From the NCBI RefSeq assembly GCF_023566055.1, contig NZ_JALIQP010000002.1, forward strand, positions 806,001-870,000: a stretch of DNA of 64,000 nucleotides, in the 5' to 3' direction. Shown here piece by piece: positions 1-64,000 of the stretch. Source of the stretch: Halosolutus amylolyticus. GTDB lineage: Archaea; Halobacteriota; Halobacteria; Halobacteriales; Natrialbaceae. The translations under genes were made by a program, and so were the position numbers. The first letter of the stretch is position 1, and the number at the start of each line of letters is the position of its first letter. A model generated the notes under the pieces. The model ran no database searches, had not been told where the DNA came from, and saw nothing but the letters and a program-made list of their open reading frames with translations.

Positions 1-43
1 CGTTCCAGCAGGTTAACGGTCGTCGCGTCCGTCACGATCGACA

Positions 44-463
44 ATGGCGTCCGACCGACACTCGCTGGCCCTCGTCGTCCTCCTCGGCAGTGCGGCGCTC
101 GTTACGCTGGTCGTTCACCTCTCGATCCTGCCGCGGTACTATCCCGACGACCCGTTCACGACCGGGCTGGTCCTGCTGGCCGGCTGGACGACGTTCGCGC
201 TCGTGTTCTACGCGGCCGGACGACTGCGGGCCGGTCCCGCGACGATGCCGAGCATGCGGATCGGCGACGTCGGTCTCGCGCTCTTTTTGCTCTCCGTGTT
301 GTTCGCACTCGCGCTTGACTCGTTCGGGTTCACGCCGGAACTGATCGGTGCGGCGTACGTCCTCCCGGGGATCGGGGCGTACGCCGGCCTCGCGTTGCTC
401 GGCTGGGCGATCGGACAGCGAACCGCGGCGATAAACCGGATCGCCGCCGACGCGGGCGACTGA
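44..463 (+). CDS. hypothetical four-helix membrane protein
   Basis: 139-aa protein that I do not recognise. It has four hydrophobic helices at about residues 8-28, 40-60, 73-92 and 103-123, joined by short loops, and a short charged C-terminus (about 15 residues) likely in the cytoplasm. No catalytic motif or cysteine pair is visible. It stands alone at the window edge, and what lies upstream is not seen. The ATG at 44 is the first start in a frame with normal haloarchaeal codon use. It could be a small integral membrane protein of unknown function; I would not guess a substrate. Confidence 0.7.
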   Translation: MASDRHSLALVVLLGSAALVTLVVHLSILPRYYPDDPFTTGLVLLAGWTTFALVFYAAGRLRAGPATMPSMRIGDVGLALFLLSVLFALALDSFGFTPELIGAAYVLPGIGAYAGLALLGWAIGQRTAAINRIAADAGD

Positions 464-520
464 CCGGTGCCCCGTCGATCGATAGGCGGCCCGATCGCCG
501 CTCTCGATCGATCGCGGCCT

Positions 521-961
521 TCAGGACGATTCCTCGCTGGCGGTCGTGACGAACACCGGAACGTCGCCGAACCGGACGACGTGGTCCGTCACGCTCCCGA
601 CCGCCATCCGGTGGACGCCGCCGCGGCCGCGAGAGCCCATCACGACGAGATCGGCGTCGATCTCCCGGGCGTAGTCGAGTATCTCGGACTCCGGCGGCCC
701 CTCGCGGACCGCTCCGGTCACGTCGAGATCGGCCGGTGCGCGATCGAGCGTATCGTCGACCGTCTCCTGGGCCTGCTGGCGGATCGCCTCCTCGGCACTC
801 GTCGCGTCGCCCGGCAGACGAAGCCCGCCGAGCGGACCGACGTCGGCGACGCAGAGCACGTGTACCGCCGCGTCGTGGACGCCAGCGAGTTCGAAGCCGT
901 CCGCGACGGCGGCCGCGGCGTGGACGCTCCCGTCGGTCGGAACGAGGATCGTATCGAACAT
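521..961 (-). CDS. universal stress protein, UspA family
   Basis: 146-aa single-domain UspA protein. The N-terminus MFDTILVPTDGS is the usual first strand and loop with the conserved Asp. Near the C-terminus, GSRGRGGVHRMAVGSV gives the G-x2-G-x9-G-S/T nucleotide-binding signature, so ATP binding is likely. The start at 961 is chosen because MFDTILVP is the family's normal N-terminus; an upstream in-frame ATG would add eight non-conserved residues. It lies downstream of the geranylgeranyl reductase gene on the same strand, about 100 bp away. It is one of five Usp genes in the window. The signal it answers to cannot be read from the sequence. Confidence 0.9.
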   Translation of the reverse strand: MFDTILVPTDGSVHAAAAVADGFELAGVHDAAVHVLCVADVGPLGGLRLPGDATSAEEAIRQQAQETVDDTLDRAPADLDVTGAVREGPPESEILDYAREIDADLVVMGSRGRGGVHRMAVGSVTDHVVRFGDVPVFVTTASEESS

Positions 962-1060
962 TGCCGGCAGTTCGATCGCCAGCACCGAAAACGCTACTGC
1001 CCGCCGGGACGGCTCGATCGTGAATCGCGCTCCGTCAGTCCGCCGACCGCGACGGCGTCC

Positions 1061-2305
1061 TCACAGCAGGTCGCCGAACGTGAGTTCCTGTTTCGCGAAC
1101 CGGGCGAGCAACGGAAGATCGTCGACGTGGAGGAGTTTCGCGATCGCGGCGGGGTTGCCCTTGTTCGCCCTGGCCAGGGTGTCGTCGTCGAGTCGGTTCA
1201 GGTCGGCCATCAGGCGATCGTAGCGCTCGTCGGGCGCGAGATAGAGGAGTTTCGTCATCAGCAGGCGGGCCCGCACGTTCGGCGCGACGTCCCGGTGCCA
1301 GAGCGTCTCGTAGACCTCGAGGTTCTCGGCCGTCGGTTCGACGTTGCCGTGTTTGAGACAGCTATCTGCCGTCGCGGCCGCCATCCGACCGGATTTCATG
1401 CACTTGTGAATCCCCTCGCCCCAGAGCGGATCGACCGTCGGGACGGTGTCGCCGATCGCCATGAATCGATCGGTGTAGAGTTGGCCGGGCATCTGGATGT
1501 GCGCGGAGCCGCGGTGCATCTTTCCCTCGAGACGCGTGGCGTCCTGGAGTCGCGGGTCGGTGTCGACCCAGTGGTCCAGGTAGTCGTCGATGCTGTAGCT
1601 CTCCCGGCCGTACTGGTGGTACTGTTCGTTGCGGATGTAACAGAGGCCGACCTTGGCCGTGTCCTCGCCGGTGTGGAAGATCCACGAGTAGCCGCCGGGC
1701 GCGAGTTCGTGGTCCAGTCGGAGCATCATCGCGTCGTGGAGGTCCGCGAAGCCGGGCCGATCGACGTCGATCCCCTCGAACTCGTACTCGATGCCGATCG
1801 CGTGGTTCTCGTGCTCGAGGTCGACGACGTCGAGTTTCTTCGCGAGCGGCGCGGCCGGCCCCGTCGCGTCGACGACGATCTCGCCGTAGACCTCCTGGTC
1901 GCCGTTGTAGGTGACGCCGACGATCTCGCCGTTCTCCATGATCGGGGCGGTCACTCGCGCGTCGAAGCGGTACTCGGCCCCGTCCTCGCGGCCGTCGGCG
2001 ACGAGGTAGCGCTTGAAATCCGCGAACTCGAGGACGGCACCGGGCTGTTCACGGACGAAGTGGTCGGTCGGCGACTCGAGGACGACCGAATCGGTGTACT
2101 GCATCACCACGTCGTCGGGAATCCCGAACGCGGCCATCATCGACGGGAACGTCCCCGCAGTCGACTTGTTGCTCTGGCGCGGGAACTCGTCCTCCGACTC
2201 GGTCTCCAGGACGACGACGTCGTACCCGCGTGCCGCGAGGTCCCGGGCGCACTGGGCTCCGGCGGGACCCGCACCGGCGATGACCACATCGTAGCGGTTG
2301 TTCAT
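1061..2305 (-). CDS. geranylgeranyl reductase family FAD-dependent oxidoreductase
   Basis: 414-aa flavoprotein. The N-terminal Rossmann motif AGAGPAGAQCARDLA (about residues 10-24) is followed by the acidic end of strand 2 (VVVLETE). A second FAD-contact motif, AIGDTVPTVDPLWGEGI, lies near residue 290. Both are typical of the digeranylgeranylglycerophospholipid reductase family, which saturates the isoprenoid chains of archaeal lipids; some members reduce other prenyl substrates such as the menaquinone or chlorophyll side chain. The length matches the family. Upstream, the minus strand has an AT-rich TATA-like stretch (2325-2340, TTAATTAGTTTATT on the plus strand). Haloarchaea usually carry several paralogues, so this one's exact substrate is uncertain. 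Confidence 0.85.
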   Translation of the reverse strand: MNNRYDVVIAGAGPAGAQCARDLAARGYDVVVLETESEDEFPRQSNKSTAGTFPSMMAAFGIPDDVVMQYTDSVVLESPTDHFVREQPGAVLEFADFKRYLVADGREDGAEYRFDARVTAPIMENGEIVGVTYNGDQEVYGEIVVDATGPAAPLAKKLDVVDLEHENHAIGIEYEFEGIDVDRPGFADLHDAMMLRLDHELAPGGYSWIFHTGEDTAKVGLCYIRNEQYHQYGRESYSIDDYLDHWVDTDPRLQDATRLEGKMHRGSAHIQMPGQLYTDRFMAIGDTVPTVDPLWGEGIHKCMKSGRMAAATADSCLKHGNVEPTAENLEVYETLWHRDVAPNVRARLLMTKLLYLAPDERYDRLMADLNRLDDDTLARANKGNPAAIAKLLHVDDLPLLARFAKQELTFGDLL

Positions 2306-2402
2306 AGGAACGGGACTGTCTCGGTCCTTAATTAGTTTATTCAGTCGCGATCGCGTACCATCTTGCTGATATGTATTTTTTCGTATCAGTTCCGACGTGT
2401 CG

Positions 2403-2819
2403 TCAGCGAGCGATCGTCACGGGAACGGGTGCCCGGCGGACGATTTGCTCGGCGACGCTTCCCAGGAGGATCCGGGAGACGCCCGTGCGTCCGTGACTGC
2501 CGACGACGATCCGATCGACCCCGTGCTCGCCCGCGTAGTCGACGATGGCGTCCGCGGGTCGACCGTGGATGACGGCCGTGTCGATCGCGCAGTCGTCGTC
2601 CGCCGCGCGATCGCGGGCCGCCTCGAACAGCGCCGCAGCGTCGTCCTCCCGCTGTTCGATCATCCCCTCGACCCCGACGTGGGCAAACTCGCCGTACCCG
2701 CTCTCGGCGAGATCGATGACGTGGAGTACCGTGATATTGTCGTCGGCGTGTTCCGCGCACGCGAACTCGAGTGCCGCCCACCCCGGCTCCGAGTCGTCGA
2801 GCGCGACCAGCAGGTGCAT
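2403..2819 (-). CDS. universal stress protein, UspA family
   Basis: 138-aa UspA domain starting MHLLVALDDSEPGWAALEFA, with the conserved Asp-Asp after strand 1. The C-terminal VGSHGRTGVSRILLGSVAEQ carries the G-x2-G-x9-G-S ATP-binding signature, so it should belong to the nucleotide-binding Usp class. It is about 97 bp upstream of, and on the same strand as, the reductase, and may have its own promoter. It is distinct in sequence from the Usp at 521-961. Confidence 0.9.
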   Translation of the reverse strand: MHLLVALDDSEPGWAALEFACAEHADDNITVLHVIDLAESGYGEFAHVGVEGMIEQREDDAAALFEAARDRAADDDCAIDTAVIHGRPADAIVDYAGEHGVDRIVVGSHGRTGVSRILLGSVAEQIVRRAPVPVTIAR

Positions 2820-2936
2820 AACCGATTCTACGGGGGGACGATACTCGAGTGTACCGCCCGATCGTCGTTGCCCGGCGTCACGAACTGCGCGGCCGGGACC
2901 GAGACGGAGAGGAGTGATCCGGGACCGTCCCGGCCG

Positions 2937-3086
2937 TCACTCGGAGTAGCCCTCCTGGAGGAACGCCCCTTCCGTCTCGTAGATCGACACCAGTTCATCG
3001 ATGAACTCCTCGTACGATTCGTCCTCCTCGATGTGGCTGTCGATCCGCTCCTTGAGGTCGTCGCTGATTTCGATCGTGTGGGTCAT
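2937..3086 (-). CDS. 49-aa acidic protein, DUF7557-like
   Basis: Small protein starting MTHTIEISDDLKERIDSHI and rich in Glu/Asp. A short beta strand (THTIEIS) followed by helices (DDLKERIDSHI, then YEEFIDELVSIYE) resembles a ribbon-helix-helix or VapB-type antitoxin N-terminus. Proteins of this shape are common in haloarchaea; from memory the family is DUF7557. Codon use is normal, with ATG at 3086 and TGA at 2937. There is no toxin-like gene next to it: the Usp gene lies downstream and a PRC-barrel gene diverges upstream. Its role is unknown; a small DNA-binding or protein-binding regulator is an inference. Confidence 0.75.
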   Translation of the reverse strand: MTHTIEISDDLKERIDSHIEEDESYEEFIDELVSIYETEGAFLQEGYSE

Positions 3087-3225
3087 GGTGGATCTGTAGC
3101 TGTCGGCCGCCGTCGACAGTACTGTCGCCGTCCCAGGTCAAATACCCCCGGGCCGCGTGTGCAGACCCCCGAGCAAGCACGGGAAAGCCTCCCAGTTACC
3201 CCCACGGTCGTCGTACCGGGACTAC

Positions 3226-3465
3226 ATGGCAGCCACACTCACCGACGACGTGGTCGGGAAGACGGTCGTCGACGCAGAGGGCAAAGAACTCGGCATCGTC
3301 GCGAGCGTCGATCGGAACCGGGCCGCGGTCGATCCGAACCCCAGCGTCGCGGAGCACCTGCTCGCGAAACTCGGCGTGGAAGGCGAGGACGAGGAGGACT
3401 ACATCGTGACGGAAGACATGCTCGACGCGGTGGGTGAGGAGGTCGTTTTGCGCGGCAACATCTGA
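3226..3465 (+). CDS. PRC-barrel domain protein
   Basis: 79-aa protein. Residues 1-35 (LTDDVVGKTVVDAEGKELGIV) match the PRC-barrel beta pattern: V-G-K-x-V, D-x-x-G, G-x-V. The rest is acidic and ends in ..EVVLRGNI. PRC-barrels occur in ribosome maturation (RimM) and in photosynthetic reaction-centre H subunits; small stand-alone archaeal versions have unclear roles, sometimes linked to RNA or division proteins. The start at 3226 puts the first residue just before the barrel. It is divergent from the 49-aa gene, with about 140 bp between them. Confidence 0.8.
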   Translation: MAATLTDDVVGKTVVDAEGKELGIVASVDRNRAAVDPNPSVAEHLLAKLGVEGEDEEDYIVTEDMLDAVGEEVVLRGNI

Positions 3466-3630
3466 CGGCCGCCGGAACCGGACGTGGCGATCGATCCCGA
3501 ACGACGAGTCGTCGATTCGGGAACACACGTCATCGACTACGACAGCAAAATGGGCCGGACACCGCCGTCTGAACTTGCCACTGTTTACTAGAACCGTACT
3601 CGACCTTCCAGCGTTCAGCCGGGCCGTGGC

Positions 3631-3637
3631 TTTATTA
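3631..3637 (+). promoter_or_regulatory. TATA box for the carboxylase operon
   Basis: TTTATTA centred 27 bp before the ATG at 3661, with a purine/GC-rich BRE-like stretch just upstream. This spacing places transcription start at or next to the ATG at 3661, the standard layout of a haloarchaeal leaderless transcript. It therefore favours translation starting at 3661 rather than only at the carboxylase ATG at 3750. Confidence 0.6.
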
Positions 3638-3660
3638 CCATTGTTTTGCTATACCGTGGC

Positions 3661-3753
3661 ATGAACCAGTGGTCGCGAACGCACGGAGGAACGGCGAACA
3701 CGGCGGACGATACCGGGACGCCGATCGGTCACGAGGCGGGTGAGCGGCGATGA
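3661..3753 (+). CDS. 30-aa leaderless mini-ORF coupled to carboxylase
   Basis: Thirty codons starting MNQWSRTHGG and rich in Gly, Thr and Asp, ending TGA at 3751-3753. The stop overlaps the carboxylase ATG at 3750 by ATGA. It begins where a leaderless transcript from the TTTATTA box should start. I do not recognise the peptide. It could be a leader that feeds ribosomes to the carboxylase by termination-reinitiation, or a small carboxylase accessory peptide. Haloarchaeal propionyl-CoA carboxylase is known to use a small third subunit, PccX, but that is longer (about 84 aa), and I see no similarity. Confidence 0.45.
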   Translation: MNQWSRTHGGTANTADDTGTPIGHEAGERR

Positions 3754-5336
3754 CCGATCGACACGACGCGTCCGTCGAGGACCTGATCGATCGCGTCGAG
3801 CGCGAGAAGCGCGCGGTCGACGACGAGGGCCGCGAGGCCGCCGTCGCCGCCCAGCACGAGCGCGGGAAACTCACGGCCCGCGAGCGGATCGACTACCTCT
3901 GTGACTCCTTCGACGAGATCGGCAAACTCGCTGCGCCGGCACCGACGACGCCGGAGACGGCCGACTGGGAGCGCAAGGACGCCCCGGCAGACGGCATCGT
4001 CACCGGGATCGGCGAGATCGACGGTCGGCCGGCGGCGGTCGCGGCGACCGACTTTACCGTCAAGGGTGGCTCGATCGGCCACACCGGCGGGACCAAGCTC
4101 AAGCGCGTGATGGAACTCGCCCTCGAACAGGGGTATCCCGTCGTCCTGCTCCACGACGGCGGCGGCCACCGGATCCAGGAGGGGTTAGACGCCCGGCCGT
4201 TCGCACAGGGCGACGCCGGCCTGACGACGCTCCAGACGAAGCTCTCGGGCTGGGTCCCGACCGTATCGGCGATGATGGGGCCGGGCTTCGCCGCCGCGAC
4301 GAACTGGGCCGCGATGTCGGACTTCGTGGTGATGGTCGAGGGGACGAGTATGATGGGCGTCGCCGGCCCCTCGCTCGTCGAGGCCGCGCTGGGAACCGAC
4401 CTCAGCAAGCAAGAACTCGGCGGCGCGCGGTTCCAGACCGCCGAGACGGGGATGGCCTCGCTCGCCGTCGACGACGACGAGACCTGTCTCGACGCGATCC
4501 GGACCTACCTCTCGTACCTGCCGCGGAACGCACGGGCCGATCCCCCGATCGACGACGCTCCGAGGCCGCCCACCGACGACGCCAGCGAGCGACTCGTCGA
4601 CGTGATGCCCGCCGACCCGAAGAAGGGGTACGACGTCGACGCGATCGTCGAGGGGATCGTCGATCGAGAGTCGTTCTTCGAACTCAAACCACGGTTCGCG
4701 CAGAACGTCGTCACCGGTTTCGCGCGCCTCGACGGCCGATCGATCGGCGTGATCGCGAACAATCCCCGGATCAAGGCGGGAACGATCGACGCCGGCGCGT
4801 CGGACAAGGCCTCCCACTTCGTCAGCATCTGTGACGCCTTCGGCCTCCCGATCGTCCTGTTGACCGACGTGCCGGGAGTCATGCCGGGGCCGGACTCCGA
4901 GCGCGAGGGGATCGCCCGCCATTCCGCGAAACTCCCGTTCGAACTCAACCGCGCGACGGTACCGACGCTGAACGTCGTCCTCCGACGGGGGTACGGCTAC
5001 GGCTACGTCGCGATGGGCGGCGGCCGATCGACCGACAACGAACTCACCGTCGTCTGGCCGACGGCCGAGATCGCCGCCATGGGGATCGAGGGAGCCGTCG
5101 ACATCGCCTACCGCAAGGTCTACGAGGCGGCCGACGATCCCGAGGCGAAACGCCAGGAACTCATCGACGAGTTCGTCGATCGGACCGGCCCCGTCCGCGC
5201 CGTCGAAGAGATCGGTATCGACGCCGTGATCGACCCCCGGGACACCCGCGATCGGCTCCTGGGCGCGCTCGATCGGGACGGGCCCGACCGCGAGGAAACG
5301 TGGCCGCCGAAAAAGCACCCGATCAACCCGATGTAG
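3750..5336 (+). CDS. acyl-CoA carboxylase beta subunit (carboxyltransferase)
   Basis: 528-aa carboxyltransferase with both crotonase-like halves. The N-terminal CoA-binding half contains GGSIGHTGGTK and GPGFAAATNWAAMSDFVV (oxyanion region). The C-terminal biotin half contains IKAGTIDAGASDKASHFV, PGVMPGPDSEREGIARHSAK and RRGYGYGYVAMGGG. These enzymes move the carboxyl group from carboxybiotin to acetyl-, propionyl- or another acyl-CoA. Length fits the PccB/AccD5 type. No biotin carboxylase or biotin carrier gene is adjacent, so it must pair with subunits encoded elsewhere, and the substrate is undetermined. Its start overlaps the upstream mini-ORF by ATGA. Confidence 0.88.
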   Translation: MTDRHDASVEDLIDRVEREKRAVDDEGREAAVAAQHERGKLTARERIDYLCDSFDEIGKLAAPAPTTPETADWERKDAPADGIVTGIGEIDGRPAAVAATDFTVKGGSIGHTGGTKLKRVMELALEQGYPVVLLHDGGGHRIQEGLDARPFAQGDAGLTTLQTKLSGWVPTVSAMMGPGFAAATNWAAMSDFVVMVEGTSMMGVAGPSLVEAALGTDLSKQELGGARFQTAETGMASLAVDDDETCLDAIRTYLSYLPRNARADPPIDDAPRPPTDDASERLVDVMPADPKKGYDVDAIVEGIVDRESFFELKPRFAQNVVTGFARLDGRSIGVIANNPRIKAGTIDAGASDKASHFVSICDAFGLPIVLLTDVPGVMPGPDSEREGIARHSAKLPFELNRATVPTLNVVLRRGYGYGYVAMGGGRSTDNELTVVWPTAEIAAMGIEGAVDIAYRKVYEAADDPEAKRQELIDEFVDRTGPVRAVEEIGIDAVIDPRDTRDRLLGALDRDGPDREETWPPKKHPINPM

Positions 5337-5433
5337 TCGCTCCGTCGAAACGCTATTCGCCCGAGGATCGGGGAGAAATGAGCAGCGGAACGCGTGTCGA
5401 AATGATTTTCTCCGTTTCTGTAGTATACATCCC

Positions 5434-5625
5434 ATGTCGAACACGACGATCGTCGACTTCATCGAGGAGTGGCAGACTGGCTTCTTTCTCATGCTCGGCA
5501 GTCTCATCGCGGGCAGTATCGGAGGGGTCCTGTTTGGGCAGGTTGGGCTGAACACGATCGGTGGGTTCGTCGTGGGGGTTCTGCTCACGTTCCTCGGCGC
5601 TTCGTACGTCCTCTATGGCCGTTGA
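5434..5625 (+). CDS. 63-aa small membrane protein
   Basis: Starts MSNTTIVDFIEEWQTGFF and then has two hydrophobic helices, about residues 17-36 (LMLGSLIAGSIGGVLFG) and 40-59 (IGGFVVGVLLTFLGASYVL), joined by a short Gly/Gln turn. The Gly-rich helices suggest tight packing or oligomers. No function is recognised. It has its own upstream region with an AT-rich stretch at about 5403-5430 and is separated from the carboxylase by about 100 bp, so it may be transcribed alone. Confidence 0.7.
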   Translation: MSNTTIVDFIEEWQTGFFLMLGSLIAGSIGGVLFGQVGLNTIGGFVVGVLLTFLGASYVLYGR

Positions 5626-5768
5626 GAGGGTCGAATCCGAGTGATCGATCCCTCCTCGAGCGTCAGCGCGCCGCTCGTGACTGGGATCAACCGAATCGGA
5701 CACCGGGACGATCGCCCACTGCGTCGACGCGGTAGAGGGAGCGTCGCCCGGGTCCCGCCGCGCCGCCG

Positions 5769-6551
5769 TCACTCGAGTGCGTCTCGATACTGTCCCACAA
5801 CGTCGTCCGCGGGCGGGCCGTCCGCCCTGATCTCTCCGTCGACGATGATCGTGACCCGGTCGAACAGGTCGGCGAAGGCGGCGACGTTGTGCGTCGAGAC
5901 GACGACCGTCCGATCGCCCGCCCGGTAGGATTCCAGGAACGATCGGATGCGCCGCCGGGAGTAGTCGTCGACGTCGGCGAGCGGTTCGTCGAGGAGGAGG
6001 TACTGCGGCCGCTTGACCAGCGCGAGGCCCAGATCGAGCTTCTTGCGGAAGCCGCCCGACAGTTCGTCCGCCCGGCGGTGTTCGGCGGGGCCGAGCCGGA
6101 GTTCCTCGACGAGCGTGTCGAGCCACGATTCCGGCGGCGGATCGTCGACGAACCCGCGAAAGACCGCAAGGTTCTCCCAGACGGTCAGATCGGGGTAGTA
6201 TCGCGGCTCCTGGAAGCTGTAGCCGACCCGCGCGGTCTCGGCGTCGACCCGGCCGCTCGTCGGGCGTGCGAGCCCCGCCAGCAGGGCGAAGAGGGTCGTC
6301 TTTCCGGAGCCGTTCGGCCCGATCAGGCCGTGGAACCGCCCCGGTTCGAACGCGATCGAGACGTCGTCGAGGGCGGTGGTCGGACCGTACCGTTTCGTGA
6401 CGCCCGACAGGGACAGCGTCGGGGTGGCCGTTCCGACGGCTTCGCTGGCCCTCCCGTCGGAATCGTCGGCCGCAGCGGTGTCGTCGGCGTCGGCACTCGG
6501 TTCGCCCGCCTCGATGTCGGTCTCGTCGGTGGTGGAATCGGTCCTCGTCAC
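5769..6551 (-). CDS. ABC transporter ATP-binding protein
   Basis: 260-aa ATPase. After an acidic Ala/Asp-rich N-terminal tail of about 45 residues come Walker A (GPNGSGKTT), the signature LSGGFRKKLDLG, Walker B (LLLDEPLADVD) and the switch His (VVVSTHN). It resembles ABC-2 exporter ATPases of the NosF/CcmA type. It is the third gene of a minus-strand operon, three bases after the permease gene, with a lipoprotein gene first. The trio is likely an exporter or extractor of unknown substrate. Confidence 0.92.
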   Translation of the reverse strand: MTRTDSTTDETDIEAGEPSADADDTAAADDSDGRASEAVGTATPTLSLSGVTKRYGPTTALDDVSIAFEPGRFHGLIGPNGSGKTTLFALLAGLARPTSGRVDAETARVGYSFQEPRYYPDLTVWENLAVFRGFVDDPPPESWLDTLVEELRLGPAEHRRADELSGGFRKKLDLGLALVKRPQYLLLDEPLADVDDYSRRRIRSFLESYRAGDRTVVVSTHNVAAFADLFDRVTIIVDGEIRADGPPADDVVGQYRDALE

Positions 6552-6554
6552 GCG

Positions 6555-7619
6555 TCATCGCCTCCGCCGGTAGACGACCAGGCTCAGTTTCAGGACGACG
6601 ATCGCGGCGACGAGCGTCGCCGCGAGCCACAGCAGGTAGTCCGCGTACAGCGCCGCCGGCGCGTCCCGGAGCATCGTGCTCCGGGTCGCGATCGCCGAGT
6701 AGTGGGTCGGCAACGCCCGCGAGATCGATCGCTGAGTCGTCGAGAAGAAGCCGACCGGGTAAACGAGACTCGAGAGCGCGACGACGCCCAGCGCGAGCCC
6801 CAGGTTGGCGAACAGCGCGGTCTTCGCGAGCCCGGAGACGAACAGGACGGCCAGCCCGATCGCCGCGAGATAGCCGAACGTCACCCCCAGGACGGCGAGC
6901 GTCGACGGCGACAGCGCCGCCACGTCGTAGCCGAGCCACGCCGTCACGGCGGCGACGACTCCGGCCGGCACCGCGAGCACCGCCCCGTAGAAGAGCAGTT
7001 TACTCGCGACGACGGCGTCGAGGCTGGACTCGGTCTGGAGCCGATCGAGCACCAGCCGTTCCGAGCGCACCTGGTAGGGCAGGTAGACGAGCGCGTAGAG
7101 GACGACGAACGCGAACAGCCCGGTCGGAACGAGGAACTCGGAGAGGGTTCGCGGCTCGTCGACCTGCTCGTGAGCGACGCTGACGGTCGCCGGGAAGGTG
7201 CGATCGAGTTCGGACTCGGCGACGCCGACGGTCTCGTCGATCGGTTCCTGGAACGGAACGAACGCGTGATCCGAGACGACGGTCACCGTCGCGTTCGCGT
7301 CTTCGTCCATGAGCGTCCCCGGCACGCGGATCACGAGGTAGATTTGCTCGCGCTGCAGTGCCCTGATCGCCTCGTCGTTCGTCTCGTACTCCTCGGCCGT
7401 CGCGAACGACGCGAGTCCGGCACGAACGATCGCGACGTCGTTCTCGCTCGCGTCGTCCTCGGCGACGATCCCGACCGGGACGTCCTGCGGAATCGTCTGT
7501 TCGAAGACGACGGTCCCGCCGGCGAGCGCGCCGGGAAGCAACACGAGCAGGACGATCACGAGCCCGAGGTTGCGACGGGCGGCGATCGTCTCCTTTCGAA
7601 GCAGGGCGACCAGGTCCAC
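6555..7619 (-). CDS. ABC-2 type transporter permease
   Basis: 354-aa membrane protein. Helix 1 lies near residues 19-38 and is followed by an extracytoplasmic region of about 120 residues, containing PVGIVAEDDASENDVAIVRA. Five to six further helices run from about residue 165 to the C-terminus, which ends in YRRRR. A single N-terminal helix, a large outer loop and five C-terminal helices is the ABC-2/YhgE-like plan. It sits four bases after the lipoprotein gene and three before the ATPase gene, which argues for one transcript and one complex. Substrate unknown. Confidence 0.88.
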   Translation of the reverse strand: MDLVALLRKETIAARRNLGLVIVLLVLLPGALAGGTVVFEQTIPQDVPVGIVAEDDASENDVAIVRAGLASFATAEEYETNDEAIRALQREQIYLVIRVPGTLMDEDANATVTVVSDHAFVPFQEPIDETVGVAESELDRTFPATVSVAHEQVDEPRTLSEFLVPTGLFAFVVLYALVYLPYQVRSERLVLDRLQTESSLDAVVASKLLFYGAVLAVPAGVVAAVTAWLGYDVAALSPSTLAVLGVTFGYLAAIGLAVLFVSGLAKTALFANLGLALGVVALSSLVYPVGFFSTTQRSISRALPTHYSAIATRSTMLRDAPAALYADYLLWLAATLVAAIVVLKLSLVVYRRRR

Positions 7620-7623
7620 GCAG

Positions 7624-8673
7624 TCACACCTCGTCGAGCAGGCGCAGGATCGCGTCGACGTCGCCCTCGTAGGAGAGCCACACCGACGTCCCCTCGTGCG
7701 TGACCTCGACCGCCTCGAGTTCGTCCGTGATCTCCTCGCCGGCGATCAGTTCCTGGGCGACCGAGTTCTCCATCAGGTACCCCAGTAGCCCCCGGACGAC
7801 GTCCCGGAGTTCCGCGGCAGTCGCCTCGTCCGCGACGTGCATGCCCGCGTCGACGGCGACGCCGTCGTCGGTCGCGTCGTACGTCCGGGTGGTCGCCTCG
7901 ACCTCGTCGAAGACCTCGAAATCGAGTCCCGGGGCGAACTCCTCGAACTGTTCGGGAACGATCGATCCGGACTGGTCGCTCGCGACGGTCACGTGCGCGT
8001 CGTCGGCGTCGTCGTAGGCGTCACGAACCGGACCCGAGACCGCGTCGGCGTCGCCGTATCGGACGTCCAGCGACGCCCGCACGGCCGCCTCGTCGCCGAC
8101 CACGTAGCGGCCGTCGCCGTGGACGCCGACGAACGTCGCCTCGCCGGCGGGTTCGTCGTCGGCCCCGCCATCGAGTTCGGCGGCCGGTTCGTACAGGACC
8201 GGTTCGTCGTGGACGGTGCGCCGATCGTACTCGACGCCCGTCGTCCCCTCGATAGCCGCGACGAGTTCGTCCGCGGTCCAGTCGCCGTCGACGACGTAGC
8301 CGACCCCCGCTTCGTCCTCGGGGGCCACGTCGAACACGAGCAGTTCGTCCGCGGCCAGCGGGTCGAGTCCGGTCCGGTTCTCGAACGCCAGCACGCCGGT
8401 CCCCGTGCCGGTCCGATCGCCCTCGACCGCGGCGAGGTCGGCGAGCAGCCGGTCACCGCCGTCGTCGGCGAGCGCCGCGGCGTCGACGTGAACGAGCGTG
8501 CCCGCGTTCGCGGGGGCCTGTGCCACGGGATCACCGTCGACGTCGTCGCCGGATTCCTCGTCGGTGACGAGACCGGCACAGCCGGCCGTGACGACCAGCA
8601 ACGCGACGCAGGTGACGAGCAGGAGGTGGCGGGGTCGTCGATCGCGACCGATCGACGAGACACGGTCAAACAT
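7624..8673 (-). CDS. predicted lipoprotein of ABC exporter operon
   Basis: 349-aa protein with a signal peptide ending in the lipobox VTAGC (Cys about 32), so probably a lipid-anchored surface protein. The mature part is acidic (Asp/Glu/Ala-rich) and alternates strands and helices; I see no family motif. It is the promoter-proximal gene of the operon with the permease and ATPase, so it may be the outside partner of the exporter. A palindrome around a TATA-like sequence lies 18-38 bp upstream (8691-8711). Confidence 0.8.
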   Translation of the reverse strand: MFDRVSSIGRDRRPRHLLLVTCVALLVVTAGCAGLVTDEESGDDVDGDPVAQAPANAGTLVHVDAAALADDGGDRLLADLAAVEGDRTGTGTGVLAFENRTGLDPLAADELLVFDVAPEDEAGVGYVVDGDWTADELVAAIEGTTGVEYDRRTVHDEPVLYEPAAELDGGADDEPAGEATFVGVHGDGRYVVGDEAAVRASLDVRYGDADAVSGPVRDAYDDADDAHVTVASDQSGSIVPEQFEEFAPGLDFEVFDEVEATTRTYDATDDGVAVDAGMHVADEATAAELRDVVRGLLGYLMENSVAQELIAGEEITDELEAVEVTHEGTSVWLSYEGDVDAILRLLDEV

Positions 8674-8690
8674 GTTGAATTTCTCTCAGT

Positions 8691-8711
8691 CCGAACCGGT
8701 TAATGGTTCGG
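8691..8711. promoter_or_regulatory. palindrome over promoter of exporter operon
   Basis: CCGAACC, 7 nt, then GGTTCGG: a perfect 7-bp inverted repeat. The spacer GGTTAAT, read on the minus strand as ATTAACC, falls about 28 bp upstream of the lipoprotein ATG, where a TATA box is expected. A repressor bound here would block transcription of the exporter operon. This placement is inferred from spacing only. Confidence 0.4.
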
Positions 8712-8902
8712 GTAGGTGCGCCACGGCGCACGAGTCCCGATCGGCGGCCAGCCACCGGCCACAGCGGTCGCGAAAAGACCGGCCCGGTCTCGACGGCCTG
8801 TCGCCCCAGCCCAGTCGATCCAGTCTCGACACCCGCCAGTCACGTCCCGGCGATCTGGAACGATCGCCAGACCGATATCGGGGCGGCCCAAAGGGGCGAA
8901 TT

Positions 8903-10018
8903 ATGGATCCGACGGAACTTCGCGAGACGATTCCCGCGCTCGACGACGGCACCTACTGCAACTGGGGTGCCGGCGGACCGAGCCCGCGCCGCGTCGTCGA
9001 GGCGGCGGAAGCGGCGCTCGAGCACCACGAGTACGACTCGCCGATGGAGACGGGGATGTATCCCGCAGCGTTCGACGCCTACGACGACGCCCGGGCCGCC
9101 GTCGCGGGCTTGCTCGGTGCCGCCCCGGACGAAATCGCGCTGACCGAGAGCACGACCGACGGCATCAACCGCGTCGCCGGGGCCATCGACTGGGACGAGG
9201 ACGACGTCGTCGTCCGGACGGACCTCGAACACCCCGCCGGCGTCCTGCCGTGGCGACGCCTCGAACGCGAACACGGCGTCGAGGTGCGTGTGCTCGAGAC
9301 CGATCGCGGAACCGTCGCTATCGACGACGTGATCGACGCAGTCGCCGACGCGACGCTGTTCTGCGTGAGTTCACTGACCTGGACCCACGGCACCCGCCTG
9401 CCGATCGCGGAGATCGTCGATATCGCGCACGACGCCGGCGCGATGGTGCTGGTCGACGCCGTGCAGGGGCCCGGCCAGGTCCCCGTCGACGTCGGCGAGT
9501 GGGGCGCGGACTTCGTCGCCGCGTCGGGCCACAAGTGGCTGCTCGCGCCCTTCGGCTCCGGCTTCCTCTACGTCGACGAAGACGTCGCGGACGGTCTCGT
9601 GCCCGCCGCGATCGGCTACCGGAGCGTCGACGACCCGAACGCGGCCGACTACCGATACCTTCCCGGTGGACGACGATTCGAGGTGGGAACGGCGACGCCC
9701 GCCGCTCACGCGGGGCTGGCGGAAGCGATCGCCATCCAGGAGGAGATCGGCATCGAGACCATCACGGACCGGATCGACGCGCTCACCGACCGCCTCGCGG
9801 ACGGACTCCCAGAGGACCGGTTACTGAGCCCGCGATCGCCCGAGAGCGGCCTCGTGACGGTCGCCGTCGACGACCCCGAGGCCACCGTCGATCGGCTCGC
9901 CGAGGAGGGCATCGTCGTCCGATCGTTGCCCGATCCGGCGGCCGTTCGCGTCTCACTCCACGCGGTCAACACGGCGGCGGACGTCGACGCGGTGCTCGAG
10001 GCGTTGCGAGCACCCTGA
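8903..10018 (+). CDS. aminotransferase class V-fold PLP enzyme
   Basis: 371-aa PLP-dependent enzyme of the cysteine desulfurase/isopenicillin epimerase group. The PLP lysine is in ASGHKWLLAPFGSGFLYV (about residue 210); the pyridine-nitrogen Asp is in VLVDAVQGPGQV. No SufS/NifS active-site cysteine loop is obvious, so a sulfur-donating role is not supported. A kynureninase-like, epimerase-like or other class V activity is possible. It starts MDPTELRETIPALDDG at 8903. Divergent from the exporter operon with about 230 bp between, and about 100 bp ahead of a tandem Usp gene. Confidence 0.85.
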   Translation: MDPTELRETIPALDDGTYCNWGAGGPSPRRVVEAAEAALEHHEYDSPMETGMYPAAFDAYDDARAAVAGLLGAAPDEIALTESTTDGINRVAGAIDWDEDDVVVRTDLEHPAGVLPWRRLEREHGVEVRVLETDRGTVAIDDVIDAVADATLFCVSSLTWTHGTRLPIAEIVDIAHDAGAMVLVDAVQGPGQVPVDVGEWGADFVAASGHKWLLAPFGSGFLYVDEDVADGLVPAAIGYRSVDDPNAADYRYLPGGRRFEVGTATPAAHAGLAEAIAIQEEIGIETITDRIDALTDRLADGLPEDRLLSPRSPESGLVTVAVDDPEATVDRLAEEGIVVRSLPDPAAVRVSLHAVNTAADVDAVLEALRAP

Positions 10019-10117
10019 ACGCGCGCTCGACCTCGGTCGATCGGGTCCGCGAGCGAATCCTCCCACCGATCGGGAACTGTCGCATACCTGTAAGTCGATG
10101 TGCGACGAACGGAACGT

Positions 10118-10951
10118 ATGTTCGACCGAATTCTCGTTCCGACCGACGGGAGCGGCCCGGCAAACGCCGCGCTCGAATACGCCGGCGAGATCGCGGCCGC
10201 GGAGGACGTGACCGTCCACGTGTTACACGTGATCGATCCCGACGCCGATCCGGCGGACGTGGAAACACCGCTCGAGAGCAGTCGCAAGTGGGCTGGTGAC
10301 GCCGGAGCCCCCGTCATCGACGAGATTCACACCGGCGAGCCGCGGGACGCGATCCTCGAGTACGCCGCGACCCGCGACGTCGACGCGATCGTCATGGGAA
10401 CGCGGGGACGGAGCGGGGTCGGCCGCCTCCTGCTGGGAAGCGTGACGGAAGGGGTCGTCCGCGACGCCGAGGTCCCGGTCCTCGTCGTCCGGGGTGCCGC
10501 CGAGGTCGAGCGGCAGTATCCGTTCGAGACGATCGTGGTCCCGATCGACGGCAGCGATCACGCCGACGCCGCCATCGAGCGGGCGCTTTCGATCGCTCGC
10601 CACCACGACGCGACCGTCCACCTCCTCTCGGTCGTCGACGTGACTCCGGCCGGGATCGACGAGCGGACCGATCTCAGGCTCGATCGGCTCGAGAACGCCG
10701 CCGAGCGGATCATCGACGACGGCGTCGCGACGGCCGAGTCGGCGGGCATCGATCCGGAGACCGCGATCCGGTACGGATCGACGGACCGAACGATCCGGAA
10801 CTACGTGACCGAGCAGGACGCGACCCTGCTCGTGATGGGGACGCACGGCCGCAGCGGGATCGATCGGCTCCTCATCGGAAGCGTCACCGAACGGGTCCTG
10901 CGGACGGCGACGGTGCCGGTACTGACGGTCCGGGCAGCGGACGAGGACTAG
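10118..10951 (+). CDS. tandem-domain universal stress protein
   Basis: 277-aa protein made of two UspA domains. Domain 1 (about 1-138) starts MFDRILVPTDGS and ends with GTRGRSGVGRLLLGSVTEG; domain 2 (about 142-277) starts FETIVVPIDGSDHADAA and ends with GTHGRSGIDRLLIGSVTER. Both keep the G-x2-G-x9-G-S ATP motif, so this probably works as an internal dimer. The start at 10118 is the usual family N-terminus; an earlier ATG would add six odd residues. It stands alone, convergent with the kinase gene downstream. Confidence 0.92.
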   Translation: MFDRILVPTDGSGPANAALEYAGEIAAAEDVTVHVLHVIDPDADPADVETPLESSRKWAGDAGAPVIDEIHTGEPRDAILEYAATRDVDAIVMGTRGRSGVGRLLLGSVTEGVVRDAEVPVLVVRGAAEVERQYPFETIVVPIDGSDHADAAIERALSIARHHDATVHLLSVVDVTPAGIDERTDLRLDRLENAAERIIDDGVATAESAGIDPETAIRYGSTDRTIRNYVTEQDATLLVMGTHGRSGIDRLLIGSVTERVLRTATVPVLTVRAADED

Positions 10952-10983
10952 GGCTCGATCGCCTCCGGGCGCGAGCGGCCGAC

Positions 10984-13437
10984 TCAGTCGACGAACCCGG
11001 AGCGGACGTCGAACCGGGCACCGCCGGCCGCGCTCTCGGTGACCTCGATCGACCAGCCGTGGGAGTCGACGATCGTCGTCACGATCGAGAGGCCGAGCCC
11101 CGTCCCGTCGTCGGCGGTCGTGTATCCGGTCTCGAGGACCGCGTCCCGTTCCGATTCGGGGATTCCACGGCCGTCGTCGGCCACGTAGAACCCGTCCTCG
11201 GCGCAGCCGACGGTGATGGTGAGGTCCGAATCGCCGTCGGAACTCGCGCCCGGCTCCCTCGAGTCGAGACCGGCCGTCCGGGCGCGATCGTCGCCGGTGT
11301 CGACAGTCCCCGTGGGCTGGTCGCTCGCCGCGGACCGGGCGAAATCCCCCGTGGGAACGCCGTGGTCGACGGCGTCGTCGGCCACAGGCCGACTGCTCGC
11401 CGAACCGTGTTCGACGGCGTCCTGCCGAGGATGGGAGGCAGGGCTCGTGGAGCCATGCTCCACGGCGTTCCGAAACAGGTTCTCGAACAGCTGCTGGAGC
11501 CGTCCCGGATCGGCCAGCACCCGGACCTGCGGGTCGCAGTCGAGTTCGAACGACGCGGTCGGTGCGTCGACGTGGTCCCAGGCCCGCGTGACGACCTGCG
11601 CGATCGGGATCGGTTCGCGATCGTCGATCTCCTTGCCCTCGCGAGCGAGCGACAGCAGGTCGTCGATGATCGCCACCATCCGCCCGTGAGCCTCCTGGAC
11701 CCGCTCGAACGCCGCCGGATCGTCGAGGTCGCGCGCTCGCTCGAGTTCGCCCATCGCGACGGTCAGTGGGTTCCGCAGGTCGTGGCTGACGACGCTCGCG
11801 AACTTCTCGAACCGGTCTTTCTGGCGCTCGAGTTCCCGCTCGCGACCGAGCCGATCGAGCGTCGCTTCCAGGCTCGACGCGACGACGCGTGCGAGCGTGA
11901 CGTCGCTCTCGTCGAACGCGTCCGTCGATCGGGAGCCGACGACCAGGACGCCGTGATCGCCGAGTGGCAGGACGATCTCGCTCCGGATCGGCGACTCGGG
12001 AGCGGACACGGTCTCCGCCGCGCGGACGTCGTCGTGGATCACCTCGCGGCCGGTCTCGAAGACCTGCCGGGCGATCCCGTCGCCCCCGCCGAACCGTGGG
12101 TGAGCGTCGAGCGCCGCATCAGCGCGCTCCGAGACTGCAGCCGGCTCGAGTTCGTCGGCCGTCTCGTCGTACAGGAACACCCCGTTGAGTTCGAGGTCCA
12201 GCAGCTCCGACAGCTGGTGACTCGTCCTGATCGCGACCGCCTCGCGGGTGTCCGCCTCGAGCCACTCACAGACCGCATCGTGGAGGCGACGAAGCTGCCG
12301 TTCGCGGCGTTTCTGTGCCGAGATGTCCGCGTTGACGGCGACGAAGTTCTCGATCTCGCCGTCCGCGTTGGTGATCGGCGCGATCGTCTGGTTGACGACG
12401 TACGTCTCGCCGTCCTTGCGACGGTTGACGAGCTGGTTCTCCCAGACGTCGCCGCCGAGGATCGTCTCCCACAGCTCCCGGTAGAACGCCCGATCGTGGA
12501 CGCCGGACTTGAGCATTCGGGGCGTGTTGCCGATCGCGTCCGCGGAACTGTAGCCGGTGACGCGTTCGAACGCCGGGTTGACGTACTGGATCGTCCCGTC
12601 GGGATCCGTGATGTAGATCGAGTGGCCCGCCCGCTCGATCGCCTGTCGAAAGCTCCGCAGGCGCTGTTTGCGACGCTTGCGTTCGGAGACGTCCCTGAAG
12701 AGCGCGACGACGAGCGGCCGCCCGTCCCGGTCGACGCGTTCGAAGGTGGCTTCCGCCCAGAACTCGTCTCCGCCGGCCGTTTCACACCGCCACTCGACCT
12801 GCTGGGTGCCCGACTCGAGCGTCCGCTGGACGACGTCGGTGATCGCCTCCCTCCGGCCGGGGCCGTCCGTCCGGAACCGCTCGATCGAGCAGGCGCAGGC
12901 GGCGTCGTGTCGACACCCGGCCAGTTCACACAGCCGCTCGTTGACGTCGACGACCGTGCCGTCAGCCGGATCGTAGACGACCGCGGCGTCGCCGATCGCG
13001 TCGAGGATCGCACAGCACCCGGGATCGCGCCGTGAGCCAGACGCTGCAGAAGGTGTCTCGGTCTGCTCGCGAGTCGACGCCGCCCGCTCGATCCGATCGA
13101 CGAGCACGTCGTACCCGTCCGCTCGACGCACGTAGTCCGTCGCACCCGCACCAAGAACGTCGCTCGCGAGCGCTTCCGATCCGTCCCGTGGAAAGACGAG
13201 GACGGGAACCGAGGGATCGCCCTCGCGGAGTCGATCGAGGACGGCGACCGCGTCCAGTCCGTCGGACTCGTGATCGAGGACCACGCAGTCCGGCGAGTCA
13301 ACCTCGACTCGCTCGAGGACCTCGTCGGGATCCGCGGTCGCCGTCACCGTCCCGGCGGGAAACCGCCGGGAAACGGCGTCGACGGTTTCGCGCCGGGCGA
13401 CCGGATCGGCCACGAGACAGCACACGCGCGCCGTCAT
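10984..13437 (-). CDS. receiver-PAS-PAS-GAF histidine kinase
   Basis: 817-aa soluble sensor kinase. Order: receiver-like domain (1-120, putative Asp 55 in VVLDHES), PAS (about 145-270) with a Cys cluster CRHDAACAC, second PAS (about 285-400, IGNTPRMLKSGVH), GAF (about 415-565), HisKA (SHDLRNPL, about 580-645) and HATPase (DDGRGIPESE, GTGLGLSIV). No transmembrane helix, so it senses an internal cue. The start MTARVCCLVAD at 13437 begins the receiver fold; an upstream frame extension is Arg-rich and unlike the family. Odd: about 75 residues inserted inside the HATPase domain right after the N-box (see 11229-11453). No partner regulator adjacent. Confidence 0.88.
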   Translation of the reverse strand: MTARVCCLVADPVARRETVDAVSRRFPAGTVTATADPDEVLERVEVDSPDCVVLDHESDGLDAVAVLDRLREGDPSVPVLVFPRDGSEALASDVLGAGATDYVRRADGYDVLVDRIERAASTREQTETPSAASGSRRDPGCCAILDAIGDAAVVYDPADGTVVDVNERLCELAGCRHDAACACSIERFRTDGPGRREAITDVVQRTLESGTQQVEWRCETAGGDEFWAEATFERVDRDGRPLVVALFRDVSERKRRKQRLRSFRQAIERAGHSIYITDPDGTIQYVNPAFERVTGYSSADAIGNTPRMLKSGVHDRAFYRELWETILGGDVWENQLVNRRKDGETYVVNQTIAPITNADGEIENFVAVNADISAQKRRERQLRRLHDAVCEWLEADTREAVAIRTSHQLSELLDLELNGVFLYDETADELEPAAVSERADAALDAHPRFGGGDGIARQVFETGREVIHDDVRAAETVSAPESPIRSEIVLPLGDHGVLVVGSRSTDAFDESDVTLARVVASSLEATLDRLGRERELERQKDRFEKFASVVSHDLRNPLTVAMGELERARDLDDPAAFERVQEAHGRMVAIIDDLLSLAREGKEIDDREPIPIAQVVTRAWDHVDAPTASFELDCDPQVRVLADPGRLQQLFENLFRNAVEHGSTSPASHPRQDAVEHGSASSRPVADDAVDHGVPTGDFARSAASDQPTGTVDTGDDRARTAGLDSREPGASSDGDSDLTITVGCAEDGFYVADDGRGIPESERDAVLETGYTTADDGTGLGLSIVTTIVDSHGWSIEVTESAAGGARFDVRSGFVD
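11229..11453 (-). repeat. palindrome-rich coding insertion in kinase HATPase
   Basis: In-frame insert after the N-box of the kinase at 10984-13437. The N-box peptide is echoed three times: NAVEHGS, DAVEHGS and DAVDHGV. The DNA has two perfect palindromes with 3-nt loops, GTCGGCC-ACA-GGCCGAC (11377-11393) and GTGGAGC-CAT-GCTCCAC (11447-11463), and one with a 10-nt loop, CCTGCC/GGCAGG (11421-11442). The encoded segment is Ser/Pro/Asp/Ala-rich and looks unstructured. Confidence 0.6.
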
Positions 13438-13673
13438 CGATCGACGTGCCGACTGACGCGATCGAATCCCTGACGGTCCGATCGCATCGCCGCTCGTCGA
13501 TCGTCGACGGCACGATTCCCCGACACCCGCCATCCCTCCTCGTCAGTCGGCATCGTCTCTAGACTAGCGAGGTCACCAGATCGGCATAACGTTTCTTGCC
13601 GTTCTGACCTCGTCCCCGCGGGCGGATCCGCCGTCCATCGGATCGGGGGAGAAGCACGACCGATCGGAGAGCG

Positions 13674-13838
13674 TCACGACGGATGCTGGTGTCGCAACTT
13701 CTCGGCAGTCTTCCCGGGGACCGGCGTACCACAGTCCTTGCACTTCCAGGTCGGGTAGACGCCGGTCTCCTCTTTCCGGATGTCCTGGCGGAACTGGAGG
13801 GTTGCACCACAGGTGCACCTGTGGGTCGTCAGCGACAT
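13674..13838 (-). CDS. 54-aa zinc-ribbon microprotein
   Basis: Starts MSLTTHRCTCGATLQF. Two knuckles, C-T-C-G near residues 8-11 and C-K-D-C-G near 34-38 (WKCKDCGTPV), should bind one zinc ion. It ends in a basic helix (KTAEKLRHQHPS). Small CxC/CPxCG-type proteins are abundant in haloarchaea, and some affect biofilm or stress traits, but this one's role is unknown. The start at 13838 is supported by a TATA-like CTTATTTTT (minus strand, 13860-13868) about 26 bp upstream, which implies a leaderless message. A perfect 18-bp palindrome lies within its first 35 bases. Confidence 0.85.
   Translation of the reverse strand: MSLTTHRCTCGATLQFRQDIRKEETGVYPTWKCKDCGTPVPGKTAEKLRHQHPS
13807..13824. repeat. 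perfect 18-bp palindrome in microprotein 5' end
   Basis: CCACAGGTG immediately followed by its reverse complement CACCTGTGG, no spacer. It covers codons for the first zinc knuckle of the 54-aa protein, 15-32 bases after the ATG of an apparently leaderless message. It may simply reflect Cys/Thr/Gly codons, or act as a protein-binding or RNA-folding site at the 5' end. Confidence 0.5.
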
Positions 13839-13859
13839 ACGGGCTAGCTCTCGGCCCAG

Positions 13860-13868
13860 AAAAATAAG
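13860..13868 (-). promoter_or_regulatory. TATA box of zinc-ribbon microprotein
   Basis: AAAAATAAG on the plus strand (CTTATTTTT on the coding strand), about 26 bp before the ATG at 13838. It is an A/T island in GC-rich DNA at the spacing expected for a leaderless start. Confidence 0.55.
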
Positions 13869-13899
13869 CGGTCCCCCGCGCTGTCGGGGGCTCCGATCG

Positions 13900-14403
13900 T
13901 CACTCCGGATCCGACGACTCCGCCTCGATCGCGGCTTCACACAGTGTCTGGCGCTCGTCGAAGTAGGCCGGCGCGTCGTGGTCCGCCTCGAACTCGACGA
14001 CGCGGGTCAACGCCTCCTGGCCGTCCTCGACGTCGTCCTGGAGCCGTTCGGCGAGATCGGTGTAGCCGGCGGCGAGGTCCTGGAACGCCTGCATCCGGGC
14101 CTGTTTGGCGTCGACGAGCGTCTGCTTCTCCGAGAGGTCGCGCTCCAGTTCCTCGATCGATTCGAGGTCGACGTCCCGCTCGTTCGGCCGGGTCGCCGTC
14201 GACGGGCCCTGAGTGCCGCCGACGTCGACGCCCCCGCCCTCGAGGCGCGATCGGATCTCGGCCATCTCCGCGTCGATCTCGTCGAGCAACTCCCTGGCCT
14301 CGTCGCCCATCCGTTCGACGTGGCCCGAGAGGAGCCCGGCCTGCGTCCGGCAGTACTCGACGAACTCCGCGACGGTCAGCGAGGTCCCCCGATCGGTGGT
14401 CAT
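13900..14403 (-). CDS. hypothetical coiled-coil protein
   Basis: 167-aa acidic protein starting MTTDRGTSLTVAEFVEYCR. Long amphipathic helices dominate: ARELLDEIDAEMAEIRSRL (about 35-55), then after a Gly/Pro linker LESIEELERDLSEKQTLVDAKQ (about 80-101) and a further helix to about 125. This is a probable coiled coil with no catalytic motif. The start at 14403 is preferred over an upstream ATG, which would add 46 Arg/Ser/Pro-rich residues unlike a real N-terminus. Divergent from uvrA with about 240 bp between. Function unknown; a structural or adaptor role is only a guess. Confidence 0.72.
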   Translation of the reverse strand: MTTDRGTSLTVAEFVEYCRTQAGLLSGHVERMGDEARELLDEIDAEMAEIRSRLEGGGVDVGGTQGPSTATRPNERDVDLESIEELERDLSEKQTLVDAKQARMQAFQDLAAGYTDLAERLQDDVEDGQEALTRVVEFEADHDAPAYFDERQTLCEAAIEAESSDPE

Positions 14404-14561
14404 ACCGGTGGATAGGGGCCGGAACCCGAAGTCAGTTGGGACCGGCCGCGAGCAACGACGATCTGACGGGGTGCGGACGTCGATCGACGACGGTTCCGAT
14501 CGATCGTCGGCGCCGTCGAGGAATGTGGTAGCATACGGCACGGTATCGGCCTTTCAGACCC

Positions 14562-14568
14562 GTTAAGT
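14562..14568 (+). promoter_or_regulatory. TATA box upstream of uvrA
   Basis: GTTAAGT in GC-rich DNA, about 29 bp before the ATG at 14594 and about 82 bp before the uvrA ATG. The spacing fits a leaderless start at 14594 rather than at uvrA itself, leaving uvrA with an upstream mini-ORF. Confidence 0.4.
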
Positions 14569-14593
14569 CCTTCCGGCCACTGAATCAGCTACG

Positions 14594-14646
14594 ATGGATC
14601 GAGCACCGAATCGACCGCCGGAACATGCCAGTTCTGTAACCATATT

Positions 14647-14650
<4 letters not shown>
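14594..14650 (+). CDS. 18-aa mini-ORF overlapping uvrA start
   Basis: Eighteen codons ([18 protein letters not shown]) ending TGA at 14648-14650, overlapping the uvrA ATG at 14647 by ATGA. Its ATG lies at the expected leaderless position below the TATA-like GTTAAGT. The peptide has no recognisable family. The layout is the same as the 30-codon ORF before the acyl-CoA carboxylase: probable translational coupling, or possibly DNA-damage or translation-dependent control of uvrA. That function is inference. Confidence 0.4.
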
Positions 14651-17666
<3,016 letters not shown>

Positions 17667-17667
<1 letters not shown>

Positions 17668-17747
17668 TACGGATTGCTGTAACTATGTACCGCCGATCGT
17701 CGACCCCGTTCTGGTGATCGGCGGTAGTTGACTACAGCAGTCCGTAT
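17667..17747. repeat. 81-bp palindromic element, copy A
   Basis: Two 32-nt arms (17667-17698 and 17716-17747) pair at 26 of 32 positions, starting ATACGGATTGCTGTA and ending GCAGTCCGTAT, around a 17-nt centre. The first A is the last base of the uvrA TGA stop. A second copy at 37133-37213 in reverse orientation is identical at 75 of 81 positions. It could be a transcription terminator, a REP-like element or a MITE; the palindrome is long enough for a strong RNA hairpin. Confidence 0.8.
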
Positions 17748-17884
17748 GAGCCCTTCCGTCTCCACCTCAGTTGTCGGCGTGACCGATCATCTCCCGGACC
17801 GTCCATGGTGGGAACCGTGCTTATTCCCGTCGGACGACTGCCATCCAGTAGCGCCGCCCGGATCGAACCGGGGTGGCCAACCCA

Positions 17885-18010
17885 ATGACCGATCGAAACG
17901 CATCACTCGACGCGACCGGCTGTCTGAAGTGTGGAACGACCATGACCGCCTCCGGCGACCGCCTCACCTGTCCCGCCTGTGGCTGGGGTGAGTGTGCGGG
18001 GGCCGACTGA
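17885..18010 (+). CDS. 41-aa zinc-ribbon microprotein (HVO_0649-like)
   Basis: Starts MTDRNASLDATGCLKCG. Four cysteines in two CxxC knuckles (Cys 13, 16, 29, 32: GCLKCG and TCPACGWG) form a treble-clef or zinc-ribbon pattern, followed by a short acidic tail. From memory this matches the short haloarchaeal HVO_0649-type zinc-finger proteins. No partner gene is obvious; it sits between the 81-bp repeat and a 300-bp stretch without genes. Role unknown; nucleic-acid or protein binding is likely from the fold. Confidence 0.75.
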   Translation: MTDRNASLDATGCLKCGTTMTASGDRLTCPACGWGECAGAD

Positions 18011-18310
18011 GACGATCTGCTGTCCCGAGGTACCGGCACAATCGCAGGGCGGTTCGCGGTCGTGTCGGAACTGACGGACGGCGGTCCGGGTGACTCGCGA
18101 TCGGACCAATCGTGACGTCCCATAGCATCCTCGGCGATTTCGTCGAGGTTCGTTTTCGCAGTTCGAGTCGCGACTGTGAGAGCGCTCCTCCCCAGTGCAA
18201 TTCGTTCGAAAACAGTCGATCAGACACGTCCACGAAACAGCCGATCGAGACCGCTGACCACCCGAACGACCGGAGCCGCTGGCCGCGGAATAGGACCTCC
18301 GTGACCGCCG
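18011..18310. other. 300-bp stretch with no supported gene
   Basis: Separates the zinc-ribbon gene from the end of livF. On the minus strand there is an open stretch at about 18100-18205 with helix-like codons (reading ..VATRTAKTNLDEIAED..), but a stop lies upstream and no family is recognised. It may be a gene remnant or chance. The 5' part, with CTGCTGTCCCGAGGTACCGG near 18015, faintly echoes the CTGCTGTA..TACCG core of the 81-bp palindrome, but too weakly to call a copy. Confidence 0.4.
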
Positions 18311-19024
18311 TCAGCCGCCGAGGTACAGCTTCGACACTTCCTCGTTGTCCAGCAGAGCGTCGGCCTCGTCCTCGAATCGGACCGTCCCCTGATCGAGGAC
18401 GTAACCCCGATCGGAGATGCCCAGTCCCTTCTTGGCGTTCTGTTCGACCATCAGGATCGCCGTGTCCATCGCGTTGACCTCCTGTACGTCCGCGAAGACG
18501 TCGTCGGCGGTGTTCGGCGCGAGGCCGGCGGAGGGTTCGTCGATCAGGAGCACGTCGGGTTCCATGACGAGTGCGCGGGCGAGTGCGAGCACCTGCCGCT
18601 GGCCGCCCGACAGGTTCCGCGCTTTCGCCGATCGCTTCTCGTCGAGCAACGGGAATCGATCGTACAGCGTCTCGAGGACCGGGTCGAGGTCGTCGTCGCG
18701 GGCGACGCCGCCCATGCGAAGGTTCTCCTCGATCGTGAGCGAGCCGAAGACGTTCTCCGTCTGGGGGACGAAGCCGATCCCCTCGCGGACGATGTCCTCG
18801 GGGGCCAGTCCGCCGATCTCCCGATCGTGATAGCGCACGCTCCCGGTCCACGGCGACAGCATGCCGAAGGCCGTCTTGAGGACGGTCGACTTGCCGGCGC
18901 CGTTCGGCCCGATCAGGCAGACGATTTCGCCCGCGTCGAGGTGGAGCGTACAGTCGTCTAACACCTGCACCTCGCCGTAGCCGCTGTCGACGGCGTCGAG
19001 TGCGAGGACGTGGTCGGCGCTCAT
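18311..19024 (-). CDS. livF: branched-chain amino acid ABC transporter ATPase LivF
   Basis: 237-aa ATPase, last gene of a five-gene livJHMGF operon. Walker A GPNGAGKSTVLKT (about 38), signature NLSGGQRQVLALAR, Walker B LLIDEPSAGLAP, switch His replaced in the LivF style by VEQNAKKGL. Its ATG overlaps the livG stop by four bases (ATGA). With LivG it powers uptake through the LivHM channel; likely substrates are branched-chain amino acids, but urea or short amides are alternatives for this family. Confidence 0.92.
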   Translation of the reverse strand: MSADHVLALDAVDSGYGEVQVLDDCTLHLDAGEIVCLIGPNGAGKSTVLKTAFGMLSPWTGSVRYHDREIGGLAPEDIVREGIGFVPQTENVFGSLTIEENLRMGGVARDDDLDPVLETLYDRFPLLDEKRSAKARNLSGGQRQVLALARALVMEPDVLLIDEPSAGLAPNTADDVFADVQEVNAMDTAILMVEQNAKKGLGISDRGYVLDQGTVRFEDEADALLDNEEVSKLYLGG

Positions 19025-19869
19025 ACGCCACCACCTCCGAGATAGGCGTCGATAACCTGGTCGTCGGACTGGATCGCGTCCGGCGGCCCCTCGGTGAGGA
19101 CGCTGCCCCGATCGAGGACGACGACGGGATCGGCGAGACTCATGACGAACTCCATGTCGTGTTCGATGAGCAGGAAGGTCGTCCCCTGCTCGTTGAGCCG
19201 TCGGATCTGTTCGGCGAGTTTGTTCCTGAGCGTCGGGTTGACGCCCGCGACGGGTTCGTCGAGCAGAAGAACCTCCGGTTCGGCGAGCATCGCACGGGCC
19301 AACTCGACCAGTTTCATCTGGCCGCCGGAGATGTCCGTCGCGGGCTGGGTCGCGAGGTGATCGATCTCGAACTCCTCCAGAATCCGTTCGACGTCCGCGA
19401 GGTGCTGCCGCTCGTGCTCACCGACGGTTCCGGGGTCGGTGAACAGTTTGATGAACGACTCGCCGGGCTGGTTCCGCGGACCGACGAGCATCGCCTCGCG
19501 GACGGTCATCCCCTCGAGTTTGCGGGGCGTCTGAAACGTCCGAATGAGCCCGTGTTCGGCGACCTCGTAGGGCTCTTTTCCGGTGACGTCCGTTCCATTG
19601 ACTGTGACAGTTCCGCCGTCCGGCTCGTAGAAGCCGGACACGAGGTTGAACAGCGTCGACTTGCCGGCACCGTTGGGGCCGATGAGCCCGGTGATCGTCC
19701 CGCGTTCGACCTCGAACGTCGCGTGATCGGTCGCGACGAGCGCGCCGAAGGACTTCTGGAGGTCCTCGACCCGGAGCACGACGTCGTCTTTCGACATGTC
19801 GGCGTTCGTCTGAACCACACTCGCGTCCGCGTCGTCGGTCGATTGCGTCTCTTCGAGCAGATCAGTCAT
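19021..19869 (-). CDS. livG: branched-chain amino acid ABC transporter ATPase LivG
   Basis: 282-aa ATPase starting MTDLLEETQSTDDADAS. Walker A GPNGAGKSTLFNLV, signature DISGGQMKLVELAR, Walker B LLLDEPVAGVNP, switch region LIEHDMEFVMSL: the LivG pattern. The N-terminal acidic tail of about 25 residues is longer than in bacteria. The start at 19869 overlaps the end of livM by eight bases; a more upstream ATG in the frame would run deep into livM. It works with LivF, LivH, LivM and the binding protein LivJ. Confidence 0.92.
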   Translation of the reverse strand: MTDLLEETQSTDDADASVVQTNADMSKDDVVLRVEDLQKSFGALVATDHATFEVERGTITGLIGPNGAGKSTLFNLVSGFYEPDGGTVTVNGTDVTGKEPYEVAEHGLIRTFQTPRKLEGMTVREAMLVGPRNQPGESFIKLFTDPGTVGEHERQHLADVERILEEFEIDHLATQPATDISGGQMKLVELARAMLAEPEVLLLDEPVAGVNPTLRNKLAEQIRRLNEQGTTFLLIEHDMEFVMSLADPVVVLDRGSVLTEGPPDAIQSDDQVIDAYLGGGGV

Positions 19870-21043
19870 CGGAACCACCTCCCTTCGCCTCGCGGACGCC
19901 TCGATCGGGTCGGGACGGTGCGGCGTCGTCGACCGCACTCGGCCAGATCAGTTCCCGCTGTGGCGGCAGGATTCCCTGCGGCCGGAACCGCATGACCAGA
20001 ATGATCAAGAGTCCGATCGCGAGCAGCCTGATCGGGGCCCCCTCGATCGGAAGCCACGAGACGTCGTTGAGGGCCCGGGATCCCTCCCGGATGGCGACGA
20101 CGACGAAGCCGCCGAGCAGGGCCCCGCGGTTCGAACCGCTCCCGCCGAGGATCACCGCGACCCAGACGTAGAACGTCGTGATCGGGTCGAGTCGCCCGGG
20201 GTCGACGAAGAGGTTCAAGTGGGCGTAGAAGACGCCCGCGAGCGCCATGATGAGGCTGCCGAGGACGAACGCCTGCATCTTGTAGGAGTAGGTGTTCTTC
20301 CCCAGCGCCTTCGCGAGGTCCTCGTCCGATCGGATCGTCCGGAGGAGTCGGCCCCACGGCGATCGCTGGGCCCGTCGGAGCACGGCGAACGAGCCGCCGA
20401 GGAACACGAGCAACAACGCGACGTTGAGCGACTGTTGCCAGAACGAGTAGCCGAGGACGATCGGCGACCCGGGGACGAGTTCGATCTCGAGCCCCGGCAT
20501 CACGTCGGGGAAGGTTCCGAGCACCGGCCACGACGCGAAGAACGTCGGGATGCCGCGGATTCCGGCGCTCCCGTTGGTCCACTGGCTTTCGTGTCTGACG
20601 ATCAGCCGGACGACTTCCGCCAGTCCGAGCGTCGCGATCGCGAGGTAGTCCGTCCGCAATCGGAGCGTCGGGATCCCGATGGCCACCGCGACGACGGCCG
20701 CGAGGACGAGCGCGACGACCACGCCGAAGACGGGGTCGTAGCCGCCGGCGATCGGCGAGTTGCTCCCGGTCATCAGGGCCGCGCCGTAGGCACCGAGCCC
20801 GAAGAAGGCGGCGACGCTGAAGTTGATGAGGCCGGTAAAGCCCCACTGGGAGTTCAGCCCGAACGAGAGGAGCGCGTACATCCCCGCCAGACCGAACAGG
20901 AAGAGGAAGTACGACGGGCTGAGGATCCCGGTGAGCAAGAGGAGAACGAGTCCGAGCACGATCAGTCCGATCGCGGCCGTGACCCACTGCTCCGTGGCCG
21001 TCAGGTCGTCCCAGTAGCCGCGGGGGTCGGTGAGCGCGCCCAC
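19862..21043 (-). CDS. livM: branched-chain amino acid ABC transporter permease LivM
   Basis: 393-aa permease with about ten hydrophobic helices. It carries the LivM-type motif GSGGSNRGALLGG-like stretch (AVILGGSGSNRGALLGGFVV) near the C-terminal third and LRTDYLAIATLGLAEVVRL in the middle, both standard for the family. Start codon GTG at 21043, directly behind the livH stop (21045). The C-terminal tail is acidic and cytoplasmic. It forms the membrane channel with LivH. Confidence 0.92.
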   Translation of the reverse strand: MGALTDPRGYWDDLTATEQWVTAAIGLIVLGLVLLLLTGILSPSYFLFLFGLAGMYALLSFGLNSQWGFTGLINFSVAAFFGLGAYGAALMTGSNSPIAGGYDPVFGVVVALVLAAVVAVAIGIPTLRLRTDYLAIATLGLAEVVRLIVRHESQWTNGSAGIRGIPTFFASWPVLGTFPDVMPGLEIELVPGSPIVLGYSFWQQSLNVALLLVFLGGSFAVLRRAQRSPWGRLLRTIRSDEDLAKALGKNTYSYKMQAFVLGSLIMALAGVFYAHLNLFVDPGRLDPITTFYVWVAVILGGSGSNRGALLGGFVVVAIREGSRALNDVSWLPIEGAPIRLLAIGLLIILVMRFRPQGILPPQRELIWPSAVDDAAPSRPDRGVREAKGGGSDD

Positions 21044-21044
21044 G

Positions 21045-21971
21045 CTAGACCCCCTCCCCGCCGATAGCCTGGCCGGCGATCCCGGTCGGCCGGACGAGCA
21101 ACACGGCGACCATGATGAGGAACGCGACCGCGTTCGCGTACTTGATCCCGATGGGGATGCCGACGTCGGTCAGTAGCGGCATCATCTCGACGACCATACC
21201 GATGACGAACCCGCCGAGCATCGCGCCGTAGACGGAGCCGATCCCGCCGAGAATCACCGCGGCGAAGATGACCAGCAGGACGCTGAACCCCATCCGAGGC
21301 TCGAGGACGTTGAACAGGCCGAGAAAGGCGCCGCCGGCACCGGCCAGTCCCGCGCCGATGATCCACGACCAGCGTTTGACGCGACCGGTCCGGATGCCGC
21401 TGGCCCGCGCGAGGTCCGGGTTGTCGGCCATCGCGCGCATCTTCCGTCCGAGATCCGTGTGTTGCAACAGGGTGTGGAGGCCGGCCACGAGGACGGCCGC
21501 CGAGACGACGATCGCGACGTCGTGCTGGGTCATCCGAATCCCGTACGGTAACAGCGCCTCGATCGGCTGGACGAACCCGACGTCGTACCGGATCGAGTCC
21601 GCGCCGAACCCGAGCTGGATCAGCGCACGGTAGACGAACGCGACCCCGATCGACGTGATCAGCAGGCCGATCGAGCCGATGTCGAGCGGTTCGTAGACGA
21701 GCTTTTCGGTGACGATCGCGACGGCCGCCGCGACCGCGAGTCCGATCAGCAACGCGAGGAAGAAGCCGATCGGCAGTCCGAGGACGCTGAACCCGACGCT
21801 CCCGACGACGCCGAACGCGACGAGGGTCGCGTACGCGCCGACGGTCATCGTATCGCCGTGGGCGAAGTTCGCGAAGCCGGCGATGCTGTAGATCAGCGAG
21901 AGGCCGATGCTCCCGAGAACGATGATACTGCTGTATACCAGTCCGTTGGCAGCGTATTCGATAAGGGACAT
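21045..21971 (-). CDS. livH: branched-chain amino acid ABC transporter permease LivH
   Basis: 308-aa permease with about eight hydrophobic helices. Hallmarks: ANGLVYSSIIVLGSIGLSLI at the N-terminus, GFANFAHGDTMTVGAYATL (LivH signature) and VILGGIGSVYGAMLGGFVIG. It follows livJ by 13 bp and precedes livM, confirming the order J-H-M-G-F. Paired with LivM it makes the translocation pore. Confidence 0.92.
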   Translation of the reverse strand: MSLIEYAANGLVYSSIIVLGSIGLSLIYSIAGFANFAHGDTMTVGAYATLVAFGVVGSVGFSVLGLPIGFFLALLIGLAVAAAVAIVTEKLVYEPLDIGSIGLLITSIGVAFVYRALIQLGFGADSIRYDVGFVQPIEALLPYGIRMTQHDVAIVVSAAVLVAGLHTLLQHTDLGRKMRAMADNPDLARASGIRTGRVKRWSWIIGAGLAGAGGAFLGLFNVLEPRMGFSVLLVIFAAVILGGIGSVYGAMLGGFVIGMVVEMMPLLTDVGIPIGIKYANAVAFLIMVAVLLVRPTGIAGQAIGGEGV

Positions 21972-21984
21972 TGTGGGAGACCGG

Positions 21985-23229
21985 TTACGATTCCCGGAAC
22001 TCGATCGATTCGTAGTCGTGGTCCTGGACCTCCATCACGACGAGGCTGCCTCGCGGGTCCCCGTTCTCGTCGAAGTCGATCGGGCCGCTGACGCCCTGGT
22101 AATCGATGTCCGACGCGGAGCCACCGTCGTCGAGAATCGCGTGACCGTCCTCGTAGGAGAACACTTCTTCGCCGTCGGGCCGGGTGACGTCGCGGACGAC
22201 CTCCCCGAGTGCCTCGCCGGTAAACTCGTCGGCCGCCTGGATAGAGAGGGCGGCGGTAATCACGCAGTCGTAGGCGAACGCGGACCAGGCCGTCGGTGCC
22301 TCGTCGTATTCCTCCTCGAAGGCAGTCGCGAACTCCTGGTAGTTGTCCTGATCCTGGGGAGCCGCCGGTTCGACGAGTTTCATCCCGTCCATGCTGCCCT
22401 CGGGCGTGTTCTCGATCACGGTGTCCCCCCGGTTGGAGTCGGCCCCGTACAGCTGGGCCTCGTACCCGTTCTCGTACATGTTCGTGACCATCGTCGCGAA
22501 CTCCTGCTGGTAAGTGATACAGAGCCACGCCTCCGCACCGGAGCTGTCCATCTCCGAGACCAGGCTGGTGTAGGACGCGCCCTCGCCGTCGTGAGAGCTT
22601 TCGTAGACGACGTCGCCGTCGTAGGCCTCTTCGAAGGCCTCGTACAGGCTCTCACCGAACTCGTCGTTGATGTAGGTCACGGCGACCTCGTCGTACCCGT
22701 CCTCGCTGATGATGTCCGCCAGCGCGACCGACTGCGTCCGTCCGCTCGGGGACATCCGGAGGAGCCCCGGCTGGTCGGTCAGGCCGAGTCCGGTCGAGTT
22801 CTGGCTCAACTGGACGACGTCCGTTCCCTGGATGACGCTCTCGTAGATGGACATCGACACCCCCGAGCCGACCGCCCCGATGAGGAACGGGACGTTGTTC
22901 TGGTTGACGAGTTTCTGTGCCGCGGAGACGCCCGGTTGGGCCTCGCTCTCGGAGTCCTCGACGGTAATGTCGAGATCCTGTCCCTTCACGCCGACGTCGT
23001 TGACGTGCTCGAGCGCGAGGTCGACGGCACGCTGGTTCCGTTCACCGAAGTCCGCCAGAGAACCGGTCAGCGAGTCGACCATCCCGATCGTGTAGGTGTC
23101 CGAGTCCTCGTTTCCGTCCCCCTCTTCGTCCGTCGTCCCGACGCAGCCGGCCAGTGCCGCCACCCCCAGGGCACTGCCGTACGTCAGGACGTCTCTCCGA
23201 TTCTGTAGTGATGTGCCATCGTCCGACAT
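21985..23229 (-). CDS. livJ: branched-chain amino acid ABC transporter binding protein LivJ
   Basis: 414-aa periplasmic-binding-type protein (Leu/Ile/Val receptor family). The N-terminus has a Tat-type twin Arg (LQNRRDVLTYGSALG) and a lipobox AALAGC at about residue 29, so it is exported folded and lipid-anchored. Mature motifs: YTIGMVDSLTGSLADFGERNQ, PFLIGAVGSGVSM, DCVITAALSIQ. First gene of the operon; AT-rich TATTAAT about 30 bp upstream (near 23260) may be the promoter. The neighbouring proline catabolism genes raise the possibility that amino acids taken up here feed catabolism. Confidence 0.93.
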   Translation of the reverse strand: MSDDGTSLQNRRDVLTYGSALGVAALAGCVGTTDEEGDGNEDSDTYTIGMVDSLTGSLADFGERNQRAVDLALEHVNDVGVKGQDLDITVEDSESEAQPGVSAAQKLVNQNNVPFLIGAVGSGVSMSIYESVIQGTDVVQLSQNSTGLGLTDQPGLLRMSPSGRTQSVALADIISEDGYDEVAVTYINDEFGESLYEAFEEAYDGDVVYESSHDGEGASYTSLVSEMDSSGAEAWLCITYQQEFATMVTNMYENGYEAQLYGADSNRGDTVIENTPEGSMDGMKLVEPAAPQDQDNYQEFATAFEEEYDEAPTAWSAFAYDCVITAALSIQAADEFTGEALGEVVRDVTRPDGEEVFSYEDGHAILDDGGSASDIDYQGVSGPIDFDENGDPRGSLVVMEVQDHDYESIEFRES

Positions 23230-23469
23230 AGCTACGCTCTGGGTTGTGAGTACCCCTCATTAATAGCACTCCCGACCATGGTCGACGGGCCCATTCGACG
23301 CCGTGACACCGCTCGGTGACCGATCGCCGTCGACGAGCGATCCGGCCTCAGGAAGGACGCTCTCGTGATTCTTCGCGGACGAACGAGTGCGGCGGGCACG
23401 CTCCCCCGGTCCGATCGGGCGTCTATGGTCGGGTGGCCGTTTACTCCCTCTCAGTTCGATCGTCCGACA

Positions 23470-24303
23470 ATGCTTCTCCCAGTTGCGAACAATTTCGTCG
23501 CCGCCGAAGCGCAGTCGGGGGCGCTGGCACACGTCGACGATCTCAACGAGGACGGTATCGCGGGCATCCTGAACCTGCTCGGCGAGCACTACGACGATCC
23601 GGCGGAAGCGGCCGCTGACGCCGACGCCTACGTCGAACTCGTCGAGGCGATCGATCGCGCCGGACTCGATTGTTGCGTCTCGGTGAAACCGTCGCAGATC
23701 GGCCTCGATATCGGGGACGACGTCTTCCGGACCAACCTCGAACGGATCGTCGACGCGGGCGTAGAGCACGACGTCTTCGTCTGGATCGACATGGAAGATT
23801 ACACGACGACCGACGTCACGCTCGATGCGTTCGAACACCACGCACGGGAAACCGACGGGAACGTCGGCGTCTGTATCCAGGCGAACCTGAAGCGGACCCG
23901 CGACGACGTCGAGCGACTGGCCGACGTCCCCGGCAAGGTACGGTTCGTCAAGGGCGCGTACGACGAACCGGCCGACGTCTCCTACAAGAAGAAAGCGCAG
24001 GTGAACGAGGCGTATCGCGACCTGCTCGCGTTCGCCTTCGAGACGTTCGACGACGGGGTCGCGGTCGGCAGTCACGACCCGGACGTGATCGAGTACGTCG
24101 AAGGCCTCGCCGCGGAACACGACACGTCCTTCGAGTTCCAGATGCTCATGGGCGTCCGCGAGGACGCCCAGCACGACCTCGCGGCGGAGTACGACGTCTA
24201 CCAGTACGTTCCCTACGGGGACAAGTGGCTGTCGTACTTCTATCGGCGCGTCCGCGAACGCAAGGAGAACGCGCTGTTCGCCCTTCGAGCGATCGTCAGC
24301 TGA
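23470..24303 (+). CDS. proline dehydrogenase
   Basis: 277-aa FAD-dependent TIM-barrel of the ProDH/PutA family, oxidising proline to pyrroline-5-carboxylate. Visible motifs: VSVKPSQIGLDI (strand with flavin Lys), VFVWIDMED, VRFVKGAYDEP, FQMLMGVRED and the substrate-carboxylate motif YFYRRVRERKEN at the C-terminus. Length matches monofunctional archaeal/Gram-positive enzymes. The start at 23470 begins MLLPVANNFVA, the family's usual N-terminal helix; earlier in-frame starts add a Ser/Pro/Arg-rich stretch. It is separated from the P5C dehydrogenase gene by an HTH_10 regulator on the other strand. Confidence 0.9.
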   Translation: MLLPVANNFVAAEAQSGALAHVDDLNEDGIAGILNLLGEHYDDPAEAAADADAYVELVEAIDRAGLDCCVSVKPSQIGLDIGDDVFRTNLERIVDAGVEHDVFVWIDMEDYTTTDVTLDAFEHHARETDGNVGVCIQANLKRTRDDVERLADVPGKVRFVKGAYDEPADVSYKKKAQVNEAYRDLLAFAFETFDDGVAVGSHDPDVIEYVEGLAAEHDTSFEFQMLMGVREDAQHDLAAEYDVYQYVPYGDKWLSYFYRRVRERKENALFALRAIVS

Positions 24304-24315
24304 TCGGACGACCGA

Positions 24316-25047
24316 TCACTCGATCGGGTCGTCAGGATCGAGGAGTTTCGATTCGGCCTTCCGCAGGTGATCGAGCAAGGTCGTCTTCGAGATGTCGAGT
24401 TCTGCGGCGAGTTCGCGAGTCGAGACGCCGCGAGGCCACTGGTAGTAGCCCCGATCGCGCGCGAGTTCGAACACGTCTCGCTGTGTACTGGTGAGCGCGT
24501 CCATCCGGCGTTTGCGTTCGGAGTCCCCCGACAGCCTGCTCGTGATGGTCTCGACCGAGACCTCAGCGCCGCCGTCCTCGCAGACGCCGTCGATCGCGCT
24601 CTCGATCTCGTCGCGATCGCCGGCGAAACAGACCTCCCAGTACTCCTGTCCCTCCTCGATTCGAACGGGCGCGCTGTGGACGAACCCGTGCTCGAGGAGC
24701 GTCGGACAGATCATGTCCTGGGGATCGTACTCGAGGAAGAACTCGGTGACGACGTTCCCCGGAAGCGAGGACGATTGTCGCCGTCCGAACCGTTCCTGGA
24801 GTTCGAGCACCTCGCCCGCCAGCGGCGACTCGCGAATCTCGTCGAGCAAGGCCTCGACCTCGGCGGTCGTATCTCCGAACGCGGTGAACAGGCCGTTGAC
24901 CGGCTGTTCCTCCGCCGTCGGCGCGTTGTAAATCGCGTGTGCGAGAATTCCGCCGCCGACGCGGTCGGTCGATTCGATCGCCCAGCAGTTCGGGTGCCAC
25001 AGCTCGAGTGTCAGCCGCGTTCCCTGAAGTGGTCGGCTCACGTTCAC
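24316..25047 (-). CDS. HTH_10 (bacterioopsin activator type) regulator, proline cluster
   Basis: 243-aa regulator. The N-terminal about 165 residues form a sensor region (MNVSRPLQGTRLTLELW..). The C-terminal HTH_10 domain begins LTSTQRDVFELARDRGYYQW, has the turn VSTRELAAELDISKTTLLDH and ends LRKAESKLL. Start codon GTG at 25047 (or GTG at 25041). It lies between proline dehydrogenase (convergent) and P5C dehydrogenase (divergent), so control of proline use, as in other haloarchaeal put clusters with PutR-like regulators, is likely. A palindrome, TCACTG-N5-CAGTGA, covers its start. Confidence 0.88.
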   Translation of the reverse strand: MNVSRPLQGTRLTLELWHPNCWAIESTDRVGGGILAHAIYNAPTAEEQPVNGLFTAFGDTTAEVEALLDEIRESPLAGEVLELQERFGRRQSSSLPGNVVTEFFLEYDPQDMICPTLLEHGFVHSAPVRIEEGQEYWEVCFAGDRDEIESAIDGVCEDGGAEVSVETITSRLSGDSERKRRMDALTSTQRDVFELARDRGYYQWPRGVSTRELAAELDISKTTLLDHLRKAESKLLDPDDPIE

Positions 25048-25060
25048 TGTCAGTCAGTGA
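25044..25060. promoter_or_regulatory. palindromic candidate operator at proline regulator start
   Basis: TCACTG-TCAGT-CAGTGA, a perfect 6-bp inverted repeat overlapping the first bases of the HTH_10 regulator gene and lying about 90 bp before the P5C dehydrogenase ATG. It is a possible binding site for the regulator itself (auto-control) and for divergent control. Confidence 0.35.
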
Positions 25061-25145
25061 CGAACCAAGAAGGTCTCGTTTCACGAATCACCACCCTCCC
25101 ATGGGCGGGTCGCGTTATTCTACCCCGTCGATCGAACCGCCGTCC

Positions 25146-26675
25146 ATGAGTCAGCAACAGCAGGTGTACGGACACCACATCGGCGGCGAGTGGGTCGAGG
25201 GCGACGGAACCGAGACGTTCGCGAGCGAGAACCCGGCGACGGGGGAGGAACTCGCGCGGTTCCAGCAGGGCACCGAATCGGACGTCGACGCCGCGCTCGC
25301 GGCCGCGGAAGACGCCTTCGAGGAGTGGCGCGAACTCTCCTACATCGATCGGGCGGAGTACCTCTGGGACATCTACCACGAACTGCGCGAACGCACCGAG
25401 GAACTCGCCGAAATCGTCACGAAGGAGTGTGGCAAGGAGATCAGCGAAGGCCGCGCGGACGTCATCGAGGCCTACCACATGGTCGAGTGGGCGGCAGGCA
25501 ACGCCCGCCACCCTCACGGCGACGTGGTCCCCAGCGAGATCGGGAGCAAAGACGCCTACATGCGCCGGAAACCGCGCGGCGTCATCGGCTGTATCACGCC
25601 GTGGAACTTCCCGGTCGCGATCCCGTTCTGGCACATGGCGATCGCGCTGGTCGAGGGGAACACGGTCGTCTGGAAACCCGCCGAGCAGACCCCGTGGTGC
25701 GGCCAGATCATCGCCGAGATGTTCGAGGACGCCGGCATCCCGGACGGCGTGTTCAACATGGTCCAGGGCTTCGGCGACGCCGGCGCGGCCATCACCGACG
25801 ACGAGCGGGTCGACACGGTCCTCTTTACCGGCTCGGCCGAAGTTGGCCACGAGATCGCGAGCAAGGTCGGCGGCGAACCCGGCAAACTCGCGGCCTGCGA
25901 GATGGGCGGCAAGAACGGCATCGTCATCACCGAAGAGGCGGACCTCGACATCGCGGTTCACTCCGCAGTGATGTCGAGCTTCAAGACGACCGGCCAGCGC
26001 TGCGTCTCCTCCGAACGGCTGATCGTTCACGAAGACGTCTACGACGAGTTCAAAGAACGATACGTCGACGTCGCCGAGAAGGTCGCCGTCGGCAATCCCC
26101 TCCAGGAGGACACGTTCATGGGGCCCGCGATCGAGGCCGACCACGTCGAGAAGATCCATCGCCACAACCAGTTGGCACGGGACGAGGGTGCCGAGGTGCT
26201 CGTCGATCGAGCGGAACTCGACGACGCGGAGATCCCTGACGGCCACAGCGAGGGCCACTGGGTCGGCCCGTTCGTCTACGAAATCGACTACGACACGGAC
26301 CTGCGCTGTCTCAAAGAGGAGTGTTTCGGCCCGCACGTCGCCCTCCTGAAGTACTCGGGTGACATCGAGGACGCCGTCGAGATCCACAACGACACGCCGT
26401 ACGGACTGGCGGGTGCGATCATCTCGGAGGACTACCGCCAGATCAACTACTTCCGCGACCACGCCGACCTCGGCCTGGCGTACGCGAACCTGCCCTGCAT
26501 CGGCGCGGAGGTCCAGCTCCCGTTCGGCGGGGTCAAGAAATCGGGCAACGGCTACCCGAGCGCGCGTGAAGCGATCGAGGCCGTCACCGAGCGGACCGCC
26601 TGGACGATGAACAACTCGAAGGAGATCGAGATGGCACAGGGCCTCTCGGCCGACATCACGACCTCGGACGACTGA
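25146..26675 (+). CDS. aldehyde dehydrogenase, probable P5C dehydrogenase
   Basis: 509-aa NAD(P)-dependent aldehyde dehydrogenase. The catalytic Cys is residue 286 in TTGQRCVSSE and the general-base Glu is 252 in CEMGGKNG, 34 residues apart as in the family. Cofactor motifs include ITPWNFPVAIPFW, FTGSAEVGHEIA and KEECFGPHVALLKY. Beside proline dehydrogenase and an HTH_10 regulator, the best reading is L-glutamate gamma-semialdehyde dehydrogenase, completing proline to glutamate; other aldehydes are possible. Start at 25146 (MSQQQQVYGHHIGGEWVEG). Upstream GTTATTC at about 25111 is a possible TATA element. Confidence 0.9.
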   Translation: MSQQQQVYGHHIGGEWVEGDGTETFASENPATGEELARFQQGTESDVDAALAAAEDAFEEWRELSYIDRAEYLWDIYHELRERTEELAEIVTKECGKEISEGRADVIEAYHMVEWAAGNARHPHGDVVPSEIGSKDAYMRRKPRGVIGCITPWNFPVAIPFWHMAIALVEGNTVVWKPAEQTPWCGQIIAEMFEDAGIPDGVFNMVQGFGDAGAAITDDERVDTVLFTGSAEVGHEIASKVGGEPGKLAACEMGGKNGIVITEEADLDIAVHSAVMSSFKTTGQRCVSSERLIVHEDVYDEFKERYVDVAEKVAVGNPLQEDTFMGPAIEADHVEKIHRHNQLARDEGAEVLVDRAELDDAEIPDGHSEGHWVGPFVYEIDYDTDLRCLKEECFGPHVALLKYSGDIEDAVEIHNDTPYGLAGAIISEDYRQINYFRDHADLGLAYANLPCIGAEVQLPFGGVKKSGNGYPSAREAIEAVTERTAWTMNNSKEIEMAQGLSADITTSDD

Positions 26676-26863
26676 TCGGTCGATCCGATCACCACTTCTC
26701 ACGACACGCCGACGGCACACCGAGTGGTCGCCACTGTACCCGCACAGTACACTGACCGACGGACTGCCCCTCGACAGTACGCCGATCGCGCCGATCCGAG
26801 ACACGGTACCCGACCACCCGATCGATCGCGAGGTCAGGTCGGCGGACGCCGGTACTCGTGCAG

Positions 26864-28333
26864 TCAGCGCGGTGTCGGCGTGGGGGGCCGTTCCGACGCG
26901 GCGCTTCGCTCGTGCGGGAACGAGAGCGTCACGATCGTCCCGCCGTCGGGACGATCGGCGAACCGGAGGTCGCCGCCGGCGGTCTGGACGATCCAGTTGA
27001 CGAGCCAGAGGCCGAGTCCCGACCCGTGATCGAGCGGCGTCTCCCGGCCCTCGAGGACCGCCCGACGCTCCGTCTCCGGAATGCCGTCGCCGTCGTCCGC
27101 GACGGTGAACTCGAGCCGGGATTCCGTCTCGTAGGCGACCGTGCGGACGCCGAGTTCGATCGTCGGGGTCCCGTCCCCGGTGCCGCCGGTATCGTGGTGT
27201 TCGGCCGCGTTGTCGACGAGTTCGTTCAGGGCATCGACGACGCTGCCGTCGACCGTCGGCGCGGTCGCGCCGGCGGTCTCGATCCGGGACACGATCCGCG
27301 CGGACGGGTAGGCTGCCGTCGCCCGATCGGCGGCCGACCGGACGGCCTGGGAGGCGTCGATCACGTCCGCCTGACCGCGGCGCTCGAGCGTCCGCTCGAC
27401 GTCCCGGGCCTTGTCGGCGGTGGCAAGCAGGTCGTCGATCTCCCGAAGGATGGGGTCGACGTGGTGTTCGCGGAGGCGGTCGTCCCGATCGCCGATGAGG
27501 TTGGCGTGGCCCTGGATCACGGTGAACGCGTTCCGGAGGTTGTGCCTGAGGACGCGGTTCAGGACCTGGATCCGCTGTTCGCGATCGCGTTGCTCGCTGA
27601 CGTCGCGGGCGACGACCACGTAGCCGTCCGCGAGCGAACTCGCCGTCACGTCGAGCGGGAACGTCGTCCCGTCGGTCCGTTTCCCGGTCAGCGTCCCGCG
27701 CCAGTAGTGGCGATCGGCGAGCGCGGGGACGACCTCCTGCTCGATGCACCGCCTGGCGGCGCTGGTGTACGTGTCGCCCCACTCGCGGCCCTCGAGTTCG
27801 GCCCCGTCTCGCACGCCGTAGAGGGTGGCGTAGGCGTCGTTGACGTAGCTGTACCGATCGTCGCTGACGATCGCGATGCCGTCCATCGACGCGTCGACGG
27901 CGCGGGAGAGCCGCTCGTTTTTACGGTGGTGGTGTGACAGTTCGACGTAGACGTGACCGAGCACGCCGCCGAAGCCGGCACCGACGCTCACCGCGCTCAG
28001 TGCCGGCTGTGCGATATCGCTGTAGACGCCGGTCCGGAGCCAGAGCAAGTAGATGCTCCACGCGCTGAGTACGGTGGCGGCCACGCTGCAGCCGATCGAA
28101 CACGCGGTGACGATCGTCGACCGATCGTCGGTTCGCTCGTCACGCACCACTACGCCGTACCAGAGTAGCACCGTCCCGACGAGAATCGGCAGCGACAGTT
28201 CCAGCAGGAGCGTCGAAAGCGGACCCCCGAAGAACGCGACGTAGATCCCCGAGAGGGCGTACAGTCCGACGCCGACGATCGCTACCGAGTACTCGTGGAT
28301 CCGTTCGAGCGCGTGGCGAGCGACGGCGATCAT
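26864..28333 (-). CDS. membrane PAS histidine kinase
   Basis: About 489-aa sensor kinase. Four N-terminal hydrophobic helices span about residues 12-150 (VAIVGVGLYALSGIYVAFFG, LLLELSLPILVGTVLLWYG and two more). A PAS domain follows (about 165-285, VSDDRYSYVNDAYATLYGV), then an atypical HisKA box (RVLRHNLRNAFTVIQGHANL, about 290-345) and a HATPase domain (DDGDGIPETERR, GSGLGLWLV) to the end. ATG 28333 is preferred because TTTATCA lies about 35 bp upstream; a GTG at 28360 would add nine residues. No response regulator is adjacent, as is usual for haloarchaeal kinases. Confidence 0.87.
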   Translation of the reverse strand: MIAVARHALERIHEYSVAIVGVGLYALSGIYVAFFGGPLSTLLLELSLPILVGTVLLWYGVVVRDERTDDRSTIVTACSIGCSVAATVLSAWSIYLLWLRTGVYSDIAQPALSAVSVGAGFGGVLGHVYVELSHHHRKNERLSRAVDASMDGIAIVSDDRYSYVNDAYATLYGVRDGAELEGREWGDTYTSAARRCIEQEVVPALADRHYWRGTLTGKRTDGTTFPLDVTASSLADGYVVVARDVSEQRDREQRIQVLNRVLRHNLRNAFTVIQGHANLIGDRDDRLREHHVDPILREIDDLLATADKARDVERTLERRGQADVIDASQAVRSAADRATAAYPSARIVSRIETAGATAPTVDGSVVDALNELVDNAAEHHDTGGTGDGTPTIELGVRTVAYETESRLEFTVADDGDGIPETERRAVLEGRETPLDHGSGLGLWLVNWIVQTAGGDLRFADRPDGGTIVTLSFPHERSAASERPPTPTPR

Positions 28334-28549
28334 CGGAGAACCAGTGTGGAGTTTCGACACGAATATGATAAATTAATTGGCAGGGTTTTTGACACGGTGA
28401 CGGAGATGCCGCGGGCCGTTTCCGGGTCGATACTATCGGACCCGACTGACGTGGCCCGACCGGGCGACAGCCAACTCGATCGGCGAGGTACCGACCAACC
28501 CCGATCGACCGGGACAACGTTTCTCACTGCCGGCCTCGTAGCGCTAGCT

Positions 28550-29599
28550 ATGATGATCGGCTACGTCGCGATGCGGGATCGACTCCTGGTCTGCGAGGGG
28601 GACGGGACCGACGAGTGGGAGACGGAGACCGCGCTCCAGGGCCACGATCTGGAGTGTGTCGCGGCCGCCTCGGAGCGCCCGGACCGGGTCTTCGTGGGGA
28701 CGTTCGGGAACGGACTTCGCCGGAGCACCGACGGCGGGGACTCGTTCGATCGAGTCGACGCCGGGTTCGTCGGGAGGGAATCCGCGCCCGAGGGAGACGA
28801 CGCGAGCGAGGACGTCGCCGTGATGTCGCTGGCGATCAGCCCCCACGACCCCGACGTCGTCTACGCGGGCACCGAACCGAGTCGGATCTACCGATCGACC
28901 GACGGCGGGGACTCCTGGACACACCTCGGCGGCCTGACCGACCTGCCGTCCGCCTCAGAGTGGTACTTCCCGCCCCGGCCCCACACCCACCACGTCCGCT
29001 GGCTCGAGGTGGACCCGTTCGACCCCGATCGGCTCTGGCTCGGCATCGAGGCCGGTGCGTTCGTCTACAGCACCGACGGCGGCGAGACGTGGACCGAGCG
29101 GCCCCCTGGCTCGCGCCGGGACAACCACAGTCTCGCCGCCCGCCCCGATCGGGAGGGGCGCGTCTACGCCGCCGCGGGCGACGGCTACGCCGAGAGCGAC
29201 GACGGCGGCGAACGCTGGCACCAGCCGCAGGCGGGACTGGACCACCGCTACTGCTGGAGCGTCGTTCCCGATCCCGCCGACCCCGATCGAGTCCTGGTCT
29301 CGAGTGCGGCCGGCGCGCGGACGGCCCACACGCCCGATCGGGCCGACTCGCACGTCTACCGCCGCCACGGGGCCGACGCCGACTGGGAGCGCCTCGACGG
29401 CCGCGGACTGCCGACCGGCGAGGGGGTCGTCCGGGCCGTCTTCGAGACGACCGACGAGAACGGAGACGTCTACGGGGTGACCAACCGCGGGCTGTTCGTG
29501 ACCCGGGACTTCGGCGACCGGTGGGACCGCGTCCCGATCGACTGGGCCGACGACCTCGAGACGCTGACGCCGCGCGGACTGGCGATGCTCCCGGTGTGA
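28550..29599 (+). CDS. BNR/sortilin-like beta-propeller protein
   Basis: 349-aa protein with at least four Asp-box repeats: RRSTDGGDSFDRV, YRSTDGGDSWTHL, VYSTDGGETWTER and AESDDGGERWHQ, each on a propeller blade. Such proteins (WD40/YVTN/BNR, Vps10-like) can be glycosidases, photosystem assembly factors or binding platforms; there is no catalytic sialidase motif here. No signal peptide is evident, so likely cytoplasmic. The start at 28550 (MMIGYVAMRDRLLVC) is the most plausible; upstream codons are unlike a structured protein. Convergent with the operon below. Confidence 0.85.
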   Translation: MMIGYVAMRDRLLVCEGDGTDEWETETALQGHDLECVAAASERPDRVFVGTFGNGLRRSTDGGDSFDRVDAGFVGRESAPEGDDASEDVAVMSLAISPHDPDVVYAGTEPSRIYRSTDGGDSWTHLGGLTDLPSASEWYFPPRPHTHHVRWLEVDPFDPDRLWLGIEAGAFVYSTDGGETWTERPPGSRRDNHSLAARPDREGRVYAAAGDGYAESDDGGERWHQPQAGLDHRYCWSVVPDPADPDRVLVSSAAGARTAHTPDRADSHVYRRHGADADWERLDGRGLPTGEGVVRAVFETTDENGDVYGVTNRGLFVTRDFGDRWDRVPIDWADDLETLTPRGLAMLPV

Positions 29600-29600
29600 G

Positions 29601-30389
29601 TCACGCCGAGGCGTCCTGCCGATCGAGGACCGCGACGATCGCGACGGCGTGAACGGGAGCCACGAACAGGCTGCTCAGCACGGTCCCGAACGGGAGGGAA
29701 GCGAGGAGCCACGCCGAGAGGCCGAGCAGGAGAACCAGTCCGAGGATCGACCAGCCTCGTCCCGCGACCCGGCGACGACTCCGAGCGAGGACGTGCCGCG
29801 GCGATCGGCCCGCGACGAGCAGGCCGGGAAGGGGGAACAGCTGGACGATCACGACCAGGTAGAGCGCCAGCGGCACGAGTCCGAACAGCCCCATCGCCTG
29901 AAGCGCGTCGATCGACCCGAGCAGGCGGTGGCCGAGATCCATCGCGACGACGAAGGCGAACAGCGACGTGACGGCGCGGCGGTCGGGCTCACGGCCCATC
30001 GCACGGGCCATCGTGAGCGCCCCGGCGACGCTGATCGCGACCAGCGAGAGGATCTGGAGTCCGACGCTCCAGACCAGAAACGGGAATTCGAGCGCCACGA
30101 GCGACTCGTAAGGGAGCGTCGTCTGCGCAATCCCCGTCGGGTAGCCGACGAACTCGACGGTGATGTCGAGGCCGTTCGACCCGAACCCCGCTTCTCGCTC
30201 TACCGCCGGGATCGGGTCGCGTCGGCGGAGCCAGTCGATCGCCGCGAGCAGGAGGCCGACGACGGCGAACGGGACGAACAGGACGGGATCCCGCCGGAGC
30301 TGGTCGATCGTCGCCGAGAACGAACTCGACGGCGTTCGGGTTGCGCGGCCGCCACGACCGGCGTTTCGATCGTCGTACTCGCCACCCAT
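29601..30389 (-). CDS. hypothetical multi-helix membrane protein
   Basis: 262-aa protein with a polar Gly/Arg-rich N-terminus (about 30 residues), then five or six hydrophobic helices. The first is VLFVPFAVVGLLLAAIDWL near residues 36-54; the last pair runs GWSILGLVLLLGLSAWLLASL and VLSSLFVAPVHAVAIVAVL. It resembles haloarchaeal stand-alone membrane proteins of the YesL/DUF-type without a known substrate. It starts one base after the PQQ propeller gene ends, so the two are probably co-transcribed and may act together at the membrane. Confidence 0.75.
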   Translation of the reverse strand: MGGEYDDRNAGRGGRATRTPSSSFSATIDQLRRDPVLFVPFAVVGLLLAAIDWLRRRDPIPAVEREAGFGSNGLDITVEFVGYPTGIAQTTLPYESLVALEFPFLVWSVGLQILSLVAISVAGALTMARAMGREPDRRAVTSLFAFVVAMDLGHRLLGSIDALQAMGLFGLVPLALYLVVIVQLFPLPGLLVAGRSPRHVLARSRRRVAGRGWSILGLVLLLGLSAWLLASLPFGTVLSSLFVAPVHAVAIVAVLDRQDASA

Positions 30390-30390
30390 G

Positions 30391-31641
30391 CTACCCGGCC
30401 TCCTCGAGCGCGACGATACCGTCGGTCACGGCGACGTACAGGGTTCCGTCGCCGACGATCGGCTGCGAGAACCCGATGGTGTCCGTCTCGTAGGTCCACC
30501 GCCGATCGCCCGTCACGGCGTCGATCGCGACCAGTTCGTTCAGCCAGTGGTAGCCGAGGTAGAGGACGCCGTCGGCGACGACCGGTTCGACCTGCCTGGC
30601 GTAATCGATCGACCAGACTTCCTCGCCCGTCTCGAGATCGATCGCGTGGAGCGACCCATCGCCGTCGGTGACGAATACGACGCCGTTCGCGACGGCGGCG
30701 CTCCCCTCGGTCGCGTTCCCGCCGTGGTCGTACTCCCACAGGACGTCCCCGGAGTCCGGATCGAGAAACGACACCGCCGTTCTACTGGGAACGACGAGTC
30801 CCTCACCCGTCGCGGTCAGGGCGAGAAGCTGGCGAGTGATCTCGCCGTCACTCCGGTCGAGTGTCACGCTCCAGCGGCGCTCGCCCGTTTCGGCGTCGAA
30901 GGCAGCGACGTCGCCGGCGCTGCTCGAGACGTAGACGGTCCCGTCGCGAACCGCCGGCCGGTGTGAGCCGATCGATCGCGGGTCGCCGATCGTTCGTTCC
31001 CAGCGGCGGCGGCCGCTGTTCGCGTCGAGGGCGACGACGCGATCGGTGTCGGGGACGATGGCGTAGACTGACCCGTCGGCGGCAACCGGCGACTCGCCGG
31101 GGGACGCTCTCGTCGAATACGCGGATTCCCGTCCGGGGCCGTGCCATCGTTCGCTCCCGAACGCGAACCCCCCGAATTCGTACCCGCCGCCGGCATTCAG
31201 TCCATAGACGCCCTCGGAACCGGTGACGGCCAGCGTCTCGGTCCGATAGGCGCTCGCGTCGGCCCGGGCCAGCGACGACAGGTACGACCCAGTTCGAGAG
31301 AAGCGAACCTCTCCCGTCTCCCGATCGAGTGCGACGAGTCCCTGTCGATCGACCGTGAAGAGTGCGTCCCGTACGAGAATCGGGGCAGTCACCCCGTACG
31401 TCGACTCGTCCAACCGTTGCTCCCACACGATGCTGGCGTCGTCTTTCGGCCCCGACGCGTCGGGGTTGTGTCCGGTTCCGGCGGGGTCGTACCGGGCCAT
31501 CGGCCAGTCGAACGCGGTCGACCGGTCCGCGGAGACGGTGGCCGGGAGCGGGACCCGGCGCGAGTCGCTGACGGCCGAACTCCCGAGAAGGCCTGCGAGG
31601 GCGAGGCCACTGCCCGCGAGTACTCGTCGTCTGGAGGGCAT
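30391..31641 (-). CDS. exported PQQ-like beta-propeller protein
   Basis: 416-aa protein with a Tat-type signal (MPSRRRVLAGSGLALAGLLG) and no lipobox Cys. The mature protein has repeated blade motifs ending in GxxxW or similar (VYVSSSAGDVAAFDAETGERRW, VVFVTDGDGSLHAIDLETGE-type), typical of PQQ/BamB-like beta-propellers that bind other proteins or cofactors at the cell surface. No PQQ-dehydrogenase catalytic residues are visible. It is first in an operon with the membrane protein at 29601-30389, which may anchor it. Confidence 0.85.
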   Translation of the reverse strand: MPSRRRVLAGSGLALAGLLGSSAVSDSRRVPLPATVSADRSTAFDWPMARYDPAGTGHNPDASGPKDDASIVWEQRLDESTYGVTAPILVRDALFTVDRQGLVALDRETGEVRFSRTGSYLSSLARADASAYRTETLAVTGSEGVYGLNAGGGYEFGGFAFGSERWHGPGRESAYSTRASPGESPVAADGSVYAIVPDTDRVVALDANSGRRRWERTIGDPRSIGSHRPAVRDGTVYVSSSAGDVAAFDAETGERRWSVTLDRSDGEITRQLLALTATGEGLVVPSRTAVSFLDPDSGDVLWEYDHGGNATEGSAAVANGVVFVTDGDGSLHAIDLETGEEVWSIDYARQVEPVVADGVLYLGYHWLNELVAIDAVTGDRRWTYETDTIGFSQPIVGDGTLYVAVTDGIVALEEAG

Positions 31642-31713
31642 CGGTCGCCATATCGGCCGATCGTCACGTAAGTTTTGTCATCTATCCGACCGAAAGAACA
31701 GGACGAGGAGTCG

Positions 31714-31962
31714 TTACCGCTCCGAGTCGCGGCCGAGCCCCGGGATGAGACCGCCGCGCCGATCGGGGACGTGGACCGTGTGGTCGTCCTCGTCGACGAG
31801 CGTCGCGGTGAACGCCAGGCCGACGACGCTCGCGAGGATGAGCAGCCCACCGACGGCCACGAGCGAACCGACGCCCTGCAGGAAGAACCCGAGGACGAGT
31901 ACCAGCGAGCCGACGACCTGGACGCCGAGCAGGCCGCCGAAGACGATCGTTTCTGTGTCCAT
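31714..31962 (-). CDS. 82-aa two-helix membrane protein
   Basis: Starts MDTETIVFGGLLGVQVVG. Two hydrophobic segments, about 6-28 and 34-57 (VAVGGLLILASVVGLAFTAT), followed by a charged tail with Arg/Asp (DRRGGLIPGLGRDSER). ATG 31962 is chosen because upstream in-frame codons are Arg/Pro-rich and not protein-like. Located between the PQQ gene (same strand, ends downstream) and the divergent S24e operon. Function unknown. Confidence 0.7.
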   Translation of the reverse strand: MDTETIVFGGLLGVQVVGSLVLVLGFFLQGVGSLVAVGGLLILASVVGLAFTATLVDEDDHTVHVPDRRGGLIPGLGRDSER

Positions 31963-32172
31963 GCTAGCACGGACGATCCGGACGGACGTAAAGGAATCAC
32001 GCCGTGTGCCTGTATATCCGTCCGGTTGACCGGTTTCGGTTGCGTCCGGCGGTGAGAGCCGGCTCGATCGGGAATCAGGAGGGGACACTGGTCGGCCGAA
32101 GCGGTGACGGCCCCCCGGCTTCGAAATCCTTTTAGGCGCTACACGGGGATAGTAGGGTAACTGAGTGATATC

Positions 32173-32493
32173 ATGGACGTCGACATCATCTCCGAGGAGG
32201 AGAACCCCATGTTGCATCGAACGGACGTGACTTTCGAACTGTCACACGAGGACGCGACGCCCGAACGCCTGCAGGTCCGGGACAGCCTCGCCGCGAAACT
32301 GAACAAGGACGCCGACGAGGTCGTCATCCGCAAACTCGACACCAAGTTCGGGATGCGCAAGACGGTCGGCCAGGCGAAGGTCTACGACACGGCCGACTAC
32401 GCCCGCGAGGTCGAGCAGGACCACATGCTCGAGCGCAACAAGATCGGGGTCGAAGAGGAAACCGAGGCGGACGCCGAAGCGGAGGAAGCATAG
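32173..32493 (+). CDS. rps24e: 30S ribosomal protein S24e
   Basis: 106-aa S24e, a small-subunit ribosomal protein shared by archaea and eukaryotes. The core VTFELSHEDATPERLQVRDS, VIRKLDTKFGMRKTVGQAK and ADYAREVEQDHMLERN are family hallmarks; the acidic Glu/Ala C-terminal tail is a halophilic addition. It is followed directly by S27ae (the next ATG at 32494 abuts the TAG) and then Kae1-Bud32, a conserved archaeal gene order. The CTTTTAGG upstream at about 32129 is a possible TATA element. Confidence 0.95.
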   Translation: MDVDIISEEENPMLHRTDVTFELSHEDATPERLQVRDSLAAKLNKDADEVVIRKLDTKFGMRKTVGQAKVYDTADYAREVEQDHMLERNKIGVEEETEADAEAEEA

Positions 32494-32628
32494 ATGGCGC
32501 GCTACGAACTCTACGACGAGGACGGCAGTACGGACCGCGAGCAGTGCCCCCGCTGTGGCGACGCGTTCCTCGCCGACCACGGCGATCGGACCCACTGCGG
32601 CAAGTGCGGCTACACCGAGTGGGAATAA
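32494..32628 (+). CDS. rps27ae: 30S ribosomal protein S27ae
   Basis: 44-aa zinc-binding ribosomal protein ([19 protein letters not shown]..). Four Cys in CPRCGDAF and CGKCGY form the zinc ribbon. It lacks the ubiquitin fusion seen in eukaryotes, as expected. The ATG immediately follows the S24e TAG, so the two are translated from one message. Confidence 0.93.
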
Positions 32629-32649
32629 CGCCGTAGAGCCCACCGAGTC

Positions 32650-34362
32650 GTGAGCACTGGTATTCGAGTACTCGGGATCGAGGGTACCGCCTGGGCGGCC
32701 AGCGCGGCCGTCTACGATTCCGGGACTGACGAGGTATTCATCGAGAGCGACGCCTACCAGCCCGAGAGCGGCGGCATTCACCCGCGCGAGGCCGCCGAAC
32801 ACATGCACGACGCGATCCCGCGCGTCGTCGAGACGGCGCTGGATCACGCTCGCGAGACGGGCGATCGGCCCGAGGCCGAGTCCCCGATCGACGTCGTCGC
32901 CTTCTCCCGCGGTCCCGGACTCGGCCCCTGTCTGCGCGTGGTCGGGACGGCCGCCCGATCGCTGAGCCAGACGCTCGAGGTACCGCTGGTCGGGGTGAAC
33001 CACATGGTCGCCCACCTCGAGATCGGCCGCCACACGTCCGGCTTCGACTCGCCGGTCTGTCTGAACGCGAGCGGCGCGAACGCGCACCTGCTGGCCTACC
33101 GCAACGGCCGCTATCGGGTCCTCGGGGAGACGATGGACACCGGCGTCGGCAACGCGATCGACAAGTTCACCCGCCACGTCGGCTGGTCACACCCCGGCGG
33201 GCCGAAGGTCGAGGAAGCGGCGAAAGAGGGCGAGTACGTCGACCTTCCGTACGTCGTCAAGGGGATGGACTTCTCCTTCTCGGGGATCATGAGCGCCGCC
33301 AAGCAAGCCTACGACGACGGGGTTCCGGTCGAGGACGTCTGTTACTCGCTCCAGGAGACGGTTTTCGGAATGCTCACCGAGGTCTCTGAACGGGCGCTCT
33401 CGCTGACCGGCAGCGACGAACTCGTCCTCGGCGGGGGCGTCGGGCAGAACGCCCGCCTGCGCGAGATGCTCCGGGAGATGTGCACGCAACGCGGAGCCGA
33501 GTTCCACGCGCCCGAGCCGCGATTCCTGCGGGACAACGCGGGAATGATCGCCGTCCTGGGCGCGAAGATGTACGACGCGGGCGACACCCTCGCGATCGAG
33601 GACTCGTGCGTCGATCCGGACTTCCGGCCCGACCAGGTCCCGGTCACGTGGCGAGCGAGGTCCGAACGAAGCGAGGGCCTCGGATACGCGAGCGGTGACG
33701 CCAGGAACCGCGAGCAGACCGACGAACCGGAACTCGCCCCCGGTCGCGGCGACGGCCCCCTGCAGGGCGCCGAAGCGATCGTCGACCTCGATCCCGAGGC
33801 CGGCCGGGTGACGAAACACCGCGAGGCCAAGACCTACCGTCACCCCGCTCTCGACGATCGACTCCGTCGGGAACGAACCCGCATCGAGGCCCGCCTCACG
33901 AGTCAGGCCCGCAGGGAGGGCGTGCCGACGCCGGTGCTCTCGGACGTCGACCCCCACGAGTCGCGACTGGAACTCGAGTACGTCGGCGATCGGGACCTCC
34001 GGGCGATCGTCCGGGGTGCGGACACGGCTGCCGCGGCCGATCGAGTCCGTGACGTCGGCCGGCACCTCGCGCTGTTGCACCGGGCCGGGTTCGTCCACGG
34101 CGATCCGACGACGCGGAACGTCAGAGTCAATTCGGACCGTACCTACCTCATCGACTTCGGCCTCGGCTACCACACCGATCACGTCGAGGACTACGCGATG
34201 GATCTCCACGTCTTCGACCAGAGCCTCGTCGGCACTGCGGCCGATCCCGGCCCCCTTCGGGAGGCCGTCCGCGAGGGGTATCGCGAGGCCGGGCAGGAGC
34301 GGGTTCTCGATCGGCTCCGGGAGATCGAAGGACGCGGGCGGTACGTCGAGGGCGATTCGTAG
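32650..34362 (+). CDS. kae1-bud32: bifunctional Kae1-Bud32: tRNA t6A synthase and kinase
   Basis: 570-aa fusion. The N-terminal half (about 1-325) is Kae1/TsaD, which transfers threonylcarbamoyl to A37 of ANN-decoding tRNAs; motifs include VLGIEGTAWAASAAV, HMVAHLEIGRH (metal His), GETMDTGVGNAIDKF and VLGGGVGQN. The C-terminal half (about 375-570) is Bud32, the small kinase of the KEOPS complex (HGDPTTRNVRVN catalytic loop, IDFGLGYH metal site). GTG start at 32650, 21 bp after S27ae. The linker at about 330-375 carries an in-frame palindrome (33657-33681) and Ser/Arg/Glu-rich sequence. Confidence 0.96.
   Translation: MSTGIRVLGIEGTAWAASAAVYDSGTDEVFIESDAYQPESGGIHPREAAEHMHDAIPRVVETALDHARETGDRPEAESPIDVVAFSRGPGLGPCLRVVGTAARSLSQTLEVPLVGVNHMVAHLEIGRHTSGFDSPVCLNASGANAHLLAYRNGRYRVLGETMDTGVGNAIDKFTRHVGWSHPGGPKVEEAAKEGEYVDLPYVVKGMDFSFSGIMSAAKQAYDDGVPVEDVCYSLQETVFGMLTEVSERALSLTGSDELVLGGGVGQNARLREMLREMCTQRGAEFHAPEPRFLRDNAGMIAVLGAKMYDAGDTLAIEDSCVDPDFRPDQVPVTWRARSERSEGLGYASGDARNREQTDEPELAPGRGDGPLQGAEAIVDLDPEAGRVTKHREAKTYRHPALDDRLRRERTRIEARLTSQARREGVPTPVLSDVDPHESRLELEYVGDRDLRAIVRGADTAAAADRVRDVGRHLALLHRAGFVHGDPTTRNVRVNSDRTYLIDFGLGYHTDHVEDYAMDLHVFDQSLVGTAADPGPLREAVREGYREAGQERVLDRLREIEGRGRYVEGDS
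33657..33681 (+). repeat. palindrome in Kae1-Bud32 linker
   Basis: GAGGTCC, 11-nt loop GAACGAAGCGA, GGGCCTC: seven-base stem with one G-T pair, in frame, encoding part of a Ser/Arg/Glu-rich linker. Stem and loop lengths equal those of the two units in the UvrA linker, and the loop differs from GAGCGAAGCGA there by one base. Confidence 0.6.
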
Positions 34363-34428
34363 CTCCGTCGCCGGACGGCCGGACGATCGCGGGAATCGCG
34401 ATCCCGTTCGAGGGATTCATTCGACGGT

Positions 34429-35454
34429 TCAATCGGCGTGCCATCGAATCCAGTTTCCGTACGATTCGAACCGTGCGAGCCGCGATTCCGTCGCGTCCCC
34501 GTCGACGAACGTCACCAGCCTGTACGTCGGTTTCCCGAGTTCTTCGTCGGGATCGATAGCGAGCCACCGAACGGGCTGTTCAGTGCTGTACTCGGCGAGG
34601 AGCGATCGAAGGTGCGCGATCGTCTCGGCCTCGAGTTGGTAGAGAACGTGCGTGCTGAACACGACGAGCGCGGGGTCGGCCGGCGCTTCCGAGAGCTGCT
34701 TCGGCAGTTCCTCGAGGACGTCCCCCTCGACGAGCGCTGGTGGATTCTCACGTGCCACCTCGATCGCGGCGGCGAGCCGATCGCGGCGGCGACGGCGGCC
34801 GGGAGGAATCAACGCGCGAAGCCACCGAACGTCGTCCTCGTCCGTCACGTCGAGGGGGTTCAGATCGATACCGCGCCGACGAGCGACCGGGGGGAACGTC
34901 CGGGAGAGCGGCGGCCGGCGCTCTCCGCGCACTTCGGTCGCGATCGTGACCGGTGAATCGGGGTCGCCGAACGTCCTGACGCCGGAAACATCGTACCGGT
35001 ACCGATCCCAGTTGAGGTTGAGGCCAGCACTCGACCCGATCTCGATCTGGGCCAGGGAGTCGGTCGCTGCGGTTCGGGCGACGTGTTCGAACGCCGGACA
35101 GAGGACGGCCGAACGGCCGACGTCGTTCGTCTGGCAACGACGCGTCGCGATGACGGACCGCAACCGTTGCTCGTTCACCAGGCAAAAGTCGCGGAAGTGA
35201 GGGACCGGATCGTCGTCGGGTTCGTCTCCGCCGCACGAGGGGTAAAACCGGGCGAGCGGGTGCTCCCGGCCCTCCAGCAAGAGCGCCTGTACCGCCGCGA
35301 GCAGGAGCTGTGGTTCGGGCTGTCCCGCACTGGCTTCCGACGAGACGTCGAGGAGGTCGGGATCGTCGGCCACGGCCCTGGTGAGGACCGCGTACAGCGG
35401 CGACGTCTCCTCGACCCACTCTGCGTACCGTCTGAACGTTTCGGCGCGGTCCAT
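34429..35454 (-). CDS. DUF2332 family protein
   Basis: 341-aa protein matching DUF2332 in layout: N-terminal MDRAETFRRYAEWVEETSPLY, central QIEIGSSAGLNLNWDRYRY (S-A-G-L-N-L signature) and C-terminal ALVVFSTHVLYQL with ..WLAIDPDEEL. The fold is thought to be Rossmann/methyltransferase-like, but no activity is established to my knowledge. The start at 35454 is preferred; an ATG 14 codons upstream adds MRANFHEACLICGC, which is not family-like. Ends about 66 bp from the kae1-bud32 stop, convergent. Confidence 0.85.
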   Translation of the reverse strand: MDRAETFRRYAEWVEETSPLYAVLTRAVADDPDLLDVSSEASAGQPEPQLLLAAVQALLLEGREHPLARFYPSCGGDEPDDDPVPHFRDFCLVNEQRLRSVIATRRCQTNDVGRSAVLCPAFEHVARTAATDSLAQIEIGSSAGLNLNWDRYRYDVSGVRTFGDPDSPVTIATEVRGERRPPLSRTFPPVARRRGIDLNPLDVTDEDDVRWLRALIPPGRRRRRDRLAAAIEVARENPPALVEGDVLEELPKQLSEAPADPALVVFSTHVLYQLEAETIAHLRSLLAEYSTEQPVRWLAIDPDEELGKPTYRLVTFVDGDATESRLARFESYGNWIRWHAD

Positions 35455-35779
35455 GCACCCACATATCAGACACGCTTCATGAAAGTTTGCCCGCAACTCC
35501 GTTGGGCCAGCTCGCGACGCGACTCGACGGCACCGAGACCGGGTCAGCGACGATCGACGATAGCGCGGGACCGAAGGTCCCGCGGACCATGCGAACGGCG
35601 CTTCGCGCCGTGAGCGGACGTCGCCCGCGAACTGGACTGCGGGACCGCGACAGCCGCGGAACGCCTCCAGAAGGAGGAGTCGAAACTGATCGGAGCGCTG
35701 TTCGAGCGGTGACGGTCGATCGTGAACCGCGCTCTGGAAGATCGAGGCCGGTTCCCGCGGTGAGAGTGGATGGCCGGAG
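35455..35779. other. 325-bp relic stretch with gene fragments and palindromes
   Basis: No intact gene. It holds, left to right: a 28-nt sequence (35510-35537) matching 27 of 28 bases of the pcp gene 660 bp downstream (36173-36200); two perfect hairpins with 3-nt loops, GCGGGACC-GAA-GGTCCCGC (35565-35583) and ACGGCGC-TTC-GCGCCGT (35595-35611); and a 32-codon remnant of an HTH_10 domain (35614-35712). It looks like degraded coding DNA carrying the same kind of palindromes found in linkers elsewhere in the window. Confidence 0.5.
35614..35712 (+). pseudogene. fragment of an HTH_10 regulator C-terminus
   Basis: Thirty-two codons between a TGA (35611-35613) and a TGA (35710-35712) reading ADVARELDCGTATAAERL and continuing QKEESKLIGALFER. 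This matches the last helix-turn-helix of bacterioopsin-activator-type regulators; compare EDVAAELDCAPGTAAEHLRK in the intact regulator at 41107-41757. No N-terminal part is found upstream, so it is a decayed remnant. A TGA directly before it lies at the edge of the second hairpin. Confidence 0.5.
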
Positions 35780-35956
35780 TTATTTCGGGACGCCCAGCGG
35801 TCGTTTACAGTTCTTGCAGAGGAACAGATTTCGATTCCCGTAGAGGCTGATGTCGTTCCCGTCGAACTCGACTTCGGTCACCTCGTGTCCCTCGACGAGT
35901 TGCGCTTTCGATTCGATCGTCGTTTCGCAGTCCGGACACGTAAGCTCGGAACCCAT
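35780..35956 (-). CDS. 58-aa zinc-finger protein
   Basis: Starts MGSELTCPDCETTIESK. Two CxxC pairs (CPDC at 7-10, CKNC at 47-50) form a zinc ribbon, with an acidic strand-rich middle (VTEVEFDGNDISLY) and a basic end (KRPLGVPK). This is a common haloarchaeal microprotein type; function unknown. The start at 35956 is supported by CTATTTA (minus strand, 35981-35987) 28 bp upstream, implying a leaderless message. A longer open frame upstream is Ser/Arg/Pro-rich and not credible as coding. Confidence 0.82.
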   Translation of the reverse strand: MGSELTCPDCETTIESKAQLVEGHEVTEVEFDGNDISLYGNRNLFLCKNCKRPLGVPK

Positions 35957-35980
35957 TGGGATACGTACGAAATCCGCGCG

Positions 35981-35987
35981 TAAATAG
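35981..35987 (-). promoter_or_regulatory. TATA box of 58-aa zinc-finger gene
   Basis: CTATTTA on the coding strand, centred 28 bp before the ATG at 35956, in an A/T island. Fits a leaderless start. Confidence 0.55.
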
Positions 35988-36107
35988 GTATCTCGGAACC
36001 GCTCGGCGGGGGAACGACCGTTTCGCCCGGTAGGTCGACGGTTGGAGATCGGAGGCTGTCGATCGGAAATCGGGGGGCTCTTGTCCGGACTGGTCCAGAT
36101 CCGATCG

Positions 36108-36766
36108 ATGAGCGACGTCCTGCTTACGGGGTACGGACCGTTCGGCGAGTTCGAGCGGAATCCCGCACTCCGGCTCGCGATGCGACTCGACGGCACCGAG
36201 GTCGGCGCCGGCTCGATCGTCGGCCGGGAACTCCCCGTCGCGTTCGATCGGGCGGCACCGCAACTCGAGGCCGCCGTGGAGGAACACGATCCCGCGATCG
36301 TCTGTGCCCTCGGGCTGGCCGGCGGCCGCAACGCGCTGACGGTCGAACGGGTCGGGATCAACCTCCGGGATACGGACGGCGTCCCGGACAACGCCGATCG
36401 AGAAGTGATCGACGAGTCGATCGCTCCCGACGGTCCGGACGCGTACTTCGCGACGCTCCCGGTGCGGGAGATGAAAGACGCGATGCGAGACGCGGGCGTC
36501 CCGACGCGGCTCTCGACCGACGCGGGGACCCACCTCGTAACAACCTGCTGTACGCGACACGGCACCTCGCCGAGACGACGGCCCGCGACTTCCGGGCGGG
36601 GTTCGTCCACGTCCCGTTCTCGCACGGGCAAGCAGCCGCACGGGACGAGGGCGAGCCGAGTATGGCGATCGAGACGATGGAAACCGGGATCGTCACAGGC
36701 CTCGAGACGGCACTCCGTACCGTGGACGATCCGGACACCGGTACCGACGCGGACCCCGGGAAGTGA
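36108..36766 (+). pseudogene. pcp: pyrrolidone-carboxylate peptidase, frameshifted at catalytic Cys
   Basis: Cysteine peptidase family C15, which removes N-terminal pyroglutamate. Frame 1 (36108-36536) starts MSDVLLTGYGPFGEFERNP and includes the catalytic Glu in NALTVERVGINLRD, up to STDAGTHL. There the frame should continue with Cys-Asn-Asn-Leu-Leu-Tyr, but one base is missing (CTC-GTAAC where CTC-TGT-AAC is expected, 36536/36537). The remainder, including the catalytic His in FVHVPFSHGQAA, continues in the next frame to TGA 36764-36766. Restored length is 219 aa, as for the family. Either a true null gene or a sequencing error. Confidence 0.82.
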
Positions 36767-36845
36767 TCAGGTACCGCGACTGAACAATTTCCGGTATCGA
36801 GTCGGGCACACAATACTCTTATCGGGGGAGGCCGTACGTTCGCCC

Positions 36846-37133
36846 ATGGCAGACAAATCCACCTCCGGTGAGGTTCTCGGGGTACCGTACAACTTCGAAC
36901 GACCGAGCATCGGGCGGATGCTCTCGTCGTACTGGCGGCCCGGCGAGGGAATGCTCGTCGAGAAACCCTTCGGCGTCGGCTACACGCTGAACCTCGCCAA
37001 CTGGCGATCGTGGGTCGTCGTCCTCGTCGCCGGCGCGCTCCTCTGGCAACAGGAACAGGGTGCAAGCGAGAGCACCGACGACACCGACGACGAACCGGTC
37101 GAAGTCATCGTCGACGACGAGAGCGGCGACTGA
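36846..37133 (+). CDS. DUF5808 domain protein
   Basis: 95-aa protein starting MADKSTSGEVLGVPYNFERP. The motif G-V-P-Y-N-F-E-R-P-S with RMLSSYWRPGEGMLVEKPFG fits DUF5808. One hydrophobic helix (WRSWVVVLVAGALLW, about 53-68) suggests membrane anchoring, and the tail is very acidic (STDDTDDEPVEVIVDDESGD). Its TGA stop shares its last base with the first base of the 81-bp palindromic element. A TATA-like CTCTTATCGG lies about 30 bp upstream (36811-36820). Confidence 0.8.
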   Translation: MADKSTSGEVLGVPYNFERPSIGRMLSSYWRPGEGMLVEKPFGVGYTLNLANWRSWVVVLVAGALLWQQEQGASESTDDTDDEPVEVIVDDESGD

Positions 37134-37213
37134 TACGGACTGCTGTAGTCAATTACCGCCGACCACCAGAACGTGGTCGGTGATCGGCGGTAAATAGTTA
37201 CAGCAATCCGTAT
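37133..37213. repeat. 81-bp palindromic element, copy B (inverted)
   Basis: Arms 37133-37164 and 37182-37213, starting ATACGGACTGCTGTAGTC and ending TTACAGCAATCCGTAT. Read on the minus strand it matches copy A (17667-17747) at 75 of 81 bases, with no gaps. As in copy A, the first base is the A of an upstream TGA stop and the right end is followed by GAG, giving TGA on both sides. In this copy the centre is itself palindromic (GACCACC/GGTGGTC-like), deepening the hairpin. Confidence 0.8.
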
Positions 37214-37287
37214 GAGTCTCGGCGATCGCGTTTTCTGACAGCAGTGGCCCCGAGAGACGCCCAGCGGCGGGTCGATCGGTGCCCTAA

Positions 37288-38121
37288 TCAGACGCTGTAG
37301 TCCGCCACGAATCGCTCGAGCGCCTCGTGATCGACCGATCGGTACGGCACGGACAGCGGCGAGATGCTGGTCCGATCGGCGAGGATCGCCCGGCGATCGG
37401 TGCCGGGGTCGTCGGGGATCGATCCGTCTGCCATCTGCTCCCAGAGCCGGTTGTGGAGCCGGAACTGGCCGTTCTCGACGCTTCCGTCCATCTCGTAGAC
37501 CGTGGACGGGCGGGTGAGTTCGACGGCCCTCGTCTCCCGGTGGGGCCCCGGCGTGTTGACGTTGAGATAGTCGATTCGCTCGAAGACGTCGTTCGCGAGG
37601 GCGTACTCGACGAGGTCGGCCGTCAGCGTCGCCGGTTCCGCGAACGAGTCGGGCGTGAGGTCACCGTCGTGGTCGAGCGTGTTCATCGAGACGGCGATCG
37701 AGGGGGTGTCGAGAAAGGCGGCCTCCATCGCGGCGCTGACCGTGCCCGATCGCGAGAGGACGTACGCCCCGAGGTTCGCGCCGGGGTTACAGCCGGCGAC
37801 CACCACGTCGGGTTCGGGGTCGAGCGCACCGAGTCCCACGACGACGCAGTCGCAGGGCGTCCCGTCGATCGCGTAGCCGAGGTCGTGATCGGCGTGGGGG
37901 ACCGGACTCGAGAACTGCGCGTCCGCGAACCCGATCGTGGGTTCGTCGTCCTCGCCCGCCGTTCGACCGTACGTGAGCGAGCGGCCGACCGCGCTCCGGT
38001 TGTCCGCGGGTGCGAGCACCCGGACCGAGCCGATCGACGAGAGTTCGTCGGCCAGCGCGCGGAGGCCGGGCGCGTCGATGCCGTCGTCGTTGGTCAGCAG
38101 GATGTGAGGACCGTCGCTCAT
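37288..38121 (-). CDS. surE: 5'/3'-nucleotidase SurE
   Basis: 277-aa SurE. N-terminal LLTNDDGIDAPGLRAL holds the metal-binding Asp-Asp; APADNRSAVGRSLTY carries the family Asn/Ser; VVAGCNPGANLGAYVLSRSGTVSAAMEA supplies the second metal Asn and phosphate-binding region. SurE hydrolyses 5' and 3' nucleoside monophosphates and short polyphosphate and is linked to stress survival. Length fits archaeal members. Same strand as the dehydrogenase gene at 38195, which ends about 75 bp upstream of it. Confidence 0.94.
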   Translation of the reverse strand: MSDGPHILLTNDDGIDAPGLRALADELSSIGSVRVLAPADNRSAVGRSLTYGRTAGEDDEPTIGFADAQFSSPVPHADHDLGYAIDGTPCDCVVVGLGALDPEPDVVVAGCNPGANLGAYVLSRSGTVSAAMEAAFLDTPSIAVSMNTLDHDGDLTPDSFAEPATLTADLVEYALANDVFERIDYLNVNTPGPHRETRAVELTRPSTVYEMDGSVENGQFRLHNRLWEQMADGSIPDDPGTDRRAILADRTSISPLSVPYRSVDHEALERFVADYSV

Positions 38122-38194
38122 CTATCCGATGCTGGACCGGCGGTGAGTAAAAGCTAGCCGGTTGGGGACACGCGCTCTGCCCGACGGACGCCGG

Positions 38195-39274
38195 TCAGTC
38201 GATCGAGACCGACGTTCCTCGCTCGGCCGAGCGGTAGATGGCGTCCATCACGCGCTGGACGGTCAGCGCCTGATCGACGGTGCCGAGTCCGTGGGGAGAC
38301 CCTGCGGCGACGGCCTCGAGGAACCGCCTGTCGCTGCCCTCCCAGCCGGTGTGGTCGATCGATCCCTCGGTCAGCGTCGCGTCGAGGTTGTGGTCCGTCC
38401 CCTGCGTGCCGCTTCGATACAGGGTGAGGGCCTCGCCGCCGAGTTCCAGTTCGGCGCCGGCCTCGGTGCCGCGGACGACGAAGTCGTTCGTCTCGGCCTG
38501 GTTTGCGGCCCAGGTGACCTCGAGCGAGACGGTCCGATCGTCCGCACAGCGGATCATCGCCGTCGCCGAGTCCTCGACGTCGAACACCGCGTCCTCGGTC
38601 TCGTCGTACCAGTCGCCGGGATCGACGTAGTCCTCGCGCCGGCCGAACTCGGTCCGGGTGACGGCGAAGACCTCCTCGACGTCGGGATAGCCCATGAGAT
38701 AGAGCGCGAAGTCGATCGCGTGGACCCCGATGTCGACGACGGCACCGCCACCGGCCAGGTCCTCGCTGGTGAACCACGACCCGACGCCGGGGATGCCCCG
38801 CCGTCGGACGTAGTTCGCGTCGACGTGGGTGACCTCGCCGAAGTAGCCGTCGTCCCGGTAGTCGGTGAACACCGCCGGGGCCGTCGCGACGCGGTTGTGG
38901 AAGTTCACCGCGCAGAAGCCCTCGGCCTCCGCTGCCGCGTCGGCGATCCGTTCGGCGCTCGCGAGGTCGTCCGCGAGGGGTTTCTCGCAGAAGACGTCGT
39001 AACCGCGATCGAGCGCCGCGACGACCGCCCCCTCGTGGTACGTGTTCGGGGTCGAGACCGCGACGGCGTCCAGATTTTCGCCGTCGTACATCTCCGCGAA
39101 CTCCTCGTAGGTCCGCGCGTCGTACGTCTCCGCGAACTCCGTGCGCGTCTCGGCGACGAGGTCGGCACCGGCGACGACGTCGTGGCCGAACGCCTCGGCG
39201 TTGGCGGCGTGTGTCTGTCCCATGAACCCGAGTCCGACGACGCCCAGACGGACGCGATCGTCTGCATTACTCAT
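38195..39274 (-). CDS. Gfo/Idh/MocA family oxidoreductase
   Basis: 359-aa NAD(P)-dependent dehydrogenase of sugars, inositols or similar. The N-terminal Rossmann motif GVVGLGFMGQTHAANAEAFG is followed by the family EKPLADDLASAERI (catalytic Lys of the EKP motif, about 97) and GAVVDIGVHAIDFALYLMG (catalytic Asp/His). The start at 39274 gives MSNADDRVRLGVVGLGFMG; an earlier in-frame ATG adds 20 basic residues. No sugar operon surrounds it, so the substrate is open. AT-rich CATATG near 39272 overlaps the start. Confidence 0.9.
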   Translation of the reverse strand: MSNADDRVRLGVVGLGFMGQTHAANAEAFGHDVVAGADLVAETRTEFAETYDARTYEEFAEMYDGENLDAVAVSTPNTYHEGAVVAALDRGYDVFCEKPLADDLASAERIADAAAEAEGFCAVNFHNRVATAPAVFTDYRDDGYFGEVTHVDANYVRRRGIPGVGSWFTSEDLAGGGAVVDIGVHAIDFALYLMGYPDVEEVFAVTRTEFGRREDYVDPGDWYDETEDAVFDVEDSATAMIRCADDRTVSLEVTWAANQAETNDFVVRGTEAGAELELGGEALTLYRSGTQGTDHNLDATLTEGSIDHTGWEGSDRRFLEAVAAGSPHGLGTVDQALTVQRVMDAIYRSAERGTSVSID

Positions 39275-39361
39275 ATGTCGAGTAAATGTCTCTCGTCGGT
39301 GAAAGAAGTATGCGTGGCGGCGACTCCTCGGCACCGACGACGATCGTGGCCCCGCCGATCG

Positions 39362-41023
39362 CTACCGATCGACTTCGCCCATGATGCAGTCCAGGCTCCC
39401 GATCGCCGCGATCAGGTCGGCGACGTACTCCCCGCGGACGATCTCGGGGAGGACCGAGAGGTTCGAGAAACAGGGACTGCGGATCTTGAACCGGGCGGGC
39501 GTGTCGGTCCCGTCCGATCGGATGTAGATCCCGAGTTCGCCCTTGGCACCCTCGACTGCACGATAGATCTCGGCGTCTGGGTCGGGTTTGAGCGTTCTGG
39601 GGACGTTGGCCTGGATCTCCCGCTCGTCCTCGGGCCAGTCCGCAAGCAGGTCGAGACACTGCCGGACGATCTTGGCGGACTCCTCGACCTCCCCCATTCG
39701 GACGAGTACCCGCGAGTAGTTGTCGCCGTCCGGTTCGGTGACGACGTCCCAGTCGAGGTTCGGGTAGTAGCCGTAGGGGTCATCGCGCCGGAGGTCGTAG
39801 TCGATCCCGGAGCCGCGAGCGACCGGCCCGGTACAGCCGTACTGTCTGGCCGTCTCCGGATCGAGGACGCCGGTGTCGACGCACCGGTGCTGGAACACCT
39901 CGTTTGTGACGAGCAGATCGTGGTACTCGTCGATCTTCGCGGGGAGGCCGTCGAGGACGTCCCTGACCCCGGCGAGGAACTCCTCGCGGGGTTTAGGCAG
40001 GTCCCACGCGACCCCACCCAGCCGGAAGTAGTTGAACATCATCCGCTGGCCGGTCAGATCCTCCAGAATATCGAGCACGAGTTCCCGATCGCGCATGGCG
40101 TACTGGAAGGTCGCGGTGAACTCCCCGACGACGTCGAGCGCGTAGGTGCCGAGCGCGATGAAGTGGGCGGCCATCCGGGAGAGTTCCGCGCCCATCGTCC
40201 GGACGATCTGTGCGTACTCGGGGACCTCGATGTCGGCCAGGTCTTCGGCGGCGCGGGCGTAGGCCCACTCGTTCAGCAGGCCCGACGACACCCAGTCCCA
40301 GCGATCGGGGTAGGGCATGATCTGGTGACGGTACGTTCCCTGCTGGCACAGTTGCTCCTCACAGCGGTGGATGTAGCCGATGTCCGGGTCGACGTCGACG
40401 ACGGTCTCCCCGTCGAGGACGGTCTCGACGTGGAGGACGCCGTGGGTCGAGGGGTGGTGCGGGCCGATGTTGAGAAACATCGTGTCCGACTCGGGGTCGC
40501 GCTCGTCGCCGGCGATCGGGTTCGCGTGCTCGGACAGCGTGACGACCTGTGGCTGATCTTGATCGTAGTCGAGCGAGAGGGGGTGGCCCTGCCACGTCTC
40601 GGGCAACAGGATTCGCCGCAGGTCGGGGTGGTCCTCGTACTCGATGCCGACGAGGTCGTAGGCCTCCCGCTCGTGCCAGTTGGCCGTCGGATACACCGAC
40701 GCGGCCGACTCGCCCACCGGGTCGTCAATCGGCGTCGGGACGACGACGCTCGCCTCGCGGGTCGGGTCGGCGTAGGATCGCAGGTGGTAGATCGTCTCGA
40801 ACCGATCGGGGTACTGCTGGGCCGTGACGCAGGCGCAGTGGTCGAACCCGGCCTCGTCCCGGAGCGCGGTCAGCGCCGACTGTACGTCGTCCGGTCGGAC
40901 GACGACCCCGGGCGCGTTCAGGTGGTCGTCGCGATCGATCGCGTACTCGGAGACCACGTCCGGGAGGAGACGATCGGTTCCCGATCCCTCGGGCGACTCC
41001 TCGAGTGACGAGTGTGCGGCCAT
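39362..41023 (-). CDS. nuoCD: NADH dehydrogenase-like complex subunit C/D fusion (NuoCD)
   Basis: 553-aa fusion of Complex I subunits C (about 1-170; ANWHEREAYDLVGIEYEDHP, RRILLPETWQGHPL) and D (about 180-553; NIGPHHPSTHGVLHV, IGYIHRCEEQLCQQGTY, PARFKIRSPCFSNL, GEVDR end). In D the quinone-site His/Tyr region is kept. In haloarchaea NuoCD usually sits in a nuoABCDHIJKLMN operon; here no other nuo gene is near, so this is a stand-alone copy or paralogue, perhaps for an alternative complex or assembly. Divergent from an HTH_10 regulator 83 bp away, with a shared palindrome over the promoter. Confidence 0.88.
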   Translation of the reverse strand: MAAHSSLEESPEGSGTDRLLPDVVSEYAIDRDDHLNAPGVVVRPDDVQSALTALRDEAGFDHCACVTAQQYPDRFETIYHLRSYADPTREASVVVPTPIDDPVGESAASVYPTANWHEREAYDLVGIEYEDHPDLRRILLPETWQGHPLSLDYDQDQPQVVTLSEHANPIAGDERDPESDTMFLNIGPHHPSTHGVLHVETVLDGETVVDVDPDIGYIHRCEEQLCQQGTYRHQIMPYPDRWDWVSSGLLNEWAYARAAEDLADIEVPEYAQIVRTMGAELSRMAAHFIALGTYALDVVGEFTATFQYAMRDRELVLDILEDLTGQRMMFNYFRLGGVAWDLPKPREEFLAGVRDVLDGLPAKIDEYHDLLVTNEVFQHRCVDTGVLDPETARQYGCTGPVARGSGIDYDLRRDDPYGYYPNLDWDVVTEPDGDNYSRVLVRMGEVEESAKIVRQCLDLLADWPEDEREIQANVPRTLKPDPDAEIYRAVEGAKGELGIYIRSDGTDTPARFKIRSPCFSNLSVLPEIVRGEYVADLIAAIGSLDCIMGEVDR

Positions 41024-41071
41024 ACCCCCTGTTTGGGACAGGACGGGCGAGTCGCTACTGCGCCACGGGCT

Positions 41072-41090
41072 AGGCTATTTATATTAGCCT
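41072..41090. promoter_or_regulatory. palindrome around TATA between nuoCD and regulator
   Basis: AGGCTA-TTTATAT-TAGCCT: a perfect 6-bp inverted repeat whose 7-nt centre is a TATA box. The TATA centre is 26 bp before the regulator ATG (41107), giving a leaderless start, and about 58 bp before nuoCD on the other strand. A protein bound here would cover the TATA of the regulator, so negative auto-control and joint control of nuoCD are both plausible. Confidence 0.5.
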
Positions 41091-41106
41091 CCTGAACCGT
41101 ACGGCC

Positions 41107-41757
41107 ATGAAGACCGTCCGGCTCACCCTCCAGCATGACGCCGAGACGGTCCATCCGATGCACCGGTTCGTCGCGGATCACGACGCCTTCGAGGACTATC
41201 GGATGGTCCACGGGAACTTCTCGGGTGCCGACGAACACGCGTTCATCTTCCACGTCGTAGGCGATCCCGATGTCTACGAGACGGCGCTCTCGGAGTTCGG
41301 CGGCGTCGAATCGTACGATCTCACCCGGACGGGCGACCGCTCGTTCTCGGTCTACGTCCGCGACGTCCCCGACGACGTCGGCAACCAGTTGATCGAGACG
41401 TTCTCCGGAGGGAGTCTCGTTCCGCTCCCGCCGCTCGAGTACCGATCGGACTGGTCGGTCCGCTTTTCGGTCGTCGGCGAACCCGAGGACCTCAAACGGG
41501 CGCTGGCGCAGATCCCCGACGGGATCGAACCGACCGTCGACGGGGTCGGCGAGTACGACGGTAGCGACGCCGTCACCGGGGCGCTGACCGCCCGACAGCG
41601 CGAGGCCCTCCGCGTCGGTCGCGACCTCGGCTACTTCGACGTGCCGCGATCGGCGAGCGTCGAGGACGTGGCAGCGGAACTGGACTGCGCACCGGGGACG
41701 GCCGCCGAACACCTCCGGAAGGCGGCGGCGACGGTGATGGACGAACTCGAGTTGTAA
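41107..41757 (+). CDS. HTH_10 (bacterioopsin activator type) regulator
   Basis: 216-aa regulator. About 155 residues of sensor domain start MKTVRLTLQHDAETVHPMH (compact alpha/beta, similar to haloarchaeal Bat-type N-domains). The HTH_10 domain runs LTARQREALRVGRDLGYF, then VEDVAAELDCAPGTAAEHL to the C-terminus. Leaderless start at 41107 under a TATA box held inside a palindrome. The divergent partner is nuoCD, so respiratory or redox control is an inference from position only. Confidence 0.88.
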   Translation: MKTVRLTLQHDAETVHPMHRFVADHDAFEDYRMVHGNFSGADEHAFIFHVVGDPDVYETALSEFGGVESYDLTRTGDRSFSVYVRDVPDDVGNQLIETFSGGSLVPLPPLEYRSDWSVRFSVVGEPEDLKRALAQIPDGIEPTVDGVGEYDGSDAVTGALTARQREALRVGRDLGYFDVPRSASVEDVAAELDCAPGTAAEHLRKAAATVMDELEL

Positions 41758-41838
41758 ACGCGAGCCAGAATCGATCCGACAGCAGTCGTCCGATCGTCAT
41801 CTCCGTTCGACCGCTGTCCGTGCGTCCGATCGCCGGCC

Positions 41839-42096
41839 CTACGCCCGGCCGCCGTGTTTGCGGTACCAGACCTGCTCGCCGATCGGGGACTCGTCCGGGT
41901 CGATGTCCAGTCTGCGCAGGACCAGGTCCCGGACCGCGACCGTGACGACGAGGTCGATCGTCTCTCCGGCCTCGGTCCGGACGGCGACCACGCAGTGGCC
42001 GTCCCGCTCGTCGATGCGTTCGATCGTGCCGATCGACCACCGCTCGATGTCGTGGGTGGGTCGTCTCGCGTGGATCCGATCGTGACTCGCGGGCAT
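41839..42096 (-). CDS. hypothetical 85-aa protein (DUF7861-like)
   Basis: Starts MPASHDRIHARRPTHDIERW. It has beta-strand-rich acidic and hydrophobic stretches (WSIGTIERIDERDGHCVVAV, TIDLVVTVAVRDLVLRRL) and ends WYRKHGGRA. The strand pattern suggests a small beta-barrel, perhaps OB- or SH3-like. From memory, similar short proteins are annotated DUF7861 in haloarchaea; function unknown. Between the regulator and HAM1 genes, divergent from HAM1. Confidence 0.65.
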   Translation of the reverse strand: MPASHDRIHARRPTHDIERWSIGTIERIDERDGHCVVAVRTEAGETIDLVVTVAVRDLVLRRLDIDPDESPIGEQVWYRKHGGRA

Positions 42097-42208
42097 CCTG
42101 ACTCACGGTTGGCGGGGCACGAACTTGCGCTCGTCGCCCGACGATCGGTGCCGGGAGCGCCGGGAGCCAACCGACGGGATTTTGCCACCGCCGGCCGCCC
42201 ACTCGTAC

Positions 42209-42901
42209 ATGACCATCCGATTCGTCACGGGGAACGAGGGCAAGGTCGAGGAAGCGCGCGAGTATCTCGACGGGATCGACGACGTCGAACAGGTCGCGTT
42301 CGACTACACCGAGATCCAGAGCGACTCGCTCGCGGACATCGCGGCCCACGGCGCACGCGAGGCGTTCGAGGCGCTCGGCGGCGAGGACCCGGTCCTCGTC
42401 GACGACGCGGGCCTGTTCGTCGACGCGCTCGGGGGCTTTCCGGGGCCGTACTCGGCGTACGTCGAAGACACGGTCGGGGTCGATCGGCTCTGGCGACTGG
42501 CGGAAGGGGAGGAGAACCGCCGCGCGCGATTCCGGACGGTGCTGGCGTACGCCGGGAGCGAGGTGCCACGGACCTCGAAAAGCGAGGTGCCACGGACCTC
42601 GAAAAGCGAGGTGCCACGGACCTCGAAAAGCGAGGTGCCACGGAACTCGAAAAGCGAGGTGCCACGGAACTCGAGCGAGATGGAAGACGACCCGCAGGCA
42701 GTCGGCGTCGAGACGTTCGCAGGAACGGTCGCCGGCACGCTCGTTCCGCCACGCGGCGAGGGCGGGTTCGGCTACGATCCGATCTTCGAGTACAACGGCC
42801 AGACGATGGCCGAGATGAGCACCGCGGAGAAGAACGCGATCTCACACCGCGGCCGGGCGCTGGCCGAGTTCGTGGAGTGGTACGCCGATCGCCACGAGTG
42901 A
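42209..42901 (+). CDS. rdgB: non-canonical purine NTP pyrophosphatase (HAM1/RdgB)
   Basis: 230-aa house-cleaning enzyme that hydrolyses ITP, dITP and XTP. Motifs: FVTGNEGKVEEAREYL (substrate-binding N-terminus), PVLVDDAGLFVDALGGFPG (metal Asp), GGFGYDPIFEY and AEKNAISHRGRALAEF (C-terminal base-specific SHR). Family members are usually about 185-200 aa. The extra about 40 residues come from a five-fold repeat of S-E-V-P-R-T/N-S-K at about residues 117-156, between the helical arm and the GYDP region. The fold core appears intact. Confidence 0.9.
   Translation: MTIRFVTGNEGKVEEAREYLDGIDDVEQVAFDYTEIQSDSLADIAAHGAREAFEALGGEDPVLVDDAGLFVDALGGFPGPYSAYVEDTVGVDRLWRLAEGEENRRARFRTVLAYAGSEVPRTSKSEVPRTSKSEVPRTSKSEVPRNSKSEVPRNSSEMEDDPQAVGVETFAGTVAGTLVPPRGEGGFGYDPIFEYNGQTMAEMSTAEKNAISHRGRALAEFVEWYADRHE
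42557..42676 (+). repeat. five 24-bp tandem repeats inside rdgB
   Basis: Five in-frame copies of a 24-bp unit AGCGAGGTGCCACGGA/CTCGAAA, encoding SEVPRTSK three times then SEVPRNSK and SEVPRNSS. Each unit also contains an inverted repeat CGAGGT-N7-ACCTCG in the first three copies. The copies are near identical (AC versus AA at one site), so the array looks recently expanded and may be length-variable. Confidence 0.85.
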
Positions 42902-42994
42902 TATCGAACTTTTCCGATCCCCCGTTCCGGTAACCCCGCCAATTCTGTCCAGCGAATAGATCAGCACGAGGAGGCTTCCTGCAACCCTAGGCTT

Positions 42995-43014
42995 ATATCG
43001 AGGTAGCCCGATAT
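42995..43014. promoter_or_regulatory. candidate ArsR operator overlapping TATA
   Basis: ATATCG-AGGTAGCC-CGATAT, a perfect 6-bp inverted repeat directly at a TATA-like CTTATATCG (42992-43000), about 70-90 bp before the arsR ATG. ArsR-family repressors typically bind short A/T-ended dyads over their own promoter and release on As(III), so this is a good candidate operator. Confidence 0.5.
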
Positions 43015-43032
43015 GGAGTGTGGAGACACAAG

Positions 43033-43098
43033 ATGACGAATAGCTGTACGACGTCGAAAACACAGATCGGGAAAACACGATATGGCGTCGGACGGTGA
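43033..43098 (+). CDS. 21-aa mini-ORF overlapping arsR start
   Basis: MTNSCTTSKTQIGKTRYGVG plus one more residue, ending TGA at 43096-43098, 17 bases past the arsR ATG. It is the first ATG below the TATA-like element at 42992-43000, about 10 bases into the transcript. It might couple translation or serve as a leader; it contains one Cys. This could equally be chance. Confidence 0.25.
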   Translation: MTNSCTTSKTQIGKTRYGVGR

Positions 43099-43471
43099 CC
43101 ACCTCGCGGACGCCTGTTGCACGGTCGAGCAACTGCGCGACGACGTCGAGGATCCCGTCGCAGACCTCGAAGGGTTGCGATCGGACGCGGAGCGAGTCGA
43201 GACGCAGACCAGCGTCTACGGCGCGCTGGCGAACGAACACCGGGTTCGGATCCTCGAGGCCCTCCGCGACGGCGAGCGCTGCGTCTGCGAGTTGCAGGTC
43301 GTCCTCGACGCGCCGCAGTCGACGGTGGCGACGCACCTCCGGACGCTTCGCGACGCCGGCCTGGTCAAGAGCCGAAAGAAGGGGCGCTGGACGTACTACC
43401 GGATCGCCGACACCGCGGTCTTCGAGTTGCTCGACGTCGCTGCAGCCGTCGACGTCCCGAGCGACGACTGA
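43082..43471 (+). CDS. arsR: ArsR-family transcriptional repressor
   Basis: 129-aa winged-helix regulator. The core VYGALANEHRVRILEALRD is followed by the metal-site motif ERCVCELQVVLDAPQSTVATHLRTLRDAGLV, in which CVCEL is the classic ArsR As(III)/Sb(III) thiolate motif. An extra N-terminal segment of about 45 residues contains ADACCTVEQLRDDV, a Cys pair that may add a ligand. Paired with arsM 45 bp downstream, so an arsenite-inducible operon is likely. A dyad over the promoter is the presumed operator. Confidence 0.9.
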   Translation: MASDGDHLADACCTVEQLRDDVEDPVADLEGLRSDAERVETQTSVYGALANEHRVRILEALRDGERCVCELQVVLDAPQSTVATHLRTLRDAGLVKSRKKGRWTYYRIADTAVFELLDVAAAVDVPSDD

Positions 43472-43516
43472 CGGCGACCCTGTACCGACGAGGAACGACA
43501 CACGGACACTCCCACG

Positions 43517-44332
43517 ATGACAGACGACACACTGACAGACCACGAACCGACCGAGACCGATCCGACGACCCGCCGATCGACCGTCCGCGAGGAGTACGGG
43601 TCGATCGCGAACACCGGCGGCGACTGCTGCGGCACGGGTGACGACTGCTGTGGCACGGACGAAATCGGCACCGAGGCCGACGGGACGGCCGCCGACCGGG
43701 CCCGCTCGATCGGCTACGACGCGGCCGACCTCGCGGACGCACCCGACGACGCGAACCTCGGACTGGGCTGTGGAAACCCCGTCGCGATCTCGAACCTCGA
43801 GGCCGGCGAGTCGGTACTCGATCTCGGCTCCGGCGGCGGGTTCGACTGCTTCCTCGCGGCCCGGGAGGTCGGTCCCGAGGGACGCGCGATCGGCGTCGAC
43901 ATGACGCCTGAGATGATCGAGACAGCGCGGACGAACGCCCGCGAGAGCGACCTCGAGAACGTCGAGTTCCGACTCGGCGAGATCGAGCACCTCCCGGTCG
44001 CGGACGAGAGAGTCGACACGATCATCTCGAACTGCGTCGTCAATCTCTCGCCCGAGAAGCCGCGGGTACTCGCGGAGGCGTTCCGGGTGCTTCGACCCGG
44101 CGGCCGGCTCGCGATTTCGGATCTCGTCGCGACGGAACCGCTTCCCGACAAAGTTCGGGAGGATCCCGAGGCCGTCGCCGCCTGCGTGGGCGGCGCGGCG
44201 ACCGTCGACGAGATGGAACGCTGGCTCGACGACGCGGGCTTCGTCGACGTCTCGCTCACGATCGAGGGCGAGTGGACCGACGACCTGCCGATCGTCTCCG
44301 CGCGGATCGAAGCGCGAAAACCCGACGAGTGA
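43517..44332 (+). CDS. arsM: arsenite S-adenosylmethionine methyltransferase
   Basis: 271-aa ArsM. SAM motif VLDLGSGGGFDCFLAA; acidic strand 2 IGVDMTPEMI; conserved thiols CCGT-x-CCGT in the N-terminus, GLGCGNPVA, ISNCVVNLSPEK and AACVGGA, which place three or more Cys for As(III) binding, as in known ArsM enzymes. It methylates arsenite to mono-, di- and trimethylarsenicals, a detoxification or biosynthetic step. Directly downstream of arsR, so co-regulated. An N-terminal acidic tail (about 25 residues) is halophilic. Confidence 0.93.
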   Translation: MTDDTLTDHEPTETDPTTRRSTVREEYGSIANTGGDCCGTGDDCCGTDEIGTEADGTAADRARSIGYDAADLADAPDDANLGLGCGNPVAISNLEAGESVLDLGSGGGFDCFLAAREVGPEGRAIGVDMTPEMIETARTNARESDLENVEFRLGEIEHLPVADERVDTIISNCVVNLSPEKPRVLAEAFRVLRPGGRLAISDLVATEPLPDKVREDPEAVAACVGGAATVDEMERWLDDAGFVDVSLTIEGEWTDDLPIVSARIEARKPDE

Positions 44333-44341
44333 GGGTGCCGA

Positions 44342-44815
44342 TCAGGCCCGCGGGTCCCGATCGGGGCCCGGATACGCGCCCTCCTCGACGGCCTCGTAGA
44401 GACTCTCGGGATCGAATAGCTGGGCGAACGCGTCCGGCGGCCGGACGCTGACGGAGACGCGGGGCTGGAGGGTCAGGCCGGCCTTCGCCGACCGGAGGCG
44501 TTCGTCGTAGGAGAGCAGGTGTGCGGCCTGACTCTGGTAGGCCGACGCCAGCGCGGGGTGGTCCTCCGGTGGATGCTCGACCGCGGTTCGATCGGCCGCG
44601 AGCCGGTCCCGGTGGTCGGCCGCGAGGTCGGGATCGGCCAGCGACGCCACGAGGCGTTCGGTTCGATCGAGGAGCGCGTCGCTCGCGACGAGGTCGATCC
44701 AGGAGTGACGGCGAACGTGATCGAGCGCCTCGCGGGCCGCGCCCCCGACGAGCAGGTCGGCCGCGAGCACGTCCGCACCGGCCACGACGCGGGCGGGGTT
44801 CGGCCCCTCACTCAT
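44342..44815 (-). CDS. hypothetical PIN-like protein (DUF7384-like)
   Basis: 157-aa protein starting MSEGPNPARVVAGADVLAAD. The N-terminal VVAGADVLAADLLVGGAAREALDH resembles the first strand and helix of a PIN nuclease, with Asp for metal. Further acidic residues include IDLVASDALLDRTERL and DPDLAADHRDRLAADRTAV. The full set of four PIN acids is not certain. Its start overlaps the stop of a 35-aa gene by eight bases, which suggests a two-gene unit. It could be a toxin-like or RNA-processing enzyme; not established. Confidence 0.7.
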   Translation of the reverse strand: MSEGPNPARVVAGADVLAADLLVGGAAREALDHVRRHSWIDLVASDALLDRTERLVASLADPDLAADHRDRLAADRTAVEHPPEDHPALASAYQSQAAHLLSYDERLRSAKAGLTLQPRVSVSVRPPDAFAQLFDPESLYEAVEEGAYPGPDRDPRA

Positions 44816-44915
44816 CGCTCTCAGCCTCCTGGTCGGCGTACGTCTCGCGGACGGCATCGAGGTCGACGTCGTACTCGCGGCTCCGATCGAACAGGTCGCT
44901 CCAGCGCGCGGTCAT
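44808..44915 (-). CDS. 35-aa small acidic protein preceding the PIN-like gene
   Basis: Starts MTARWSDLFDRSREYDVDLD and is strongly helical and acidic. It ends TGA at 44808-44810, eight bases inside the start of the PIN-like gene (ATG 44815). The tight overlap and small size are like an antitoxin or chaperone paired with a PIN protein, but I do not recognise it. Codon use is normal for the genome. Confidence 0.6.
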   Translation of the reverse strand: MTARWSDLFDRSREYDVDLDAVRETYADQEAESDE

Positions 44916-44982
44916 CGGTGTCGGTTGAACGTGCAGGGTGAAAAGAACGCACGTCTCGCCCCGCACACACCGATTGAGCCGT

Positions 44983-46080
44983 TTATCGATCGAGCAGCCG
45001 GAACACCGCCGCGCCGAGAACGAACGCGACGCCGACGTTGACGGCGACGCCGAGGAAGCCGACGCCGGTCACGATCGCCAGCGATCGCACGCCGCTGACG
45101 GGATCGAGGGCCGCGCGGCCGAGTTCGAGCGCGACGACGACGAGCAGGACCCCGAGCAGTGCGAGGGGGAACGCCGCGAGGAGCGCTCCGCCCGCGATCA
45201 GCGCGAGCGCGAGGTAGCCCGCCCCGAGGATGACGTTCGCGCCGCCGGTTCGCGCGCCGAAGGCGTACTTGCCCGCGAGGCCGCCGCTCCCGTGGCACAT
45301 CGGGACGCCACCGATCGGGATCGCGGCGAGGCAGGTGACGCCCATGCTCGTCGAGAGATCGTCGCTCGAGACGTCCCGGCCGTAGAGGTCGCCACAGAGC
45401 AGCGCCGTCGCGATCGCGGCGTTGCCGATCGTCATCCCGAGCTGGGCGACGGTGCCCTCGATGGCGGCCCCGCTGAACGTCGGCGTCCCCGCGGGGAAGA
45501 GCGTCGCCTGCGGGAGCGTCGGCGTCGGAACGCCGGCCGTCGCGACCGCGGCGACGCCCCCGAATCCGAGGACGACCAGCACGCTCGACTGGCGGTAGCC
45601 CGCGACTGCGAGCATCGCGACGATCGCCAGTCCCGCCGCCGCGACCGGCACGTTCCCCACCGAGAGGCCGATCGCCGCCTCGAGCAACAGCAGGGCGACG
45701 GCGAACTGGACGCCGCGGACCACGGGTTCGCCGACGATCCGCTGGAGCCGATCGACGAGGCCGAGGCGGCCGCTCGCGAGCAGGACGCCGCCCGCCAGCA
45801 GGCCCGCGGCGGCCAGTTCGGGGTACGAGAGCGAGCCGACGATCGCCAGCCCGACCAGCGCCTTCATGGGCTCGACCGAGAGCGGCAGTCCGTAGTAGAG
45901 CCCCCAGACGATCTGGAAGACGCCGAAGCCGACGAGGACGTGCGGGAGCGAGACGGACGTCGTCGCGGCGAGCGCCACCAGCAGCGGAAGGACCGTAACC
46001 GAATCACCTAGCGCACCCGTCAGTTCCGACGTCGAGAGTTCGAACTCGGTATCGGACGGCAGACGGGACGAGTAGGCCAT
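44983..46080 (-). CDS. putative molybdate/sulfate transporter, MOT1 family
   Basis: 365-aa membrane protein with about ten hydrophobic segments. The N-terminal FELSTSELTGALGDSVTVLP and central PMCHGSGGLAGKYAFGARTGG match MOT1/SulP-related molybdate or sulfate transporters, including the P-x-x-H/G-x-G-G substrate loop. GALGDSVTVLPLL is the typical first helix. It probably takes up molybdate (or sulfate); the substrate is not proven. A stem-loop-like inverted repeat lies about 50-85 bp upstream (46132-46164). Confidence 0.88.
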   Translation of the reverse strand: MAYSSRLPSDTEFELSTSELTGALGDSVTVLPLLVALAATTSVSLPHVLVGFGVFQIVWGLYYGLPLSVEPMKALVGLAIVGSLSYPELAAAGLLAGGVLLASGRLGLVDRLQRIVGEPVVRGVQFAVALLLLEAAIGLSVGNVPVAAAGLAIVAMLAVAGYRQSSVLVVLGFGGVAAVATAGVPTPTLPQATLFPAGTPTFSGAAIEGTVAQLGMTIGNAAIATALLCGDLYGRDVSSDDLSTSMGVTCLAAIPIGGVPMCHGSGGLAGKYAFGARTGGANVILGAGYLALALIAGGALLAAFPLALLGVLLVVVALELGRAALDPVSGVRSLAIVTGVGFLGVAVNVGVAFVLGAAVFRLLDR

Positions 46081-46131
46081 CTATCCTCCGCTATGGGCGG
46101 GGCGCCCTTCACCGTTTTCAGAAACTGGTAT

Positions 46132-46164
46132 CGATTTCGTTTTGTAGAGGAACAACTGAAATCG
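46132..46164. promoter_or_regulatory. inverted repeat between aldolase and MOT1 genes
   Basis: CGATTTC (46132-46138) and GAAATCG (46158-46164), extended by TTGT/ACAA with one slipped base, inside an A/T-rich patch. On the minus strand it can fold as a hairpin. It could be the terminator of the aldolase gene or an operator for the MOT1 gene; position alone cannot tell. Confidence 0.4.
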
Positions 46165-46266
46165 GTTACGGGGGCGATCGAGAGCGAATCGAGCGATCGG
46201 TTCGGGACCGGCGACCGGCCACCCCCCGATCGCCTCTGCGAGAAGGATTCAGGGGCCCGCAACCGG

Positions 46267-47136
46267 CTACCCGTCGATCGTCTCCTCGAGGATCGATTCG
46301 AGGTCGGCGACGGCGTCGTCCTCGAGCGGGCGAAGCGGCCGCCGCGGGGTGCCGACGGGCCGATCGCGGAGCGCGAGCACTGCCTTCACGCCGGGCACGC
46401 CGTAGCGGGACGTGACGGCCCGGTTGAGTTCGACCAGGTCGGCATTGTGCGATCGTGCCGCCGCGGGCCGATCGTCGCGGTCGGCGCGGTAGATCGCACT
46501 CGCGACTTCGGGTGCGACGTTCGCCACGGCGAGCACGCCGCCGTCGGCACCGGCCGCGAGGCCGGCCGCGTAGACGCTACCGCTCCCGACCAGGACCGAG
46601 AACTCCTCGCCCCGGGTCAGGCGGACGAGTCGCTGGAGCGATTCGAGGCTCCCGCTGGAGTCTTTGATGCCAGCGACGTTGTCGTGGGACGCGAGCGCCG
46701 CCGCTGCGTCCGGCGAGAGGGCGTGATCGGTGAACTTGGGGACGCTGTAGAGGTAGATCGGGATCGGCGAGGCGTCGGCCAGGTCGCGGTAGTAGGCGGC
46801 CAGTTCCTCGTCGTCCGAGCCGTAGTACGACGGCGTGACGACGAGCGCCGCGTCGGCCCCCGCACCCGCGGCGCGCTCGGTCGTCTCGAGCGTCGGTTCG
46901 AACCCCTCGTGACCCGTCCCCGCGACCACCGGGAGTTCGGTCGCCGCGGCGACGGTCTCGACGACCCGCACGCGCTCGTCGGGCGTCAGTAGCGGCGCTT
47001 CGCCCGTCGAGCCACAGGGGACGAGGAAGTCGATCCCGGCGTCCTCGAGCCAGCCGACCAGATCGGTCAGCGCGTCGTCATCGATCGATCCGTCGTCGTC
47101 GAACGGTGTGGCGATCGGCACTCCAGTTCCGTGCAT
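46267..47136 (-). CDS. dihydrodipicolinate synthase family aldolase
   Basis: 289-aa TIM-barrel Schiff-base aldolase. Hallmarks: GTGVPIATPF, PCGSTGEAPLLTPDER, the catalytic Tyr in IPIYLYSVP and the Schiff-base Lys in VAGIKDSSGS (about 160). Members make 4-hydroxytetrahydrodipicolinate (DapA, lysine pathway), cleave KDG, or split N-acetylneuraminate. No lysine or sugar genes are adjacent, so the exact activity is open. Same strand as MOT1 and separated from it by about 190 bp. Confidence 0.88.
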   Translation of the reverse strand: MHGTGVPIATPFDDDGSIDDDALTDLVGWLEDAGIDFLVPCGSTGEAPLLTPDERVRVVETVAAATELPVVAGTGHEGFEPTLETTERAAGAGADAALVVTPSYYGSDDEELAAYYRDLADASPIPIYLYSVPKFTDHALSPDAAAALASHDNVAGIKDSSGSLESLQRLVRLTRGEEFSVLVGSGSVYAAGLAAGADGGVLAVANVAPEVASAIYRADRDDRPAAARSHNADLVELNRAVTSRYGVPGVKAVLALRDRPVGTPRRPLRPLEDDAVADLESILEETIDG

Positions 47137-47283
47137 GGCCGACGCTACGGCGGTCGACGGTAAAGGGCCGTCCGATTCGAAGCCGACACGAACGATCTGG
47201 TCCGCGTCGTCCGCAATCCGCCCCCGTTCGAACGCGTGTCACACCACCGGAAAGCTATTGGCCGATTGCCATGACGTGCGGGT

Positions 47284-47796
47284 ATGGAACTCCGCCCCTT
47301 CGACGGGGAACAGGACGCGCGCGCGATCTGCCGAGTCAACGTGCTGGCGTGGCAAGAGGCCTACGAGGAATTGCTCCCCGACGAGGTGCTCGTGGGCCGG
47401 GATCCCGACCCGCCGGACGAACAGGTTCGGGAACTGGCCGCGGCGTTACGCACCGATCGGGACGGCATCTTCGTAGCAGAAGCCGACGGAGACGTCCGCG
47501 GATACAGCTATTTCCGATGGACGGAGACCAAACCGTTCGTCGGCGAGAACGAGGCCGGACTCAAGGAGATCTACGTCGAACCCGCCTACTGGGGCGAGGG
47601 ACTCGGGACGGCACTCCTCGAGCGCGGCCTCGATCGGCTTCCCGAAACCATCGAACGCGTGAAACTCGAGATGCTGGACGGGAACGACGTCGGCCACCGG
47701 TTCTACCGCGCTCGCGGGTTCGAACGGACTGGATCGGCCGACTTCGAAATCGCGGGTGAAGCGTACCCGACCGTGATCTACACGCTCGAGTTGTGA
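47284..47796 (+). CDS. GNAT family N-acetyltransferase
   Basis: 170-aa acetyltransferase starting MELRPFDGEQDARAICRV. Acetyl-CoA motif A is IYVEPAYWGEGLGTALLERG (about 97-116, the Gly-rich turn), followed by the motif B region EMLDGNDVGHRFYRARGFERTG. Typical small-molecule or protein GNAT length. The substrate cannot be read. Divergent from the aldolase gene with about 150 bp between. Confidence 0.9.
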   Translation: MELRPFDGEQDARAICRVNVLAWQEAYEELLPDEVLVGRDPDPPDEQVRELAAALRTDRDGIFVAEADGDVRGYSYFRWTETKPFVGENEAGLKEIYVEPAYWGEGLGTALLERGLDRLPETIERVKLEMLDGNDVGHRFYRARGFERTGSADFEIAGEAYPTVIYTLEL

Positions 47797-47899
47797 TCGA
47801 GGCGCTCGCCGGGGCGACGGGGTTCCAAGGCCGCTCGGCGACCCATCGCCGTCGGTGAACATCAGCACGGCTAAGCCCGTCCGGTCGGAACCGTCGTCC

Positions 47900-48934
47900 G
47901 TGAGCGACCTCGGCAAGATCGATCGGGCCTTCTTCGATCGCCACGTCGCGCCGAACCTCGGCGCGGATCGCAACGACGTCGCCCTCGGTCCCAGCCACGG
48001 CGTCGACTTCGGCGTCCTCGATATCGGCGGGCGGGCGCTGGTGACCGCGACCGATCCGGTGTCGATCCTGCCCCCGCTCGGGTTCGAGCGGGCGGCCCGG
48101 TTCGCGCTGGACCTGATCCTCGCCGACGTGGCCGTCAGCGGCGTGGCCCCCTCGCATCTCTCGATCTGTTTTACCCTCCCCGAGACGATGACCGACGCGG
48201 AGTTCGCGACGATCTGGGAGACGATCGACGCCGAGTGTACCGACCTCGGCGTGTCGATCGTCACGGGACACACCGCCCGGTACTCGGACCCGTCGTACCC
48301 GTGGGTCGGCGCGGCGACCGCGATGGGCGTCGGCGACCACGACGCGATCGTCCGCCCCGACGGGGCCCGCGACGGCGATCGACTCGTGCTGACGACCGGC
48401 GCGGCCGTCGAGGCCGTGGGCCTCCTGAGCACGCTCTTTCCCGACCAGATCGACCTTCCCGCGGACGACCTCGCGGCCGCCCAGGACCGGCTCGACGAGG
48501 TCTACGCCGTCCGCGACGCCCTTACGGCGGCGGCCGGTCCCGTGACGGCCATGCACGACGTCACCGAGGGCGGCCTCGCCGGCGCACTCAACGAGATGGC
48601 CGACGGTGCCAGGGCCCGGTTCGCGATCGATCGCGAGGCGGTACCGATGCGCCCCGGCGTCCGCGAGGTGTGCGACCACCTCGAGATGGACCCCTGGGCG
48701 GCCACGAGTTGCGGATCGCTCCTGATCGCGGTCGATCCCGGCGGCGTGGACGACGTGCTCGCCGCGCTCGAGGAACGAGGGACGGTCGCCGCCGAGATCG
48801 GACGGGTCGAGTCGATCGGGGCCGCCGATCGAGACGCGGACGCCGACGGCAAGGTGCTCGTCGACGGCGACCCGCTCGAACACCCGAGCGTCGACCCGTC
48901 GTGGGCGGCTTACGCCGAACTCGCGCGCGAGTAA
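47900..48934 (+). CDS. AIR synthase-like (PurM/ThiL/HypE family) protein
   Basis: 344-aa protein with the two-domain AIR-synthase fold: N-terminal ATP-type domain (DVALGPSHGVDFGVLDIGG, TDPVSILPPLGFERAARFA, HLSICFTLP), central ATAMGVGDHDAIVRPDGARDGD-like turn and C-terminal HDVTEGGLAGALNEMA. It is not PurM itself (no purine context) and lacks clear HypE Cys; a HypE/ThiL-like or selenophosphate-synthetase-like role is possible. GTG 47900 (SDLGKIDRAFFDRHV) is preferred to an upstream GTG at 47855, which adds 15 non-conserved residues. Confidence 0.8.
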   Translation: MSDLGKIDRAFFDRHVAPNLGADRNDVALGPSHGVDFGVLDIGGRALVTATDPVSILPPLGFERAARFALDLILADVAVSGVAPSHLSICFTLPETMTDAEFATIWETIDAECTDLGVSIVTGHTARYSDPSYPWVGAATAMGVGDHDAIVRPDGARDGDRLVLTTGAAVEAVGLLSTLFPDQIDLPADDLAAAQDRLDEVYAVRDALTAAAGPVTAMHDVTEGGLAGALNEMADGARARFAIDREAVPMRPGVREVCDHLEMDPWAATSCGSLLIAVDPGGVDDVLAALEERGTVAAEIGRVESIGAADRDADADGKVLVDGDPLEHPSVDPSWAAYAELARE

Positions 48935-48960
48935 CAGTCTCCGCTCCGGGTACGCCGACG

Positions 48961-49851
48961 TTACGACTCTTCCAGGTACTGCAACACGCCCGCCACGTCG
49001 CCCTCGAGCCCCACACTGCCCCACTCCGATCGGAGTTCGTTGGCAATCGCGATCGGGTCGTCCGGATCGTCGACGGCGTCGGCGGCCCCCTCGACTGCCG
49101 CGACCCACTCCGGGAGCATACGCTCGTAGGTCTCGAGGCGAGCCATCGCGGCGGTGGCGACCCCGAAATGCGGGTAGCAGTTGACCGCGGGGTCGAGGCC
49201 CTGCAGTCGCTCGACGGTCGCGACGGCGTCCTCGAGGTCGAAACTGGGCGGTTGCGTCGTCGGGTAGACCGCCCCGTCGAACAGCATACCCGCCGCATCG
49301 GCGGTGAACAGCACCCCCGTCGTCCCGTCGAAGAACGCGGCCTGGTGCGGCGCATGCCCTGGTGCGTCGTGGACCGAGAGCGATCGATCGCCGAGGTCGA
49401 TCGCGTCGCCGTCGCCGAGCGGCCGGGCCCGATCGGCGGGGACGAGGTCCGGGTCGCCGTAGGGTTCGGGCATGCCGATAGCCTTCTCGACGCCGCGTTT
49501 CAGCGTCTCGAGCAGGTCCGGGTCGGTGAGGAAGTCGATCCCTCGCTCGTGGCAGTGGACCGTCGCGTTCGGACACGCGGCCGCCAGTTCGCCCGTTCCG
49601 CCCGCGTGATCGAGGTGGACGTGCGTCGGGACGAGGTGCGCGACGTCCTCACTATCGATGCCGAGGTCGTCCAGCGCGGCGAGCACTTCGGCCGGCGTAG
49701 TGTCTGCCGTCCCGGTGTCGATCACCGCCGGCTCCGGCGTGTCGAGTACGTAGACGGCGAGCTGACCGGCCTGGTGGAACATGCGGCCGTCCACCTGGTA
49801 GACGTCGTCGGTCCCGGGGACGCGTTCGATGACGGGGTCACGATCGGTCAC
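48961..49851 (-). CDS. metallo-beta-lactamase fold hydrolase
   Basis: 296-aa MBL-fold enzyme starting with GTG (MTDRDPVIERVPGTD). The metal-binding motif is THVHLDHAGG (HxHxDH), with later ligands in VHCHERG, FTADAAGM and CYPHFGVA. Members include glyoxalase II, lactonases and other thioester or phosphodiester hydrolases; the substrate here is not known. The C-terminal about 60 residues are acidic helices (PEWVAAVEGAADAVDD). Divergent from thiD with about 130 bp between. Confidence 0.9.
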   Translation of the reverse strand: MTDRDPVIERVPGTDDVYQVDGRMFHQAGQLAVYVLDTPEPAVIDTGTADTTPAEVLAALDDLGIDSEDVAHLVPTHVHLDHAGGTGELAAACPNATVHCHERGIDFLTDPDLLETLKRGVEKAIGMPEPYGDPDLVPADRARPLGDGDAIDLGDRSLSVHDAPGHAPHQAAFFDGTTGVLFTADAAGMLFDGAVYPTTQPPSFDLEDAVATVERLQGLDPAVNCYPHFGVATAAMARLETYERMLPEWVAAVEGAADAVDDPDDPIAIANELRSEWGSVGLEGDVAGVLQYLEES

Positions 49852-49956
49852 GGCGGGACGATCGCACTACGGCGACTTGAACCTACTGCGGCGATCGACG
49901 CGGTCGGGGGTTCCGGTCCGAGCGACGGCGGCGGTCCGCGATCGGACCATCACCGC

Positions 49957-49966
49957 TTTGTATAAC
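49957..49966 (+). promoter_or_regulatory. TATA box of thiD
   Basis: TTTGTATAAC centred about 25 bp before the thiD ATG at 49985, in an A/T island; GGAGG just after it (49967-49971) would be inside a leaderless promoter rather than a ribosome site. Fits a leaderless start for thiD. I see no THI-box riboswitch in the short gap. Confidence 0.45.
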
Positions 49967-49984
49967 GGAGGAATACATCCACTC

Positions 49985-50797
49985 ATGAAGACGCCAGTAC
50001 CCGAATCGCGTCCTGTGGCGCTGACGATCGCCGGCAGCGACTCCGGCGGCGGGGCCGGGATCCAGGCCGACCTCGCGACGATGGCGATCCACGGGGTCTT
50101 CGGTACGTCGGCGATCACCGCCGTCACGGCCCAGCACACGCGCGGTGTCGAGTCCTCGTTCGTCCTGCCGGTCGAGGAGGTCGCGGCGCAGATCGATGCG
50201 GTCACGGACGACTTCGCCGTCGGCGCGGCCAAGACCGGCATGCTCGCGACGACCGAAATCGTCGAGACGGTGGCCGACTACGCGGCCGAGTTCGACTTCC
50301 CGCTGGTAGTCGACCCCGTGATGGTCGCGACGTCGGGCGATCGACTCCTCGAACCGGACGCCGAACGGGCCTACGAGGACCTGTTCGCCGAGGCGGCGAT
50401 CGTCACCCCAAACGCCGACGAGGCCGCGGTCCTGACCGACGTCGCGGTCGAGGACCGATCGAGCGCGCGCGAGGCGGGCGAGGCGCTCCGCGAAATGGGT
50501 GCCGACGCCGCGCTCGTCAAGGGCGGGCACGTCCCCGGCGACACCGTCCGAGACGTGCTCGTGACGGCCGAGGGCGCGACGACGTTCGAACACGAGCGCG
50601 TCGACACCGACGCGACCCACGGCTCCGGGTGTACGCTCGCGGCCGCGATCGCGTCTCGTCTGGCCCGCGGAGAGGACCTCGAACCCGCTGTCGAAGGCGC
50701 GACAGACTTCCTCGCGCGGGCGATCGAGCACCACTACGACGTCGGCCGGGGCCCCGGCACGGTCAACCACTCCGTGACGGAGGCAGCGGACGAATGA
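49985..50797 (+). CDS. thiD: bifunctional HMP kinase/HMP-phosphate kinase ThiD
   Basis: 270-aa ThiD of thiamine synthesis, phosphorylating hydroxymethylpyrimidine twice. The substrate motif TIAGSDSGGGAGIQADLATM, the VVDPVMVATSGDRLL strand and the anion-hole motif THGSGCTLAAAIAS are present. Archaeal ThiD is often fused to ThiN; here there is no extra domain (ends at ..NHSVTEAADE). Its TGA overlaps the ATG of the next gene (LLM oxidoreductase) by four bases, so the two are co-translated. Confidence 0.93.
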   Translation: MKTPVPESRPVALTIAGSDSGGGAGIQADLATMAIHGVFGTSAITAVTAQHTRGVESSFVLPVEEVAAQIDAVTDDFAVGAAKTGMLATTEIVETVADYAAEFDFPLVVDPVMVATSGDRLLEPDAERAYEDLFAEAAIVTPNADEAAVLTDVAVEDRSSAREAGEALREMGADAALVKGGHVPGDTVRDVLVTAEGATTFEHERVDTDATHGSGCTLAAAIASRLARGEDLEPAVEGATDFLARAIEHHYDVGRGPGTVNHSVTEAADE

Positions 50798-51765
50798 GCG
50801 GAATCGACGCCGACGTCGGCGTTATTCTCCCCCAGTACGGCACCGATATCGGAACGGTCCGCGACGTCGCGATCGAGGCGGAGTCGCTCGGCTACGACGC
50901 GGTGTGGCTCGAGGACCACTTCCAGTCGTGGATCGGCGACCCCCGTCGCGGCGCACACGAGTGCTGGACGACCCTCGCCGCGATCGCCGAGGCGACCGAT
51001 CGGGTCCGCGTCGGCACGCTGGTCACCAGCCAGTCGTACCGACAGCCCGCGCTGCTGGCCAAGATGGCGACGACGGTCGATCGCGTCAGCGACGGGCGAC
51101 TCGACCTCGGTCTCGGCGCGGGGTGGTACGCCGACGAGTACGAGCGCTTCGGGTACGAGTTCCGGGACCCCCCGGCGAAGCGCATCCGGCGCCTCGCCGA
51201 GACGATCGAGATCCTGCGGGGACTGTGGACGAACGAGACGTACAGCCACGAGGGCGAGTACCTCGACGTCGACCTCGTGGACGCGTTCTGCGAGCCCCGA
51301 CCGGTGCAGGACCCGCACCCGCCGATCTGGGTGGGCGGCGGCGGGGAGGAGTTCACCCTCCGGTACACCGCCGAACTGGCCGACGGCTGGAACTACGGCA
51401 CCCTCGACCCCGAGGGATTCGCGGAGAAACTCGACGTACTGGGCGGCTACTGCGACGCGAAGCGGTTCGAAGAAATCGACAAGTCCGCCGAACTGTTCGT
51501 CTTCGTCGGCGAGACGACCGACGCGGCCGCGGAGAAACGGGAGCGGTTCAGGGCCGAGTACCTGCCCGGCGAACCGACCGAACCCCGCGAATTCTTCCTC
51601 TCGGGCTACGTCGAATCGGCGCCGACGGGGACGCCGGCGGAAGTGCGCGATCGGCTCGGCGAGTACGTCGATGTCGGGATCGAGACGTTCATGCTCGCGA
51701 TCCCCGGTGCGACGGCCGAGGGCGACGAGAGCCTGTCGCTGCTGGCCGACGAACTGCTCGAGTAA
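50794..51765 (+). CDS. F420-dependent LLM-class oxidoreductase
   Basis: 323-aa TIM-barrel of the luciferase-like monooxygenase class, starting MSGIDADVGVILPQYGTDIG. Typical motifs: YDAVWLEDHFQSW, RVRVGTLVTSQSYRQPALLAK, LDLGLGAGWYADEYERFGYEF and PIWVGGGGEEFTLRY. Haloarchaea use F420 cofactor, and the family name follows that; the reaction is not identifiable. ATG overlaps the thiD TGA, so it may act in or near thiamine or cofactor metabolism, by context only. Confidence 0.88.
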   Translation: MSGIDADVGVILPQYGTDIGTVRDVAIEAESLGYDAVWLEDHFQSWIGDPRRGAHECWTTLAAIAEATDRVRVGTLVTSQSYRQPALLAKMATTVDRVSDGRLDLGLGAGWYADEYERFGYEFRDPPAKRIRRLAETIEILRGLWTNETYSHEGEYLDVDLVDAFCEPRPVQDPHPPIWVGGGGEEFTLRYTAELADGWNYGTLDPEGFAEKLDVLGGYCDAKRFEEIDKSAELFVFVGETTDAAAEKRERFRAEYLPGEPTEPREFFLSGYVESAPTGTPAEVRDRLGEYVDVGIETFMLAIPGATAEGDESLSLLADELLE

Positions 51766-51814
51766 CTCGCCGCCACCCGAACGATCTTTCCCGTCGTACT
51801 CGATACCGAGGAAC

Positions 51815-52144
51815 ATGGTCGAGAATCCGTTCGACGTCGAGATCCGCGTGGGCGAAGTGCTCGAGGCCGAGTCGTTCCCGGAGGCGAACAAGCCGAAGAT
51901 GACGAAGCTCTGGATCGACCTGGGCGACGAACACGGCGAGATCCAGTCCGCCGCCCAGCTGGATCACCACTACGACCCCGCGGACCTCGAGGGTCGACAG
52001 GTGCTGTGCGCGACGTCCCTCGGCTCGGTCCGGATCGCCGGCTTCAAATCCGAGGCGCTGACCGTCGGCGTCCCCGACGAAGACGAGTATCCGGTCCTCG
52101 TCGAACCCGAGGCGGACGTGCCGCTCGGCGGCCTCCTGTTCTGA
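51815..52144 (+). CDS. tRNA-binding domain (CsaA-like) protein
   Basis: 109-aa protein with the EMAP/CsaA-type OB-fold: DVEIRVGEVLEAESFPEAN (strand 1-2), KLWIDLGDEHGEIQSAAQL and ALTVGVPDEDEYPVLVEPE. Bacterial CsaA binds tRNA and may act as a chaperone; the archaeal single-domain protein is likely a tRNA- or nucleic-acid-binding accessory. Start at 51815 follows the LLM gene by 49 bp; may belong to the same transcript. Confidence 0.85.
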   Translation: MVENPFDVEIRVGEVLEAESFPEANKPKMTKLWIDLGDEHGEIQSAAQLDHHYDPADLEGRQVLCATSLGSVRIAGFKSEALTVGVPDEDEYPVLVEPEADVPLGGLLF

Positions 52145-52232
52145 ACCGCGCAATCGCTGCGGTACGGACAACCTGTAGACGGGTCGGCCCTAAAAACAAC
52201 TAACTTATGAGTGATCGTGAATATCACCCGCC

Positions 52233-53393
52233 ATGAACCGCCGACGGCTGCTCGCGGTCGGTGCGATAGTATCGCTCGCCGGCTGTTCGACCACGGTCGA
52301 GCGGAGCGTCGACTCAAATCCGGACCCCGAAGACGTGATTCGCGACGCGATCGAGACGCGCAAGGGCGTCGACTCGATCGCCGGCCGCCGGACCGTCACC
52401 GCCGAGTCCGCCGAGACCGACGGCGGCGAGATGAAGCGGACCGAACGCATCTACGAGCGACCGCCGGCGAACCAGCGCCTCGAAGTGCTGGACGCGACGA
52501 ACGCCGTAGTCTCGCCGGGAACGGTCACGGTGACGACCCGACCGATCACGTGGGAGTACGACCCGACCGAGAACGAAGCCATCAAACGCCACCATCCACA
52601 CCGGGTGTTCGCCGATCGGGTGCGACTCGTCCTCGAGGACGTCCTCGAGGAGTGCTGTCTCACGTACGAGGGAACCGACACCGTCGCCGGACGAGAGACC
52701 CACGTGATCGAGGTCGCGCCGCCCGCGGACGCCGACGTCGAGCGATCGATCGACATCCTCGTCGGGGATACGAGATACGTCATCCCGCTGGAGGAGGTAC
52801 CACAGGAGGAACTCGACGACGCCGAGGTGATCCGGACGATCTACATCACCGAGGAGGAGCGGTACCCGATCAAGGAACGGAACGTGGTTACGACCGGGGA
52901 GACCGAACTCCACAGCCTGACCGCCGCCTTCGAGGAGGTAACGATCGACGGGGACCTCGACGACGAGGTGTTCACGTACGATCCGCCGGCCGACGCCGAC
53001 GTCTCGGTGACCGGACTCGAGCCGGAAGGAATCTACGACTCGCCAGCGACCGCCGAGACCGTCGCCCCGTACGACCTCCCCGACCCCGACCTCCCCGAGC
53101 CGTACGAACTCGATCGGGTCACGGTGGTCGAGACGGACGCGCGCACGACGACGACGCTGTGGTATCTCGACCCGGAGTGGCCCGAACGGGAGATCTACGT
53201 GAGCGTCCGGGACGAGCCACGGTTCAACGAGGACGTCCTCGAACGCGTCGAGGTCAACGATCACGAGGGGTTCTATCGCGACGGCCGTGTCGAGAGCGTC
53301 TTCTGGAACTGCGGCGGCCTGAGTTACGAGGTCTCGAGCCCGGACGTCGCCGAACCGGTCGTCGAAATCGCGGAAACGATCGACTGCGACTGA
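52233..53393 (+). CDS. LolA-like lipoprotein
   Basis: 386-aa protein starting MNRRRLLAVGAIVSLAGC, a signal peptide with Arg-rich start and lipobox SLAGC (Cys 18), so a lipid-anchored exported protein. The mature region has repeated beta-strand segments typical of LolA/outer-membrane-lipoprotein-sorting folds (VTVTTRPITWEYDPTENEAI, YEGTDTVAGRETHVIEVAPP). Strongly acidic. TATA-like CTTATG (52203-52208) about 28 bp upstream supports a leaderless start. No partner is evident; may bind lipids or a small hydrophobic ligand. Confidence 0.8.
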   Translation: MNRRRLLAVGAIVSLAGCSTTVERSVDSNPDPEDVIRDAIETRKGVDSIAGRRTVTAESAETDGGEMKRTERIYERPPANQRLEVLDATNAVVSPGTVTVTTRPITWEYDPTENEAIKRHHPHRVFADRVRLVLEDVLEECCLTYEGTDTVAGRETHVIEVAPPADADVERSIDILVGDTRYVIPLEEVPQEELDDAEVIRTIYITEEERYPIKERNVVTTGETELHSLTAAFEEVTIDGDLDDEVFTYDPPADADVSVTGLEPEGIYDSPATAETVAPYDLPDPDLPEPYELDRVTVVETDARTTTTLWYLDPEWPEREIYVSVRDEPRFNEDVLERVEVNDHEGFYRDGRVESVFWNCGGLSYEVSSPDVAEPVVEIAETIDCD

Positions 53394-53524
53394 CCGCGAC
53401 CGGCCGGCCGCGCGGTGGCGATCGGGATCCGGGGAGCGATCGACTGGTGTCCGGGGACCGACGGTCGATCGACCCCCGTGGAAAGACGCGGTAGACCTAA
53501 CTGGCGGTGCGAGAGAGTCAACGT

Positions 53525-54949
53525 ATGAGCGGCGAGTCGGCAGTGCGGGACGAGGGGACGAACATCGACGGCGATACGCCCCTCGTCGAATCGACCGTCG
53601 AGACGGACGAGGCGACGATCACTGACGAGTCGGAACTGGAACGGACGCTCGGCCTCTCGGGCGGACTCGCGATCGGAATCGGGACGATGATCGGGGCGGG
53701 GATCTTCGTCTTCCCCGGGCTGGCGGCGGGCAACGCGGGTCCGGCCGCGGCCGGTTCGTTCGCGATCGGCGCGGTCGTCGCCCTGCTGGTCGCGTTGCCG
53801 ACCTCCGAACTCGCGACGGCGATGCCGAGAAGCGGGGGCGGCTACTACTACATCTCCCGGGGCCTGGGGACGCTCGCCGGGACCGTCGTCGGCCTCTCGC
53901 TGTGGTTCGGACTGGTGTTCGCGACGGCCTTCTACCTCGTCGGCTTCGGCTACTACGCCGTCGACACGCTCGCCGAACTCGGGATCGCGGTCGGCGATCG
54001 ACTGGTCATCCCGATCGCGGTCCTGTTCGGTGCGGGCTTTACCGTCCTGAACGTCACGGGGACGGAGAACGCGGCGAAACTCCAGAACGGGATCGTCGCG
54101 CTGTTGCTGTCGATCCTGATCGCGTTCCTCGGGTACGGCGGGCTCGACGCGATCGGGCTGATCGGCGAGTCGGCAGCGCCGGAGCAGTTCGCGCCCCTCG
54201 GTGCGCTGCCCGTGGTCACGACGGCCGCGCTCGTGTTCACCTCGTACCTCGGCTTCGCGCAGGTGGCGACCGTCGCGGGGGAGATGAAAGAGCCCGGCCG
54301 GAACCTGCCGCTGGCGATGGTCGGCTCCGTGCTCGTCGTCGGCGTCCTCTACGTGGTCACGATCTTCGTCGCGACGAGCGCGTTCGGGAGCGAGACGCTC
54401 GCCGGGTTCGGCGAGACGGCGATGGTCGAGGTCGGACGCCACTACCTCGGTTCGATCGGGGCGTTCGCGATCGTCTTCGGCGGGTTGCTCGCGACGATGT
54501 CCAGCGCCAACGCGTCGGTCCTCAGCACGTCGCGCGCCATCTACGCCGTCTCGCGGGACGCCCTGTTGCCGCGGGGCGCGAGCCGGATCAACCTCCGCTA
54601 TGGCACCCCGCACGTCGCGCTGGGGATGGCCGGGGGCCCGATCCTCGTGCTGACTGCGACCGGGCGCGTCGAGTTGCTCGCGGAGGTCGCCTCGTTCCTG
54701 CACCTGCTCATGTACGGGCTGATCTGCGTCGCGTTGATCGCGCTGCGCCGGGACGAGCCGGAGTGGTACGATCCCGACTTTCGGGTGCCCGGCTACCCCG
54801 TCGTGCCGGCCCTCGGCGCGATCGCCAGCTTCGCGCTGATCGCGTTCATGCAACCCGCGTCGCGGTACGTCGGGATCGGAATCGTGATCGCGACCGCCGG
54901 GTGGTACGCCTACTACGCCCGGGACGTCGACCTGAAGGGGGCACTATGA
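53525..54949 (+). CDS. APC family amino acid permease
   Basis: 474-aa membrane protein with about twelve hydrophobic helices. Start [19 protein letters not shown], then an acidic leader of about 40 residues. Transport-core motifs: [20 protein letters not shown] (helix 1, substrate loop), [23 protein letters not shown] (helix 6 region) and [16 protein letters not shown]. An amino-acid/polyamine transporter; substrate unknown. Its TGA overlaps the ATG of a Usp gene (ATGA), an arrangement seen for cationic amino-acid transporter-Usp pairs. Confidence 0.88.
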
Positions 54950-55704
54950 CACGGATACTCGTTCCACTGGCGATACTGGAGGGTGAATCGATCTCGGCCG
55001 GGCTAGCGTCGCTGCTCGAGCCGATGAACGTGACCGTGCTGGGCTACCACGTCCTGCCCGAGCAGACGCCGCCGGACCAGGCCCGAGTACAGTACGAGGA
55101 GCGCGCCATCGACGCCCTCGAGGACCTCGCGACGGAAGTCGGGGCGGACGACGGGACCGCCGACTATCGCCTCGTGTTCACCCACGATCGGGAACAGACG
55201 ATCGATCGGGTCGCCGCGGAGACGGGAGCGGACGTCTACGCGATTACGGGCGCGACCGGTCCCGTAGACCGACTCCTCGTGGCGCTGACGGGGGACGTCG
55301 CCGTCGAGCGGATCGTCTCGTTCGTCGCGGACCTGGTCGGCGACCGAGAGATCGGTGCGACGCTCTTCCTCGCGACCGACGACGAGGAGGGCGGTCGGGA
55401 ACTCCTCGAGATGGCCGCGACGCCGCTTGCCGATCGCGGGATCGACGTCCGGACCGACCTCGCGATCGACGAACCACCGTTCGAGGCGCTCATCGACGCC
55501 GCGGCCGACCACGACGCCGTCGTGATGGGCGAACGGGCCCCGTCACTCCGATCGCTCGTCTTCGGCGAGGAAGCCGACCGCGTCGCCGCCGGCTCCGTCG
55601 GCCCGGTGCTCGTCGTTCGACGGCAGGAAGAGGGCGCCGAGGAGACCGCCGATCGGCCGTCCGAGGCCGCGCCCGATCGGCCGGCACGCGACGGCGAATC
55701 GTGA
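54946..55704 (+). CDS. universal stress protein partner of the permease
   Basis: 252-aa double-Usp-like protein starting [20 protein letters not shown]. It is not the classic short Usp: residues 1-135 keep the alpha/beta core with a [19 protein letters not shown] motif, and a second half (about 136-235) has [21 protein letters not shown] and ends [12 protein letters not shown]. Gly-rich ATP loop motifs are weak, so it is likely a regulator-type Usp. Translationally coupled to the permease (ATGA overlap); probably binds the transporter. A close paralogue lies convergently downstream. Confidence 0.85.
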
Positions 55705-55722
55705 CCGACCTCGCGGCTCCGA

Positions 55723-56472
55723 TCACCCGTCCGCTCCGTCGTCCTGCTCGAGGTACTCTCCGCGGATCACGAGCACTGGATCGACCGTGTCCCTGGCCAG
55801 CGTCTCCGCCCGATCGCGGAAGATGAACCGACGGATAGAGGGACGGCTCTCGCCGACGACGAGCAGGTCGTGGTCGGCCGCGGCGTCGAGGATCTCCCCG
55901 GTCGGCGAGCCGTCGACGACGAGCGAGGTGTCGATCCGGCCGCGGTCGACGCCGGTATCGGCGAGCGCGTCGACCGCATCGTCGAGGAGATCGGTGCCAC
56001 GGTCCCGATCGGCTTCGTCGGAGACGACGTGAAAGTACGTCACCGTGAGGTCGGTGCCGTCCACCAGTGCCCCGAGGAATCGGGCGATGTACTCCAGGTT
56101 GACGTCGCCGCGGACGGCGACGAGCACCGATTCGAGCACTGGTGCGGGATTGAGAAGCAAGACCGCGTCGCACTCGGCCTCGACGGCGACGCGTTCGAAC
56201 GTCTTGAGGCGATCGTGGGTGAAGACGAGTCGGGACGTGACGTCGAGACAGCCGGCGTCTTCGAAGACGGTCACGAGTTCGTCGAGTTCGGCGCGGGCAC
56301 GGTCCTCGTACTGCTCGCGTGCCTGGTCCGTCCCGGTCTGGTCCGGAATCTCCCGGTAGCCGAGCAGGACGACCGGAACCGACGCGAACGCGTCGACGAC
56401 CGTCTGGGGTACGCTTTCGCCGCCCAGGACGTCGATCGGGACGAGCACACGGTGGTCACGGGGGCGAGCCAT
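55723..56472 (-). CDS. universal stress protein, paralogue of 54946-55704
   Basis: 249-aa protein starting MARPRDHRVLVPIDVLGGES, clearly the same family as the permease partner: shared VLVPL/VLVPID start, GYxxxPxQTxxDQAR, RLVFTHDR and ADHDxxVxGExxPSxRxxxFxxxA. The gene ends 18 bp from the other, tail to tail, so the pair looks like an inverted duplication. No transporter is adjacent. It could regulate the same or another permease. Confidence 0.87.
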   Translation of the reverse strand: MARPRDHRVLVPIDVLGGESVPQTVVDAFASVPVVLLGYREIPDQTGTDQAREQYEDRARAELDELVTVFEDAGCLDVTSRLVFTHDRLKTFERVAVEAECDAVLLLNPAPVLESVLVAVRGDVNLEYIARFLGALVDGTDLTVTYFHVVSDEADRDRGTDLLDDAVDALADTGVDRGRIDTSLVVDGSPTGEILDAAADHDLLVVGESRPSIRRFIFRDRAETLARDTVDPVLVIRGEYLEQDDGADG

Positions 56473-56635
56473 TGTAGGCGGGTCGAAGGACGTACGACGG
56501 CGAGGGTAATAGATCCCCGTACGACCGCGTCGAAGAGTGTCACAGCCGCTGTCACGTAAACGAAGACCGTCCCGGGCCGATCACTTTCACCGCGGATCCC
56601 GCAGGGTTTTTGTCGTGGCCCGCCAGTCACCGACC

Positions 56636-59410
56636 ATGACCGAGGCGACGGGAATCGTCGGCGAGTTTCTCTCCCTCAAAGAGGGGACCGACGCCGACGT
56701 GCTGGCGATGCAGTGTGGCGACTTCTACGAGTTCTTCGCGGAGGACGCCGAGATCGTCGCCGACGAACTGGACCTGAAAGTCTCGCAGAAGTCCTCGCAC
56801 GGATCCTCGTACCCGATGGCGGGCGTGCCGATCGACGACCTCACGCCGTACCTCAAGGCGCTCGTCGAACGCGGCTACCGGGTGGCCGTCGCCGACCAGT
56901 ACGAGACCGAGAGCGGCCACGCACGCGAGATCGTCCGCGTCGTCACGCCCGGCACGCTGCTGGAGACGACCGACACCGACGCCCAGTACCTCGCGGCCGT
57001 CGTCGACGCCGAGCGCCTGTCGTCGAACGGCCGCGGCCGTGGTCGATCGGACGAGGCTGGCTACGGCCTCGCGTTCGCGGACGTGACGACCGGGCGCTTC
57101 CTCGTCGCCGAGGCCGACGACGCCGACGCGGCGCTGACGGAACTGTACCGGTTCGATCCCGTCGAAGTGCTACCGGGTCCCGCGGTCCGATCGGCCGACG
57201 ACCTCCTCACCGAGATCCGCGAACGGGTCGACGCGACGCTGACGCTCCACGAGACGGAGGCCTTCGCACCCAAGCGGGCCGCCCACGCGACCCGCGAGCA
57301 GTTCGGCCGCGAGACCGTCGATCGGCTGTCCGTCGGCGAGGCGACGATCGCGGCCGCCGGCGCGATCCTTTCCTACGTCGAGGAGACCGGCGCGGGGGTG
57401 CTGGCCTCGATGACGCGCATCCAGGGCCACCACGGCGACGATCACGTGACGCTGGACGCGACGACACAGCGCAACCTCGAACTGACCGAGACCATGCAGG
57501 GTGACAGCGACGGCTCGCTGTTCGCGACGATCGACCACACCGAGACCAGCGCGGGGCGGCGGCTCCTGAAGGAGTGGCTCTGTCGGCCCCGCCGCTCGCT
57601 CGAGACCCTCGAACGGCGCCAGGCGTCGGTGGCGGCACTCTCGTCGGCGGCACTGGCCCGCGACGAACTGCAGGAGACCCTCGGCGCGGCCGCCGACCTC
57701 GAACGGCTGGCCTCGAAGGCCACCCACGGGAGCGCCGACGCGCGGGACCTGCAGTCGGTCGGCGAGACGCTGGCCGTACTCCCCGCGATCGCCGAGATCA
57801 TCGCGTCGACGCCGGGGCTGGCCGACTCGCCGCTCTCGGAAATCGTCGATCAGCCCGACCGGGAGGTCGCCGACGAGTTGCGGGCGACGATCGAGGAGGC
57901 GATCGTCGACGATCCGCCGTCGACGGTGACCCAGGGCGAACTCTTCCAGCGGGGGTACGACGACGATCTCGACGCGGTGATCGAGCGCCACGAGGACGTC
58001 CGGGAGTGGCTCGACGGCCTCGCCGAACGCGAGAAGCGCCAGCACGGCCTCTCGCACGTGACCGTCGATCGGAACAAGACCGACGGTTACTACATCCAGG
58101 TGGGCAAGTCCGCCGCGGACGGCGTCCCGGACCACTACGAGGAGATCAAGACGCTGAAGAACTCGAAGCGGTTCACGACCGACGAACTCGAGGACAAAGA
58201 GCGGGAGATCCTCCGCCTGGAGGAGCGCCGCGGCGACCTCGAGTACGACCTCTTCGAGGAGCTCCGCGAGACGGTCGCCGATCGCGCCGAACTCCTGCAG
58301 GACGTCGGACGGACGCTCGCGACGATCGACGTGCTCGCGAGCCTCGCGACCCACGCGGCCGAGAACCACTGGGTCGAACCCGACCTGCACCGGGGCGATC
58401 GGCTCGAAATCGAACAGGGGCGCCACCCGGTCGTCGAGCAGACGACGGAGTTCGTCCCGAACGACGTGCGCCTGGGGCCGGCGGCTACGGCCGCCAGCCG
58501 AGAACGTGCCAGCGGGCGCACAGACCAGGACCGCGGCTTCCTGGTCGTAACGGGGCCCAACATGTCCGGGAAGTCGACTTACATGCGCCAGGTCGCTGCG
58601 ATCGTTCTGCTGGCCCAGATCGGCAGTTTCGTCCCCGCGAAAGACGCCGAGATCGGGCTGGTCGACGGCATCTTCACCCGCGTCGGCGCGCTGGACGAAC
58701 TCGCGCAGGGCCGATCGACGTTCATGGTCGAGATGAGCGAACTCTCGAACATCCTCCACGCCGCGACCGAAGACTCGCTCGTGATTCTCGACGAAGTCGG
58801 CCGCGGGACCGCGACCTACGACGGCATCTCGATCGCCTGGGCCGCGACGGAGTACCTGCACAACGAAGTGCAGGCGAAGACGCTCTTTGCCACGCACTAC
58901 CACGAGTTGACCGGACTGGCGGAGAAACTCCCCCGCGTCGCGAACGTCCACGTCGCGGCGGACGAACGCGACGGCGACGTCACCTTCCTGCGAACCGTCC
59001 GGGACGGCCCGACCGATCGCTCCTACGGGATCCACGTCGCCGATCTCGCGGGCGTCCCCGACCCCGTCGTCGACCGCGCCCGGGACGTGCTCGATCGACT
59101 GCGCGAGGAGAAGGCGATCGAGGCCAAGGGCGGCGGTTCGAACGAACCCGTCCAGACGGTGTTCGACGTCTCGAGCGGCCAGTTCCGCGGGCCGGCCAAC
59201 GCCGACGGCGGTGAGCCGAGTGAAACGAGGCGATCGGCGGAAGACCGTCGGTCTTCCGGAAGCGAGCGACCCGCCGACGAACCCGGTGACGCGATCGACC
59301 CCGAAACTGCGGCCGTGCTCGAGGACATCGAGTCGATCGACGTCAACACGACGCCGCCGGTCGAGCTGATCGCGAAAGTCCAGGAGTGGCAAGAGCACCT
59401 GGAGGACTGA
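56636..59410 (+). CDS. mutS: DNA mismatch repair protein MutS
   Basis: 924-aa MutS1. N-terminal mismatch motif GDFYEFFAEDAEIVADEL (F-Y-E); lever and clamp helices; C-terminal ATPase with Walker A TGPNMSGKSTYMRQV, GRSTFMVEMSELSNIL, Walker B LVILDEVGRGTATYDG and THYHELTGL. Starts MTEATGIVGEFLSL at 56636; TATA-like GGGTTTTTG lies about 32 bp upstream. A Ser/Glu/Arg-rich stretch (about residues 860-890) near the C-terminus carries a perfect palindrome (59239-59257). Haloarchaea often have two MutS1 proteins; which this is cannot be said. Confidence 0.95.
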   Translation: MTEATGIVGEFLSLKEGTDADVLAMQCGDFYEFFAEDAEIVADELDLKVSQKSSHGSSYPMAGVPIDDLTPYLKALVERGYRVAVADQYETESGHAREIVRVVTPGTLLETTDTDAQYLAAVVDAERLSSNGRGRGRSDEAGYGLAFADVTTGRFLVAEADDADAALTELYRFDPVEVLPGPAVRSADDLLTEIRERVDATLTLHETEAFAPKRAAHATREQFGRETVDRLSVGEATIAAAGAILSYVEETGAGVLASMTRIQGHHGDDHVTLDATTQRNLELTETMQGDSDGSLFATIDHTETSAGRRLLKEWLCRPRRSLETLERRQASVAALSSAALARDELQETLGAAADLERLASKATHGSADARDLQSVGETLAVLPAIAEIIASTPGLADSPLSEIVDQPDREVADELRATIEEAIVDDPPSTVTQGELFQRGYDDDLDAVIERHEDVREWLDGLAEREKRQHGLSHVTVDRNKTDGYYIQVGKSAADGVPDHYEEIKTLKNSKRFTTDELEDKEREILRLEERRGDLEYDLFEELRETVADRAELLQDVGRTLATIDVLASLATHAAENHWVEPDLHRGDRLEIEQGRHPVVEQTTEFVPNDVRLGPAATAASRERASGRTDQDRGFLVVTGPNMSGKSTYMRQVAAIVLLAQIGSFVPAKDAEIGLVDGIFTRVGALDELAQGRSTFMVEMSELSNILHAATEDSLVILDEVGRGTATYDGISIAWAATEYLHNEVQAKTLFATHYHELTGLAEKLPRVANVHVAADERDGDVTFLRTVRDGPTDRSYGIHVADLAGVPDPVVDRARDVLDRLREEKAIEAKGGGSNEPVQTVFDVSSGQFRGPANADGGEPSETRRSAEDRRSSGSERPADEPGDAIDPETAAVLEDIESIDVNTTPPVELIAKVQEWQEHLED
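59239..59257 (+). repeat. perfect palindrome in MutS C-terminal linker
   Basis: GGAAGACC-GTC-GGTCTTCC, eight-base stem with a 3-nt loop, in frame, in a Ser/Arg/Glu-rich segment that separates the ATPase from the C-terminal helix. Just upstream, a weaker stem GCCGA..TCGGC (59215-59238) holds GAGTGAAACGA. Same class as the 3-nt-loop palindromes in the kinase and in the relic at 35565. Confidence 0.6.
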
Positions 59411-59537
59411 CGGGGACTCCCGATCGCCGTCTCGAAGACGCGCGTTGTCCCGCACCGGTCGACACGACAGTCGGCTTTCCCGTCGTTCCGGCGGCCCAAA
59501 GGTTCATTCGAGCCGATACGCAACAGGCAGTATCGCG

Positions 59538-61490
59538 ATGGCAGGCGACGACGAGCGCGGCGACCGTCGACGGCGCCACCAGGAGGTGATTCTCGACCTG
59601 ACGACCGACGCGGATGTCGTCGGCGGGAACTTCGAGGCCGCCGCCCGGACGATCACGGAAACCGCGACCGAGATCGTGTCCTCGACCCGCGTCAGCATCT
59701 GGCTCTTCGACGACGACGGCGATCGGCTCCGCTGTGTCGATCGGTACGACCGGCGAACGGGCGAGCACGACGCTGACGGGGAGATCGTCGCAGCCGACCA
59801 CCCCGCCTACTTCGAGGCGCTCCACACCCACCGGTCGATCGACGTCACCGACGTCCGATCGGACCCGCGAACGCGGGGCCTGATCGCGGACTACCTCGAG
59901 CCCCGGAACATCGTGTCCCTGCTGGACGCGACGCTTCGCGTCGAGGGAGACGTCATCGGCGTCGTCTGTCACGAACACGTGGGGACGACCCGGGAGTGGA
60001 CCGACGACGACGTGCAGTTCGCAAGCGACGTCGCGGACGTCGTCCATCGGGCTCTGCGGAACCACCGGAGCGTCCGCCAGCGCCAGGAACTGGAGTTTCG
60101 CTGGTCGCTACTCAAGGCCCAGCAGGAGGCGATTCCCGACGGCGTCCTCGTCGTCGACGGCGACGGCGAGATCCTCTCGTACAACGCCCGGTTCGAGGCG
60201 CTGTGGGACCTCCCGGAGGCGGTACTCGAGACGGGGACCGGCGACGACGTCTTCGAACACGTTCGCCAGCAGGTGGCCGCCCCCGGGGCGTTCGCCGAGC
60301 AGGTCGAACACCTCGTCGAGACGCCGACCGCGACGTCCCACGCGGAGGTCGCGCTCGCGGACGGCCGAACGTTCGAACTGTACTCGACGCCGGTCCGCGG
60401 TGACTCCCGTCAGTACGGCCGCCTCTGGATGAGCCGCGAGATAACCGACCGCAAAGCGCGGGAAACCGAACTCGAACTGAAAAACCGGGCAATGGACGAG
60501 GCCCCGATCGGAATCACGCTCAGCGACCCCGATCGGTCGGACAACCCGCTCGTCTACGCGAACGACCAGTTCGAGCGGCTGACCGGCTACGCGCGATCGG
60601 CGGTGCTCGGACGGAACTGCCGGTTCCTCCAGGGCGAGGGGACGGCGGCCGAACCAGTCGCGGCGATGCGTGCGGCAGTCGAGACCGAGGAGCCGACCAC
60701 GGTCGAACTCCGGAACTACCGAAACGACGGCAGCGAGTTCTGGAACCGGGTCACGATCGCCCCGGTGAGCGACGACCAGGGGACGGTGACCCACTACGTC
60801 GGGTTCCAGCAGGACGTCACCGACCGGAAGGAAGCGACCCGGCAATTACGGGTGTTACACCGGGTGTTACGTCACAACCTCTCGAACCAGCTGGGTGTGG
60901 TCCGCGGGACCGCCGAACAGCTCGCCACCGAGACGAGCGGCGAGGTCGCGACCGCGGCCACCACGATCGTCGACGAGATAGACTCCCTGCTGGCGGTGAC
61001 CGACAAACACCGTGAGATCGTGCGGCTCCTGAGCGAGCGGCCGGCACCCGACCCGGTCGACGTCGACGACGTCCTCCGTCCCGCACTCGAACGCGTCCGC
61101 ACGGACCACCCCCGTGCGGCGCTCGCCGTCGAGCACTCGATCGGCGACACCGTCCTGGCGATTCCAGCCATCGAAACGGCGTTCGGGGAACTCCTCGAGA
61201 ACGCGGTCGTCTACAGCGAGGCGAACGAGCCGACCGTCGAGGTCGGCGTCGATCGAGGACCCGAGACCGTGCGGGTTCGAATCGCCGATTCCGGTCCCGG
61301 TCTCCCCGAGGCCGAAGCGGAGATCCTCGCCGGCGACCAGACGGTCGAGCCGCTGTATCACGGCCTCGGGATGGGCCTCTGGCTGGTGTACTGGATCGTC
61401 ACCCTCTCGCGGGGCTCGATCACCGTCGTCGAGACGGGGTCGGCGGGCACCACGATCGTCGTCGAGTTGCCACGCGTCGACGCCGACTGA
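59538..61490 (+). CDS. LOV/PAS/GAF histidine kinase
   Basis: 650-aa soluble sensor kinase. Order: GAF (about 10-180, VSIWLFDDDGDRLRCVDRYD), PAS (about 195-310), LOV-type PAS (about 315-430), HisKA-like helix with RVLRHNLSNQLGVVRGTAEQ (about 440-500) and HATPase (DSGPGLPEAEAEIL, YHGLGMGLWLV). The LOV domain has GRNCRFLQ with the flavin-adduct Cys at 361, plus LVYANDQFERLTGY, NYRNDGSEFWNRV and YVGFQQDVTDR, all canonical for flavin-binding LOV. It should sense blue light through an FMN-cysteine adduct. No response regulator adjacent. Confidence 0.9.
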   Translation: MAGDDERGDRRRRHQEVILDLTTDADVVGGNFEAAARTITETATEIVSSTRVSIWLFDDDGDRLRCVDRYDRRTGEHDADGEIVAADHPAYFEALHTHRSIDVTDVRSDPRTRGLIADYLEPRNIVSLLDATLRVEGDVIGVVCHEHVGTTREWTDDDVQFASDVADVVHRALRNHRSVRQRQELEFRWSLLKAQQEAIPDGVLVVDGDGEILSYNARFEALWDLPEAVLETGTGDDVFEHVRQQVAAPGAFAEQVEHLVETPTATSHAEVALADGRTFELYSTPVRGDSRQYGRLWMSREITDRKARETELELKNRAMDEAPIGITLSDPDRSDNPLVYANDQFERLTGYARSAVLGRNCRFLQGEGTAAEPVAAMRAAVETEEPTTVELRNYRNDGSEFWNRVTIAPVSDDQGTVTHYVGFQQDVTDRKEATRQLRVLHRVLRHNLSNQLGVVRGTAEQLATETSGEVATAATTIVDEIDSLLAVTDKHREIVRLLSERPAPDPVDVDDVLRPALERVRTDHPRAALAVEHSIGDTVLAIPAIETAFGELLENAVVYSEANEPTVEVGVDRGPETVRVRIADSGPGLPEAEAEILAGDQTVEPLYHGLGMGLWLVYWIVTLSRGSITVVETGSAGTTIVVELPRVDAD

Positions 61491-61606
61491 GACCCGGCAG
61501 CGACGGGCGGTCGGTCGCTCTCGAAACGACCGCCCGTCCGATCGTCGATCGCGTCCGGAGCGCGGGCGACTGGCGTGCTTTTGCCGATCGGGACCGTAGA
61601 CGACGT

Positions 61607-62272
61607 ATGCGAACACGAGTTACTGCGCTCGCCTCGGTCGTCACCGGGCTCCTCGCGGCCTGGATCGGCTGGGGGCTGTACGTGATCACGACGACCGAAC
61701 GCGTCCCGTCCGAGACGCTCGATCGCGACGGGGCGTTCGAACGCCGACGGTATCCGGCGACGGTCCTGGTCGAGACGACGGCACCGGACGAGCGGACGGC
61801 GTTTCGACGCCTCTTCCGGTACATCGGCGGCGACAACGGTGCGAACGACGAGATCTCCATGACGGCACCCGTAACCACGAGCGGCCGCGCCCGCTCGCCG
61901 CCCGCACCGGGTCAGTCGAGCCGTCGCGACGGCGAGTCGGTCGCGATGACCGCACCCGTCCGGACCGAGCGGGCGGACGAGGCGGTGACGATGGGGTTCT
62001 TCCTCCCGCCGGAGTACACGCTCGAATCCGCTCCCGCGCCGATCGATCCCGACGTGCACCTCGTCCTCGAGCCCCCTCGAACGGTCGCCGCCTACCGGTT
62101 CTCCTGGTACGCGACGGCCGGTCGGGTCGAGCGAGCGCGCGACGCGCTCCTCGCGAAACTCGACGATCGAGGGCTCGAACCCCGGGACGATCCCGTCCTG
62201 CTCCAGTACAACGATCCGTGGACGCCGCCGTTCATGCGCCGGAACGAAGTGGCCGTAACGCTCGAGAACTGA
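61607..62272 (+). CDS. SOUL family heme-binding protein
   Basis: 221-aa protein. One N-terminal helix (VTALASVVTGLLAAWIGWGLYV, about 4-26) anchors it. Core motifs NDEISMTAPVTT and SVAMTAPVRT (MTAPV twice) and VHLVLEPPRTVAAYRFSW are typical of SOUL/HEBP proteins, which bind heme or porphyrins. No heme-ligand residue is certain. It follows the LOV kinase by about 115 bp on the same strand; a redox or light link is speculation. Confidence 0.88.
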   Translation: MRTRVTALASVVTGLLAAWIGWGLYVITTTERVPSETLDRDGAFERRRYPATVLVETTAPDERTAFRRLFRYIGGDNGANDEISMTAPVTTSGRARSPPAPGQSSRRDGESVAMTAPVRTERADEAVTMGFFLPPEYTLESAPAPIDPDVHLVLEPPRTVAAYRFSWYATAGRVERARDALLAKLDDRGLEPRDDPVLLQYNDPWTPPFMRRNEVAVTLEN

Positions 62273-62392
62273 GCGCGGCGGGCGTGCGATCGGTGCGACC
62301 CCCCGCGGACGAGTGTAAATCGTTCACTCGAGTTGCTTTGTTCTCGAACGGCGTACGACGTACGACAGTTTTTGGCTTCCACCGGAAATTCT

Positions 62393-63217
62393 ATGGCGTC
62401 AGGGGACGCCAGTCCCACCATGCACGAACCGGACTTCGGCGTCGCGGGACAGACCGCGATCGTCACGGGTGCGAGCCAGGGTATCGGACGCGCGATCGCC
62501 GAGACGCTCGCGGCGAGCGGCGCGAACGTCGCGATCTGTTCGCGATCGATCGATCGGGTCGGCCCGGTCGCCGAGGAGATCAACGCCGCCGAGGACGCGG
62601 GCGAGGCGCTCGCCGTCGAGTGCAACGTCCGCGAGCGCGAGCAGGTCCAGGACCTCGTCGATCGCACCGTCGAGGTGTTCGGCGACATCGACGCGCTCGT
62701 GAACAACGCCGGCGGGGAGTTCGTCGCGCCGTTCGAGGACATCTCGGAGAACGGCTGGAACTCGATCGTCGACCTCAACCTGAACAGCACGGTCCACTGC
62801 ACGCAACTCGCGGGCGAGGTGATGCGCGAGGGTGACGGCGGCGTCATCGTCAACCTCTCGAGCGTCAACGGCCAGCATCCGGCCCCGAACGAGAGCCACT
62901 ACGGCGCGTCCAAGGCGGCGATCATCCGCCTGACCGAGACGCTGGCCGTCGAGTGGGCCGACGACGGCATCCGCGTCAACTGCGTCGCGCCCGGCCTGAT
63001 CCAGACCCCCGGCGTCGCGGAGACGCTGGGCATCCGGAGCGAGCAGATGCCCGATCGCGAGGAGACCGATCGGCGGATCGGCCACAGCGAAGAGATCGCC
63101 GACATCGTCCAGTTCCTCCTCAGCCCCGCCGCATCGTTCATGAACGGCGAGACGGTGACCGCGAAGGGCGTCCCGCGGCCGGACAACTCCTTCGACGTCG
63201 ATCTCGGCCTCGAATAG
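62393..63217 (+). CDS. SDR family oxidoreductase
   Basis: 274-aa short-chain dehydrogenase. NAD(P) motif TGASQGIGRAIAETL (TGxxxGIG), DALVNNAGGEFVAP (NNAG), and catalytic Ser/Tyr/Lys in NLSSVNG and HYGASKAAIIRL, with VNCVAPGLIQTPGV. Classical SDR; substrate unknown, though the FabG/enoyl-type C-terminus FLLSPAASFMNGETV is common. The start MASGDASPTMHEPD at 62393 is favoured by AGTTTTTGG about 25 bp upstream (leaderless); ATG 62420 is the alternative. Confidence 0.9.
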   Translation: MASGDASPTMHEPDFGVAGQTAIVTGASQGIGRAIAETLAASGANVAICSRSIDRVGPVAEEINAAEDAGEALAVECNVREREQVQDLVDRTVEVFGDIDALVNNAGGEFVAPFEDISENGWNSIVDLNLNSTVHCTQLAGEVMREGDGGVIVNLSSVNGQHPAPNESHYGASKAAIIRLTETLAVEWADDGIRVNCVAPGLIQTPGVAETLGIRSEQMPDREETDRRIGHSEEIADIVQFLLSPAASFMNGETVTAKGVPRPDNSFDVDLGLE

Positions 63218-63395
63218 GACTACAGTAATTCTCCGTGTCCCCGGGAAGGCGTAGGAGACAATTCCAGGCCGTCGCGAAGACCGCGAAAGACCTAATCAGC
63301 CGCTTTGGCTATGGAGTAACGAACTCCGGCGCGCGATCTGCGGGCAACGAACGGGGCCGGAGACACCAAGTGTCGGTCCGAGAAACTGAACAGGA

Positions 63396-64000
63396 GTGAT
63401 GGTGTTCGAACCCGCGCTGGCGGAGCTGTCGGCGTCGAACCGGTCGGTGTACGGTCCGACATCCTTTCGCGATTACGTCACACGGCACGCGATCGAGGCG
63501 AGCCCCCGGACGCCACGGTACATTTCGGTCGATTCGCTCGCGGACCTCGCACCCGAATTGCGCGAGGCGGGCGTTACGGTGCTGCGGGCCGGGTCAGCCC
63601 CCGACGGGACGGGAACGGGGTTCGTCCTCGTCGACGGTCCGAACGGCGTCGGGGACTTTTTCCTCCGCGACGAGGCGTGCTTCGCCGGTCGATCGATCGA
63701 TCAGTTTTCGAGCCCGATCGACGACGAGCGGCTGGTGAGCTTTCGGTTGCTCCCGAATCTCTCGGAAACGTCGCTCGTCAATCTGGCGCTGGCCTCCGGG
63801 GTACTCTCCGAGGCGCTCGCGCTCGATACGTCGGGTTCGTTGACCCCGCCGGCGACGGGACGCTCGACGTTCACGTTCGAGTTTCGCCCGCACCGTGAGC
63901 ATCCGGCGCTGCTCGAGCACCGAAACGGACAGGTCGAGATCGATACGCTGTTCGCCGAGCGGCGAAACGGCGAGCGAACGCTGTTCGTCGTCGAGGCCAA
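63396..64000 (+). CDS. partial: possible PD-(D/E)XK nuclease, runs off window
   Basis: At least 201 codons, no stop before the window end. Starts at GTG 63396 or ATG 63399 (MVFEPALAELSASNRSVYGP); a weak GGAG lies in front. N-terminal region (about 1-95) contains SFRDYVTRHAIEASPRTPRYI and a VLVDGPNGVGDFFLRDEAC stretch. At the cut end, HRNGQVEIDTLFAERRNGER followed by TLFVVEA and a codon starting AA looks like a PD-(D/E)XK core (E-I-D, then V-V-E-A-K if the codon is Lys). I recall similar proteins as DUF6996/DUF6997. If correct, a restriction or defence-type nuclease may continue past the window. Confidence 0.6.
   Translation, partial: MMVFEPALAELSASNRSVYGPTSFRDYVTRHAIEASPRTPRYISVDSLADLAPELREAGVTVLRAGSAPDGTGTGFVLVDGPNGVGDFFLRDEACFAGRSIDQFSSPIDDERLVSFRLLPNLSETSLVNLALASGVLSEALALDTSGSLTPPATGRSTFTFEFRPHREHPALLEHRNGQVEIDTLFAERRNGERTLFVVEA

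Follow-up and report, generated by a model that had tools for sequence, protein, structure and literature searches.

Leaderless small ORFs coupled by an RTGA junction were reported in mycobacteria by Shell et al. 2015 (PMC4633059), with this junction given there as enriched (23/220 vs 32/1000). According to a review (PMC12548453), the sole function of such a short upstream ORF could be the delivery of a ribosome to the coupled gene; the natural examples it gives are mycobacterial, unlike the archaeal case presented here. For the haloarchaeon Haloferax volcanii, Huber et al. 2019 (PMC6728339) describe nine of nine overlapping gene pairs as strictly coupled, with a Shine-Dalgarno (SD) motif that aids reinitiation to a variable degree and is reported to have no function in de novo initiation within 5' UTRs. 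A text search of that paper found no uORF or short upstream frame. Babski et al. 2016 (PMC4983044) report that 72% of the protein-coding transcripts of H. volcanii are leaderless. The same work reports uORFs in 16/97 leaders of 150-250 nt. We recognised no report of an archaeal leaderless NTGA mini-ORF in a literature judged mostly by titles and the starts of abstracts. Given that the mycobacterial RTGA ORFs and termination-reinitiation in Haloferax are already known, the locus described here is an archaeal variant of a known arrangement. What appears to be new, as judged from the sequences compared, is the alternation between direct and adapter-mediated leaderless starts, together with the ligase relics.

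The locus lies in a 64,000-nt stretch of haloarchaeal DNA (the window, whose positions are used throughout; GC content 65-70% in 4-kb steps) and consists of a mini-ORF that runs into a carboxylase gene. As in the mycobacterial class (PMC4633059), in which a leaderless start on an ORF of 5-50 aa is followed by a TGA overlapping the next RTG, the mini-ORF is directly 5' of the gene, its 30 codons are within the 5-50 range, and its stop overlaps the next start (ATGA here, GTGA in the sister species G016). In both cases the architecture can outlast the peptide sequence, and ribosome delivery is what was proposed for mycobacteria. Unlike there, where mapped starts and ribosome profiles are reported, the present case is from an archaeon and its starts are predicted; moreover, the enzyme gene is seemingly directly leaderless in other species, and Natrinema carries ligase relics. 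The H. volcanii pairs (PMC6728339) share with this locus the 4-nt ATGA, one of the two overlap lengths (1 or 4 nt) that mark such termination-reinitiation pairs, the SD element in the upstream frame, scored here as GGTGA, and the haloarchaeal translation machinery, but their upstream partners are protein genes. The uORFs of H. volcanii (PMC4983044) are likewise short (15-31 aa) and are located between a mapped transcription start and the gene, yet the section describing them mentions neither ATGA overlap nor coupling, and their leaders of 150-250 nt contrast with the shorter ones of 29-122 nt found here.

Mini-ORF and carboxylase gene

The ATG at 3661-3663 opens a 30-codon frame in the window sequence, MNQWSRTHGGTANTADDTGTPIGHEAGERR. 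Its TGA at 3751-3753 overlaps the carboxylase ATG at 3750-3752, which confirms the stop/start overlap claimed in a preliminary description of this DNA. The features of the locus are presented in Table 1.

Table 1. Features of the mini-ORF locus and of a second mini-ORF in the window.
Feature	Position	Strand	Basis
TATA-like TTTATTA of predicted promoter	3631..3637	+	sequence; model core -29..-26 relative to 3661
WW element at -11/-10 of predicted start	3650..3651	+	sequence and model positions
Predicted leaderless mini-ORF, 30 codons + TGA	3661..3753	+	sequence, promoter model, sister-species homologue
10-bp hairpin, 3722-3731 with 3751-3760, includes carboxylase start-codon bases	3722..3760	+	folding
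Shine-Dalgarno-like GGTGA within mini-ORF, 6 nt 5' of carboxylase start	3739..3743	+	sequence
ATGA stop/start overlap, 4 nt	3750..3753	+	sequence
Biotin-dependent acyl-CoA carboxylase carboxyltransferase (PccB/MmdA-like), 528 aa	3750..5336	+	PF01039
Second such mini-ORF, 18 codons, ATGA overlap with uvrA	14594..14650	+	promoter score 6.7

The product of the downstream gene matches the carboxyl transferase domain over its full length (PF01039, E 4.9e-128, residues 35-522). Its exact substrate was left unassigned because the match to TIGR01117, of 462 bits, is below that model's cut-off of 998.8; the best-scoring solved chain is 1vrg, the beta subunit of propionyl-CoA carboxylase. A misassigned carboxylase start was ruled out by the N-termini of the two nearest relatives, which match from codon 3750 (MTDRHDASVEDLI / VTDRHEASVEDLI / MTDRHDAAVEDLI), and the start at 3750 thus looks right. 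The carboxylase is an accessory paralogue: at E <=1e-150 it has matches in 21/391 genomes sampled across the class and in 18/146 genomes of another family, while 120/125 genomes of the window's own family hold some match at E <=1e-100, mostly a paralogue at 42-46%. The named relatives of the carboxylase are from Halorientalis and Natronomonas.

When the window leader was shuffled with its dinucleotides preserved, an ATG at -3..+4 of the predicted start combined with an NTGA stop was obtained in 1.9% of the shuffles. The single locus is therefore only mildly unusual, which agrees with an accidental mini-ORF, i.e., a carboxylase gene with an 89-nt 5' UTR, internal initiation aided by GGTGA, and a fortuitous ATG upstream. 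The weight of the observation comes from the recurrence of the arrangement in relatives, considered below.

Predicted transcription start

Gene calling yielded 1107 genes of at least 80 codons in 1.264 Mb of the window's genome (G000). Of these, 853 have 60 nt or more of free upstream sequence, and the A+T content upstream of them shows maxima at -30..-25 and at -11/-10, which is the mark of leaderless promoters. A positional promoter model was fitted by EM to 799 of the gene starts called in this genome, a set that will have included the carboxylase start at 3750, but not the ATG at 3661. The trained model presents TATA at -29..-26, A at -34/-33, and WW at -11/-10.

With this model, the ATG at 3661 scores 7.8 bits, which is the maximum within 3540-3760, exceeds 99.9% of 20,000 random positions and corresponds to the 75th percentile among gene starts, vs 1.4 bits for the carboxylase ATG at 3750. 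The predicted first base of the transcript is thus that of the mini-ORF start codon. These values favour the earlier proposal that the TATA box points to initiation at the mini-ORF and not at the carboxylase: leaderless initiation there is predicted by the organism's own promoter model, and the prediction recurs in relatives.

A palindrome-like AACAATGTT was noticed by eye near the carboxylase promoters of Natrinema (L080, L083 and L086) and of Natronomonas (L068-L071 and L084), where it adjoins or overlaps the TATA region. Its counterpart in the window is ACCATTGTT at 3637-3645. This palindrome may be a candidate operator. The motif AACAWTGTT, seen by eye near the promoters of several copies, has 2 sites in the 1.264 Mb of the window's genome, for 1.3 expected.

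Carboxylase copies in relatives

Forty-four haloarchaeal carboxylase copies, of about 55% identity or more, were compared. All were scored with the promoter model trained on the window's genome only; for several copies the start codon was chosen manually, in G429 with the scores already in view. The preliminary description had suggested looking for conservation of the ORF and of ATGA in relatives, and a promoter-linked ATG mini-ORF ending as NTGA on the carboxylase start is present in nine of the 44 copies, with scores of 3.2-11.6 bits and lengths of 30, 31, 19, 10, 12, 13, 25, 26 and 41 codons. Seven of these score at least 4 bits (G000, G016, G022, G273a, G436, G249 and G273d; 4.4-11.6), whereas G273b (25 codons, 3.6 bits) and G475 (26 codons, 3.2 bits) are below the 4-bit line used elsewhere. 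Thirteen other copies have a promoter-positive carboxylase start of their own (4.2-8.9 bits, with a cut-off of at least 4), and a promoter-linked NTGA mini-ORF was found in none of these.

Besides these 13 direct and nine mini-ORF copies, the set holds G297, with a promoter-linked mini-ORF of 18 codons whose stop is at +11 instead of +1, eight copies with a full-length ligase upstream, six with a shrunken open ligase, one with a ligase that lacks its front (G055a), and six uncategorised copies: G273c (with a ligase 25 nt upstream), G404, G118 (with a GTG mini-ORF and an 8-nt overlap), G454, G054b and G055b. A promoter-linked short upstream ORF is present in eleven copies (ten with ATG, one with GTG), and in nine of them it ends as NTGA. 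The nine mini-ORF copies occupy five spots of the carboxylase tree, several deeper forks of which are weakly supported: the window clade with G016 and G022; G273a; the two Halorientalis copies; G273b/G475; and G273d. Shuffling the leaders of these copies produces the arrangement in 1-5% per copy. The SD 5-mer is present in 5/9 mini-ORF-coupled copies vs 1/13 copies that have a promoter-positive carboxylase start.

This recurrence argues against an accidental mini-ORF, as do the 9/11 copies whose promoter-linked short ORF ends as NTGA and the genome-level excess of such ends presented below. Internal initiation aided by GGTGA is further disfavoured by the report that SD motifs are inactive for de novo initiation in H. 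volcanii 5' UTRs (PMC6728339). Given both the shuffle result at the single locus and the recurrence, we regard an accident as unlikely.

The contig L093 (G273) carries, at about 3.4-7.0 kb, two convergent carboxylase copies with an AMP-ligase-like gene outside each. One ligase is co-directional with its carboxylase and ends 25 nt 5' of it. The other carboxylase has the promoter-linked mini-ORF of 41 codons, and its neighbouring ligase faces away.

Genome-level counts

In 1.26 Mb of G000, 44 out-of-frame upstream ATGs are promoter-positive (at least 4), and 18 of them have their stop at NTGA, where 6.1 are expected after matching for distance; among promoter-negative ones, the fraction is 60 of 463 (p 1.5e-5 for the comparison between the two). 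The NTGA share rises with the promoter score up to 6 bits, at which it reaches 15/27 for an expectation of 3.8, and is 12/22 at 7 bits. At 6 bits, 22 out-of-frame ATGs are in the NTGA frame and 5 in the other frame. Since the start codon is followed by an A in many genes, a stop at NTGA is common, and the 60/463 among promoter-negative ATGs hence agree with the accidental explanation, against which the excess among promoter-positive ones stands.

Replication with the same model in G016 yielded 3/7 vs 15/140 at 4 bits (p 0.04, or p 0.07 with an alternative way of counting) and 1/5 at 5 bits (p 0.45); at least two of the three NTGA cases of G016 are orthologues of G000 cases. In the Halorientalis genome G436 the counts were 3/11 vs 16/118 (p 0.21, or p 0.37 with the alternative counting). 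Among the flanking genes of 41 ortholog loci, taking one per gene cluster, no NTGA excess was found (0/5 vs 15/77). Given replicates that are weak (G016, G436) or null (flanking genes), we take the excess as clear in the window's genome only.

The SD 5-mer precedes the start in 7/19 mini-ORF-coupled genes vs 6/47 genes with a promoter-negative NTGA mini-ORF (p 0.04), which is a weak advantage. For reference, it is found in 34/73 called pairs with a 4- or 1-nt overlap, in 7/420 leaderless-type genes and at 5.8% of random positions.

Some of the mini-ORFs in the genome counts, which reach 53 codons, may encode genuine small proteins; two of the three NTGA cases in G436 are, by eye, cysteine-rich and zinc-ribbon-like. 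A promoter-linked ORF of 29 codons on contig C1 of G000 (strand coordinate about 591898) overlaps the next gene by TGATG. Its peptide appears membrane-like by eye, and it is perhaps a true small protein gene. The second mini-ORF of the window (Table 1) leads into the uvrA gene at 14647-17667, whose product was identified as UvrA. The G016 counterpart of this mini-ORF, likewise of 18 codons, is similar at the front but has diverged at the end.

Conservation of the peptide and of the architecture

Divergence was compared between the window and the sister species G016. The two are 88% identical in the promoter stretch (45/51 aligned bases at -140..-90 before the carboxylase), 76% in the mini-ORF, 46% further upstream and 90% in the carboxylase. 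The homologous mini-ORF of G016 has 31 codons, aligns with one gap of 3 bases, and differs by 7/6/9 changes at the three codon positions. Its non-synonymous divergence is 0.206, four times the 0.053 of the carboxylase. The dN/dS of 0.49 in the mini-ORF frame, vs 1.02 and 0.80 in the other two frames, is based on 22 changes only, and makes a weak constraint on the peptide possible.

Among 36 peptide pairs compared with shuffles, a relationship is clear for G000/G016 (z 11.5) and G273b/G475 (z 9.1), while the similarities of G000/G436 (z 3.9) and G022/G273a (z 3.1) are at most suggestive. The G000 and G436 peptides share an MN front and a G-E/D-R-R end, the latter coinciding with the GGTGA stretch. 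Profile scans of the mini-ORF peptide gave no Pfam or NCBIfam match. Taken together, the dN/dS value and the G000/G436 similarity leave constraint on the peptide, or common descent, possible.

Small carboxylase subunits occur in other organisms, and these two results would also suit a functional micropeptide, e.g., such a subunit, that merely shares an operon with the enzyme. The peptides vary from 10 to 41 residues, however, with clear likeness only within G000/G016 and G273b/G475; the end shared by G000 and G436 is also the GGTGA stretch; and the 13 copies whose carboxylase start is itself promoter-positive lack the peptide. These observations, along with the null profile scans, make a micropeptide decidedly unlikely. 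With the reservation that the G000/G436 peptides align above shuffles, the start, the open frame and the NTGA junction are kept more than the peptide, which suggests that the frame counts for more as a loading ramp than as a protein.

RNA folding

The preliminary description had also raised the possibility of an attenuator. In such a model, a stalled ribosome or an unread mini-ORF would alter the folding of the carboxylase start and thereby regulate the enzyme in response to a metabolite or amino acid. The 10-bp stem in Table 1 (inverted repeat CGATCGGTCA) fits this to some extent, as it holds the bases of the carboxylase start codon, has GGTGA in its loop and folds at a local z of -3.2 on mononucleotide shuffles in the window's genome. 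Translation through the mini-ORF would thus melt the stem. A counterpart of this hairpin is missing, however, from the other nine mini-ORF loci that were folded, with local z values all at -0.7 or higher, and the 140-nt folding in the window gives a z of -0.28 on dinucleotide shuffles. A search for terminator-like sites of the bacterial pattern came back empty, and none of the Rfam families attained its gathering score. By eye, the mini-ORFs of different lineages (10 to 41 codons) share no run of codons. The locus thus presents neither the regulatory codon run nor the terminator or conserved sequestering structure of a leader-peptide attenuator; the claim finds little support, and we consider such regulation highly improbable. 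The hairpin could still tighten the dependence of the carboxylase on the mini-ORF, a feature that would not be common to the relatives.

Ligases and ligase relics upstream

Eight carboxylase copies are behind an overlapping full-length ligase, six of them in Natrinema (genus g15), one in genus g21 and one in family f3. The overlap is an NTGA in six cases and 8 nt long in two; in Natrinema, it is the last codons of the AMP-ligase that overlap the carboxylase start. Six of the eight ligases were scanned, and all six are AMP-binding (PF00501). The ligase ATG is promoter-linked in seven of the eight (5.0-10.8 bits), with the scoring ATG of G059 belonging to a 558-codon ORF that is not the longest one, and is promoter-negative in G054a.

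Seven copies are preceded by a shrunken ligase. Six of these, all in g15 (G051, G070, G073, G062a, G052 and G066), are open from a ligase-like front to ATGA over 47-82 codons. In the group of G051, G070 and G073, the first dozen ligase residues are joined to the last thirty or so; the G066 relic corresponds to ligase residues of about 6-13, 128-182 and 543-558; and just part of the frame aligns to the ligase by BLAST in G062a and G052. Given that the two shrunken frames scanned, of the six, have no Pfam family match, the ligase nature of these frames is taken from the BLAST alignments. They are not six independent events, as the tree shows a history shared by G051, G070, G073 and probably G062a. 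The seventh, G055a, has lost the ligase front; its remaining frame is open to ATGA, without a promoter-linked start according to the promoter model, and its carboxylase is intact.

A promoter-linked ATG is present in just one of the six open relics, G066 (5.5 bits), where an ATG of another frame, 4 nt earlier, scores 6.6. The promoter peaks of the others are 5-25 nt before the ATG, except in G052, where the peak is 10 nt after it. These relics are observed directly, as are the anatomy of the window locus and its recurrence in relatives. The shrunken Natrinema ligases look like adapters in the making, and represent one way in which adapters may arise.

Judged by eye, the window mini-ORF lacks both the DDRPIE-like front and the ETNKMRKVELREQLLE-like end seen in the Natrinema ligases. 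A ligase origin is not claimed for it.

Proposed mechanism and implications

We consider it probable that the mini-ORF is a leaderless ribosome-loading adapter that works by termination-reinitiation. Transcription would start on the mini-ORF ATG, and a ribosome would bind the leaderless 5' end, in haloarchaea the principal route of initiation, read the 30 codons, the sequence of which would be of little importance, terminate at the TGA of ATGA, and reinitiate on the overlapping carboxylase ATG with the aid of the GGTGA 6 nt upstream. In Natrinema and two other genera, an overlapping AMP-ligase gene occupies this position. The transcription start, the translation of the mini-ORF and the dependence of the carboxylase on it are what we infer; ribosome loading at the 5' end and handover at ATGA are proposed because the published data on coupling and leaderless initiation can be combined with the anatomy of the locus. 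The dependence of carboxylase synthesis on translation of the mini-ORF, as put forward in the preliminary description, would by analogy match the overlapping pairs reported for H. volcanii, coupled in 9/9 cases (PMC6728339). Its suggestion that a leadered gene thereby gains the benefit of leaderless initiation is the one that fits best.

A broader reading, which we put forward tentatively and hold somewhat doubtful, is that haloarchaeal leaderless NTGA mini-ORFs are a general class of translational adapters, with some dozens per genome, whose formation is visible in Natrinema. The figure of dozens is extrapolated from 1.26 Mb of the window's genome, in which the 18 promoter-linked cases are roughly threefold the number expected after distance matching. 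If this is true, a gene with an adapter can retain its leader and be reached by SD-assisted reinitiation with its ribosomes still entering at the 5' end, and Natrinema presents the first gene of a coupled operon pared down to little more than a start, an open frame and a stop.

Given that in H. volcanii 72% of protein-coding transcripts are leaderless and that SD motifs are reported to be inactive there in de novo initiation, how haloarchaeal genes away from the 5' end are translated is a practical question. For some genes, the answer would be a mini-ORF that merely carries ribosomes to an NTGA junction, and the frame translated first may be absent from the annotation of some transcripts. The ligase relics offer a concrete path from an operon gene to an adapter.
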